41,472 nucleotides of DNA from Calothrix sp. MO_167.B12 (lineage in GTDB: Bacteria > Cyanobacteriota > Cyanobacteriia > Cyanobacteriales > Nostocaceae). This document shows positions 1-41,472 of the stretch, piece by piece; position 1 is the first letter of the stretch; each line of letters begins with the position of its first letter. The notes beneath the pieces are model-generated. The model did no database searches. It had not been told where the DNA came from and saw only the letters and a program-made list of their open reading frames with translations. The translations under genes and the position numbers were made by a program. The DNA lies in the NCBI GenBank assembly GCA_030066045.1, contig JASJCJ010000047.1, positions 1 through 41,472 of the forward strand, in the 5' to 3' direction.

Positions 1-294
1 TATTTCGCCAAAGTCAACAAAGACTACACATCTCAAGTTTGTCCTCAATGCAATGCCCACACTGGAAAAAAACAGTTAAAAGACAGAATTCATTTTTGTC
101 CGTCATGCGGCTACACAACACATCGAGATGTTGCAGCAGCACAAGTGATTCGCAATCGAGGAATCAACGCGCTGGGACGCAGCGTGGAGCAAATTGCCTG
201 TGGAGACGTTCTGACGGGGACTGGAGACAGTCTAGTTAAGAGTCTAAGAAGCAGGAAAAAGGATGCACAGGCACGGATTTATCCTGCCTGGTAA
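1..294 (+). CDS. tnpB: IS200/IS605-family TnpB, C-terminal part (5' end outside window)
   Basis: The reading frame is open from base 1 to a TAA at 292-294, giving 97 residues of the C-terminus of a TnpB RNA-guided nuclease. A four-cysteine zinc ribbon is visible (CPQC at residues 14-17 and CPSC at 33-36), followed by HRDVAAAQVIRNRG. The Asp in that motif (residue 43) is the usual third RuvC acidic residue. In this family TnpB uses an omegaRNA made from the 3' end of its own gene and the transposon right end, and cuts the empty donor site. The right end follows 45 bases after the stop. Whether the protein is intact cannot be judged because the N-terminal two thirds are missing. Confidence 0.9.
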   Translation, partial: YFAKVNKDYTSQVCPQCNAHTGKKQLKDRIHFCPSCGYTTHRDVAAAQVIRNRGINALGRSVEQIACGDVLTGTGDSLVKSLRSRKKDAQARIYPAW

Positions 295-302
295 TATCCT
301 TT

Positions 303-339
303 GAGAATCCCTGTGGATTTATCCCAGGGAGTACGTCAA
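303..339 (+). mobile_element. Right end of the IS200/IS605 element / 3' end of its omegaRNA
   Basis: The bases GAATCCCTG at 305-313 start an imperfect hairpin closed by CAGGG at 325-329, followed by AGTACGTCAA ending at 339. This has the same layout as the 3' end of a TnpB omegaRNA: GAATC, stem, short loop, stem, then a tail ending in TCAA. If so, the guide starts at 340. The hairpin is read through in the same frame as the downstream channel fragment, so a naive ORF from TTG 301 would wrongly fuse 13 transposon codons to it. The boundary is inferred from motif resemblance and from where channel-like sequence begins. Confidence 0.6.
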
Positions 340-588
340 GGAGTTGTCCAGTATCTGGATCAGAATGCTTTTTCTCAAACTGTAACGCCAGGAGGATTCT
401 ACAGTACAGGAATTTACTTGAGCTTTACAACTTTGACAACTCTAGGTTACGGAGATATTCTACCTGTGAATCCCTTCGCCATGATGCTTACCAACCTTGA
501 AGCCATTATAGGACAGATGTATCCAGCGATTTTTATTGCCATTCTGGTGGGTGCTTATCTCTCTCAAAAGGACAATCAGCAAAAATAA
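340..588 (+). pseudogene. Potassium-channel (Ion_trans_2) gene remnant, 5' part lost to IS insertion
   Basis: From 340 the frame encodes about 82 residues starting GVVQYLDQNAFSQTV. It contains the pore signature TTLTTLGYGD, in which GYGD is the K+ selectivity filter, then a hydrophobic helix (AIIGQMYPAIFIAILVGAYL) and a short charged tail. This is the P-loop and last transmembrane helix of a two-TM channel. The first transmembrane helix and start codon are absent. Immediately upstream is the IS200/IS605 right end, so the gene appears cut by that insertion, with the rest presumably left of the element and outside the window. It is unlikely to make a functional channel. Confidence 0.75.
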
Positions 589-592
589 AAAT

Positions 593-611
593 CCCCAGTA
601 AATTACTGGGG
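593..611. terminator. Short GC stem-loop after the channel remnant
   Basis: CCCCAGT at 593-599 pairs with ACTGGGG at 605-611 around a 5-base loop. It is flanked by A-rich sequence on the left, which would be a U-tract for minus-strand transcripts, and by AAAAAGGTTTTT on the right. It may end the old channel transcript or act in both directions. It lacks a classical T-run on the plus strand. Confidence 0.4.
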
Positions 612-1244
612 AAAAAGGTTTTTGGATTTTGTAGGATATTGCATTGGAAAGCAGTGTTGTAATTAGAATATCCACTATCGCAATCTAAAAGTTGCCAAAA
701 TGCCGAATGATATCAAGTCCTGATGATTACTTATAAAACCTCACCCGCAGGCTGCTGTTGGTGCATCAGGGGTATCACCCTCTTTGGCAGCAGGGGACTT
801 AAAACCTAGTGCTTTGTCCCATTAATTTTGATAGGTAAACCAAGTTCTATACTTATCTTCTCCTTCTGTTTCTACCCTTCGGGAACGACTTCGTCGGTAA
901 GCGAAGCTATGCCGTAGGCTTTACGCGCTCTTTGCGCCTTTGCGGTTAATTATCCAACCCTTTAGAACTAATGAGACAGACCACTAGGCACAAACTTGGC
1001 GATGTTTTTTAATGTTTGAATGTTTGTATGACAAGGCTTCTAGGTCATTAGGTTTTAATGCTATTGCTGCTGGAAGATTAAATTACTCCGGTTAAATCAT
1101 GGCTTATTGATACTATTGTCAATTTACTACATAACGATCGCTAGCTACTGATTTTTTTGCGTCAAAATAGAATCAAGGGCTACTGTAACCAATCAGCTCT
1201 TGGCATTTAATAGTAAGTAACCTTAAAAAATTTTTCTACACATT
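612..1244. other. Gene-free spacer with dispersed repeat
   Basis: No convincing coding frame was seen. Bases about 875-955 carry the GCGAAGCTATGCCGTAGGC / CTCTTTGCGCCTTTGCGGTT type repeat. Related stretches occur at about 16575-16625, 27300-27355 and 30805-30835, so this is a dispersed repeat of the genome. The remainder is AT-rich and probably includes the promoter of the aminotransferase gene. Confidence 0.5.
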
Positions 1245-2546
1245 ATGTTAAGTATCTCTACTGATAATAAATTACCGCGATCGCCCCATTTAGTCACCCC
1301 TTTACCGGGACCCCGCGCCCAAGCTATTGTAGAACGCGATCGCACCGTTACATCCCCCTCCTATACCCGCGATTATCCCTTGGTGGTGGCTCGCGGTGAG
1401 GGCTGCATGTTGGAAGATGTGGATGGGAATGTATTCCTAGATATGACGGCGGGAATCGCTGTCACAGCCACGGGACACGCCCACCCAGAGGTGGTACGAG
1501 CAATCCAAAACCAAGCTGCTAATTTACTGCACATGTCGGGTACGGATTTTTACTACGAACCGATGGTAAATTTAGCGGAGAAGTTAGCACAATACGCTCC
1601 TTTCCCCCAAGGTGGAAAGGTATTTTTTACCAACTCTGGGGCAGAATCCAATGAAGGGGCGATAAAACTGGCAAGATATTATACCGGGCGATCGCTAATT
1701 GTTGCCTTCTTGGGAGCATTCCACGGACGCACCTATGGAGCTATGTCTCTGACAGGTTCTAAGGTGGTGCAAAGGGCTGGTTTTGGCTCCTTGGTTCCCG
1801 GTATTACCCACATCCCCTATGGAACCCATGCTAGTTTGGATTACTTAGAACAGCAGCTATTTTCTTCTATGGTTCCCCCCCAGGAAGTAGCAGCTATTTT
1901 TGTAGAACCAATTCAAGGAGAAGGAGGGTATATAGTACCGGAGAATGGATTTTTAGCAAGGTTACGGGAAATATGCGATCGCCACGGTATTCTCATGGTG
2001 GTGGATGAGGTACAGTCAGGTATGGGGCGTACTGGTCGCTTATTTGCCATTGAACATTGGGGAGTAATGCCCGACATCATCACCTCAGCCAAGGGAATTG
2101 CTAGTGGTTTACCCTTGGGAGCAATTATTTCTCGACCAGAGTTTATGACTTGGCCTCCTGGCTCCCATGCTACTACCTTTGGGGGTAATCCCGTGGCTTG
2201 TGCAGGAGCTTTAGCTACCTTAAATCTGCTGGAAGGGGGCTTGATGACAAATGCAACTCAGATGGGAGAATTATTGCAAGCAGGGTTGAGAAAGTTAAGC
2301 GAGCAATTTCCCCAGATATCTCCACCTCGCGGTAAAGGTTTAATGGTGGCAGTAGATTTATGGGATGGAGAAGGTAACTTGAGTTCTCAGTTGCGTGACT
2401 CCATTTTGCACGGCGCATTTCATCGGGGTTTACTACTATTAGGTTGTGGTAAAGCTGCGATTCGTTTTTGTCCGCCTCTAGTAATTGATGAACAGCAAAT
2501 TAACATTGCGATAGGTATACTAAAGGAGGTATTACTTCAAAGATAA
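1245..2546 (+). CDS. Class III PLP aminotransferase (acetylornithine/4-aminobutyrate aminotransferase-like)
   Basis: The protein has 433 residues, normal for fold-type I class III aminotransferases. Visible hallmarks are NSGAESNEGAIKLAR (PLP phosphate contact), AFHGRTYGAMSLTGS, EPIQGEGG, VVDEVQSGMGRTG (Asp254, PLP ring nitrogen) and TSAKGIASGLPLGA, in which Lys283 should form the Schiff base. The family moves amino groups from omega-amines or ornithine derivatives to 2-oxo acids. The exact substrate cannot be read from sequence, and argD, gabT or broad-range ornithine transaminase activity are all possible. The gene appears monocistronic: the spacer before it is over 600 bases and the next gene starts 132 bases after it. 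ATG 1245 is the first in-frame start, with no strong ribosome site. Confidence 0.88.
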   Translation: MLSISTDNKLPRSPHLVTPLPGPRAQAIVERDRTVTSPSYTRDYPLVVARGEGCMLEDVDGNVFLDMTAGIAVTATGHAHPEVVRAIQNQAANLLHMSGTDFYYEPMVNLAEKLAQYAPFPQGGKVFFTNSGAESNEGAIKLARYYTGRSLIVAFLGAFHGRTYGAMSLTGSKVVQRAGFGSLVPGITHIPYGTHASLDYLEQQLFSSMVPPQEVAAIFVEPIQGEGGYIVPENGFLARLREICDRHGILMVVDEVQSGMGRTGRLFAIEHWGVMPDIITSAKGIASGLPLGAIISRPEFMTWPPGSHATTFGGNPVACAGALATLNLLEGGLMTNATQMGELLQAGLRKLSEQFPQISPPRGKGLMVAVDLWDGEGNLSSQLRDSILHGAFHRGLLLLGCGKAAIRFCPPLVIDEQQINIAIGILKEVLLQR

Positions 2547-2678
2547 AGGATTGCAAACAAGGGTCAACAATCATTGAGTAGAGTGTAAATATATTGAGAA
2601 TATGAGATTATCCAGACTCCTGGCATTACAGTATAGACATCTCATGAAAGTGGATATAAAAATGGGAGTCAAAATAAT

Positions 2679-2831
2679 ATGGACATCTCTAAATTAATTG
2701 CCAGAATCACCCAGTATATTACTGAGGCGGCTATGCGAATCTTTGGACCCGATGATGATGAATATCCTTCCACTGGAGTACAACCATTTACAGGTGAACC
2801 TTATAACGAAAAGACAGCAGATTCTTGGTAA
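2679..2831 (+). CDS. Small conserved cyanobacterial protein, 50 aa, function unknown
   Basis: ATG at 2679 opens a 50-codon frame ending TAA 2829-2831. The product starts MDISKLIARITQYITEAAMR and continues with IFGPDDDEYPSTGVQPFTGEP. This has an amphipathic N-terminal helix followed by an acidic, proline-rich tail with a DDDEYPxTGVQPF motif, which I recall from small hypothetical proteins of many cyanobacteria. A GGGAG sequence lies about 10 bases upstream and a strong terminator lies 40 bases after the stop, so it looks like a single-gene transcript. The longer overlapping frame from 2698 is out of register and has no family resemblance. Function is unknown. Confidence 0.7.
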   Translation: MDISKLIARITQYITEAAMRIFGPDDDEYPSTGVQPFTGEPYNEKTADSW

Positions 2832-2870
2832 AAAACTACTGAAATTTGATCAGTCAAATGCAATTCTCAG

Positions 2871-2905
2871 AGGTGGATGTTTCCTTGCACAATCCACCTT
2901 TTTTT
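2871..2905 (+). terminator. Rho-independent terminator of the 50-aa protein gene
   Basis: AGGTGGAT at 2871-2878 pairs with ATCCACCT at 2892-2899, followed by a run of T to 2905. It has the layout of an intrinsic terminator and sits 40 bases after the stop codon. Confidence 0.85.
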
Positions 2906-2964
2906 GACCATAAATTAATCGATATCAATTGATTCCGTCAGACGATAGGCGCGAAAACTCCCAA

Positions 2965-3001
2965 GTATGTGGGTGAGGAAACTCACCCACATACGTCTTT
3001 T
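2965..3001 (+). terminator. Perfect 13-bp hairpin with GAAA tetraloop and TCTTTT tail
   Basis: GTATGTGGGTGAG (2965-2977) and CTCACCCACATAC (2982-2994) pair perfectly around a GAAA (GNRA) tetraloop, followed by GTCTTTT. This is a very stable structure just 60 bases after another terminator, with no gene between them. It may be a second terminator or the 3' end of a small RNA transcribed from within 2906-2960. Confidence 0.65.
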
Positions 3002-3276
3002 AAGGAGTATTACCCTCTTGGGAGTGAGAGAGTGGGGGAGTGGGGGCAGAAAAAACAAGTCCAAATCATGACAATAATCCCCAGCTTTTAGCCTGGTGAG
3101 GGGTCAAACCTACTATTCGCCAGCAGCATCCTTAATAAGGTGAGGGGAAGGGGTGAGGTAAGCAACTGTATTGCACCCAAGTGAAAACCGCTATCGTTTC
3201 GGGGTGAAATGGATCGCAAAGGAACTCAAAGCTTGTTACTTTCATTTTCAGCTTAACCTTTTGAGCTTGGCTGCTA

Positions 3277-3676
3277 ATGACCAAAAAACGAGACGCAAGC
3301 CCCTGGCTTTAGACACGGGGATAAGTCGGTAGGAACTTTTAAGTTCCGTGAACCGATTGGATGGAACCACTGTGGTATACTTAAACCATAAGTGAGTAAG
3401 AACAACCATCTACGTTTTGATTCATCCTAGTACGGAGCAATCCCGGCAACGGACATATCCAACTTGATTTGGAATAGTTAAAGGGCAAATAAAGGCAGGA
3501 TGTTGAGCGTACCTAACTGGCAAAAGTGATGGACTCGGAAAGCGAAAAAAATTGAAAAGTAAGCGCAATTGCAACTCCCGTTGCTTGAGCGTCTAGGGTG
3601 TCTTTGATAGCACCATTGAAAGTTCGTTTGTGGACTCTTCAAGAATCCCCTGCCTTCTAGGCATAGGGAGTATCAA
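3277..3676 (+). ncRNA. Structured RNA resembling an IS200/IS605 omegaRNA (HEARO/IscB- or TnpB-type) without nuclease gene
   Basis: No long reading frame is present, but the plus strand folds repeatedly. Stems are CCCCTG/CACGGGG (3300-3320), TCGGT/ACCGA enclosing a perfect GGAACTT/AAGTTCC hairpin (3326-3356), GCAAC/GTTGC with a TCCC loop (3571-3584), GGTG/CACC (3597-3614), and a final GAATCCCCTGCC...GGCATAGGG hairpin followed by AGTATCAA (3652-3676). The last hairpin copies the layout of the tnpB right end at 303-339. The first stem lies just after ATGA (3277-3280), which I recall as the usual left flank of HEARO elements. It may be a solo omegaRNA, a non-autonomous IS605-type element or a decayed tnpB tail. 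The exact ends are uncertain. Confidence 0.5.
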
Positions 3677-3698
3677 ATCCGATAGAAAAATATAACTT

Positions 3699-3785
3699 GG
3701 AGAGGTGGCAGAGTGGTTGAATGCGGCGCACTCGAAATGCGTTATACCTTCACCGGTATCGGGGGTTCGAATCCCCCCCTCTCCG
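3699..3785 (+). tRNA. tRNA-Ser (anticodon CGA)
   Basis: The 87-base gene starts GGAGAGG, which pairs with CCTCTCC at the 3' end, with discriminator G at 3785. The D-arm region contains GGCAGAGTGGTTGA, and the anticodon loop CTCGAAA gives anticodon CGA at 3733-3735 (codon UCG). The long variable arm TATACCTTCACCGGTATC is typical of class II serine tRNAs. The T-loop is GTTCGAATC. CCA is not encoded. The structured RNA element above ends about 22 bases upstream. Confidence 0.95.
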
Positions 3786-4225
3786 TTAGAGTATACAAGG
3801 CAATATAATGCGATCGCCCTTACCTTATCACTAGGTAATGCTGATGCAACCCAAGAACCGCTAAATGGTTGTGTTTGTGTTGCAAGTTTCAGTCAGGTTA
3901 ATCAACGGAACCTAAAAGATAATACTTCATTCAATTAACTGTAGTCGAATGGCGCCCAAATTAAGGGAAGAACTTTGTTAAATCTGGCTTTCCAGGTTCT
4001 CGTTACAAGGTTCTAATTTATTCATATAGTGGTTTCGGGGCTACCATGCTCCCAAACATTTTTAGGTGTTAGCATTGTCCCACTTATTAGGAGAGCAAAT
4101 TCTTGTTAGGGAAAGGTTGCATGAAAAATATCTAATTTTTCATGCAGCAAGGGTTAATTTTGTAACCCTAATAATTTTCATTCATAAACCACAATTTTAC
4201 GCTAAAGTTTAGTGCAGTCAAGCTG
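3786..4225. other. Gene-free spacer
   Basis: No credible gene was seen. One stem-forming stretch is obvious, GCATGAAAAATATCTAATTTTTCATGC at about 4119-4145, where GCATGAAAAAT pairs with ATTTTTCATGC. It is followed by a second small inverted repeat, AGGGTTA...TAACCCT. The element CGTTACAAGGTTCTA also occurs near 29440. Confidence 0.4.
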
Positions 4226-4377
4226 AAAGCATCCCAATTTTTCCAAAATACATGGTAATGGGAGCATCTTGCTCCCTGGATATATCATCTTGCTCCCTGG
4301 ATATATCATCTTGCTCCCTGGATATATAAAGCGGGCAAGATACCCAGACTACAAATTTAAATATTTGGAATGCTCCC
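4226..4377. repeat. MITE-like element, copy 1 (GGGAGCATCCCAA family) with 3 x 21-bp internal repeat
   Basis: The left end AGCATCCCAATTTTT and the right end TTTGGAATGCTCCC are inverted copies of each other. Related elements lie at about 14674-14838, 29781-29855, 30632-30744 and 31771-31933. The interior carries CATCTTGCTCCCTGGATATAT three times in perfect tandem (4265-4327), then the family core AAAGCGGGCAAGAT. There is no coding capacity. Confidence 0.7.
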
Positions 4378-4486
4378 GTCAAAACTTAGGTCAAAAAACA
4401 TGAAATTTTTGTTTTAAAACAATGTAAGTCTTTCAGGTATTGTCTTTCACACATCACCAGCAAACTGTGAGGAGAATCAAAATAAT

Positions 4487-6067
4487 ATGCGAGCTTTACT
4501 CATTTATCCTATATTTCCCAAAACCTTTTGGTCCTATGAAAAGATTTTACAATTAGTCGATCGCAAAGTATTATTACCTCCTCTTGGTTTAGTCACAGTA
4601 GCAGCAATTCTCCCCCAGGAATGGGAATTTAAACTAGTAGATCGAAATATTCGTCCCGTTACAGAAGCAGAATGGGAATGGGCTGATATAGTCATTCTCT
4701 CCGCAATGATCGTGCAAAAACAAGACTTGCTCGACCAGATTCAAGCAGCCAAACGCCGGGGCAAACTAGTTGCTATTGGCGGTCCCTATCCTACCTCCAC
4801 ACCAGATGAGCCAAAAGCCGCCGGTGCAGATTTTTTGATTTTGGATGAAGGGGAAATCACCCTGCCCATGTTTGTCGAAGCCATCCAAAAAGGTGAAACA
4901 TCAGGCACATTCCGGGCTACGGAAAAACCGGATGTCACCACTACCCCCATACCCCGCTTTGATTTACTGGACTTTGATGCCTACGATATGATGTCGGTGC
5001 AGTTTTCTCGCGGTTGTCCTTTTCAATGTGAGTTTTGTGACATTATTGTCCTTTATGGACGCAAACCCCGTACCAAAACCCCAGCACAACTATTAGCAGA
5101 ATTAGATTACCTCTACGAACTAGGGTGGCGCAGGGGCGTATTCATGGTAGATGACAACTTTATTGGCAACAAGCGGAACGTGAAACTGTTGCTGAAAGAG
5201 TTAAAAGTGTGGATGGCAGAACATCAGTACCCCTTCCGTTTTGATACAGAAGCATCAGTAGATTTAGCATCAGATCCAGAATTAATGGAATTGATGGTGG
5301 AATCTGGTTTCGCTGCGGTGTTCTTAGGTATTGAAACCCCAGACGAAGATAGTTTGCAGTTAACCAAGAAATTTCAAAATACCCGTAGTTCCCTCACAGA
5401 AGCAGTACAAACCATTATCAAAGCCGGATTGCGTCCTATGGCAGGCTTTATCATTGGCTTTGACGGTGAAAAACCAGGAGCAGGCGATCGCATTGTCCGT
5501 TTCGCCGAACAAGCTGCGATCCCTTCCACTACATTTGCCATGTTACAAGCACTACCTAACACAGCCCTGTGGCATCGTTTAGCCAAAGAAGGTAGACTGC
5601 GTTCTAGTAAGGATGGCAACATCAATCAAACCACCTTAATGAACTTTATTCCCACCCGTCCCCTAGAAGATATTGCCAGGGAATACATTGAAGCTTTTTG
5701 TACTTTATACGACCTAGAAAAATACTTGGATAGGACATATCGCTGTTTCTTAATGATGGGTGCCCCTACTTGGAAAGCACCCTTGAAGATGCCCGAGTGG
5801 AAAATTGTCAAAGCACTAGCAATAATTATCTGGCGACAAGGGATTAAACGTCCAACCCGGTGGAAATTCTGGCATCACTTATTTAGTATGATTAAACGTA
5901 ATCCAGGAGTTGCCGAGCATTACCTAGCTACCTGCGCCCATATAGAGCATTTCTTTGAATATCGTCAAATCGTCCGCGAACAAATTGAATCCCAGTTAGC
6001 AGAATATCTCGCCCAAGGGGAAGAGAAGCCTTATGTGGTAGAGGAGAAGAAAGAGGCGATGGTGTGA
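4487..6067 (+). CDS. B12-binding-domain radical SAM protein (DUF4070-type)
   Basis: The protein has 526 residues. The first 140 form a cobalamin-binding-like Rossmann domain (MRALLIYPIFPKTF, VAIGGPYPTSTPDE, LILDEGEITLP). The radical SAM domain follows, with SRGCPFQCEFC giving the 4Fe-4S ligands Cys177, Cys181 and Cys184, then VDDNFIGN and EASVDLASDPELM. The C-terminal part resembles the DUF4070 extension. Relatives include hopanoid enzymes such as the C-2 methylase HpnP and other methyltransferases or ring-forming enzymes, but I cannot assign the substrate. AGGAG lies 12 bases before ATG 4487. The gene seems monocistronic. Confidence 0.85.
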   Translation: MRALLIYPIFPKTFWSYEKILQLVDRKVLLPPLGLVTVAAILPQEWEFKLVDRNIRPVTEAEWEWADIVILSAMIVQKQDLLDQIQAAKRRGKLVAIGGPYPTSTPDEPKAAGADFLILDEGEITLPMFVEAIQKGETSGTFRATEKPDVTTTPIPRFDLLDFDAYDMMSVQFSRGCPFQCEFCDIIVLYGRKPRTKTPAQLLAELDYLYELGWRRGVFMVDDNFIGNKRNVKLLLKELKVWMAEHQYPFRFDTEASVDLASDPELMELMVESGFAAVFLGIETPDEDSLQLTKKFQNTRSSLTEAVQTIIKAGLRPMAGFIIGFDGEKPGAGDRIVRFAEQAAIPSTTFAMLQALPNTALWHRLAKEGRLRSSKDGNINQTTLMNFIPTRPLEDIAREYIEAFCTLYDLEKYLDRTYRCFLMMGAPTWKAPLKMPEWKIVKALAIIIWRQGIKRPTRWKFWHHLFSMIKRNPGVAEHYLATCAHIEHFFEYRQIVREQIESQLAEYLAQGEEKPYVVEEKKEAMV

Positions 6068-6080
6068 TGAGGTGATGGGG

Positions 6081-6240
6081 TGACAGTTGACGGTTGACAG
6101 TTAACAGTTGACAGTTAACAGTTGACAGTCTTTAATTCATCATTCCTTCCCTCCTTCCCTCCTTCACTCCTTCACTCCTTCACTCCTTCACTCCTTCCCT
6201 CCATCACCCCGAACTCCGAACTCCGAACTCCGAACTCCTT
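6081..6240. repeat. Three adjacent short tandem repeats
   Basis: Bases 6081-6128 repeat ACAGTTG/ACAGTTA heptads, about 6143-6204 repeat CTTCACTC/CTTCCCTC, and about 6210-6239 repeat GAACTCC. These resemble the short tandem repeats common between genes of Nostocales. Frames that run through them are low-complexity and not genes. Confidence 0.85.
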
Positions 6241-6353
6241 CCCTCCTGGCAAACCGTTAAAGTTCATTGCGAATTATAAATGTAGATCAAACAACGTGAT
6301 AACTTTTGGGAATGATAATGAGCAACTACTAGCATTTGTAAAGGAGATAGACA

Positions 6354-6578
6354 GTGGCAATGGAATCACAACCTGTGGCAAATACACACACATTCCGTGA
6401 AGATTTTAGTGAATATGTGGCTCACCTCCAACTTCATATGGCACTACAAGCCCGAAACTTGGTTCCAACCCTGAAACAAACCCAGCCAGAACAACAAACA
6501 CCAGAACATAGCAGACAGGAATTACTCCATCAAACTCAAGCAGACTTTGAAAAGCAGATATCTCGGCAAATTCCCTAG
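6354..6578 (+). CDS. Small hypothetical protein, 72-74 aa
   Basis: GTG 6354 is preceded by AAGGAG (6341-6346) at 7 bases, which favours it. An alternative ATG lies at 6360. The protein (MESQPVANTHTFREDFSEYV, then a Gln- and His-rich helical stretch) has no recognised domain, signal or membrane helix. It looks like a soluble helical protein: many Gln and Glu residues, no Trp and no Cys. The ribosome site and a strong terminator 30 bases after the stop support a real single-gene transcript. Function is unknown. Confidence 0.6.
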   Translation: MAMESQPVANTHTFREDFSEYVAHLQLHMALQARNLVPTLKQTQPEQQTPEHSRQELLHQTQADFEKQISRQIP

Positions 6579-6606
6579 GATAGGATATAAAAAATCAACT
6601 ACAATC

Positions 6607-6662
6607 AAAGTAGATATTGTTGGGTAATTACTGTTGTTTTACTCAGCAAATCTACTTTTTTC
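6607..6662 (+). terminator. Rho-independent terminator
   Basis: AAAGTAGAT (6607-6615) pairs with ATCTACTTT (6650-6658), and the downstream arm runs into a T-tract. The loop is long (34 bases) and may contain further pairing. It follows the small gene ending at 6578. Confidence 0.7.
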
Positions 6663-6786
6663 AATTTGATGGGTGCCAAAATCTCCCCTTGGGAGCAATA
6701 TTTTAGTTACAAAAAGCCGTTAGAATTAACCTACAAGAATCCTCTGTATCCCTATTACTTGAGGCTGAATGGCAGCTTAAATACAA

Positions 6787-8055
6787 ATGACTTCACTAAT
6801 TCCTCAAAATCTCAGCGTAGTCATCCGACCAGTGCAATATCGCGATCTGGATGGAATTGAAAGATTAACTCAAGAGTCATCGGCTGTCGAAGCTGAGAAA
6901 CAAGCTGATTGCGCCACAAGACAGGTACAACATCTGCGTCACTGGTATGGGATATTAAAATTTTTAAGCTGGTTCCCCAACCCCCTACAGCACCGACTTT
7001 GTACTTACGTAGCCGAACAAGGACGGAAGTTGTTGGGTGTAATTCAAGTTTCTCCTTTTAACCGCACCCGCAGTACTTGGCGGGTGGAGCGAGTAATGCT
7101 AGAAAGTGGTATCGATTGCCAAGGAATAGGTTCCCAGTTGCTACGCTACTGCTTTGAGTCATTACTGGAAGCGCGTACTTGGATACTGGAAGTAAATGTA
7201 AATGATAAAAATGCCTTAGCACTGTATCGCCGAAACGGGTTTCAGCGTTTGGCAGAAATGACCTACTGGGAAATTACCCCCGGCTTATTGGCAGATTTAG
7301 CCCAATCAGAGCCAGATTTACCCAATTTGCTACCCATAAGTAATGCTGATGCCCAATTACTATATCAGTTAGATACAGCTTCCATGCCTCCCCTAGTGAG
7401 GCAGGTTTTCGATCGCCAAACCCACGATTTTAAAACAAATTTGTTTGCCTCATTAACATCCAATATTCAGCAATGGTTGACAAAAATAGAGGTTGTCAGT
7501 GGCTATGTTTTTGAACCCCAGCGCAAAGCAGCAATTGGTTGTTTTGAAGTGAAGTTAGATCGTAAAGGGCAACAACCCCATGTTGCCAACCTCACAGTGC
7601 ATCCAGCATACACCTGGTTATATCCAGAATTAATTTCTCAACTGGCTCACATCGCTCAAGATTTTCCTCCCCAAACAATCCAATTAGCTTCTGCTGACTA
7701 TCAACCAGAAGGGGAAGAATATTTAGAACAAATAGGAGCTAACCGGATAGAGCATACTCTAATTATGTCCCGTTCGGTTTGGCATAAAGTCAGAGAATCA
7801 AGATTCGTATCTTTAGAAGGAATTCAGTTACCCGAAGTTCTCCAAGGATTACAGCCAGCCCGTAAGCCTATACCAGGGGGTATGTCATGGTCTCCCCGTA
7901 ATCAGCCAAAGCCTTCAGATCGACTGAACAAAAATAAACGTGTGCAAGACCATGTAAATTTTTCCTCTGACGGAACCACAGAACGGGCAGACTATAATCA
8001 CAATAGTGGAGAAACTGATACTCACTCAGAGCAGGTACATAAACATCAGGAGTAA
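6787..8055 (+). CDS. GNAT-family N-acetyltransferase
   Basis: The product has 422 residues. The N-terminal 160 contain a GNAT fold: VVIRPVQYRDLDGIERLTQ (first strand and helix), VERVMLESGIDCQGIGSQLL (acetyl-CoA pyrophosphate loop, here QGIGS), and LEVNVNDKNALALYRRNGF (the typical last helix with ALxLYxRxGF). A second, less clear GNAT-like half may span about 180-330. The last 70 residues (from about 350) are polar and low in hydrophobics, probably disordered. The substrate is unknown. The frame overlaps the longest possible ruvX frame, but the likely ruvX start lies 22 bases after this stop, so the two are probably co-transcribed. Confidence 0.8.
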   Translation: MTSLIPQNLSVVIRPVQYRDLDGIERLTQESSAVEAEKQADCATRQVQHLRHWYGILKFLSWFPNPLQHRLCTYVAEQGRKLLGVIQVSPFNRTRSTWRVERVMLESGIDCQGIGSQLLRYCFESLLEARTWILEVNVNDKNALALYRRNGFQRLAEMTYWEITPGLLADLAQSEPDLPNLLPISNADAQLLYQLDTASMPPLVRQVFDRQTHDFKTNLFASLTSNIQQWLTKIEVVSGYVFEPQRKAAIGCFEVKLDRKGQQPHVANLTVHPAYTWLYPELISQLAHIAQDFPPQTIQLASADYQPEGEEYLEQIGANRIEHTLIMSRSVWHKVRESRFVSLEGIQLPEVLQGLQPARKPIPGGMSWSPRNQPKPSDRLNKNKRVQDHVNFSSDGTTERADYNHNSGETDTHSEQVHKHQE

Positions 8056-8077
8056 ATATTTGCGGGAGCGGAATAAT

Positions 8078-8539
8078 TTGTCTACCACACCAAATAACCA
8101 GCGTCCACAACCATCATTTATTTCTGCCCTAGGTTTGGATGTGGGTCGTAAACGTATTGGCGTTGCAGGTTGTGATCGCACAGGTTTAATCGCCACGGGA
8201 ATTACTACCATTGAGCGTCAATCTTTTGTTCGGGATGTAGAACAAATCCGCACCTTAGTTGAACAGAGGGAAGTACAAACCCTAGTAGTCGGCTTACCAT
8301 ACTCTATGGATGGTTCTTTGGGCTTCCAAGCCCGTCAAACCCAAAAGTTTGCCAACAGACTTGCTAAAGCCTTGCAACTGCCCTTAGAGTATGTAGACGA
8401 GCGATTAACATCCTATCAAGCAGAACAAATGTTAATTGCCCAGAAAATTTCCCCATCCCGCAATAAGGGTTTAATCGATCGCAAGGCAGCTTCCTTAATT
8501 TTGCAACAATGGCTGGATAGTAAAAATCGCAGTAGCTAA
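8078..8539 (+). CDS. ruvX: Putative pre-16S rRNA nuclease / Holliday junction resolvase (YqgF/RuvX)
   Basis: From TTG 8078 the product has 153 residues, the usual size for YqgF. GLDVGRKRIGVAG (catalytic Asp near residue 21) is the RNase H-like first strand. VVGLPYSMDGS matches the conserved VVGLPxxMDG, and VDERLTSYQAE carries the conserved Asp-Glu-Arg. An in-frame ATG at 8006 would add 24 residues with no family resemblance and overlap the preceding gene. GGGAG at 8064-8068 places the ribosome 9 bases before TTG 8078. The family is linked to 16S rRNA 5' maturation in E. coli and was earlier proposed to resolve Holliday junctions. Confidence 0.9.
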   Translation: MSTTPNNQRPQPSFISALGLDVGRKRIGVAGCDRTGLIATGITTIERQSFVRDVEQIRTLVEQREVQTLVVGLPYSMDGSLGFQARQTQKFANRLAKALQLPLEYVDERLTSYQAEQMLIAQKISPSRNKGLIDRKAASLILQQWLDSKNRSS

Positions 8540-8873
8540 AGTAACACAACCATTGACCAAAAAATAGATTGGATACAAGCCCTGTAGATACCCCTACGGG
8601 GAAGCAAGTTACATCTGTGGAGAGTAAAAAATGAATCTATCGTTTGATTAGCCCTTCGATTCATCGATGGGGTAATAATTCTTCATTCTAAATTCGCTCA
8701 TTCTAAATTCTCCTTGACCGGGCGATCGCTCCTAGGAGCATGATATTCTGAAGTGGATTAGCCAGCAATCAAAGCAAATTAAACAACTATGTAATAGATA
8801 TAAATTGTTATTACATAGTCAATTTATTGCGTAAAATTGGTGGTAGTTTTCCAGTTGCAAGCAAATTTCGGTT
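8540..8873. other. Gene-free spacer upstream of the DUF3727 gene
   Basis: No coding frame was seen. It has one HIP1 site (near 8723) and a direct repeat of CATTCTAAATTC near 8682-8710. An inverted repeat close to the next gene is listed separately. Confidence 0.4.
8786..8819. promoter_or_regulatory. 11-bp perfect inverted repeat before the DUF3727 gene
   Basis: ACTATGTAATA (8786-8796) and TATTACATAGT (8809-8819) are exact inverted copies with a 12-base spacer, about 55 bases before ATG 8874. The position and AT-rich symmetric form suit an operator or leader hairpin. There is no T-run, so it is not a normal terminator. Confidence 0.4.
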
Positions 8874-9440
8874 ATGTTTTCCTCTCCGTTTTCCGACGAA
8901 AATGAACACGATCTGGGTGCCATCACTTTGACTGATGAGCAAGGAAGAAGTCTTGAATGCTACATTGAAGACTCCCTAGTGGTGGATGGACAAGAATATT
9001 TTTTACTACTTCCTAAAGACTCACCAGTAGAAATTTTTGCTTGGCGTACTGAAGGTGAAGAAGAAGCCATTTTGATTGAAGATGATGCTACAATTACTGA
9101 AATTTTTAGTACAGCCCAAGCCGTTCTCGCCGAACAGAACCTAGAACTGCAAGATACAGCTTATGCTCTGACAGTTGCAGGGGATTTACCTCCTGTAGAA
9201 GAAGCAGAAATTTTCACATTAGAGATTGAAGATGAAGAGGAGAATTTAGAGCCAGAGCAATTGCAATTACTTGCCAATTTTTATAATAAAGAACAAGAAT
9301 ATGCAATTTATACACCCCTCGATCCCCTACTATTCTTTGCCCAAAAATCTCCATCTGGTAAACCGGAATTACTCTCTCCAGAAGAGTTTCGTCAATTCCA
9401 GCCGATATTAGAAAAATATCTTTTTGATGAGGCAGAATAA
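8874..9440 (+). CDS. DUF3727 domain protein
   Basis: The product has 188 residues, strongly acidic, starting ENEHDLGAITLTDEQGRSLECYIEDSL and containing EYFLLLPKDSPVEIFAW. The C-terminal part (EEFRQFQPILEKYLFDEAE) is also acidic. The pattern matches cyanobacterial and plastid DUF3727 proteins, in which a DUF1292-like first half is followed by the DUF3727 region. I recall it frequently sitting between ruvX and the YqeG gene, as here. The role is unknown. No signal peptide or membrane helix is visible, so it is likely cytoplasmic. Confidence 0.75.
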   Translation: MFSSPFSDENEHDLGAITLTDEQGRSLECYIEDSLVVDGQEYFLLLPKDSPVEIFAWRTEGEEEAILIEDDATITEIFSTAQAVLAEQNLELQDTAYALTVAGDLPPVEEAEIFTLEIEDEEENLEPEQLQLLANFYNKEQEYAIYTPLDPLLFFAQKSPSGKPELLSPEEFRQFQPILEKYLFDEAE

Positions 9441-9525
9441 TATTGATCACTCAAAATTTAAATATTAAAAAATAAATTTTTAATTGGGAGTTTTGAGTAT
9501 TTATCTTTTTTACTTCATCATTTAA

Positions 9526-9558
9526 AAAATCTCCAACTTAATATTTGGAGATTTTGCA
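9526..9558 (+). terminator. Stem-loop terminator after the DUF3727 gene
   Basis: AAAATCTCCAA (9526-9536) pairs perfectly with TTGGAGATTTT (9545-9555) around an 8-base loop. The A-rich left and T-rich right sides could terminate in both directions. A weaker ACTCAAAA/TTTTGAGT pair (9449-9498) precedes it. Confidence 0.6.
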
Positions 9559-9626
9559 TGCCATAAATAATGATCCAGTTGCAAAAAAAGAAAAAGCTAG
9601 CTAAATTCTGACTAAATGACTTTGAG

Positions 9627-10187
9627 ATGATGACTTGGACACAACTATTACAACCGGATTTGATTTTAGAAGGTTCAGTATTAAACTTGACACCAGCAAT
9701 GGTGGAAAACTATAAATTGCGGGGCTTAGTATTAGATGTTGATGAAACATTAGTACCAATTACAGTTTCCCAAGCATCTGAGGAATTGCAGAATTGGGTA
9801 GAGCAAATGCGTACTTCTGTATCTCTATGGTTAGTCAGCAATAATCTCAGCGAATCTCGAATTGGTAGTATCGCCGATTCCCTTAATTTACCCTACTATC
9901 TAGGTGCAGCCAAGCCCTCTCGACGCAAAATTAGGGAAGCACTCACACAGATGGATTTACCCGTCGAGGAAGTGGGAATGGTTGGCGATCGCTTATTCAC
10001 TGATGTTGTCGCTGGTAATCGTTTGGGGATGTTTACGATTTTTGTTGAACCCATTATCCACCCAGACGCTCATCTGCGTACCCATCCCATACGTAACTTG
10101 GAAGTCTGGGTCTCGGAAATCCTGGGAGCCTCAATCTCTCCCCAGAAACAAAGAGTGACAAAGATTTACAAATCTTCAGGAAAGTAA
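9627..10187 (+). CDS. YqeG-family HAD IIIA-type phosphatase
   Basis: The protein has 186 residues. GLVLDVDETLVP (Asp37, Asp39) is the HAD motif I with the nucleophile and acid/base aspartates. LWLVSNN is motif II, KPSRRKIREAL supplies the motif III Lys, and MVGDRLFTDVVAGN is motif IV. The size and the FVEPIIHPDAH stretch fit the YqeG / GEP4-like group. GEP4 is a mitochondrial phosphatidylglycerophosphate phosphatase, so a role in phosphatidylglycerol synthesis is possible but not proven for bacterial members. A second ATG follows the first directly. Confidence 0.85.
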   Translation: MMTWTQLLQPDLILEGSVLNLTPAMVENYKLRGLVLDVDETLVPITVSQASEELQNWVEQMRTSVSLWLVSNNLSESRIGSIADSLNLPYYLGAAKPSRRKIREALTQMDLPVEEVGMVGDRLFTDVVAGNRLGMFTIFVEPIIHPDAHLRTHPIRNLEVWVSEILGASISPQKQRVTKIYKSSGK

Positions 10188-10249
10188 ATCTAAAAAAAAA
10201 ATTAAGAAACCAGAATTATTGGTAAAAATCGGAGATTATGATAATTAAT

Positions 10250-10348
10250 AACATGGGGTCACTTAAATATAGACCCTAGACATAGTAAATAGTTATAAAC
10301 CATCAAAGCGTCGCCCTTCACCAATAGAAGGAGCGGCGCTTTGTTAAT
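10250..10348 (+). ncRNA. Candidate small RNA unit A: GGGTC...GACCC motif plus GC hairpin
   Basis: GGGTCACTTAAATATAGACCC (10256-10276) is a small stem-loop motif. About 27 bases later comes a long hairpin where CAAAGCGTCGC (10304-10314) pairs with GCGGCGCTTTG (10333-10343), extended inwards by CTTC/GAAG. The motif returns 215 bases downstream with a different terminal hairpin (unit B). The hairpin may also serve as the YqeG terminator, since it lies 117 bases after that stop. Confidence 0.45.
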
Positions 10349-10381
10349 ATTTGGTAATAGAAAGATTAAGAAAAAATAAAG

Positions 10382-10552
10382 TTGACAACTATCACTTGGA
10401 AACTCTATCTTAAGGTAGATCACATTATTTTTGTGTGTGATAAATTAATAATATAAACTAACGTTTTTCAAAGCCGGGTCAGCTAAATATAGACCCTAAA
10501 TATAAATTACATAAGCACCTACCTCTGTTTAAATAGAGGTAGGTGCTTTATA
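10382..10552 (+). ncRNA. Candidate small RNA unit B: promoter-like sequence, GGGTC...GACCC motif, perfect 14-bp hairpin
   Basis: TTGACA at 10382-10387 is followed, 18 bases on, by TATCTT, a possible sigma-70 type promoter. GGGTCAGCTAAATATAGACCC (about 10476-10497) repeats the motif of unit A almost exactly. AAGCACCTACCTCT (10513-10526) then pairs perfectly with AGAGGTAGGTGCTT (10535-10548). The two units share the motif but not the hairpin sequence, so the motif is the conserved part. It could be a tandem small RNA pair or a leader of proB, whose ATG is 69 bases after the hairpin. Confidence 0.45.
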
Positions 10553-10616
10553 ATTTATGCCTGGGTTCTGACTGTTTTCTCAACGTATAATCGTAACCAG
10601 GAATATACCTTGCTCC

Positions 10617-11732
10617 ATGCCATCAACTATCGTAGTTAAAATCGGAACTTCCAGTCTGACACAGCCAGAAACAGGACAGTTAGCACTTTCGACCATTGCA
10701 ACCTTAGCAGAAACCCTATCTGATCTACGACGCAACAATTATGGCGTGATTTTGGTTTCCTCTGGTGCAGTTGGTGTCGGTTGTGCCCGTTTGGGGTTAA
10801 CAGAACGACCCAAAAGTATTACTATCAAACAAGCGATCGCAGCTGTGGGACAAGGTCGGTTAATGCGGGTATATGACGATTTATTTACCACCCTCCAACA
10901 ACCTATAGCCCAAGTTTTATTAACTCGTAGCGATTTAGTGCAACGTAGCCGTTATTTGAATATCTACAATACCTTACAAGAGTTGTTGGCATTGGGAGTG
11001 ATTCCCGTTGTGAATGAGAATGATACTGTCGCCGTGGATGAGTTAAAATTCGGCGATAATGATACCCTTTCAGCCTTAGTTGCCAGTTTAGTAGAAGCAG
11101 ACAAGCTATTTTTACTCACCGATGTAGATCGACTATACTCCGCAGACCCCCGGCATGTAGCTGATGCTCAACCGATTACATTAGTTAGTAATATTCAGGA
11201 ATTAAACGCCTTACAGATAGAAACGGGTAATTCTGGTTCCCAATGGGGTACGGGGGGAATGGCAACTAAAATTGCAGCAGCGAGAATTGCTAGTAGTGCG
11301 GGAGTGCGAACCATTATTACAGAAGGACGTAATCCCCGGAACATAGAAAAAATCTTACAAGGGGAAACCATTGGCACTCATTTTGAACCCCATCCCGAAC
11401 CCACATCTGCTCGTAAACGGTGGATCGCTTACGGTTTACTACCTGGTGGTAAATTATATTTAGATCCTGGGGCAGTATTAGCCATTTCCCAATCGGGTAA
11501 ATCATTATTAGCCGCTGGTATTACCACAGTCGAAGGAAAATTTGAGACCCAGGATGGGGTACAATTGTGCGATCGCAACGGTAATGAAATTGCCAGAGGA
11601 CTGGTTAACTACAATAGTCAAGAACTAGAAAAAATTCGTGGGTGTAGTTCTAGTGACATTCCTGCCATTCTTGGTTATGAAGGTCCAGAAACAGTGATTC
11701 ACAGAGATAATTTGGTTTTAACTGCTGTGTAA
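10617..11732 (+). CDS. proB: Glutamate 5-kinase
   Basis: ProB phosphorylates L-glutamate to gamma-glutamyl phosphate, the first step of proline synthesis. The 371-residue product has the amino-acid-kinase domain ([10 protein letters not shown] at 6-15, [59 protein letters not shown]) and, from about residue 280, a PUA domain ([22 protein letters not shown]). This matches the full-length E. coli-type enzyme, in which proline feedback-inhibits the kinase domain. proA is not adjacent. The gene stands alone behind the hairpin units described above. Confidence 0.97.
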
Positions 11733-11879
11733 GTTCACGATATTTCCATAAGTAGCCATCATCAACTGCGTACACCAGGAAGCATGAAAAATTTATTTAA
11801 TCCCCCTTGCTCCCTGCTCGGGCGCTCCTCTGCTTTTTCAAGTCAGGTAGGCATAATTAGTTACTTTTTTTAATAACTA

Positions 11880-11993
11880 ATATCAAATCCGATAGCATCT
11901 GAATGATAAAAAACCGCAAAGACGCAAAGGACGCAAAGGAAGAGGAAGAGAGAGAGTAACTGAAATAATTCCGATACAAACGGAAACGATATA
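11880..11993. repeat. Dispersed inverted-repeat element (ATATCAAATCCG family), copy in reverse orientation
   Basis: The ends are ATATCAAATCCGATAGCATC and, read on the other strand, ATATCGTTTCCGTTTGTATCGGAATTATT. The core is AACCGCAAAGACGCAAAGG. The same ends and core, in the opposite direction, appear at 27256-27383. There is no coding capacity. It fills much of the 420-base gap between proB and the next gene, where nothing else was seen. Confidence 0.6.
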
Positions 11994-12154
11994 AAATCTC
12001 ATCATTAGCCTTCTTTATATTCTCATTTAATATTAATCTTTTTAATTTAATATTAATCAAAGTCTCACTCAAGATTAATCTAGAAAAATAATATTGCATT
12101 CATCATATTGAATGTACACATTAAATATAGTTTTGAGCAGCAGAGAATACAGAG

Positions 12155-12484
12155 ATGAAAATTAATAATCAAGTTGATGTGCCAATAGTTCTCGCCGGAA
12201 GATATAAAATTAAGCCAGAAAAAAGAGAACGTTTTTTAGAACTTGCTCAAGCTGGAGTAGAACCTACTAGAAAAGAATCAGGTAATATCAGCTATAGTTT
12301 TTACGAAGAAGCTGGGGTAAAGAACTCATTTATCTATTTTGAAGAGTGGCAAAGTAGAGAGGCATTGGCAGAACATTTAAATCAGCCTTATATCGTTCCT
12401 CTATTAAAGGAGTTCCCAGAAATGGTAGATGGAGAAGTAGATGTGAGAATTTATGATATAGAGGCTATAACTTATGGGCTATGA
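12155..12484 (+). CDS. Antibiotic biosynthesis monooxygenase (ABM) domain protein, quinol monooxygenase-like
   Basis: The product has 109 residues with an ABM ferredoxin-like fold pattern: VVLAGRYKIKPEKRERFLEL, TRKESGNISYSFYEEAG, SFIYFEEWQSREALAEHLNQP and a final strand. Typical members are small dimeric heme- or cofactor-free oxygenases such as YgiN, or have no known activity. No partner gene is obvious: the next gene is an exported amidohydrolase 219 bases away on the same strand. A specific substrate cannot be given. Confidence 0.75.
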   Translation: MKINNQVDVPIVLAGRYKIKPEKRERFLELAQAGVEPTRKESGNISYSFYEEAGVKNSFIYFEEWQSREALAEHLNQPYIVPLLKEFPEMVDGEVDVRIYDIEAITYGL

Positions 12485-12703
12485 TTAATATGAAACTCAT
12501 TAAGCAAGTTATATGCTATCAATTATCAGATTTAAATAATAGATAAATACGATATTATCTATTTATAAATTTGTAAAACTGATATCTTTTATTTGCTTTT
12601 AGCAATAGATCTACGAGAGATTTAATAGCGAATTTATTTGATTTTTCAGCATTTAATTTATGTTGAATATACATTTAATCTTCAAGAAAATGGAACTAAC
12701 ATT

Positions 12704-14671
12704 ATGTTTGGTAATAGTCCCATAGCCAGAAGAAATTTTATTAAGTTAGCCATCGCATCAGGGGTATCCACTTACTTTCTCACTTCATGCCTCCAGTCTG
12801 AAGATACAGTAATTAATGAAAATACAAAAGCCGATTTAATCCTCAGAAATGGGCGTATTGCCACACAGGATCAGCGCCGTTCCTTTGCTGAAGCTGTGGC
12901 TATAACTAATGGTAAATTTATTGCTGTGGGTACAGATAAGGAGGTGATGGCATATAAAGGCGATCGCACCAAGGTCATTGATGTGAAGGGTAAAACAGTT
13001 ATTCCTGGTATTAATGACACCCACACCCATTTGATTCGTGGTGGACTCAATTATAATATGGAGTTGCGTTGGGATGGCGTTCCATCTTTAGCTGATGCCC
13101 TGAGAATGCTGAGAGAACAGGCGTTACGGACACCTGCACCACAGTGGGTAAGAGTCATCGGTGGTTGGTCAGAGTTTCAGTTTGCCGAACGCCGGATGCC
13201 GACTCTAGATGAAATTAATGCAGTTTCTCAAGATGTTCCGGTCTTTATTCTCCATCTTTACGACCGGGCTTTGCTTAACCGTGCAGCACTCCGTGCCCTA
13301 GGAATTGACAAAAGTAGTGTAGCTCCCCAAGGCTCAACTATTCAACGGGATAGTAAAGGAAATCCCACAGGGTTAATCATTGCTCAACCGAATGCAGCCA
13401 TTCTCTATGCTTCCATCGGGCAAGGACCAAAACTGAGTCCAGAGGATCAAATTAATTCCAGTCGTCACTACATGCGAGAAATGAACCGCTTAGGTATTAC
13501 TAGTGTCATAGATGCTGGTGGTGGCGGACAAAATTTTCCAGAAGATTATCAAATTATCGATCGCCTTCATCAAGAAGGTTTGCTAACAGTTCGTATTGCC
13601 TACAATTTATTTACCCAAAGACCGGGGAAAGAGATAGATGATTTTAGTAACTGGACTAAAATTACCGACCCTGGGAAAGGAGATGATTTCTATCGTCTCA
13701 ATGGTGCAGGGGAACTCTTAGTTTACTCTGCTGGTGACTTTGAAGATTTCACAGAACCCCGCCCAGAATTACCCCAAAATATGGAAGCCAATTTGAAATC
13801 AGTGGTAAAACTGCTAGCTGAAAAACGTTGGCCCTTCCGTCTGCATGGCACCTATGATCAATCTATCAGCCGTTTCCTGAACATCTTTGAAGAAGTCAAT
13901 CGCGAGGTTCCTTTTAACGGAATGCATTGGATTTTAGACCATGCTGAAACCATTACAGACAAAAATATAGAACGGGTGCAAGCATTGGGTGGAGGTATTG
14001 CGGTTCAGCATCGCATGGCTTATCAAGGAGAGTATTTTCTCAATAGATACGGTAAAAAATTAACCGAACGTACTCCTCCAATCAAAAAGATGTTAGCAAT
14101 GGGAGTTCCGGTAAGTTCTGGTACTGATGGAACGCGGGTTGCAAGTTATAACCCTTGGGTTGGTCTTTACTGGCTCGTCAGCGGTAAAACTGTAGGTGGA
14201 ACTAGCCTGTACCCAGAAGCCAATCGTTTTGATCGCATGGAAGCCTTGAGACTATATACAGCCAACGCAGGCTGGTTCTCAAATCAAGAAGGAGTAAAAG
14301 GCGCGATCGCACCAGGTCAGTTAGCTGATATAGTTGTTCTATCTGAGGATTATTTCTCAATACCTGAAGAACGCATCCGGGGTTTGGAATCTGTTCTAAC
14401 TATTGTTGACGGTAAACCTGTGTATGCCGCCGGTGAATTTAAAGACCTCGCACCACCACCATTACCAGTTAGTCCCGATTGGTCACCAGTTAAGTATTAC
14501 GGTGGAGACCAAAATTCTCGGGTGATTACTAAAGTCTCCCATTTACCTTCCCATGTAGGTTGTTGCACCCCAGTTCAAAATTTTGCTGGTAAGAATTCAC
14601 CCATATCCCTCAGTAGTGCTGGTAGTTTATCTGGGTTATGGGGAAATCTTGGTTGTGCATGTTCTTTCTAA
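12704..14671 (+). CDS. Tat-exported YtcJ-like amidohydrolase (Amidohydro_3)
   Basis: From ATG 12704 the product has 655 residues. It starts with a twin-arginine signal (ARRNFIKLAIASG, Arg9-Arg10) and a lipobox-like LTSC ending at Cys29, so it is probably a folded, exported lipoprotein. An upstream in-frame start at 12638 would put 22 residues before this signal and is less likely. The amidohydrolase core follows: NDTHTHL (metal ligands His107 and His109), LDHAETI, SSGTDGTRV and GAIAPGQLADIVVL. YtcJ-type enzymes hydrolyse amide bonds, with unknown natural substrates. The C-terminal tail is unusual, with two cysteine pairs (GCCTP and GCACSF). Confidence 0.85.
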   Translation: MFGNSPIARRNFIKLAIASGVSTYFLTSCLQSEDTVINENTKADLILRNGRIATQDQRRSFAEAVAITNGKFIAVGTDKEVMAYKGDRTKVIDVKGKTVIPGINDTHTHLIRGGLNYNMELRWDGVPSLADALRMLREQALRTPAPQWVRVIGGWSEFQFAERRMPTLDEINAVSQDVPVFILHLYDRALLNRAALRALGIDKSSVAPQGSTIQRDSKGNPTGLIIAQPNAAILYASIGQGPKLSPEDQINSSRHYMREMNRLGITSVIDAGGGGQNFPEDYQIIDRLHQEGLLTVRIAYNLFTQRPGKEIDDFSNWTKITDPGKGDDFYRLNGAGELLVYSAGDFEDFTEPRPELPQNMEANLKSVVKLLAEKRWPFRLHGTYDQSISRFLNIFEEVNREVPFNGMHWILDHAETITDKNIERVQALGGGIAVQHRMAYQGEYFLNRYGKKLTERTPPIKKMLAMGVPVSSGTDGTRVASYNPWVGLYWLVSGKTVGGTSLYPEANRFDRMEALRLYTANAGWFSNQEGVKGAIAPGQLADIVVLSEDYFSIPEERIRGLESVLTIVDGKPVYAAGEFKDLAPPPLPVSPDWSPVKYYGGDQNSRVITKVSHLPSHVGCCTPVQNFAGKNSPISLSSAGSLSGLWGNLGCACSF

Positions 14672-14673
14672 AA

Positions 14674-14838
14674 GAGCATCCCAAATGTGTAAATTTATTT
14701 TTTTGTAGCGCGGGATTCTAGCCCGCTTCCTGAAAATTAGGGATTTTGTAGTGTGGGCTTCTAGCCCGCTTCCTGGAAATTAGGAAGCTTTCCGGCTCCC
14801 ACTACACATTTGATTTTTGCAAAATTGGGATGCTCCCC
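14674..14838. repeat. MITE-like element, copy 2 (GGGAGCATCCCAA family)
   Basis: It begins GAGCATCCCAAATGTG and ends CAAAATTGGGATGCTCCCC, inverted to each other. The interior carries GCGGGATTCTAGCCCGCTTCCTG and a second copy of CTAGCCCGCTTCCTG, so this copy has its own tandem core. It starts almost directly after the amidohydrolase stop and may affect its 3' end. Confidence 0.7.
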
Positions 14839-15128
14839 TATGTACAAAGTACACCAGAATAAATGAAATAAGGTTTTTCAGGTTTTTCCCTCCTGCCTTA
14901 TTTCAAGTCATTCCCTCACGAAAAAATCCCACAAACAGGCATGAAAATGCTTTGTGACTAACTCCTCAAGGGCGCACGCAATGCGCCCCTACTCCGCGCT
15001 GATTAACTATTTTCAAGCTAGTCCCCCACAGTCAAATCCCACACCTAAGCTGTCAACTAACAACTAACAACTAACAACTAACAACCATTTTCTAGCTAGT
15101 CCTCCATACAATAATCTCACTAAGTACC
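14839..15128. other. Spacer with heptad tandem repeat upstream of the tyrosinase gene
   Basis: CAACTAA heptads repeat about five times at 15052-15086. TTTTCAAGCTAGTCCCCCA near 15009 and TTTTCTAGCTAGTCCTCCA near 15088 are a degenerate direct repeat. No gene was seen. Confidence 0.4.
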
Positions 15129-16478
15129 GTGAAAACTCCCAAAAAACTGAAGAAATTCTCATTTTTAGCCTTTGTCGTCTTACTGGCAATGACAGTGCTC
15201 CTTATCGTTGTCGGCTCGCAATTCGAGACTGTCTCTGCTCATTTCAAGACTTACTCAGAACCCGGAATACGTCCTGGCGTAGCTTATAAAATACCATCTC
15301 TTCCTGCTCCGGACGCACCTCGTCCTCAACCAGTTTATCCTCAGTCTAATTCAGATGCGAACATTCCAGTGCGTAAGAGTATTGTTGACTTAACACCCAA
15401 GGAGAAAGCCGCATTTGTCAATGCCCTGAAAACAGTTAAAAACACAATTCCCCAAGGTAGTAAACTTAGCATTTTCGACCAACTTGTTCTACAGCACGTT
15501 ATGGTTGCAGGATTTGAGAAGCCGTTTAAATCCTCAGGTCCTGCAGCAGGTTTCAATCCAGCTCATCCAGGTCATCCTGCATTTTTACCTTGGCATCGAC
15601 AGCTACTTGATGACCTGGAAAATGCTTTGCAAAAAGTAGACCCCAGTGTAACTATTCCCTACTGGGATTGGACTGACCCCAAAGCCCTAGACGTGATGCT
15701 TAGTGATGACTTTATGGGGGGAAATGGTAAAGGCGTTAAAGTTAAAATTCCCGGTGTCGGAACCTTTGAAGGGGGACCTGTGCAATCGGGACCTTTTGCT
15801 GACTGGACACTGAATGAAAAGATTCACATTGAACCGATTAATTTCTCATCATTGGGACCAAAAATTGTGCGTTTTCTGCAAGTCCCTCCCTTTGACAAGT
15901 ATCCCATACCCAAAGAAGTCATTGATCGCGTAATGAATCTGAATGACTATGATGTCTTCTCTGCGGTGCTAGAAGGAGGTGGTGTCGGGTTAAATGAGAA
16001 AGGAAAGTTGGTTGAAGATTGGGCAGTTCATGTCGCTTCCCATGCAATGATCGGAGGAGTGGTTTTAAAAGATTACCAGAAAACAGCGCTTCCGGCTAAC
16101 CAAGCTAGGAATTTAGGAACAATGATGAGTATCCTGAGTTCCCCCTACGATCCCACATTTTGGTTAACCCATTCTAATGTAGACCGTTTGTGGGCGGAAT
16201 GGCAGGATCGCGGACATACAGGAGAAAAATTCTATCCTGCAAAAGGGAAGGATTATGGATATAATCTCAACGATCCAATTTGGCCTTGGGATGGTGGTAA
16301 ATCTAAACCAGGAAATTTCAATGATACGGATTTAGTATCTATGTTACCTGTAACTAATAAAATTATTACTGCCGCAGACCTTCTTGATTTTCGTAAGCTG
16401 GGTTACACCTATGATACAACTCGTCTTCGGAGTGTGAAACCACTCCTAGAACCCAAGTCTAAACGCAAGCATTCATGA
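15129..16478 (+). CDS. Tyrosinase-family copper oxidase, membrane-anchored or secreted
   Basis: The product has 449 residues from GTG 15129. A Lys-rich start and a hydrophobic stretch (residues 10-30) form a signal anchor or signal peptide, so the enzyme acts outside the cytoplasm. The CuA site is His123 (LQHVMVAG), His149 and His156 in HPGHPAFLPWHRQLLDDLE. The CuB site is His301 and His305 (VHVASHAMIGG), with His348 in DPTFWLTHSNVDRLWAEWQ. This is the complete type 3 copper set. Tyrosinases hydroxylate and oxidise phenols. Bacterial members make melanin-like pigments or modify phenolics, and the substrate here is unknown. The exported amidohydrolase lies upstream on the same strand. Confidence 0.9.
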   Translation: MKTPKKLKKFSFLAFVVLLAMTVLLIVVGSQFETVSAHFKTYSEPGIRPGVAYKIPSLPAPDAPRPQPVYPQSNSDANIPVRKSIVDLTPKEKAAFVNALKTVKNTIPQGSKLSIFDQLVLQHVMVAGFEKPFKSSGPAAGFNPAHPGHPAFLPWHRQLLDDLENALQKVDPSVTIPYWDWTDPKALDVMLSDDFMGGNGKGVKVKIPGVGTFEGGPVQSGPFADWTLNEKIHIEPINFSSLGPKIVRFLQVPPFDKYPIPKEVIDRVMNLNDYDVFSAVLEGGGVGLNEKGKLVEDWAVHVASHAMIGGVVLKDYQKTALPANQARNLGTMMSILSSPYDPTFWLTHSNVDRLWAEWQDRGHTGEKFYPAKGKDYGYNLNDPIWPWDGGKSKPGNFNDTDLVSMLPVTNKIITAADLLDFRKLGYTYDTTRLRSVKPLLEPKSKRKHS

Positions 16479-16631
16479 ATGGTTAGGGAGTGTTTTCAAA
16501 CCGCAAAATCCCTCACCCTAAAGGGTGGGGCTATACGATCAAAGCCCACCGACCTGGGCTAAAAACCTTGATTCTTCGTGTCCTTTGTGCCTAAAGCCCT
16601 ACGGCATGGCTTCGCTAATGCGGTTCATAAT

Positions 16632-16768
16632 TCATATGATGTCCGTTTAAATAACCGTCATTGCGACCGAAGGGAAGCAATCTCAAAGACTTTGGGATTG
16701 CGTCGTTTCACTTCGTTACACTCGCAATGACATATTATGGGTAATTTGCCAGACATCATATCATCCCT
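16632..16768. repeat. Palindromic intergenic repeat (GTCATTGCGA type) inside ATATGATGTC inverted ends
   Basis: GTCATTGCGACCGAAGGGAAGC at 16657 onward and ...TCGCAATGAC ending at 16731 form a long imperfect palindrome of a type found dispersed in many bacterial genomes. It is bracketed by CATATGATGTC (16632-16642) and GACATCATAT (about 16753-16762). The rest of the 590-base gap 16479-17070 holds a copy of the CTTTGTGCC...GCTTCGCTAATGCGGTT repeat (16575-16625) and no gene. Confidence 0.6.
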
Positions 16769-17070
16769 TTATTCAGCAACGCCAAAATCAGGTATCTCAA
16801 ACTCTTATTCTCTGCGCCTCTGCGCCTCTGCGTGAGACAAATTCATAAATCTTCACTGTTGCCTGTTGCCCGTTCCCTGTTCCCTCTCCCGTTGGCGCGG
16901 CCGCCCTGAAAGGGCTAGGGAGTTGATACTTACAAAGTTTCTCAGTTTTCTCATATAACTCTTAGGTACTCCTAATTTAACCATCACAACAGATTCAGCT
17001 TCATCACCGATATTGGTTATCAACAAAGAAAAACACCGGAAACAAACATTAATTCAGGAGAACAATATTC

Positions 17071-17640
17071 ATGGTTAAGCGAACCAACTACTACAAAGAA
17101 TTACAAGCAGATTATTCAAGACCCGGATTAGTTGCAGAAAAACTTAAAGGGCAACTAATTGAAAAAGCTGAAAAATTTTTGGCAATGAAAGAGGATGTAC
17201 TACCAGCAATTACTGATGATTATAATCTAGATAAAATTGAACAAGAAAATAAAGAATGGTGGCCTACTCATTGCGAAGCTTTGAGACAAGGTAGAGGTGA
17301 TATTCTCACAGGTGAATATCGAGATGATTTGGTTTATTTCTGTCAAGATGGTCCCTACCAAGGTTTGGAACAACAAAAAGCACGAGAATTGCATTGGTGG
17401 GCATTAATTGCTCAACCAGGAGTAACAATGGTTTGGCCTATTGTGATGTTTTCGGGAGAACATACTTATTTTGAGTGGAAATGTTTGGACGATGAAACCA
17501 ACGAAACTATTGCCAAAGGAAACGTTACTTGGGTTCGTCGCGGACATAGAGGTGGTTGCTATCTGAAAACCGAACAATTAACTTTCTATCGCGATGTTTT
17601 CGCTGCTAATGAATTATTGAAATTAATTAAGGTTGCTTAA
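17071..17640 (+). CDS. SnoaL/NTF2-like protein of the icfG cluster (slr1852-like)
   Basis: The 189-residue protein begins with a helical N-terminus (YYKELQADYSRPGLVAEKLKGQ), then a central part with an NTF2-like look (GDILTGEYRDDLVYFCQDG, FSGEHTYFEWKCLDDETNETIAKGN, TWVRRGHRGGCYLKTEQLTFYRD). This fold usually binds small hydrophobic ligands or is a polyketide-type isomerase. No activity is known here. AGGAG lies 11 bases before ATG 17071. The stop is 2 bases before the next start, so the pair is translationally linked. The gene position and neighbours match slr1852 of Synechocystis. Confidence 0.75.
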   Translation: MVKRTNYYKELQADYSRPGLVAEKLKGQLIEKAEKFLAMKEDVLPAITDDYNLDKIEQENKEWWPTHCEALRQGRGDILTGEYRDDLVYFCQDGPYQGLEQQKARELHWWALIAQPGVTMVWPIVMFSGEHTYFEWKCLDDETNETIAKGNVTWVRRGHRGGCYLKTEQLTFYRDVFAANELLKLIKVA

Positions 17641-17642
17641 TC

Positions 17643-17999
17643 ATGACAAAACCAACTAGTTACAAAAATGCAGTTTTAGATGATAAAGAGCTGCAAGCAG
17701 GTTTGAATAGTATTAACCCTAAATTTGGTGATTTTTGCACCCGCGTTGCTGGAGAGGCTTGGGGTTTACCCTTGATAGATCAAAAGACAAAAGCATTAAT
17801 TACAATTGCTGTTGATGTTGTTAACCAAGACCAAACAGGTGCGGGAAATCCTTTCGGTGCTCATGTAAATATGGCAATGCAGCAAGGAGCAACCCGTGAA
17901 GAAATAGAAGAATTACTTTTATTCATGTGCGTTTATGCAGGTTTTAATAAAGCTGCTGGTTGTTTTGGAATGCTCAATGAAATTCTCGGAGAAACCTAA
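17643..17999 (+). CDS. Carboxymuconolactone decarboxylase (CMD)-family protein (slr1853-like)
   Basis: The 118-residue product has the all-helical CMD pattern: FCTRVAGEAWGLPLIDQKTKALI, then FGAHVNMAMQQGATREEIEELLL and MCVYAGFNKAAG. The CxxC redox pair of AhpD-type members is absent, so it is closer to gamma-CMD-like proteins, which have Glu/Cys/His near the active site. The start is 2 bases after the previous stop, indicating an operon. The real reaction in the icfG cluster is unknown. Confidence 0.85.
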   Translation: MTKPTSYKNAVLDDKELQAGLNSINPKFGDFCTRVAGEAWGLPLIDQKTKALITIAVDVVNQDQTGAGNPFGAHVNMAMQQGATREEIEELLLFMCVYAGFNKAAGCFGMLNEILGET

Positions 18000-18202
18000 A
18001 ACACTTACATAGTAGGGTAAACACATATCTTGCACTTTTTCAATAAAGGTAAGGTGGGCAGTGCCCACCCTACGGAATATTAATGTTTCCAGACTCTAAT
18101 TTTCTCAATCATCTTGTGGTGCAAGATGTGAATAAAGGGTAAAGGAACCTCGTAAATTTACATCTTCACCCATTACCAATTAATTAAAGGAAGTACTAAG
18201 AA

Positions 18203-18835
18203 ATGGCAGTTAATACTAAAGGTAAAATCGGCGTAATCGTGGAAGAACACTTTGATGAAACAGAGTACAAGAGATTTAATGAATTCTTCCCTAAAAATGG
18301 CTATGAAGTAGAGTATATTTCTCATCTTTGGGGTCAAGAAAGTCTAACTTTTAAAGGTAATGACCACGAAGATGAAGTCACGGTGAATGTAGAAATTAAT
18401 GATATTAAAATAGCTGATTATCAAGGTTTTATTCTTATCGGTGGCTATGCAATGGATAGATTGAGATATCAGCCTCATCCTCAGCCTGGCAAGCCTAACA
18501 ATGCTCCTGCTGTCAACTTTCTACGTCAGGCAGTAATAGAGATGGATGCAGGGAAATTAAAGATAGGAACAATCTGCCATAGTCTTTGGTTATTCTGTGC
18601 AGATAAATCACTTTTGAATGGTCGGAAAGTAACTTGCGCCCATAACATTCTTTGTGACGTAGAAAATGCTGGAGGAGTAATTGTCTATGAAGATGATGAA
18701 ACTATTTCCAGCTACGTTGATGGTGGTTTAGTAACTGGAAGACACCCAGGATTTGTTGAGGAATTTATGCAAGTATTCTTAAAGGAAATTGAAACACTAC
18801 AACCAAAATCTGCGAATGTTTCTTCTGTGAAGTAA
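18203..18835 (+). CDS. DJ-1/PfpI-family protein (slr1854-like)
   Basis: The 210-residue product has the class I glutamine amidotransferase-like fold of DJ-1/PfpI. IGVIVEEHFDETEYKRF supplies the conserved Glu near residues 14-15, and IGTICHSLWLF puts Cys125 at the nucleophile elbow followed by His126. Family members include glyoxalase III/deglycase-type enzymes, peptidases and stress proteins. A strong ribosome site (AAAGGAAG) precedes ATG 18203. The 200-base gap before it contains only a GGTGGGCAGTGCCCACC palindrome (about 18053) and an imperfect CTTGCAC/GTGCAAG pair. Confidence 0.88.
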   Translation: MAVNTKGKIGVIVEEHFDETEYKRFNEFFPKNGYEVEYISHLWGQESLTFKGNDHEDEVTVNVEINDIKIADYQGFILIGGYAMDRLRYQPHPQPGKPNNAPAVNFLRQAVIEMDAGKLKIGTICHSLWLFCADKSLLNGRKVTCAHNILCDVENAGGVIVYEDDETISSYVDGGLVTGRHPGFVEEFMQVFLKEIETLQPKSANVSSVK

Positions 18836-18944
18836 TTGTGTTACTGATGTGGGCAAAATTCTATTACTTGCCCAGTCTAATACATTGTTCATTAATCTAA
18901 TTGTGACTCACTAATAATATCTAAATATCTAAGGTAATGAAATC

Positions 18945-20771
18945 ATGGGCAATACAGTAGATTTTCCTTTTTCTGATTTAATAGCTGGTTATGTTACTTA
19001 CTTTAATGCAGATAATGATATTTTTGGTTTGAAAACATCAGATGGTAGGGAGTTTGAATGTGCTTTAACTCCTATGACTTATGCCAAATTGGTGCAAAAT
19101 TTAGATGAAGGATACCCTGATGCAACACCTTTAATCCGGTCAATGCTTGTACCAGGTCGCTATTTATTTACTTATTGTATTTTCTATCCAGATCACACCA
19201 GGGTTGATGCTAAACAAATAGTATTTGTTGGGCGTACAGAAAATGACTACGTTTTTGAGAAGCAGAATTGGTGGATTAATCAGGTACGCTCCCTTGCCAA
19301 TTTCTATTTAACAGCTCAATTTGGCAATGAGGAAATTAATTACCGTAACTATCGCACCAATCTGAGTTTATCTGGTGCCAGGTCAACTGTAAATTTTCGT
19401 CAAGAAACTGATACTATTTCTCGTTTAGTGTATGGTTTTGCCACTGCATATATGCTAACCGGGGAAGATAAGTTTCTCGAAGCCGCAGATAAGGGAACTG
19501 AATATTTGCGGGAACATATGCGGTTTGTAGATTTAGATGAAGGGATCGTTTATTGGTATCATGGTATTGATGTTCAGGGAGAACGGGAACATAAAGTATT
19601 TGCTTCTGAGTTTGGTGATGATTATGATGCTATCCCTGCATATGAGCAAATTTACGCTTTAGCTGGTCCCATTCAAACCTATAGAGTTACGGGTGATCCC
19701 CAAATTATGGATGATACAGAAAAGACCATTAAGTTGTTTAATGATTTTTTCCTAGATCAAAGCGAACATGGTGGTTATTTCTCCCATTTAGAACCTGTGA
19801 TGTTAGACCCCAAAAGTGATTCTTTGGGTAATAACAAAGCCAGAAAAAACTGGAACTCTGTGGGTGATCATGCACCTGCTTACTTGATTAATCTTTGGTT
19901 AGCCACAGGTAAACAGGAATATGCAGATATGCTGGAATATACTTTCGACACTATCGTTGAGCGTTTCCCTGACGATGAAAATAGTCCCTTTGTTCAGGAA
20001 AGGTTTTATGAAGATTGGTCTGCTGATACTACTTGGGGATGGCAGCAAAATCGAGCGGTTGTGGGACATAACCTGAAAATTGCTTGGAACCTCATGCGCA
20101 TGAACTCCCTGAAATCGAAACAAGATTACACCCAACTAGCGACTAAAATTGCCAATATTATGCCAGAAGTTGGTAGCGATCGCCAACGGGGTGGTTGGTT
20201 CGATGTGGTGGAACGTATTCTGACTGAGGGTGAATCTGTTCATCGTTTTGTATGGCATGATCGTAAGGCTTGGTGGCAACAAGAACAATCAATACTTGCT
20301 TATCTGATCCTTGCTGGTGTTGTTGAAGGAGAAGAGTATCACCGTTTAGCACGAGAAGCTGCTGCTTTTTATAATGCTTGGTTCCTCGATATAGAAGATG
20401 GTGGGGTTTATTTCAATGTTTTAGCTAACGGTATTCCTTATCTGGCTGGTGGAAATGAACGTGGTAAGGGTTCTCACTCCATGAGTGGTTATCACTCGAC
20501 TGAGTTGTGCTTTTTGGCATCAGTTTATACGAACTTACTGATTACTAAACAACCGATGGACTTTTACTTTAAGCCCATACCGGGAGGATTTCCAGATAAT
20601 ATTCTCCGAGTATCTCCTGATATATTACCTCCAGGAAGTATCAAAATAGCTTCAGTAGAAATTGATGGAGAAGCTTATCACAATTTTGATGCAGATAAGT
20701 TAATTGTGAAATTACCCCAAACAAAAGAACGGGTAAAGGTGAAGGTCCAAATTGTACCAGTAGATAGTTAA
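18945..20771 (+). CDS. N-acylglucosamine 2-epimerase (AGE)-like protein (slr1855-like)
   Basis: The 608-residue protein has an N-terminal extension of about 110 residues (DLIAGYVTYFNADNDIFGLK...), then an (alpha/alpha)6-barrel domain. Repeated Trp/Tyr/His-rich helices are visible (DTISRLVYGFATAYMLTGE, YDAIPAYEQIYALAGPIQTY, NWNSVGDHAPAYLINLW, GWQQNRAVVGHNLKIAWNLM, WWQQEQSILAYLI). AGE-family enzymes interconvert sugar epimers such as N-acetylglucosamine/N-acetylmannosamine or cellobiose, with two catalytic His. The HN-rich segments could supply these. Neighbouring glgX and the icfG regulators suggest a carbohydrate role. The substrate is unknown, and the N-terminal part could be a separate carbohydrate or RNA-binding-like domain. 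Confidence 0.8.
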   Translation: MGNTVDFPFSDLIAGYVTYFNADNDIFGLKTSDGREFECALTPMTYAKLVQNLDEGYPDATPLIRSMLVPGRYLFTYCIFYPDHTRVDAKQIVFVGRTENDYVFEKQNWWINQVRSLANFYLTAQFGNEEINYRNYRTNLSLSGARSTVNFRQETDTISRLVYGFATAYMLTGEDKFLEAADKGTEYLREHMRFVDLDEGIVYWYHGIDVQGEREHKVFASEFGDDYDAIPAYEQIYALAGPIQTYRVTGDPQIMDDTEKTIKLFNDFFLDQSEHGGYFSHLEPVMLDPKSDSLGNNKARKNWNSVGDHAPAYLINLWLATGKQEYADMLEYTFDTIVERFPDDENSPFVQERFYEDWSADTTWGWQQNRAVVGHNLKIAWNLMRMNSLKSKQDYTQLATKIANIMPEVGSDRQRGGWFDVVERILTEGESVHRFVWHDRKAWWQQEQSILAYLILAGVVEGEEYHRLAREAAAFYNAWFLDIEDGGVYFNVLANGIPYLAGGNERGKGSHSMSGYHSTELCFLASVYTNLLITKQPMDFYFKPIPGGFPDNILRVSPDILPPGSIKIASVEIDGEAYHNFDADKLIVKLPQTKERVKVKVQIVPVDS

Positions 20772-20823
20772 GAGGGAAGTAATAAGTAATAAGTAATAAG
20801 TAATAAGTAATAAGTAATAAGTA
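20772..20823. repeat. TAATAAG heptad tandem repeat
   Basis: AAGTAATAAGTAATAAG-type heptads repeat about six times immediately after the AGE-like gene. Related heptads are seen at 27381-27403 and 41090-41122. Confidence 0.85.
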
Positions 20824-20941
20824 GTCAAGAATTAAATCTCTTCGCTATGAATGGAATCAACAAGTCAAATCCTCTTCCATTCTGCCTTCTGCCTTCTGCC
20901 TTGTTGATTCAAAGTAAACAATTCATAATGATAGTAAAAAA

Positions 20942-21274
20942 ATGGAAATTAGTATCGAAGAAGTTGATGGAATCAAGGTAGTTATTCTAGTAGGTGAAAT
21001 AGATGCTAAGACAGCACCAAAGGTACAACAACAAGTTTTCACTTTAACAGCAACGGACAAGAAAATTCTGATGGATTTGTCCCAAGTAAGTTATATGTCT
21101 AGTGCTGGTTTACGGATGTTACTTTCACTATATCGCCATACGACTGCTAAAGATATCAAGCTTTTATTGGTAGGACTTTCAGAGGAAATTGAAGATACAA
21201 TGTCTGTGACAGGATTCCTCAATTTTTTCGCAACATCGAAAACCAGAGAATCCGGATTAATAGCACTTAAATAA
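20942..21274 (+). CDS. STAS-domain anti-anti-sigma factor (slr1856-like)
   Basis: The 110-residue protein is a single STAS domain: ISIEEVDGIKVVILVGEIDAKT, KKILMDLSQVSYMSSAGLRMLLSLYR, LLLVGLSEEIEDTMSVTGF. In SpoIIAA and RsbV the Ser just before the (A/S)G of this loop is phosphorylated; here that is Ser54. In partner switching the unphosphorylated form binds the anti-sigma kinase and the phosphorylated form releases it. The kinase and phosphatase expected to act on it are encoded at 24840 and 25446. Confidence 0.93.
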   Translation: MEISIEEVDGIKVVILVGEIDAKTAPKVQQQVFTLTATDKKILMDLSQVSYMSSAGLRMLLSLYRHTTAKDIKLLLVGLSEEIEDTMSVTGFLNFFATSKTRESGLIALK

Positions 21275-21380
21275 ATGACTAGGGAACAGGGAATGGGGAA
21301 CAGGGAACAGTAAGGCATTGAGGAATCTTACATTTCTTAACTGGTAACTGACAACTGACAACTGACAACTGACAACTAAT

Positions 21381-22049
21381 ATGAAACAACAAAAGTTACT
21401 TCCATTAAGCGTACAAGAAGCCATAGAACAGCGTCGAGCAGCTCGTTCATTTGAAAATAAATCAATTCCACCAGAAACTCTCCAGAAAATTTTGTCTTTA
21501 GGATTACAGTCTCCTTCTGGTTTTAATCTTCAACCTTGGCGATTTATTGTAGTTAAGGAACAGGAAAATAAGGAAAAACTCAAGGCTTGTGCATTTAATC
21601 AGAAGCAAGTATCTGAGGCTGCTGTAGTCATCATTTGTTGCGGAGATAGGGGAGTTTCCAAACCGGAATATATCGAGTCAGTAATTCAATTGGGCAAGGA
21701 TAATGGTGCAGTTAATGATGTTTATGCCGAGCATATACGTACTTCCGTTCCCAAATTATTTGAGAATCAACCATGCTTTGAATCAATAGAAGCTTGGACT
21801 AACCGCCACACCATGTTAGCTGTTGCTTACATCATGATAGTTGCTCAAAGTTTAGGAGTTGATAGTTGTCCGATGGAAGGCTTTTCAGCCACTCAAGTGA
21901 AGGAAGCTTTTAATATTCCTGCAGAAGTTGATGTTTGTTGTTTGTTAACTCTTGGTTATGCAGCAGAACCATTTAAGAAATATGGTGGAAGGTTTGAGAT
22001 AGAACAGGTTTGCTATGGGGAAAGTTATGGAGAACAATTTGAAGTTTAG
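21381..22049 (+). CDS. Nitroreductase-family flavoprotein
   Basis: The 222-residue product starts with IEQRRAARSFENKSIPPETL (phosphate-binding Arg-rich FMN motif) and LQSPSGFNLQPWRFIVVKEQ, the standard nitroreductase N-terminus. MLAVAYIMIVAQSLGVDSCPMEGF and LLTLGYAAEP complete the fold. Such FMN proteins use NAD(P)H to reduce nitro compounds, quinones or other electrophiles as dimers. I do not recall one at this place in the Synechocystis icfG cluster, where isoamylase follows the STAS gene. It is preceded by GACAACT heptads (21348-21376), which suggests it was inserted as a unit. Confidence 0.88.
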   Translation: MKQQKLLPLSVQEAIEQRRAARSFENKSIPPETLQKILSLGLQSPSGFNLQPWRFIVVKEQENKEKLKACAFNQKQVSEAAVVIICCGDRGVSKPEYIESVIQLGKDNGAVNDVYAEHIRTSVPKLFENQPCFESIEAWTNRHTMLAVAYIMIVAQSLGVDSCPMEGFSATQVKEAFNIPAEVDVCCLLTLGYAAEPFKKYGGRFEIEQVCYGESYGEQFEV

Positions 22050-22116
22050 TTGAGTATAAGGTTGATGGAAAAATGAAAAGTAATCAAACAGCAAAGAGAT
22101 TAATAAATAAAGGAAC

Positions 22117-24264
22117 ATGGAATATATAAACTCAGCGATCGCCAGAATTGATATTCATCCAACCCATAATTTTCAAGAATTTAAATTGCGTTGTGGAAAG
22201 CCCTTTCCCTTTGGTGCAAATTTAGTTCCAGGTGGGGTTAATTTTTCTATCTATTCGAGTTATGCTACTTCTTGTACCTTAGTTTTGTTCGAGAAACATT
22301 CTCCCGAACCAATAGCAGAAATTCCCTTTCCAGAAGAATTTCGGATTGGTAATGTTTATTGCATGATTGTCTTTGGTTTGGACTACGAATGCATCGAATA
22401 TGGCTATCGGATGGAAGGACCAAATGATTTTCAGGCGGGTCATTGGTTTGATAAAAGTAAAGTTTTGATGGACCCTTATGCCAAAATTATTGGCGGACGG
22501 GATATTTGGGGTAAAACACCAGACTGGAATGATATTTACCACCATCGGGCACGGATTGCTTTTGATGATTTTGATTGGGAAGATGACAGGCTGCTAGAAA
22601 TTCCTTTGGAAGATTTGATTATTTATGAAATGCATGTCCGTAGCTTTACCCGTCACCCCAGCTCTGAAGTCAAACATCCAGGTACATTTGCAGGTATTCG
22701 GGAAAAAATCCCTTATCTCAAACAATTGGGTGTCAATGCAGTGGAATTAATGCCCATATTTGAATTCGATGAATTTGAAAATAGTCATCTTAATCCTGAA
22801 ACAGGGGAAACGCGCTATAACTACTGGGGTTATAGTACTGTAGGATTCTTCGCGCCTAAAGCTGGCTATGCTGCTACAGGTAAGTTTGGGATGCAGGTAG
22901 ATGAATTGAAGGCGTTAGTTAAAGAGTTACACAAAAATGGGATTGAGGTAATTCTCGACGTAGTCTTTAATCATACAGCAGAAGGAAATGAGAATGGCCC
23001 TTACATTTCCTTTCGGGGTATAGATAACCAAACCTACTATATGCTCACCCCAGAGGGTTACTATTATAACTTCAGTGGTTGCGGTAATACTCTCAACTGT
23101 AATAACCCAATTGTCAGGGGTATGGTGCTTGACTGTCTACGTTATTGGGCTAGTGAATATCACATTGATGGTTTCCGTTTTGACTTAGCTTCTATTTTAG
23201 GTCGTGACCCTTGGGGCGCTCCTTTAGCTAATCCCCCACTCTTAGAAACCCTGGCTTTTGACCCTATTTTGGCAAGGTGTAAATTAATTGCAGAAGCTTG
23301 GGATGCAGGTGGTTTATATCAAGTAGGTTCCTTCCCTGCATACGGACGGTGGTCAGAATGGAACGGTAAATATCGCGATCGCATTCGTAAATTTCTCAAG
23401 GGCGATGGTAATATTGGGGAGATGGCACAATGTTTACAAGGTTCTCCAGACCTTTATGCTGCCAGCGGTCGTCCTCCCTCCACATCGATTAATTTTATTA
23501 CCGCCCATGATGGTTTCACTTTAGCCGACTTAGTTTCTTACAATGGCAAACATAACCAAGCTAATGGCGAAAACAACAACGATGGCACCAATGATAATGA
23601 AAGTTGGAACTGTGGTGTAGAAGGGTGGACAGAAGATAATAGAATTAATATTCTGCGACAACGACAAATGAGAAACGCGATCGCCATGTTAATGGTTTCT
23701 CAGGGTGTACCGATGTTACTCATGGGTGATGAAGTCGGACGTACTAAGCAGGGCAATAATAACACCTATTGTCACGACAACGAATTAAATTGGTTGGATT
23801 GGAATCTTTTAAACAAGAATGCAAATTTATTCCAATTTACTCAACAGTGTATTGCATTTCGTAAATCTCATCCCGTCCTCAGAAATAGTCAACATTTCCA
23901 AAATCGCGATCGGGTTGGTAGTGGTTATGCCGATATTACTTGGCATGGTACTCAAGCATGGAATGCTGATTGGTCAGATCATAGCCGTACTTTAGCATTC
24001 ATGCTTTGTGGTAAACATACCAAACAAGGAACTATTGAAGATGACTACATTTATGTAGCTATGAATATGTACTGGGAATCACTACAATTTACAATTCCCA
24101 GTTTACCATCGCACATGGAATGGCACATATTTGTCAATACTGGATGCACACCAGGTAAAGATAGTTGGGAACCAGGGAATGAACCTAAATTAGCAAATCA
24201 AAAAGACATACTTGTCGGGGAACGTTCTGTAGTTATTTTAGTTAGTCGCCATCTTAGTAATTAA
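22117..24264 (+). CDS. glgX: Glycogen debranching enzyme GlgX (isoamylase-type, slr1857-like)
   Basis: The 715-residue protein belongs to GH13 isoamylase/GlgX and hydrolyses alpha-1,6 branches of glycogen. A CBM48-like N-terminus (GANLVPGGVNFSIYSSYATSC) precedes the TIM barrel. Conserved regions are LDVVFNHTAEG, DGFRFDLAS (nucleophile Asp356), LIAEAWDAGG (acid/base Glu393) and ITAHDGFTLADLVSYN (Asp465). Regulators upstream and downstream in the same direction suggest control through the partner-switching circuit. AGGA lies just before ATG 22117. Confidence 0.93.
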   Translation: MEYINSAIARIDIHPTHNFQEFKLRCGKPFPFGANLVPGGVNFSIYSSYATSCTLVLFEKHSPEPIAEIPFPEEFRIGNVYCMIVFGLDYECIEYGYRMEGPNDFQAGHWFDKSKVLMDPYAKIIGGRDIWGKTPDWNDIYHHRARIAFDDFDWEDDRLLEIPLEDLIIYEMHVRSFTRHPSSEVKHPGTFAGIREKIPYLKQLGVNAVELMPIFEFDEFENSHLNPETGETRYNYWGYSTVGFFAPKAGYAATGKFGMQVDELKALVKELHKNGIEVILDVVFNHTAEGNENGPYISFRGIDNQTYYMLTPEGYYYNFSGCGNTLNCNNPIVRGMVLDCLRYWASEYHIDGFRFDLASILGRDPWGAPLANPPLLETLAFDPILARCKLIAEAWDAGGLYQVGSFPAYGRWSEWNGKYRDRIRKFLKGDGNIGEMAQCLQGSPDLYAASGRPPSTSINFITAHDGFTLADLVSYNGKHNQANGENNNDGTNDNESWNCGVEGWTEDNRINILRQRQMRNAIAMLMVSQGVPMLLMGDEVGRTKQGNNNTYCHDNELNWLDWNLLNKNANLFQFTQQCIAFRKSHPVLRNSQHFQNRDRVGSGYADITWHGTQAWNADWSDHSRTLAFMLCGKHTKQGTIEDDYIYVAMNMYWESLQFTIPSLPSHMEWHIFVNTGCTPGKDSWEPGNEPKLANQKDILVGERSVVILVSRHLSN

Positions 24265-24279
24265 ATCAAGGAGAAAATT

Positions 24280-24603
24280 ATGACTTTTCAAGCAATTCTA
24301 GAAAATACTGATGCCAACATCGCCAAAATTACTTTATCCGGAGAATTAAATGCTGCAACAGCACCAACTTTTAAACAAGAAATCGAAAACGCCACAGCCA
24401 CAGATATTCAAAAGCTAGTTTTAATCATGAAAGACTTGGAATATATGTCAAGTGCTGGTTTAAGAATTTTAATATTTGCCAAACAAAAAATGGGTGCTAA
24501 TGTTGACATTTATCTAATATCCCCTCAAGAGATGGTGCTAGATACTATTAAAAAAACTGGCTTTCATCACAGTGTAATGATTATGGATAATGATGATTTT
24601 TAA
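24280..24603 (+). CDS. STAS-domain anti-anti-sigma factor (slr1859-like)
   Basis: The 107-residue protein is a second STAS domain with ITLSGELNAATAPTFKQEI, KLVLIMKDLEYMSSAGLRILIFAKQ and VLDTIKKTGF. The predicted phospho-acceptor is Ser57 or Ser58 in MSSAG. It starts 15 bases after glgX with a good ribosome site (AAGGAG), so it is very probably co-transcribed with it. Having two STAS proteins with one kinase and one phosphatase is the arrangement described for the Synechocystis icfG cluster. Confidence 0.93.
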   Translation: MTFQAILENTDANIAKITLSGELNAATAPTFKQEIENATATDIQKLVLIMKDLEYMSSAGLRILIFAKQKMGANVDIYLISPQEMVLDTIKKTGFHHSVMIMDNDDF

Positions 24604-24839
24604 ACTTCAAAAATACACAGTGAAAGATATGATGTCAAATGAAGTCAGAAGTCAGAGGGAAGAAGGAAGAAGGTTTTATGTTTTCAGGAACTTGGAAGAA
24701 TCTCAAACTCCTTCCGTCGTCAACGACGGGGCTTATATCCATAAGTCAGAAGAGTTTGAGCGGAAAAATCCTCCTTCTGCCTCCAGCCTTCTGTCATTTT
24801 TGATTATCTAAGACATATTTTTATGTACAAAATCCCAAC

Positions 24840-25265
24840 ATGGAATCTCTAAAAATCGCCGGGGAATTAGAATCCTTAGATGAGATAGCAAAATACGTAT
24901 TATTTGCTGCGAAACAAGCGTGTTTAGCTAAAACAAAAGCGTACAAACTTCGTTTAGCAGTAGATGAGATTGCCACAAATATTATCATTCATGGTTACAA
25001 AGAAGCTGGAATTAAAGGAGACATAGTATGTCATGCTCAACTTAGCGATAAAAGTTTAATTATCCACCTGGAAGACACAGGTATTAAATATGATTCCACA
25101 AAAAAAGAACAGCCAGATAATTTATTAGAGCCACTGGAGAAAAGAGAGATTGGTGGGTTAGGAATTTATTTAGCAGCTAGTGGAGTAGATGAATTTGTGT
25201 ACAAACGCATTGATAACCGCAATCGCCATACCTTTGTTGTCTACAGTAATTCTGCAAAAAATTAA
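24840..25265 (+). CDS. Anti-sigma-factor-type serine kinase (HATPase_c, SpoIIAB/RsbW-like; slr1861-like)
   Basis: The 141-residue protein is a GHKL ATPase domain. The N-box is LRLAVDEIATNIIIHGY (Glu43, Asn47), G1 is LEDTGIKYD and G2 is REIGGLGIYLAASGVDEF. It is expected to phosphorylate the two STAS proteins and, when free, bind a sigma factor or other output partner. In Synechocystis the equivalent gene follows icfG, as I recall, whereas here it precedes it. The 236 bases before it (24604-24839) are an inverted AGAAGGAAGAAGG / CTTCTGCCTCC repeat and not a gene. Confidence 0.9.
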   Translation: MESLKIAGELESLDEIAKYVLFAAKQACLAKTKAYKLRLAVDEIATNIIIHGYKEAGIKGDIVCHAQLSDKSLIIHLEDTGIKYDSTKKEQPDNLLEPLEKREIGGLGIYLAASGVDEFVYKRIDNRNRHTFVVYSNSAKN

Positions 25266-25445
25266 CTATATATAGGAATCCGGTTTGATTTTTACATAAA
25301 ATGAGGTGCTTGTAGGGTGCGTGACAACGCGAAAATATTTGAACACATGAATAATACTTCCTTCACTCCTTCACTCCTACCCTACGGGAAGCCGCTTCGC
25401 GTCTACACTCCTTCACTCCCTTAATAATTATAGGAGAGAAAGTAA

Positions 25446-27113
25446 ATGTCATTCAGATGGCTTAAATTACCCCAATCTCGCTTATCTCGGCATATAGTTT
25501 TTGTAGCTTTTGCCAGTATCTTAGTAGTTGAAGCCATAATTCTTATTCCCTCAATTATCAGAAGAGAGAAAGAATTCCTGAATCAGTTGCAAGAAGTATC
25601 AGCAGGAAAAGTCTCTGTACTCACACAAATAACTGCACCAGGTGTAGTAGAAGAAACAGATGAGCAAATACTACAACAAGTAAGTAATTTACCACAACTA
25701 AAGCCAATACCTTTAATGGGGAAGCTAAGACATATAATTGTTGGAGGTGCTCTTTATACTGCTGAAGGGAAATTGATTGGTAGCTTTGGAGAGAAACCAA
25801 AACTTTCTGTTTTAGAATTACAAAAAAATCCACGCAAAACTTTTCGCACTCAGGATGGCTTAAGATACGATGCAGGTTGGACACCAAAAAAACTGAGAAG
25901 AGATAATTTCTTAATTATCCGTCATGATGTCTCATCTGTACAACCAGAATTAAATGCTTTTACCATGAGGATTGCTGGTTTAGTATTGATAATCTCTATT
26001 TTTGTCACATTGGGTGTATGGATAGCATTAGAACCTATTGTTATTCGTCCCATTTTATGCTTAAGGGATGATTTAACTCGAGCAGGAGAAGCTATTAGTC
26101 AAGATGAACAAACCCCTGAATTTTCCTCATCTGTGATTCAGCGTCAAGATGAATTAGGAGATGTAATTGCCGCATTTAAAAAAATGTTCAGTCAAATTAC
26201 AGAAGCAATTTACAATCGCAAGCAAGCTGAATTAGCATTACAAGTAAGTCTAAATAAACTGGAAGTTTATTCTGAAGCTCTTAACCACGAATTGGAAACA
26301 GGTAGAGAAATACAAAATAACTTTTTGCCGACTAAATTAGTAGAAAAAAAAGGCTGGGAAATTGCAACTTTTTTTGAACCAGCACGTCAAGTCGCAGGTG
26401 ATTTTTACGATACATTTGAACTGGCAAACGGTAGTATTGGTTTGGTAATTGCCGATGTCTGTGATAAAGGAGTCGGAGCAGCTTTATTCATGGCTTTATT
26501 CCGCAGTATGCTACGAGTATTTGCTTATCAAAGTAAACTTCGAGGACCCTCCCATGCAATTTTAGAAGCAAATCAGCCAATTGAAAACGGTTGGTTGGGT
26601 AAATCAAAGTCAACTAATTTAGCTCACCTCAATGCTCTGCAAGCTGTTTCCCTCACCAATGACTATGTTGCCAAAAATCACAGCGAGCTTGGTATGTTTG
26701 CCACACTCTTTTTTGGTATTTTAGAACCTAAAACAGGACTTTTAACATACATTAACGGCGGACATGAGCCACTATATATTCTTGACAAACAAGGTGGGGT
26801 AAAACAGCGACTCCAAGCAACAGGACCAGCTGTAGGTATGCTTCCAGAAATGAAGTGGAGTATTGCTCAAACTTACTTGCAACCAGGAGAATTACTCTTT
26901 GGTTACACAGATGGAGTTACAGAAGCACGTTCTGTAGAAGGTGAATTCTTTTCAGAGGAAAGATTAGAATCTTTGTTAAATACACCTTTACCCTCCGCTG
27001 ACATTCTATTAAGGCAAATAAAGGAAGTAATAGCAGCTTATACACAAGATGCTGAACAGTTTGATGATATTACAATGATAGCTCTACGTCATATTAATTC
27101 TGTGAAAGACTAA
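25446..27113 (+). CDS. icfG: Membrane PP2C/SpoIIE-type phosphatase with HAMP domain (IcfG-like, slr1860-like)
   Basis: The 555-residue protein starts with a transmembrane helix (about 17-38). An extracytoplasmic sensor region (40-175) follows, then a second helix (about 178-198), a HAMP linker (EPIVIRPILCLRDDLTRAGEAI...DELGDVIAAFKKM), a coiled-coil stretch and the SpoIIE phosphatase domain. Metal-binding signatures are ARQVAGDFYDTF (Asp319 and neighbouring Asp), VIADVCDKGVGAALFM, INGGHEPLY and FGYTDGVTEA with QFDDITMIAL. It should dephosphorylate the STAS proteins in response to an external signal. Synechocystis IcfG was linked to coordination of inorganic carbon and glucose use. ATAGGAGAG precedes ATG 25446. 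Confidence 0.93.
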   Translation: MSFRWLKLPQSRLSRHIVFVAFASILVVEAIILIPSIIRREKEFLNQLQEVSAGKVSVLTQITAPGVVEETDEQILQQVSNLPQLKPIPLMGKLRHIIVGGALYTAEGKLIGSFGEKPKLSVLELQKNPRKTFRTQDGLRYDAGWTPKKLRRDNFLIIRHDVSSVQPELNAFTMRIAGLVLIISIFVTLGVWIALEPIVIRPILCLRDDLTRAGEAISQDEQTPEFSSSVIQRQDELGDVIAAFKKMFSQITEAIYNRKQAELALQVSLNKLEVYSEALNHELETGREIQNNFLPTKLVEKKGWEIATFFEPARQVAGDFYDTFELANGSIGLVIADVCDKGVGAALFMALFRSMLRVFAYQSKLRGPSHAILEANQPIENGWLGKSKSTNLAHLNALQAVSLTNDYVAKNHSELGMFATLFFGILEPKTGLLTYINGGHEPLYILDKQGGVKQRLQATGPAVGMLPEMKWSIAQTYLQPGELLFGYTDGVTEARSVEGEFFSEERLESLLNTPLPSADILLRQIKEVIAAYTQDAEQFDDITMIALRHINSVKD

Positions 27114-27255
27114 CCAAGACTTCCCTTCCCTAGGCTCTGTTTTCAAACTCATTCGTAGGTTGGGTAGAACGAAGTGAAACCCAACAAGTCGAACGAAGAA
27201 TGTTGGGTTTCGTCAGGTGAACGAAAAAATATGTGGGAGAGCCAAGATACTTATT
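27114..27255. repeat. GTAGGTTGGGTAGAACGAAGTGAAACCCAAC repeat region
   Basis: TTGGGTAGAACGAAGTGAAACCCAAC (about 27159-27184) and AATGTTGGGTTTCGTC (27199-27214) form inverted pairs. The same sequence recurs at about 29738-29765, 30590-30617 and 30865-30950. The region is not coding. Confidence 0.7.
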
Positions 27256-27383
27256 ATATCAAATCCGTTTACATCGGAATTATTACTTCCTTTCTCTTCT
27301 CTTGGCGTTCTTTGCGCCTAAAGCCCTACGGGCATGGCTTCGCTAATGCGGTTTTATTATTCCAATGTCAACGGAAACGATAT
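27256..27383. repeat. Dispersed inverted-repeat element (ATATCAAATCCG family), forward copy
   Basis: The left end ATATCAAATCCGTTTACATC and the inverted right end AATATCGTTTCCGTTGACAT flank the core GGCGTTCTTTGCGCCTAAAG and GGCTTCGCTAATGCGGTTTT. It pairs with the reverse-orientation copy at 11880-11993. Confidence 0.6.
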
Positions 27384-27403
27384 TACTTATTACTTATTAC
27401 TTA

Positions 27404-27602
27404 GGGCTTGCTGAAAAAGTCTTTTGGTGGGAATAGGCAATAGGCAATAGTTCGGTGCCTCTTTATTTTTATTCTTTTGACCAAAAAAAATAACAGATGC
27501 AAGGATTTTCGGTTGAAACTCCTAATTGACTTGCACTTATTTCTCGAACAAATAGCCTCAAAGCATTGATACATCAATATTTTTCAATTATTCAGCAAGC
27601 CC
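27404..27602. mobile_element. 199-bp MITE with 12-15-bp terminal inverted repeats and 6-bp target duplication
   Basis: The element starts GGGCTTGCTGAAAAAG and ends ATTATTCAGCAAGCCC. The outer 12 bases are exact inverted copies. The hexamer TACTTA lies on both sides (27398-27403 and 27603-27608), the mark of transposition. The interior has no reading frame, so it needs a transposase in trans. The GGGCTTGCTGAA end resembles termini of DDE-type IS elements frequent in cyanobacteria, though I cannot name the family. Confidence 0.8.
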
Positions 27603-27897
27603 TACTTATACTCTGCTCCAAGCCGCTGCGCGTCTACACTTCGTTCTACCCAACCTCCCTTTAATTATAATTATTTAACCAGACATGATATGAGACTTAT
27701 AGCTTCACGCAGCAACCACCGATTGTGATATGCAGCTTTAGTCCTGTGCTGCATGGAAGTATGATTTTACATTTTTCGATAGATTGAACAACAATTCTTT
27801 GCGTCTTGGCGTGAGATAAAGCTTTGTCTAGGTTTTATGTAAGAGTAAAATATGTAGCGATTAGATTAACGTCATGGATTGCCATGCCAACGCTACC

Positions 27898-28404
27898 ATG
27901 TCTAAACCTCCAACTCGCTTCCCTCAAATTACCCCAGATACGAAAGCAGCAAGATTAAAACGTCTGCGTGTTTTCAGTCGCTTGCTAGATAAAGCCATCC
28001 CCATCCCCGGTACCAATGTTGGTATTGGTTTAGATCCAATTTTAGGATTATTGCCAGCGGGAGGAGATTTTTTAGGCATATTACTTGCCGGATATATTGT
28101 CATAGAAGCAGCTCGTCTGGGAGCATCTCAAACTACTTTGGGCAAAATGTTCATCAATATTGCTATTGATGCTTTAGTAGGCGTTATACCAGTGTTCGGG
28201 GATATATTTGATATTGCCTGGACAGCTAACGAGCGTAACATTAAATTACTCGAAGAGCACCTCCAAGCCCCTCACCAGAGAAAAAAGGCAGATAGTTGGT
28301 TTGTATTTGTAATTTTAGTGGGATTGTTAATCTTGGCTGTGGGAGTAGCCACATTTGTCATAATAGTATTAAACCTGCTGGGGGGTGCTTTAACTGGCAG
28401 TTAA
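27898..28404 (+). CDS. DUF4112 domain membrane protein
   Basis: From ATG 27898 the product has 168 residues. A start at 27874 would add 8. The DUF4112 signature is clear: LRVFSRLLDKAIPIPGTNVGIGLDPILGLLPAGGDFLG, then IDALVGVIPVFGDIFDIAWTANERNIKLLEEHL. Two Gly-rich hydrophobic segments (about 45-75 and 90-110) and a strong transmembrane helix near the C-terminus (FVFVILVGLLILAVGVATFV) indicate an integral membrane protein. Function is unknown. The alpha/beta hydrolase starts 21 bases downstream, so the two are probably one operon. Confidence 0.85.
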   Translation: MSKPPTRFPQITPDTKAARLKRLRVFSRLLDKAIPIPGTNVGIGLDPILGLLPAGGDFLGILLAGYIVIEAARLGASQTTLGKMFINIAIDALVGVIPVFGDIFDIAWTANERNIKLLEEHLQAPHQRKKADSWFVFVILVGLLILAVGVATFVIIVLNLLGGALTGS

Positions 28405-28424
28405 ATTAGTTTTTGAGAAGAGTA

Positions 28425-29381
28425 ATGAAAAAAGATTGGTGGCAGGCGAATTTTCCCAAGGGACGGCAACATATAACTATTAGTGATAGTCATGGTTATC
28501 CCGTACAAATTGCCTATGGCGAAGTTGGTACTGGTAAGCCCCTATTTCTACTACATGGATTAGGTAGTTGGAGTTACAATTGGCGTTCTAGTATTCAGCC
28601 TTTATCTGAACACTTCCGGGTGATTTGTTTTGATGCTAAGGGTTATGGTTTTTCGGAAAAATCCTTATGGCGACGAGAGAAAAAAGGTCATCAAATCCTG
28701 GAGTTGGAAAGGATTATTCTCGCACTTTGCGATGAACCAGTAGTACTTTTGGCAGAATCTTTAGGTGGATTAGTTTCCCTTGCCTTAGCCCAAAATAATC
28801 CCGACTTAATCGGACGTTTAGTAGTTGTCAATGTACCCGTTTTTGCGGAACGTTTACCCCATTGGGGAATGTGGTTACTTTCTCAAATTCCCCTGGAACT
28901 AATCCAAACCGTTGATACCCTGCGTCTCAATTATTTGTTTGCCCCCCTAGTTCGAGAACTTATGGCAACAGAACGGCGCGGGGTAATGTTCGATCCCTCA
29001 AAATTAACCGAAGATGATGTTTACTGGATAGCTTATCCTTATACAGATATTCCTGGCACTCTGACCAAAGTTGCGGAAGAATTACAAATAGCCGCCCAGG
29101 AAATTCAAGATTTGCAAGAGAATAAACCCAATCTACTCAGTACAATTCAACAAAATCTCCACAAAATTGAATGTCCTACCCTAATTTTGTGGGGTGAACA
29201 AGATAGTTGGTTCCCAGCAGAACATGGAACAAAATTACATCAACATATTCCCAATTCCCAACTAAAAATTTTGGCAAACTGCTGTCATGATGCCTCCTTT
29301 GGTTCTTCAGAAGAATTGAACTCTGAAGTTATATCATTTTTGCGAAATACAAATTTTCTCGAACATCCCAAACTGATATAA
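28425..29381 (+). CDS. Alpha/beta-fold hydrolase
   Basis: The 318-residue protein has the alpha/beta hydrolase core: PLFLLHGLGSWSYNWR (oxyanion region), FDAKGYGFSEKS, VVLLAESLGGLVSLALA (nucleophile Ser112), LILWGEQDSWFPAEHG (acid Asp) and LANCCHDASFGSSEELN (catalytic His). The substrate is not predictable: esterase, epoxide hydrolase-like or lipid-related activities are possible. I chose ATG 28425 because GAGAAGAG lies just before it. An upstream in-frame TTG at 28413 is less likely. It is in one operon with the DUF4112 gene. Confidence 0.88.
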   Translation: MKKDWWQANFPKGRQHITISDSHGYPVQIAYGEVGTGKPLFLLHGLGSWSYNWRSSIQPLSEHFRVICFDAKGYGFSEKSLWRREKKGHQILELERIILALCDEPVVLLAESLGGLVSLALAQNNPDLIGRLVVVNVPVFAERLPHWGMWLLSQIPLELIQTVDTLRLNYLFAPLVRELMATERRGVMFDPSKLTEDDVYWIAYPYTDIPGTLTKVAEELQIAAQEIQDLQENKPNLLSTIQQNLHKIECPTLILWGEQDSWFPAEHGTKLHQHIPNSQLKILANCCHDASFGSSEELNSEVISFLRNTNFLEHPKLI

Positions 29382-29780
29382 CCTCTTTAATCACTTTCGC
29401 GCTTATAAAAATCCAAAAAGCGAATCGCACCCAAGCTCTCGTTACAAGGTTCTACCTTGTAATGAATTTGAGGAGGCTCTTCCTAGGCTGTGTACTTTGA
29501 TGGAATTTTCATGATTTTTGTTCATAGGTTTTTTGTGTCACTCTCGTACCAAGGCTCTGCCTTGGTATGTGTGGCACGAGGCTCTGCCTCGATTTGGAGG
29601 CAGAGCCTCCAGCCCTGTGTTCCTTGCCAGAGTCAAGGAACAAGTCTTGTCACAGATGTGGGATGAACATTTACCCTCAAAAAAGTCACAAAATCAACAG
29701 CCTAGGCAGAGCCTAGAAACGAGCGTCAAGGAGTGTAGGTTGGGTAGAACGAAGTGAAACCCAACAATAACAATATTTTT
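29382..29780. repeat. Cluster of GGCAGAGCC-type palindromes and TTGGGTAGAACG repeat
   Basis: CCAAGGCTCTGCCTTGG (about 29549-29565), GAGGCTCTGCCTC (29578-29590), GGAGGCAGAGCCTCC (29596-29610) and CCTAGGCAGAGCCTAG (29700-29715) are closely packed palindromes. GTTACAAGGTTCTACCTTGTAA lies near 29443. The TTGGGTAGAACGAAGTGAAACCCAAC repeat ends the region. Open frames through it are by-products. Confidence 0.65.
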
Positions 29781-29855
29781 GGGGAGCATCCCAATTTTTC
29801 AAAAATATCCGGTAGTGGGAGCCAAAAAGCTCCCTTTATATACACAGCGGGCAAC
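29781..29855. repeat. MITE-like element, copy 3 (truncated at right end)
   Basis: GGGGAGCATCCCAATTTTTC and the family interior (GTAGTGGGAGCCAAAAAGCTCCCTTTATATACA, CAGCGGGCAA) are present, but the right inverted end is missing. It is preceded by the TTGGGTAGAACG repeat exactly as copy 4 is, so about 125 bp are directly repeated at 29734-29858 and 30577-30702. Confidence 0.6.
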
Positions 29856-29986
29856 TATATCTATGCGTTATTTCAAAAAACTTAACAAATATGTTGACGT
29901 TATTTTAGGGTTTTTCAGTGTTTTGTTTAAAAAAACTTAATAATATATGTTGACATTCTGTCTAAGGTTAGATTAGTTTTATATCA

Positions 29987-30150
29987 GCGACAAATTATCT
30001 AAGTTATTGCCGAATGCAATCTTATTGAACACTTTCGGCTAATCTTTGCTGGCTACCTATTGACTTAGGTAGCTAGTATGGTATATACAAGTATTTAGAG
30101 ATTTAGAATTTACGTAGAAATTTAGGGAAGTACCTTAGATGATTTGTCGC
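29987..30150 (+). other. Inverted-repeat-bounded folded leader upstream of the 56-aa protein
   Basis: GCGACAAATTATCTAAG (29987-30003) pairs with CTTAGATGATTTGTCGC (30134-30150), 16 of 17 positions. Inside are two more exact stems: GCCGAA/TTCGGC (30009-30039) and GCTACCTA/TAGGTAGC (30052-30073). The whole can fold into a multi-branched RNA. It could be a structured RNA or leader, or a 165-bp MITE whose ends are the 17-bp repeats. I cannot decide from one copy. Confidence 0.45.
30060..30087 (+). promoter_or_regulatory. Possible sigma-70-type promoter of the 56-aa protein gene
   Basis: TTGACT (30060-30065) and TATATA (30082-30087) are separated by 16 bases. The -35 hexamer overlaps the loop of the GCTACCTA/TAGGTAGC inverted repeat, so that repeat could be an operator. 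The predicted leader is about 130 bases. Confidence 0.4.
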
Positions 30151-30225
30151 TATATTGTCCTAGGTTTCCTATAACTCGTGTATCTAAGTCCGAGTAAATG
30201 ATATCTACAATAGAAGGGGAACCTA

Positions 30226-30396
30226 ATGCCTCAAGAAGTATCTAGTATCTCTACAGATGTTGCTGCGTCTGTAGGTTCTTGTAACTTAACGGTAATGGAA
30301 CAATTTCAGTATGCAGGTATATCAGCAACTATTCTTGTGCTGGTAATAATTTTGGTACGTTCATTAACATCTTTTGTAAAGGCAGTAAGAACGTAG
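30226..30396 (+). CDS. Small single-pass membrane protein, 56 aa, function unknown
   Basis: ATG 30226 opens 56 codons ending TAG 30394-30396. The product begins MPQEVSSISTDVAASVGSCN, followed by one hydrophobic helix (about residues 30-46, YAGISATILVLVIILV) and a basic end (RSLTSFVKAVRT). The charge pattern suggests N-terminus out, C-terminus in. AGGGGA lies 6 bases before the start. It is too short for normal ORF thresholds. I do not recognise the family; the size and topology recall small photosystem or regulatory membrane peptides. A GTAGCGA/TCGCTAC stem (30473-30506) follows 77 bases later. Confidence 0.55.
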   Translation: MPQEVSSISTDVAASVGSCNLTVMEQFQYAGISATILVLVIILVRSLTSFVKAVRT

Positions 30397-30576
30397 TGAT
30401 TGATGTTTCAGAATGGAGTTGTTTTTATTGCATTGTTAACTACTCCCTTCCCGGCAGAAGATGACCTATAACGTAGCGATTACTTGACAATCAAGACAGT
30501 CGCTACAATTTATTATGCCAATTTTCGGTTGGAAAGCTCAAAGTAGTCCCGATGAAAAAAATTTCACCATTAAGGA

Positions 30577-30631
30577 GTGTAGAGTGTAGGTTGGGTAGAA
30601 CGAAGTGAAACCCAACAATAGCAATATTCTT
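30577..30631. repeat. TTGGGTAGAACG repeat preceding MITE copy 4
   Basis: GTAGGTTGGGTAGAACGAAG and the following TGAAACCCAACAATAGCAATATTCTT repeat the sequence at 29736-29780 nearly exactly. Confidence 0.7.
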
Positions 30632-30744
30632 GGGGAGCATCCCAATTGTTCCAAAATACCTGGTAGTGGGAGCCAAAAAGCTCTCTTTATATACAAAGCG
30701 GGCAAGATGCCCACACTACAATATTGAATATGTGGGATGCTCCC
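30632..30744. repeat. MITE-like element, copy 4 (GGGAGCATCCCAA family)
   Basis: The element runs from GGGGAGCATCCCAATTG to ATGTGGGATGCTCCC with exact inverted outer ends. The interior GGTAGTGGGAGCCAAAAAGC and AAAGCGGGCAAGATGCCCAC is the cleanest representative of the family core. It is non-coding. Confidence 0.75.
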
Positions 30745-31140
30745 TATTTTTGCTAGTTAGGTTTCGGTCCTCAACCCAACCTACAAATTATCCTCTCCTT
30801 CTCTAACTTCGCGCTCTTTGCGCCTTTGCGGTTTTTTCTTCTACCACTGTTTCTAAGATACAAGGTTGGGTAGAACGAAGTGTAGACGCAACAACGGCTT
30901 GGAGAAGAGTAACTCAACAAATCGAACGAAGAATGTTGGGTTTCGTCCCTCAAACGCCACTTCTCTCAACGCGGGGAACCCGTGCACAAGAGTGGCTCCC
31001 CAACCTACAATTTATGCCAATTTTGGGTTTGAAAACACGCCCTAGGGCTATACGCAGTCAACTTTTGACTTTTGACTGACCCGTAGCGGTATATATCCCA
31101 TCCTCAGAAAAGCTGAGGAATAATAAGGTAATAGGGAATA
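30745..31140. other. Repeat-filled spacer upstream of the Uma2 gene
   Basis: It contains another GCGCTCTTTGCGCCTTTGCGG repeat (about 30810), a diverged TTGGGTAGAACGAAG...GTTGGGTTTCGTCC pair (30867-30950) and ACGCCACTTCTCTCAACGCG / GGGGAACCCG hairpin-type sequence. No gene was seen. Confidence 0.5.
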
Positions 31141-31152
31141 GTGGAGGTAGCG

Positions 31153-31719
31153 ATGTCTGTGCAATTACTCCGGCACAAATTCACAGTTGAGCAGTACCAC
31201 AAGATGATTGAGTCGGGAATTCTCAACAAATATGACAGGGTGGAACTGATAAGGGGGGAGATAATTGAGATGGCAGCTATTGGGACAAAGCACGCAGGTT
31301 GTGTAAATAGATTAAATAATATGTTAGTCCCCCTATTAGGGGATAGAGTAATTCTCAGCATTCAAAATCCTGTAGTATTGAGCGATAACTCCGAACCACA
31401 ACCTGACATTGCTTTATTACAACCCCGTGAGGATTTTTACGCATTTGCTCATCCACAGCCACAAGATATTTTTCTTGTCATAGAAGTGGCTGATAGTACG
31501 ATGAAATATGACCGAGAAGTGAAGGTTCCTCTTTATGCTGAAGAAGGTGTGCTGGAAGTTTGGTTAGTAGATGTCAATGAGGAATGGGTGGAAGTTTATC
31601 GAGAACCTGCAAGGGATGGGTATAAAAGTGTAGGAAAATTCAGCAGGGGTGAACGTTTATCTATTCAAGCTTTTGCTGATGTAAGTATTAGTGTAGATGA
31701 CATATTAGGAAACGCCTAA
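31153..31719 (+). CDS. Uma2-family (DUF820) putative endonuclease
   Basis: From ATG 31153 the product has 188 residues. GGAGG at 31143-31147 places the ribosome correctly for this start. The Uma2/DUF820 pattern is clear: FTVEQYHKMIESGILNKYDRVELIRGEIIEM, PQPDIALLQP (Asp), IFLVIEVADSTMKYDREVKVPLYAEEGVLEVWLVD (Glu-x-Val, Asp, Lys). This is a PD-(D/E)XK nuclease-like fold expanded enormously in cyanobacteria. The biological role is unsettled. No partner gene is adjacent. Confidence 0.88.
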   Translation: MSVQLLRHKFTVEQYHKMIESGILNKYDRVELIRGEIIEMAAIGTKHAGCVNRLNNMLVPLLGDRVILSIQNPVVLSDNSEPQPDIALLQPREDFYAFAHPQPQDIFLVIEVADSTMKYDREVKVPLYAEEGVLEVWLVDVNEEWVEVYREPARDGYKSVGKFSRGERLSIQAFADVSISVDDILGNA

Positions 31720-31770
31720 ATTATATTTTGAATTTTGACTGTTGAATTACGCCCACCAGTACTACGAGGA

Positions 31771-31933
31771 GGGAGCATCCCAAATATTAAATATTGTAGT
31801 GCGGGCAGCGTTCGACGGCTCGACTGAGCTGAGCCGAACGTCTGAGCTCACGCCGAAGTCTTGCCCACTTCATATATCCAGGGAGCAAGATGCTCCCACT
31901 ACCGTATATTTTTGAAAAATTGGGATACTTCCC
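31771..31933. repeat. MITE-like element, copy 5 (reverse orientation)
   Basis: It begins GGGAGCATCCCAAATATT and ends GAAAAATTGGGATACTTCCCC. The order of the interior (GTAGTGCGGGCAG..., TTGCCCACTTCATATATCCAGG, GAGCAAGATGCTCCCACTAC) is reversed relative to copies 1 and 4. A GC-rich insert GCGTTCGACGGCTCGACTGAG/CTGAGCCGAACG interrupts it. The following 31934-32267 shows no gene and no template-repeat copy of the downstream variable region. Confidence 0.65.
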
Positions 31934-32289
31934 CTTAAAAAACCTGAATGGGTGGATGAATCAAAGAGTGAAAGTTGTCGTCAGGGTTGGCATGATGTAA
32001 TGATTGGAAATACCACACCTATTTCTCAATTATGGTCACAATCAAGAATAAAATGCTGAAAAGTGGTAATTTACTAATTTATACTACTTTGCTTGTAATA
32101 TAAATGAAATTTACCGATTAAATATTAGATAAACCCGGTTTCTGGTATTAGTATTAATAAATCGGTACTACGGCAGAAATAAAAAAATTTTTAACCCTCC
32201 GCGACCCTACGCTTACAGAGGGAAAAGAGAAGAAGGGTAAAGGGGAAAACGACTAAAGTATAAAGGGCTACTGAATATTCCTCCCAACA

Positions 32290-32410
32290 GCGCACACAAC
32301 ACGAAAACCGCTATTGTAGATGATGAAGTCGCGCACCGCCCTACCTAAGGTCGTTGATGCGGCACGCAGAGCGGCAGTTATAAGGATTGTCGCCCCAGAA
32401 ACCGCCCCGC
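32290..32410 (-). other. Candidate DGR variable region (VR) at the 3' end of the FGE-domain gene
   Basis: Read on the minus strand, the last FGE-domain codons before the GGTTTTCGTGTTGTGTGC end are almost all NNC or NNT at the exposed positions: GGC GAC AAT, TAT AAC, TGC, ATC AAC GAC, and in the +1-shifted frame GAC TTC ATC ATC TAC AAT AGC. Each can be made from an AAC or AAT codon by changing adenines only, which is the mark of adenine-specific mutagenesis by diversity-generating retroelements. The invariant end (GFRVVCAVGRN) would contain the homing site. No template repeat, reverse transcriptase or Avd gene lies in the window, so diversification would act in trans. Confidence 0.55.
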
Positions 32411-35400
32411 AGAACAGTACAAGAAGTTTCTTGAGAAAGATTATCATTGTCATCAAACCAAGCACTGCCATCTGTCGGCGCTCCCTCATAGTTATCATGC
32501 GAATCATCAAGACACCACTCCAAGACATTGCCGTGCATATCGTACAAACCGAAAGCATTAGCTACCTGAAACATCCCCACTGGAGTCGTTTCACTGCGAT
32601 TTACGCCCCTTTCTCCAGAACCATAGATATGGCTGCCATTGTAATTCGCCAAATCGGTTGAAATTGTCTCCCCAAAGTGAAATGGGGTTGTTGTTCCAGC
32701 CCTACAGGCATATTCCCACTCCGCTTCACTGGGTAATCGAAATTCTTGCCCTGTATGCTGGGAAATACGGGCACAAAACTCCACAGCATCATACCAACTA
32801 ACTCTTTCTACAGGGCGATTAGCGCCTTGAAAACGAGAAGGATTGGGTTCCAGTTCACGTTCTACTTGAGGTAGTGCTGCAACGGCTTTCCACTGTGCCT
32901 GAGTTATTGGATACTTACCCATCAGGAATGGTGCTACTGTCACTTTATGCTGTGGGCGTTCATTATTGCTCGATTCTTCCTCTTCAGGGGGTGAACCCAT
33001 CAAAAATGTCCCCCCTGGAATTTCTGCCATTTCCAAGATGACATCATTGGGCAAGTCTATCTCTACTGTGGGTGGATGTTCTACAAGGCGAATTGACTCT
33101 ACACCGTCTTTAATTTCTGCAATCAGCATGGGAATGTCTTCCCCTAGCTGTTTTAGTGGCTTGGCAGCTTCTCTACGAGTTTTTGCTACTTCGCTGTCAT
33201 TTTCCAGAACTTTCCGTAGGGGACGAACTGCTTTTTTTGCAGCTTTACCTATGGTTCCCAACTCGGTAACAGCATCAGCACGATACTTTTCATTGCGCAT
33301 GGAAAGATCGTTAATCAACCTCTTGATGCGGGATTCCTGCTCTTTTTGCTCAATTATTTTCGGATCTAAGCCTGCTATCTTAACTAATTCCTCAACTACA
33401 TTTTCGGGTATCTTGAGTTCTTTTTTCTTGAGTTCACAACAGTCCCACAACGCTTTCAAAAAGCCTTGGATGGCTTCCAGGTTTTCTGGTTTTTCCCTAA
33501 TATCCTTTAGGAGTTCGTTCCAAGGGGCTTCATTATCTTTATGCTTTTCAACCAGATGTAACCCAGCCAAATATTCCGCCAAGGGGTCTAAAGTAATACG
33601 TATCTTATCTGGTTCCACCTTTTGGAGTAGCTTTAAAGAGGTTTCCAAGTGGTTTAAGCGGGTATTGGCATCATCTGTATCATCAACCTCCTTCAAAGCT
33701 TCTAGGGCTGTTTTTCGCTGCACTGGGGCTGGACGGTAGGTTTGTTCTAAGCACTTCCAAGAAACTGCTTGTGCATCCCGATGAACTGCTAACTGTTGTG
33801 TCCCTTCTGCATTGGAGTTGAGTTGATTAAGATAACTCAGCATTAGTTCTGGGATATTTTCTGGCAAGTCTCCCGTCCCTTCTGTATTGGCAATCATTTG
33901 GTCAGCATAGAGCTTTGCTAGTAGGATGGTGATGTTGCGCTGCCCTACCATCCGTTTGAGACGAAGACAAGCACTGAGAAAATCTTCGTCATCAAACTTA
34001 TCGCGTTTGTCCCGTAACTTGAGGTATTCACCCAGAAATTCTGAAATTCTTTCTCCTTCCACCCGCATGGGTTTGAGGGTGGATTTCGGTATACCATTCA
34101 GTTCTTCTGCCAATCTTGATGTAATAATTAAGGCATTAACAATCGGAGATTTGCTGATATCCTCAAGAATTTTGTCACGGGTTGGCTTTGCTAGTTCCGA
34201 GAAATGATCGACAATCACCAGGACACGTCGCTGTTGCAACAGATTTTTGAGATATTCGGGTTGAATTTCCTCATCTCCAGTATTTGTTAAGTCTTGCAGT
34301 TGATTCTGAATTACTTGCAGCAGGTTCTCATGCTCTTGTAATTCTCTATCAATTAGCACAGGTAACAGCAGATGGTTACTGAGTTTACCCTCCATTCCCC
34401 AACGGGCAATTTGACAGGCTAAACTAGTTTTGCCTGCACCCCCTTCTCCTTGAATTAATAAACAAAACTGTTGTTCTTTCGATATCAGTGGCTGTAGTGC
34501 CTGCTGGAGTGGTTTGTGTTCTGGTGGTTCTGGGTTATTGTCATTAACTTCAACTGCTGGAATCAGGGTTTTGCTATTTAGCACAACAGGCAAAGGTACA
34601 TGGGTTGTGCGATCGCGCGTTACTATATCTTTAGCAAGAAACTCTTTCTGTACGGAGTCAAGATGCTTTTTGACCCATGCATCTAACACTGTGGAGTGAT
34701 ACTTAAAAAATAAGACTTTTTCCAGTGGTAAGTTGAACCCAACAAACGGTAGTTTGATAGTCTGAGACTGCAATACTTTATCCAGTTGCAGCAACCACAG
34801 TGGACGAAGGGCAAAGATGCCCAAGTAACCCAATCCAGCTAATAGCAAGGATATCCACGGATTTTTGCTTACCCACTCAACGGAACGATAACCAATTCTT
34901 GCCTGCAAATGTTTCACTTTAGTTTGCAGGGGATTTTTAGTCAAGCGCAGTTCTTGTCGCGCTTGTTTTTGATTCTTCCATTCCTGATATTTAGGATCTA
35001 TACCCTTAAGGGCTTTCTCTATCTGTTTTTTGAGTGACTCTAGTTCTGTAACTGCACCCAAATCTATCTCAGAGAAGTTATCTGCTTGCTTTTGTGCGGA
35101 TCTACCAATGGCGATTAAGCTACGAACTGAATTTTGACGAACTGCTGTGTCTTCATCTCCTAACGCTTCTACCAGTTCCGGAACGGCTTCCCGTGCTGTC
35201 CAGCCGATTTTCCCCAAGCTGTCAGCAACATTCCCACGGATGACAGCGTTACTATCACTCAAAGCTTCTGCTAGAGGTGCGATCGCATTCTCCCCACACT
35301 TTACCAATACATCACTGGCAGCTTTACGACTTTTATCATCCTTTAACTTTTGAATCTGCTCCTTCACATCTGCTGGCATACAATTCTGCGCCCAAGCATT

Positions 35401-35484
35401 ACTACTGACAAATAAAGGTAGCAATAAACTCAAGCAAGCAGCATTAAACCAGAGAGCAATCTTGTACGAGGAGCTTTGACTCAT
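32341..35484 (-). CDS. HEAT-NACHT-FGE multidomain protein, probable DGR target, 3' end frameshifted
   Basis: The frame encodes 1047 residues. Residues 1-33 are a signal peptide or anchor (ALWFNAACLSLLLPLFVSS). HEAT-like repeats follow (about 50-135), then a transmembrane helix (about 208-233) and a NACHT/STAND NTPase with Walker A GEGGAGKTS (346-354) and Walker B VLVIVDH (421-427). A second short HEAT stretch (about 735-800) precedes an FGE-sulfatase/C-type-lectin domain (818 to the end: IPGGTFLMGSPPEEE, RLPSEAEWEYACRAG, YDMHGNVLEW, LRGGFWGDNPYNCRSACR). The frame stops at TAG 32343-32341, but the other frame continues LGRAVRDFIIYNSGFRVVCA down to 32268. An indel has therefore removed the last ~26 family residues. 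Such architectures occur in multicellular bacteria and are thought to act in recognition or conflict signalling. Confidence 0.8.
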   Translation of the reverse strand: MSQSSSYKIALWFNAACLSLLLPLFVSSNAWAQNCMPADVKEQIQKLKDDKSRKAASDVLVKCGENAIAPLAEALSDSNAVIRGNVADSLGKIGWTAREAVPELVEALGDEDTAVRQNSVRSLIAIGRSAQKQADNFSEIDLGAVTELESLKKQIEKALKGIDPKYQEWKNQKQARQELRLTKNPLQTKVKHLQARIGYRSVEWVSKNPWISLLLAGLGYLGIFALRPLWLLQLDKVLQSQTIKLPFVGFNLPLEKVLFFKYHSTVLDAWVKKHLDSVQKEFLAKDIVTRDRTTHVPLPVVLNSKTLIPAVEVNDNNPEPPEHKPLQQALQPLISKEQQFCLLIQGEGGAGKTSLACQIARWGMEGKLSNHLLLPVLIDRELQEHENLLQVIQNQLQDLTNTGDEEIQPEYLKNLLQQRRVLVIVDHFSELAKPTRDKILEDISKSPIVNALIITSRLAEELNGIPKSTLKPMRVEGERISEFLGEYLKLRDKRDKFDDEDFLSACLRLKRMVGQRNITILLAKLYADQMIANTEGTGDLPENIPELMLSYLNQLNSNAEGTQQLAVHRDAQAVSWKCLEQTYRPAPVQRKTALEALKEVDDTDDANTRLNHLETSLKLLQKVEPDKIRITLDPLAEYLAGLHLVEKHKDNEAPWNELLKDIREKPENLEAIQGFLKALWDCCELKKKELKIPENVVEELVKIAGLDPKIIEQKEQESRIKRLINDLSMRNEKYRADAVTELGTIGKAAKKAVRPLRKVLENDSEVAKTRREAAKPLKQLGEDIPMLIAEIKDGVESIRLVEHPPTVEIDLPNDVILEMAEIPGGTFLMGSPPEEEESSNNERPQHKVTVAPFLMGKYPITQAQWKAVAALPQVERELEPNPSRFQGANRPVERVSWYDAVEFCARISQHTGQEFRLPSEAEWEYACRAGTTTPFHFGETISTDLANYNGSHIYGSGERGVNRSETTPVGMFQVANAFGLYDMHGNVLEWCLDDSHDNYEGAPTDGSAWFDDNDNLSQETSCTVLRGGFWGDNPYNCRSACRINDLR

Positions 35485-35566
35485 TGATGCACAGAAATAT
35501 CAAACTAATACTACCGCATTTTTTTGGATTCAGTAGTGAAAAATGCTCCTCAAATAATTGGCTAAC

Positions 35567-35599
35567 AGATCCCCAACTTTTTGAAAAAGTCGGGGATCT
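35567..35599. repeat. AGATCCCC...GGGGATCT hairpin repeat
   Basis: AGATCCCC (35567-35574) pairs with GGGGATCT (35592-35599), and ACTTTTT pairs with AAAAAGT inside. It is an intergenic hairpin common in cyanobacteria, lying between the divergent FGE-protein and gcvT genes. Confidence 0.7.
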
Positions 35600-35685
35600 A
35601 AACACCGCGACCCTTAATAGTTCAAAAATCAAACACCAACCCCGTACTATATATAAGATGTTCACCTTGGATACGAAAACTACCT

Positions 35686-36813
35686 GTGGCTAATCAAGCA
35701 GAAACTCTCACTCGCACACCCCTATTCCCCCTCGCCCAACAACTAAAAGCCAGATTTACCGGCTTTGGTGGCTGGGAAATGCCTGTCCAATTTAGCGGCA
35801 TCACCAAAGAACATGAAGCTGTCAGAAATAATGCCGGGATGTTCGATATTTCCCACATGGGTAAATTTACCCTCCAAGGCAAAGAATTAATCGCTCAACT
35901 TCAAAAATTAGTACCGTCTGACTTCAGCCGCTTACAACCAGGACAAGCACAATACAGCGTCTTGTTAAATAAAAACGGTGGTATTATAGACGACATCATT
36001 TTTTACTACCAAGGTGTAGATGATACTGGTACGCAACGGGGAGTATTAATTGTCAATGCTGCTACCACTGCCAAAGACAAGGCATGGTTACTCAAACATA
36101 TAGATACCAGTAAAATACAATTTCAAGACCTTTCCCCAGACAAAGTATTACTAGCCGTCCAAGGGCCAAAAGCCACTGCCATCCTCCAGCAATTTGTCAG
36201 CGCAGATTTAAGTCCCATCAAAGCCTTTGGACATTTAGAAGCCAATGTACTTGATAAACCAGCTTTTCTTGCCCGTACTGGTTATACAGGGGAAGATGGC
36301 TTTGAGGTAATGGTAGATCCCGAAGTTGGCATAGAACTGTGGCAAAAGCTACTGGATGCCGGGGTCACTCCCTGTGGCCTGGGTGCCAGGGATACCCTGC
36401 GACTGGAAGCAGCTATGGCACTATATGGACAAGATATTGATGATACCACCACCCCCCTCGAAGCGGGTTTGGGGTGGTTAGTTCATTTAGATACCAAAGG
36501 TGATTTTATTGGACGTGCAATTCTAGAACAGCAAAAATCCCAGGGTGTAACCCGTAGATTGGTGGGTTTACAAATGCAGGGACGCAACATTGCCCGTCAC
36601 GGATATCCAGTATTATCATCAGGTACAGTTGTTGGGGAAGTTACTAGTGGAACCCTTTCGCCTACCCTTGGTTATCCTGTAGCCTTAGCTTACTTACCCA
36701 AAAAAATCGCCAAAGTGGGACAGGAACTAGAAGTAGAAATCCGTGGCAAACATTACCCCGCAGTGGTGGTGAAAAAACCTTTTTACCGTTCCACAAGTCG
36801 CCTGACTAACTGA
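35686..36813 (+). CDS. gcvT: Aminomethyltransferase (glycine cleavage T protein)
   Basis: GcvT transfers the methylene group from the aminomethyl-lipoyl H protein to tetrahydrofolate and releases ammonia. The 375-residue product has the full pattern: LKARFTGFGGWEMPVQFSG, HEAVRNNAGMFDISHMGKF, ARTGYTGEDGFEV, CGLGARDTLRLEAAMALYG and EVTSGTLSPTLGYPVALAYL. It starts with GTG 35686. A TATATAAG sequence at about 35649 suits a -10 box, giving a leader of only about 30 bases. I looked for a glycine riboswitch in front and saw none. Confidence 0.97.
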   Translation: MANQAETLTRTPLFPLAQQLKARFTGFGGWEMPVQFSGITKEHEAVRNNAGMFDISHMGKFTLQGKELIAQLQKLVPSDFSRLQPGQAQYSVLLNKNGGIIDDIIFYYQGVDDTGTQRGVLIVNAATTAKDKAWLLKHIDTSKIQFQDLSPDKVLLAVQGPKATAILQQFVSADLSPIKAFGHLEANVLDKPAFLARTGYTGEDGFEVMVDPEVGIELWQKLLDAGVTPCGLGARDTLRLEAAMALYGQDIDDTTTPLEAGLGWLVHLDTKGDFIGRAILEQQKSQGVTRRLVGLQMQGRNIARHGYPVLSSGTVVGEVTSGTLSPTLGYPVALAYLPKKIAKVGQELEVEIRGKHYPAVVVKKPFYRSTSRLTN

Positions 36814-36916
36814 TAACATTTGAGATTGTGACAGAAATAACGTGTTTTGGCGTTGTTACATCTTCTGTTACATGGAGAACCATGATTAATGATTGTGTTT
36901 TGGGAAGGTAAGTAAT

Positions 36917-37303
36917 ATGTCAGATTATCCTAAAAATTTAAGATATTTGGATACCCATGAATATGTACGCTTAGAGGGTGACATGGCGACTATTGGTATT
37001 ACCGCCTTCGCCGTAGATCAATTGGGTGATATTGTCTTTTTGGAATTACCAGAAGTTGAAGACTCTGTGAGCAAGGGTGAAGGCTTTGGTTCCATTGAAT
37101 CAGTAAAGGCAGTGGAGGATCTCAAATCACCAGTAACAGGTACGGTGGTAGAACGTAACGAAGCCATGATTGAAGCACCAGAAAATATTGCCGGAGATCC
37201 CCATGGTGAGGGATGGTTACTGAAAGTGCGAGTTAGCGACTCCAGTGAGGTAGATGAAGCTATGAGTGCGGAAAAGTATAGTGCCCTGGTGGAGGGAGAG
37301 TGA
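36917..37303 (+). CDS. gcvH: Glycine cleavage system H protein
   Basis: From ATG 36917 the product has 128 residues, the normal length. GGAAGG (36903-36908) precedes it at 8 bases. An upstream in-frame start at 36893 adds 8 residues unlike the family. The lipoyl-carrying Lys64 lies in [12 protein letters not shown], and the sequence ends with the usual helix ([12 protein letters not shown]). It shuttles the aminomethyl intermediate between P, T and L proteins. It lies 103 bases after gcvT. Confidence 0.97.
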
Positions 37304-37636
37304 AGGAGTGAAAGGGTGAAGGAGGGAAGGAGGGATGGAGTGAAGGAGTGAAGGAGTGAAGGAGGGAAGGAGGGAAGGAGGGAAGGAGTGAAGGAGTGAA
37401 GGAGGGAAGGAGGGAAGGAGTGATGGAGTGAAGGAGGGAAGGAGTGAATAAGATAAATAAATAATATTTCTCCCCACACTCCCCATCTCCTCATCTCCCC
37501 ATCTCCCCATCTCCCCACACTCCCCATCTCCCCACACTCCCCACACTCCCCATCTCCCCACACTCCCCACACTCCCCATCTCCCCATCTCCCCATCTCCC
37601 CACACTCCCCACACTCCCCACACTCCCCATCCCCCT
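37304..37636. repeat. Purine-rich then pyrimidine-rich minisatellite between gcvH and gcvP
   Basis: Bases about 37304-37450 are GAAGGAGT/GAAGGAGG octads with almost no pyrimidines except T. After a 40-base AT linker, about 37470-37632 are CTCCCCATCTCCCCACA-type repeats with almost no purines except A. Minus-strand frames through it (up to 222 codons) are low complexity (Gly-Trp or Ser-Pro repeats) and not genes. The remainder to 37838 has an imperfect GCATACACCAGAATGCATGAA sequence also seen near 11768. Confidence 0.85.
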
Positions 37637-37838
37637 GTAAATAAATCGACAAAAATTACATAAACTGATGCTTTTGGGAGAACCACTCAAGGATAATTGT
37701 TGCAAAATATGAAATAGTTATTACCAATTGCATACACCAGAATGCATGAAAGAAAATGCCATTTATGCTTCCTTCTGCATTTCCCGTACTGCATTCCCCA
37801 TTCTATGTTCAAGTTAGTCACATCTGGAGAATAACTTA

Positions 37839-40745
37839 GTGGTATTAGAAGCCCCTCGTCCTCAGTCAAGTAATCAGCCTATGTTGGGCAATAGTAGTCA
37901 AAATTCAAGCGATTTTACACAACGTCACATTGGTCCAAATTCCCATGACATCCAGAAAATGCTGGATGTATTAGGGATTGCGAGTTTAAATGATTTGATT
38001 GACAAAGCTGTGCCACAAGGCATTAGGCTGGCTCGTTCTCTAGAATTACCGGCAGCGTTAAGCGAGTATGCTGCACTAGGCAAGTTAAAAGGCATAGCCT
38101 CGAAAAATCAGGTTTTTCGCTCATTTATTGGCATGGGATATTACGATTGTATTACCCCCACGGTAATTCAGCGCAATATCCTGGAAAATCCCGGTTGGTA
38201 CACTGCATATACTCCCTATCAACCAGAAATTGCCCAAGGAAGATTGGAAGCTTTATTAAACTTCCAAACCATGATGATTGATTTAACTGGGTTGGAAATC
38301 GCCAATGCTTCCCTATTGGATGAAGGGACAGCAGCAGCGGAAGCCATGAGCATGAGTTATGGCGTTACTAAACATAAGGCGAATGCTTTCTTTGTCTCCC
38401 AAGATTGCCATCCCCAAACCATCGACGTGTTACAGACCCGTGCCACACCTTTGGGGATTAATATTATAGTTGGTGACCATCAAACCTTTGATTTTTCAGA
38501 ACCAATTTTTGGGGCAATTTTACAATATCCCACCACTGACGGCACAATTTACGACTACCGCGCTTTTGTAGAAAAAGCCCATGCTGAGGGTGCATTGGTA
38601 ACGGTAGCCGCCGATCCTTTGAGCTTAACTTTACTCACACCCCCCGGTGAATTTGGTGCTGATATTGCCGTAGGTAGTACCCAACGTTTCGGTATTCCTA
38701 TGGGGTATGGGGGACCCCACGCCGCTTATTTCGCTACTAAGGACAAGTATAAGCGTCAGGTTCCTGGTAGAGTTGTGGGTGTCTCGAAAGATACCCAAGG
38801 TAACCCAGCATATCGTCTCTCCTTACAAACTAGAGAACAGCACATCCGCCGGGAGAAAGCTACCAGTAATATTTGTACAGCCCAGGTATTGCTAGCGGTG
38901 ATGGCAGGTATGTATGCTGTATATCATGGTCCTGATGGATTAAAAGCGATCGCACAACAAATTCATCAGCAAACTGCCATCCTCGCATCAGGTTTAAAGC
39001 AGCTTGGTTACAACATTACCAATGAATACTTCTTTGATACCCTGCGGGTAGATTTAGGCAACCAGAGTATGAAAGATATTCTCGCTGCTTGCCAACTCCA
39101 GAAAATTAACCTCCGCATTTTTGATAACAATAGTGTAGGTATTTCCCTAGATGAAACTACCACTACTGAAGATATCACAGACCTGTTAAATATTTTCGCA
39201 GGTAATTCCCCCACTCCTTCCGCTTCTTTTACTCCTCCTACTTCATTACCTGCAAATCTCTGCCGCGAAAGTAGCTACCTCACCCATCCCGTATTTAACA
39301 GTTACCACTCAGAAACAGAGTTACTGCGCTACCTGCACAAATTGGAATCTAGAGATTTGTCCCTGACAACATCCATGATTCCCTTGGGTTCCTGTACCAT
39401 GAAACTCAACGCCACATCGGAAATGATCCCCGTAACTTGGGCGGAGTTTGGTCAGATTCACCCCTTTGCCCCCCAATCCCAAACCAAGGGTTATCAACTC
39501 CTATTCCAGCAATTAGAGGAGTGGTTAGCAGAAATCACCGGATTTGCGGGTATTTCCCTCCAACCCAATGCCGGCGCCCAAGGGGAATATACTGGATTAC
39601 TAGTCATTCGCCAATATCATCAAAGCAGGGGCGAAGGACACCGCAACATTTGTTTAATCCCCACCTCAGCCCACGGAACCAATCCCGCCAGTGCGGTAAT
39701 GTGTGGCATGAAGGTAGTTGCCGTTGCTTGCGACAATGAAGGTAATATTGACCTGGATGACTTGAAAGCAAAAGCACAAAAGCATAGCAACGAACTTGCT
39801 GCTTTAATGGTGACATACCCCTCCACCCACGGCGTATTTGAATCAGCAATTCAGGAAATCTGTGCTGTAGTTCATAGCCACGGTGGGCAAGTATACATGG
39901 ATGGGGCAAATATGAACGCCCAATTAGGACTGTGTCGTCCGGCAGATATTGGTGCTGATGTATGCCACCTCAACCTACACAAAACCTTCTGTATTCCCCA
40001 CGGTGGCGGTGGTCCAGGAATGGGGCCCATTGGAACTGCTACCCATCTAACGCCCTTCCTCCCTGGACATTCAGTGGTAAAAATGGGTGAAAATCTCAGT
40101 ATGGGCGCAGTATCTGCTGCTCCTTGGGGTAGTGCCAGCATCCTAGTAATTTCCTGGATGTATATTGCCATGATGGGTGCAGATGGTTTGACAGATGCAA
40201 CCAAGGTAGCAATTCTCAACGCTAACTACATTGCCAAACGCCTAGAAGATTACTATCCTGTTTTATATAAAGGCGCAAATGGTCTAGTAGCCCATGAATG
40301 TATTTTAGACCTGCGTAACTTGAAAAAATCCGCCGGAGTGGAAATTGATGACGTTGCCAAAAGGCTAATGGACTTCGGTTTCCATGCCCCCACGGTTTCC
40401 TGGCCAGTGGCTGGTACAGTCATGGTGGAACCAACGGAAAGCGAATCTCTAGCAGAATTAGATCGTTTCTGTGAGGCACTGATTACCATTCGCCAAGAAA
40501 TTGCTGAGATTGAATCTGGTAAGGTAGATGCTGGGGATAATTTGCTGAAGAATGCACCCCACACCGCAGCTAGTTTGCTGACAGCAGACTGGAATCACCC
40601 CTATTCCCGCGAACAAGCAGCTTATCCCACACCTTGGGTTAAGGATAATAAATTCTGGCCAGCAGTAGGTCGCATTGATGCAGCATTCGGGGACAGAAAT
40701 TTTGTCTGTTCTTGTGTACCAATGGAAGCCTATTCCCAGGAATAG
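37839..40745 (+). CDS. gcvP: Glycine dehydrogenase (decarboxylating), P protein
   Basis: The 968-residue product is the full-length single-chain P protein. It begins with [18 protein letters not shown], has [38 protein letters not shown] and [23 protein letters not shown], in which Lys715 binds PLP. It decarboxylates glycine and loads the aminomethyl group on GcvH, and is needed for photorespiratory glycine in cyanobacteria. The start is GTG 37839 with GGAG 10 bases upstream. The 535-base repeat-rich gap after gcvH makes separate transcription possible. The L protein is not encoded here and is presumably shared. Confidence 0.97.
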
Positions 40746-40796
40746 TTAAGTGGATACTACTTAACAAGAACAACAGGTTAAATAAAACATAACCAC

Positions 40797-40831
40797 AGAT
40801 GCACACTGGTAAATTATCGGTGTGCATCTTT
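40797..40831 (+). terminator. Rho-independent terminator of gcvP
   Basis: AGATGCACAC (40797-40806) pairs with GTGTGCATCT (40820-40829), followed by TTACATTTATAATT. It sits 52 bases after the gcvP stop. Confidence 0.75.
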
Positions 40832-41119
40832 ACATTTATAATTCTTTCCGAAGCATGTTGAGATCAAAAACCAACACTTTACAGAGCTTAAAACAATTAT
40901 TATATCAAGTATAATCAAGCTAAAAAATAGATTTTTGATGCGCGTAATCTCTTGTATATATCATATCATGTCCGCTTACATACCCTTAATAAAACTCACG
41001 CAGTCTTACCGAAATATTGGGGTCTGGTGCCCTGTCTTTTGAGGCAGAATGTTTTTGGGACTGGGTTTGAATCCCGGTCACAAAAACAAACTTATTACTT
41101 ATTACTTATTACTTATTAC
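40832..41119. other. Gene-free spacer with ATATCATGTCCG sequence and TTACTTA heptads
   Basis: TATCATATCATGTCCGCTTACAT (about 40957) belongs to the ATATCAAATCCG/ATATGATGTCCG repeat group. TTACTTA heptads repeat at 41090-41122. GGGTTTGAATCCCGG (about 41063-41077) looks like an isolated tRNA T-arm but has no matching rest. Confidence 0.4.
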
Positions 41120-41472
41120 TTAATTCAACCGGATGACGCGGGGACGCGGGGACACGGGGACGCGGAGCGCTCTGTGTCCGGTGCCCCGTGTCCGGGGCGA
41201 TAAGCCCCAAGGGTCATCCTCCCCCATCAAATCTGCGATTTGATGGCTCCCGATTGGTGGGCACCTCAAGCCCCCACCACATCGGTGTCTGGTGCGTCTC
41301 CCCCTCTCCACGTCTCCGCGTCTCTTCTTGACTAATAGCCCTGCTAGAATCCCAGCGGACGCAGCCACGTTGCTCTGTATGCTCATTTCTGGAATCGCCT
41401 CAACTCTTGCAGCTACCTGACGCAAGGTTTGAGCAGCATTGGAGGTTTGTGTCAGCACAGCCAAGGGCAATA
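41120..41472 (-). CDS. C-terminal part of an unrecognised protein, tail extended into repeats
   Basis: The minus-strand frame is open from the window edge to a stop at 41120. The first part has a normal protein character (LTQTSNAAQTLRQVAARVEA, then IPEMSIQSNVAASAGILAGLLVKKRR), with a predicted helix and a short hydrophobic stretch. From about residue 52 the reading enters a GC-rich tandem region (GACGCGGGGACGCGGGGACA type, 41138-41330) and becomes Arg/Gly-rich low complexity. The true family C-terminus is probably near KKRR, and the repeat-coded tail is probably a recent read-through extension. The family could not be named. Confidence 0.45.
   Translation of the reverse strand, partial: LPLAVLTQTSNAAQTLRQVAARVEAIPEMSIQSNVAASAGILAGLLVKKRRGDVERGRRTRHRCGGGLRCPPIGSHQIADLMGEDDPWGLSPRTRGTGHRALRVPVSPRPRVIRLN

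Follow-up and report, generated by a model that had tools for sequence, protein, structure and literature searches.

A probably orphaned and broken remote target of a diversity-generating retroelement in a HEAT-NACHT gene of the cyanobacterium Calothrix sp. MO_167.B12

Here we describe a gene of Calothrix sp. MO_167.B12 that carries, at its 3′ end, the variable repeat (VR) of a diversity-generating retroelement (DGR), and that is, in our view, quite likely a true target remote from the retroelement, one that has probably been orphaned and broken. The window, the whole stretch of DNA analysed, is 41,472 nucleotides of contig JASJCJ010000047.1, and coordinates without a contig label refer to it. 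The target gene is an open reading frame of 1047 amino acids on the minus strand (32341-35484) that encodes HEAT, NACHT, NCH4 and FGE modules and ends early, inside its own VR. Coordinates calculated from residue numbers place the best stretch of HEAT repeats (Pfam HEAT_2, residues 68-131) at 35092-35283, the NACHT NTPase domain (Pfam NACHT, residues 342-457) at 34114-34461, and the NACHT C-terminal helical domain (Pfam NCH4, residues 665-708) at 33361-33492, all on the minus strand. The FGE-sulfatase (lectin-fold) domain, which the initial annotation had placed at the C-terminus of this HEAT-NACHT protein, is borne out by a Pfam profile match over residues 818-1044 (32353-33033, minus strand); the match stops at position 238 of 255 in the window gene and at position 254 in the orthologue of G031, one of two congeners (G031 and G030) used for comparison. 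Its solved relatives are Treponema variable protein 1 (PDB 2y3c, E 2.6e-19) and PvdO (PDB 5hha, E 3.2e-37), and the search for named relatives returned three loci with matches confined to residues 810-1047 or less. The protein has the layout of a NACHT-type (STAND) NTPase with a C-terminal sensor, NACHT and NCH4 standing before an FGE domain that is truncated, and at its N-terminus the Pfam search (E <= 0.01) found HEAT repeats and no effector of the nuclease, protease or TIR kind. The protein has hydrophobic segments around residues 7-29 and 208-232, and the second suggests that the HEAT repeats may face the periplasm, with NACHT and FGE in the cytoplasm rather than outside. The neighbourhood on the plus strand (35686-40745) holds gcvT (35686-36813), gcvH (36893-37303) and gcvP (37839-40745), and gcvT also flanks the target-gene orthologue in both congeners.

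Alignment with relatives places the VR, which belongs to a third template class, at 32284-32412 on the minus strand. The C-terminal richness in NNC and NNT codons on which the suspicion of a DGR was first founded holds up at this site: of the 22 codons running from RGGF to the stop, 18 have C or T in third position, a level reached by 7 of 1026 equal-length stretches of the target gene, the VR stretch included. The codons quoted in the initial annotation do not form a single reading frame between RSA and GFRVVCAVGR, however, as they lie in two frames. The frame that holds RGGFW...CRSACRINDLR, and with it RSA, closes at a TAG inside the VR (32341-32343), and GFRVVCAVGR is read in another; DFIIYNSGFRVVCAVGR and GRAVRDFIIYNSGFRVVCAVGR read in the +1 frame relative to the target gene, and on translation the rest of the repeat, beginning with GRAVRDFIIYNSGFRVVCAVGR, is out of the gene frame (32268-32340, minus strand). 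One of the quoted codons, the ATC after GAC-NNC, can be read as an adenine change against the third-class template of the genome G061, which has AAC there, and not against that of G135, where it is already ATC. The frameshift and the early stop are due to a tandem TAGG TAGG (32340-32347, minus strand), a duplication that adds four bases beyond the relatives and supplies the stop TAG. The VR segment is in frame in every one of the 18 further aligned repeats of this class from the genus, six of G031 and seven of G030 among them, and the target-gene orthologues of both congeners stay open to the domain end. The window gene has the lectin fold in which a DGR target carries its VR, with the frame closing within that VR, so the intact hypervariable binding head first proposed is not supported, and from the reading frame the target protein has probably lost it.

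Indels are found in other VRs as well, with 3-base indels in five of them (C132, G031_C202, G031_C242, G030_C225 and G061_C13b), and among the aligned VR indels the window's alone is not a multiple of three. Such indels may arise incidentally during DGR copying. It is also conceivable that an error of assembly or sequencing created the frameshift in an intact remote target, since the assembly is a draft and all 18 of the other repeats and both orthologues are in frame; we hold this to be quite unlikely, because errors of base calling or in homopolymers do not usually take the form of a 4-bp tandem duplication, and because other changes fit a loosened constraint, two tryptophans common to both orthologues having become Leu and Ser just upstream in the window gene, and the RGGSW of relatives having become RGGFW. 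Beyond the frameshift, the substitution and singleton counts gave no strong sign of decay in the window FGE part: upstream of the VR the window gene has 9 non-synonymous and 9 synonymous changes of its own (9:16 in G031), and its three singleton changes in non-adenine VR columns are exceeded, at 4-6, in 3 of the 18 other repeats.

The genome itself (G000; a draft assembly of 321 contigs, 99.71% complete) does contain a DGR. The initial annotation saw no reverse transcriptase (RT) in the window and concluded that a remote retroelement was implied, and on both counts it was right: RT matches are absent from the whole window contig, and contig C280 carries on its minus strand, in order, an FGE target, an Avd, an RT and a template, TR1. 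The C280 Avd scores 145.5 bits against NF033474 (cut-off 80) and is alone above the cut-off among the three Avd matches in the genome. In NCBIfam the C280 RT is closest to group II maturases, at 137.4 bits far under the cut-off of 300, and its best solved-structure match is 8ub7, which we take to be the BPP-1 DGR complex; its DGR type is assigned because of the Avd, the template, the target and the 8ub7 match. Rfam gave no match on the C280 locus. The genome has eight RVT_1 matches, and the seven without such company were rejected as DGR RTs: six are group II-like, four of them over the 300-bit cut-off and two below it (C285, 270.5 bits; a fragment on C144, 82.3 bits), and one is retron-like. 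This retron-like RT, on C97 (L024, G000:C97:6239-6874), falls under the curated cut-offs.

TR1 differs from its C280 target at 20 of 31 adenines and at none of 83 other bases, and from a remote target on C146 at 14 of 31 and 1 of 83, with a poorer fit to the two repeats of C29 (C29a, 10 of 31 and 9 of 83; C29b, 16 of 31 and 5 of 83). A second template, TR2 on C95, differs from its neighbouring target at 12 of 28 adenines and 1 of 80 other bases, and fits other repeats of the genome less well (C303, 15 of 28 and 22 of 80; C266, 19 of 28 and 19 of 80; C110, 16 of 28 and 30 of 80). TR2 adjoins a kinase-FGE target (L166, G000:C95:9000-17465) on a contig without an RT match, so that one RT may serve two templates.

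The C280 retroelement is nevertheless not the source of the window VR, for both TR1 and TR2 are ruled out as its template by their length and constant codons. The third class, to which the window VR belongs, is shared by five other genes of the genome (C33, C65, C1, C132 and C242), and when adenines are read back into the variable columns, a template of the type NNNNRAERDNINNN is predicted. The genome-wide template search proposed in the initial annotation was answered only in part, with two templates and a DGR RT beside TR1, and none of the window VR class: a pattern with at most 3 mismatches and open variable columns returned only four VRs from the genome, and when the G135 template and its spacer were used for a similarity search, the draft assembly yielded TR1 and TR2 only. 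The same similarity search found no third-class template in G030 or G031, where it met short spacer-like scraps (G031:C143, E 0.046; G030:C206, E 0.46). When the pattern was run against 217 genomes of the family, a template of the predicted type came up in G135 and G061, both of other genera. Next to the G061 template are an RT with 74% identity to that of C280 and an ORF that by eye is Avd-like, and two G061 targets differ from this template at 15 and 16 of 33 adenines and at 1 of 92 other bases each; the G135 template lies on a contig without an RT match, and an RT with another template is found on C109 of that genome. The pattern fixes the non-adenine columns, and its matches were kept out of the adenine counts; similarity searches carry a milder bias of the same kind toward conserved non-adenine columns. 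One further repeat, G015:C37:8924-8994 (L082), has VR-like mutated codons yet a template-type spacer behind it, and is a mutated template or a target joined to a template flank.

Differences between the window VR and the templates of its class are concentrated at adenines, as in a C-terminal DGR target, the templates here coming from other genera. Against the G135 template it differs at 13 of 31 adenines and 9 of 94 other bases (p 1.5e-4), and against the G061 template at 15 of 33 and 14 of 92 (p 7.5e-4). The cleaner comparison, with the G031 orthologue, whose orthology is given by the flanking genes (gcvT is 96.1% identical), yields differences at 24 of 31 template-adenine columns and at 8 of 94 others (p 4.9e-13), and 24 of 31 is about the 75% expected of random bases. 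Adenine columns were defined by the G135 template, and the comparison covers 21 VRs (19 of the genus and two of G061); gapped columns, including inserted bases, were left out, as were the similarity rows G030:C436, G030:C302, G000:C207, C146 and C95 and short matches. The adenine excess against G031 means that the repeat has been altered in one lineage or in both after they split, a change that we would attribute to retrohoming rather than to exchange with another repeat of the class. Among the aligned repeats no close donor for the window VR was found, the adenine columns differing at at least 15 of 29-31. Four pairs of repeats from the two genomes could be matched by both flanks, and three have the adenine excess, namely the window pair as above and two others (18 of 29 adenine columns and 11 of 93 others; 17 of 31 and 16 of 94), while the fourth, C242 and G031:C112, is unchanged (0 of 31 and 1 of 94). 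Neighbouring genes were inspected for the window pair and for C242/C112, two of these four; no partner was matched to C65 or C132, and no G030 partner passed. C242 (L164) and G031:C112 (L169) are orthologous kinase-FGE genes, and their VRs, alike but for one base, have been frozen since the split.

Repeat exchange between paralogues could yield the same adenine pattern, and it finds support in the mosaic make-up of the target gene elsewhere. The first 216 nucleotides are 97% identical to the G031 orthologue and 189 of 213 amino acids of the FGE part agree with it, whereas in the NACHT part only 231 of 456 do, compared with 429 of 480 between G031 and G030. This middle part (33100-35250, minus strand) has about 50% identity to its orthologues, with both ends at about 90-97%. 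Its nearest relative in the 217 genomes, among the best five candidates per genome, belongs to another genus (G040, 64%), with congeners at 46-47%, and the signalling part has, by these alignments, probably been replaced by recombination, as a module. One could go further and dispense with a DGR history, seeing in the FGE part a lectin-type domain of the ordinary sort, with exposed codons that differ through selection and paralogue exchange, in a mosaic gene with many paralogues (26 FGE-sulfatase matches in the genome). We find this hardly credible, as the differences fall at template adenines and not on codons in general, and predicted templates were met in two other genera, one of them beside an RT. 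The initial annotation had named two results that would speak against a DGR, a genome lacking a DGR RT and change as frequent at other bases as at adenines, and both came out in favour of one; a DGR origin is preferred because an RT, an Avd and a template exist in the genome and because VR/template differences concentrate at template adenines.

Directly behind the VR lies a pyrimidine-rich element of 18 bp, TAGCCCTTTATACTTTAG (32253-32270, minus strand), a candidate target-site signal; the window copy, TAGCCCTTTAYACTYTAG, matches it perfectly. With at most 2 mismatches, all 11 matches of the element in the genome lie behind FGE genes (the reversed pattern gave 4), and with at most 3 it stands behind 15 of the 19 FGE repeat genes; it is absent behind C207, C166, C278 and C317b (6-9 mismatches) and behind TR1 and TR2 (8 and 9 mismatches). 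In the family, 24 of 27 VR loci carry it with at most 3 mismatches, 28-31 bases behind GGTTTTCG, a count made in the same VR loci from which the element was derived; the 27 are what is left of 30 loci, representing 43 pattern matches, after two templates and one hybrid are set aside, and these three lack it (8-10 mismatches). Random stretches of the same loci reach an element with at most 3 mismatches in 49 of 3000 cases. Pairwise identity is 0.83 around the element and goes down to 0.3-0.4 beyond 50 bases, in 24 rows chosen for having it. No hairpin was found at the element, all six stretches folding worse than the shuffle mean (z 0.44 to 1.74). Tentatively, and with more doubt than conviction, we propose that the element may be a hairpin-free target address of Nostoc-family DGRs across template classes, such that loss of a template would freeze a whole sensor class. 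Alternatively, it could have been inherited as the flank of a cassette that dispersed, or belong to a terminator region. If it is an address, one RT-Avd complex could write several templates into dispersed sensor genes, and what template loss leaves would be a fixed sensor repertoire in which single members, such as the window gene, decay. The open-licence literature yielded one candidate paper on frameshifted targets and no report of conserved motifs behind cyanobacterial repeats, which is weak evidence of absence; a common element behind targets offers a concrete candidate for the means by which a retroelement finds remote targets.

In the congeners the machinery has decayed. G030 gave no match to the C280 RT and holds an Avd scrap with two stops (33.5 bits, G030:C407:350-472), and G031 has RT fragments, among them the remnant G031:C46:1981-2709 and one with a TGA, and no Avd match. 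The genome of the window, unlike these congeners, keeps an RT and an Avd with TR1 and TR2. Over the three species searched, a third-class template was found in none and an intact DGR-type RT was not found in two. Most simply, third-class repeats would be stranded in the genus, and the window copy would be broken too. Since the assembly is a draft, a third-class template may be missing from it, and one lying in an assembly gap or a missed replicon would make the target live and its frameshift a passing off-state, which the next retrohoming would overwrite because the duplication sits inside the replaced stretch. The intact C280 RT and Avd, the draft state of the assembly, the adenine columns as different from G031 as random bases and the perfect element behind the VR all agree with a live target; against it, the similarity search that found TR1 and TR2 found no third-class template in this genome or in either congener, and we judge it rather unlikely.

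As an orphaned and broken target, the gene would have the following history. In an ancestor, a DGR RT-Avd complex would have reverse-transcribed a third-class template RNA, miscopying its adenines, and the 3′ end of the target gene would have given way to the cDNA, biochemical steps that we infer; a later 4-bp tandem duplication would then have shifted the frame and cut off the last part of the lectin-fold domain. Because no third-class template was found, the RT-Avd, left with TR1 and TR2, would lack a source for rewriting the window site, and the broken repeat should therefore stay broken. The gene would then show a possible fate of DGR-diversified sensors once the template goes. With a class of repeats that persists though no template was found, and with one frozen orthologue pair set against three changed ones, comparison of congeners can test how a bacterial repertoire of hypervariable sensors arises and is lost.

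Remote targets of DGRs, and degenerate ones, have been described before. For cyanobacteria, Vallota-Eastman et al. (2020, PMC7517822) describe 76 remote targets and lectin-fold paralogues that are dispersed, together with a remnant target, all3226, which has no RT nearby. The window gene resembles the remote variable proteins described there in its C-terminal lectin-fold module with a VR far from the RT, and differs from those targets in its frameshifted VR and in a template class that was not found though the genome has another DGR; neither HEAT nor NACHT is mentioned in the main text of that paper. The targets of the Nostoc punctiforme DGR, two in number and with adenine-specific variation observed by resequencing in culture, are reported to lie inside the DGR locus, with the template expressed (mBio 2025, PMC12691664), whereas the window target is remote and its template missing. 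Among structural relatives, Treponema variable protein 1 (2y3c) and PvdO (5hha) share the FGE/lectin fold and have no HEAT or NACHT match, and the window domain ends early. The target site of BPP-1, as described by Guo et al. (2011, PMC3240598), consists of an IMH and a downstream hairpin; the window site is like it in that a conserved element follows the VR immediately and is lacking after the templates examined, and unlike it in that the element has no hairpin. Closest in architecture are the Thiohalocapsa systems described by Dore et al. (2024, PMC10907252), where targets are fused to NACHT/STAND modules, some loci are degenerate and some VRs match no template of the genome perfectly. Common to both are a NACHT module fused to a DGR-diversified lectin-fold domain and loci with missing parts; the window gene is cyanobacterial and has HEAT repeats in front, a word absent from the main text of that report, and, unlike in Thiohalocapsa as described there, template loss is traced here across three species of one genus.
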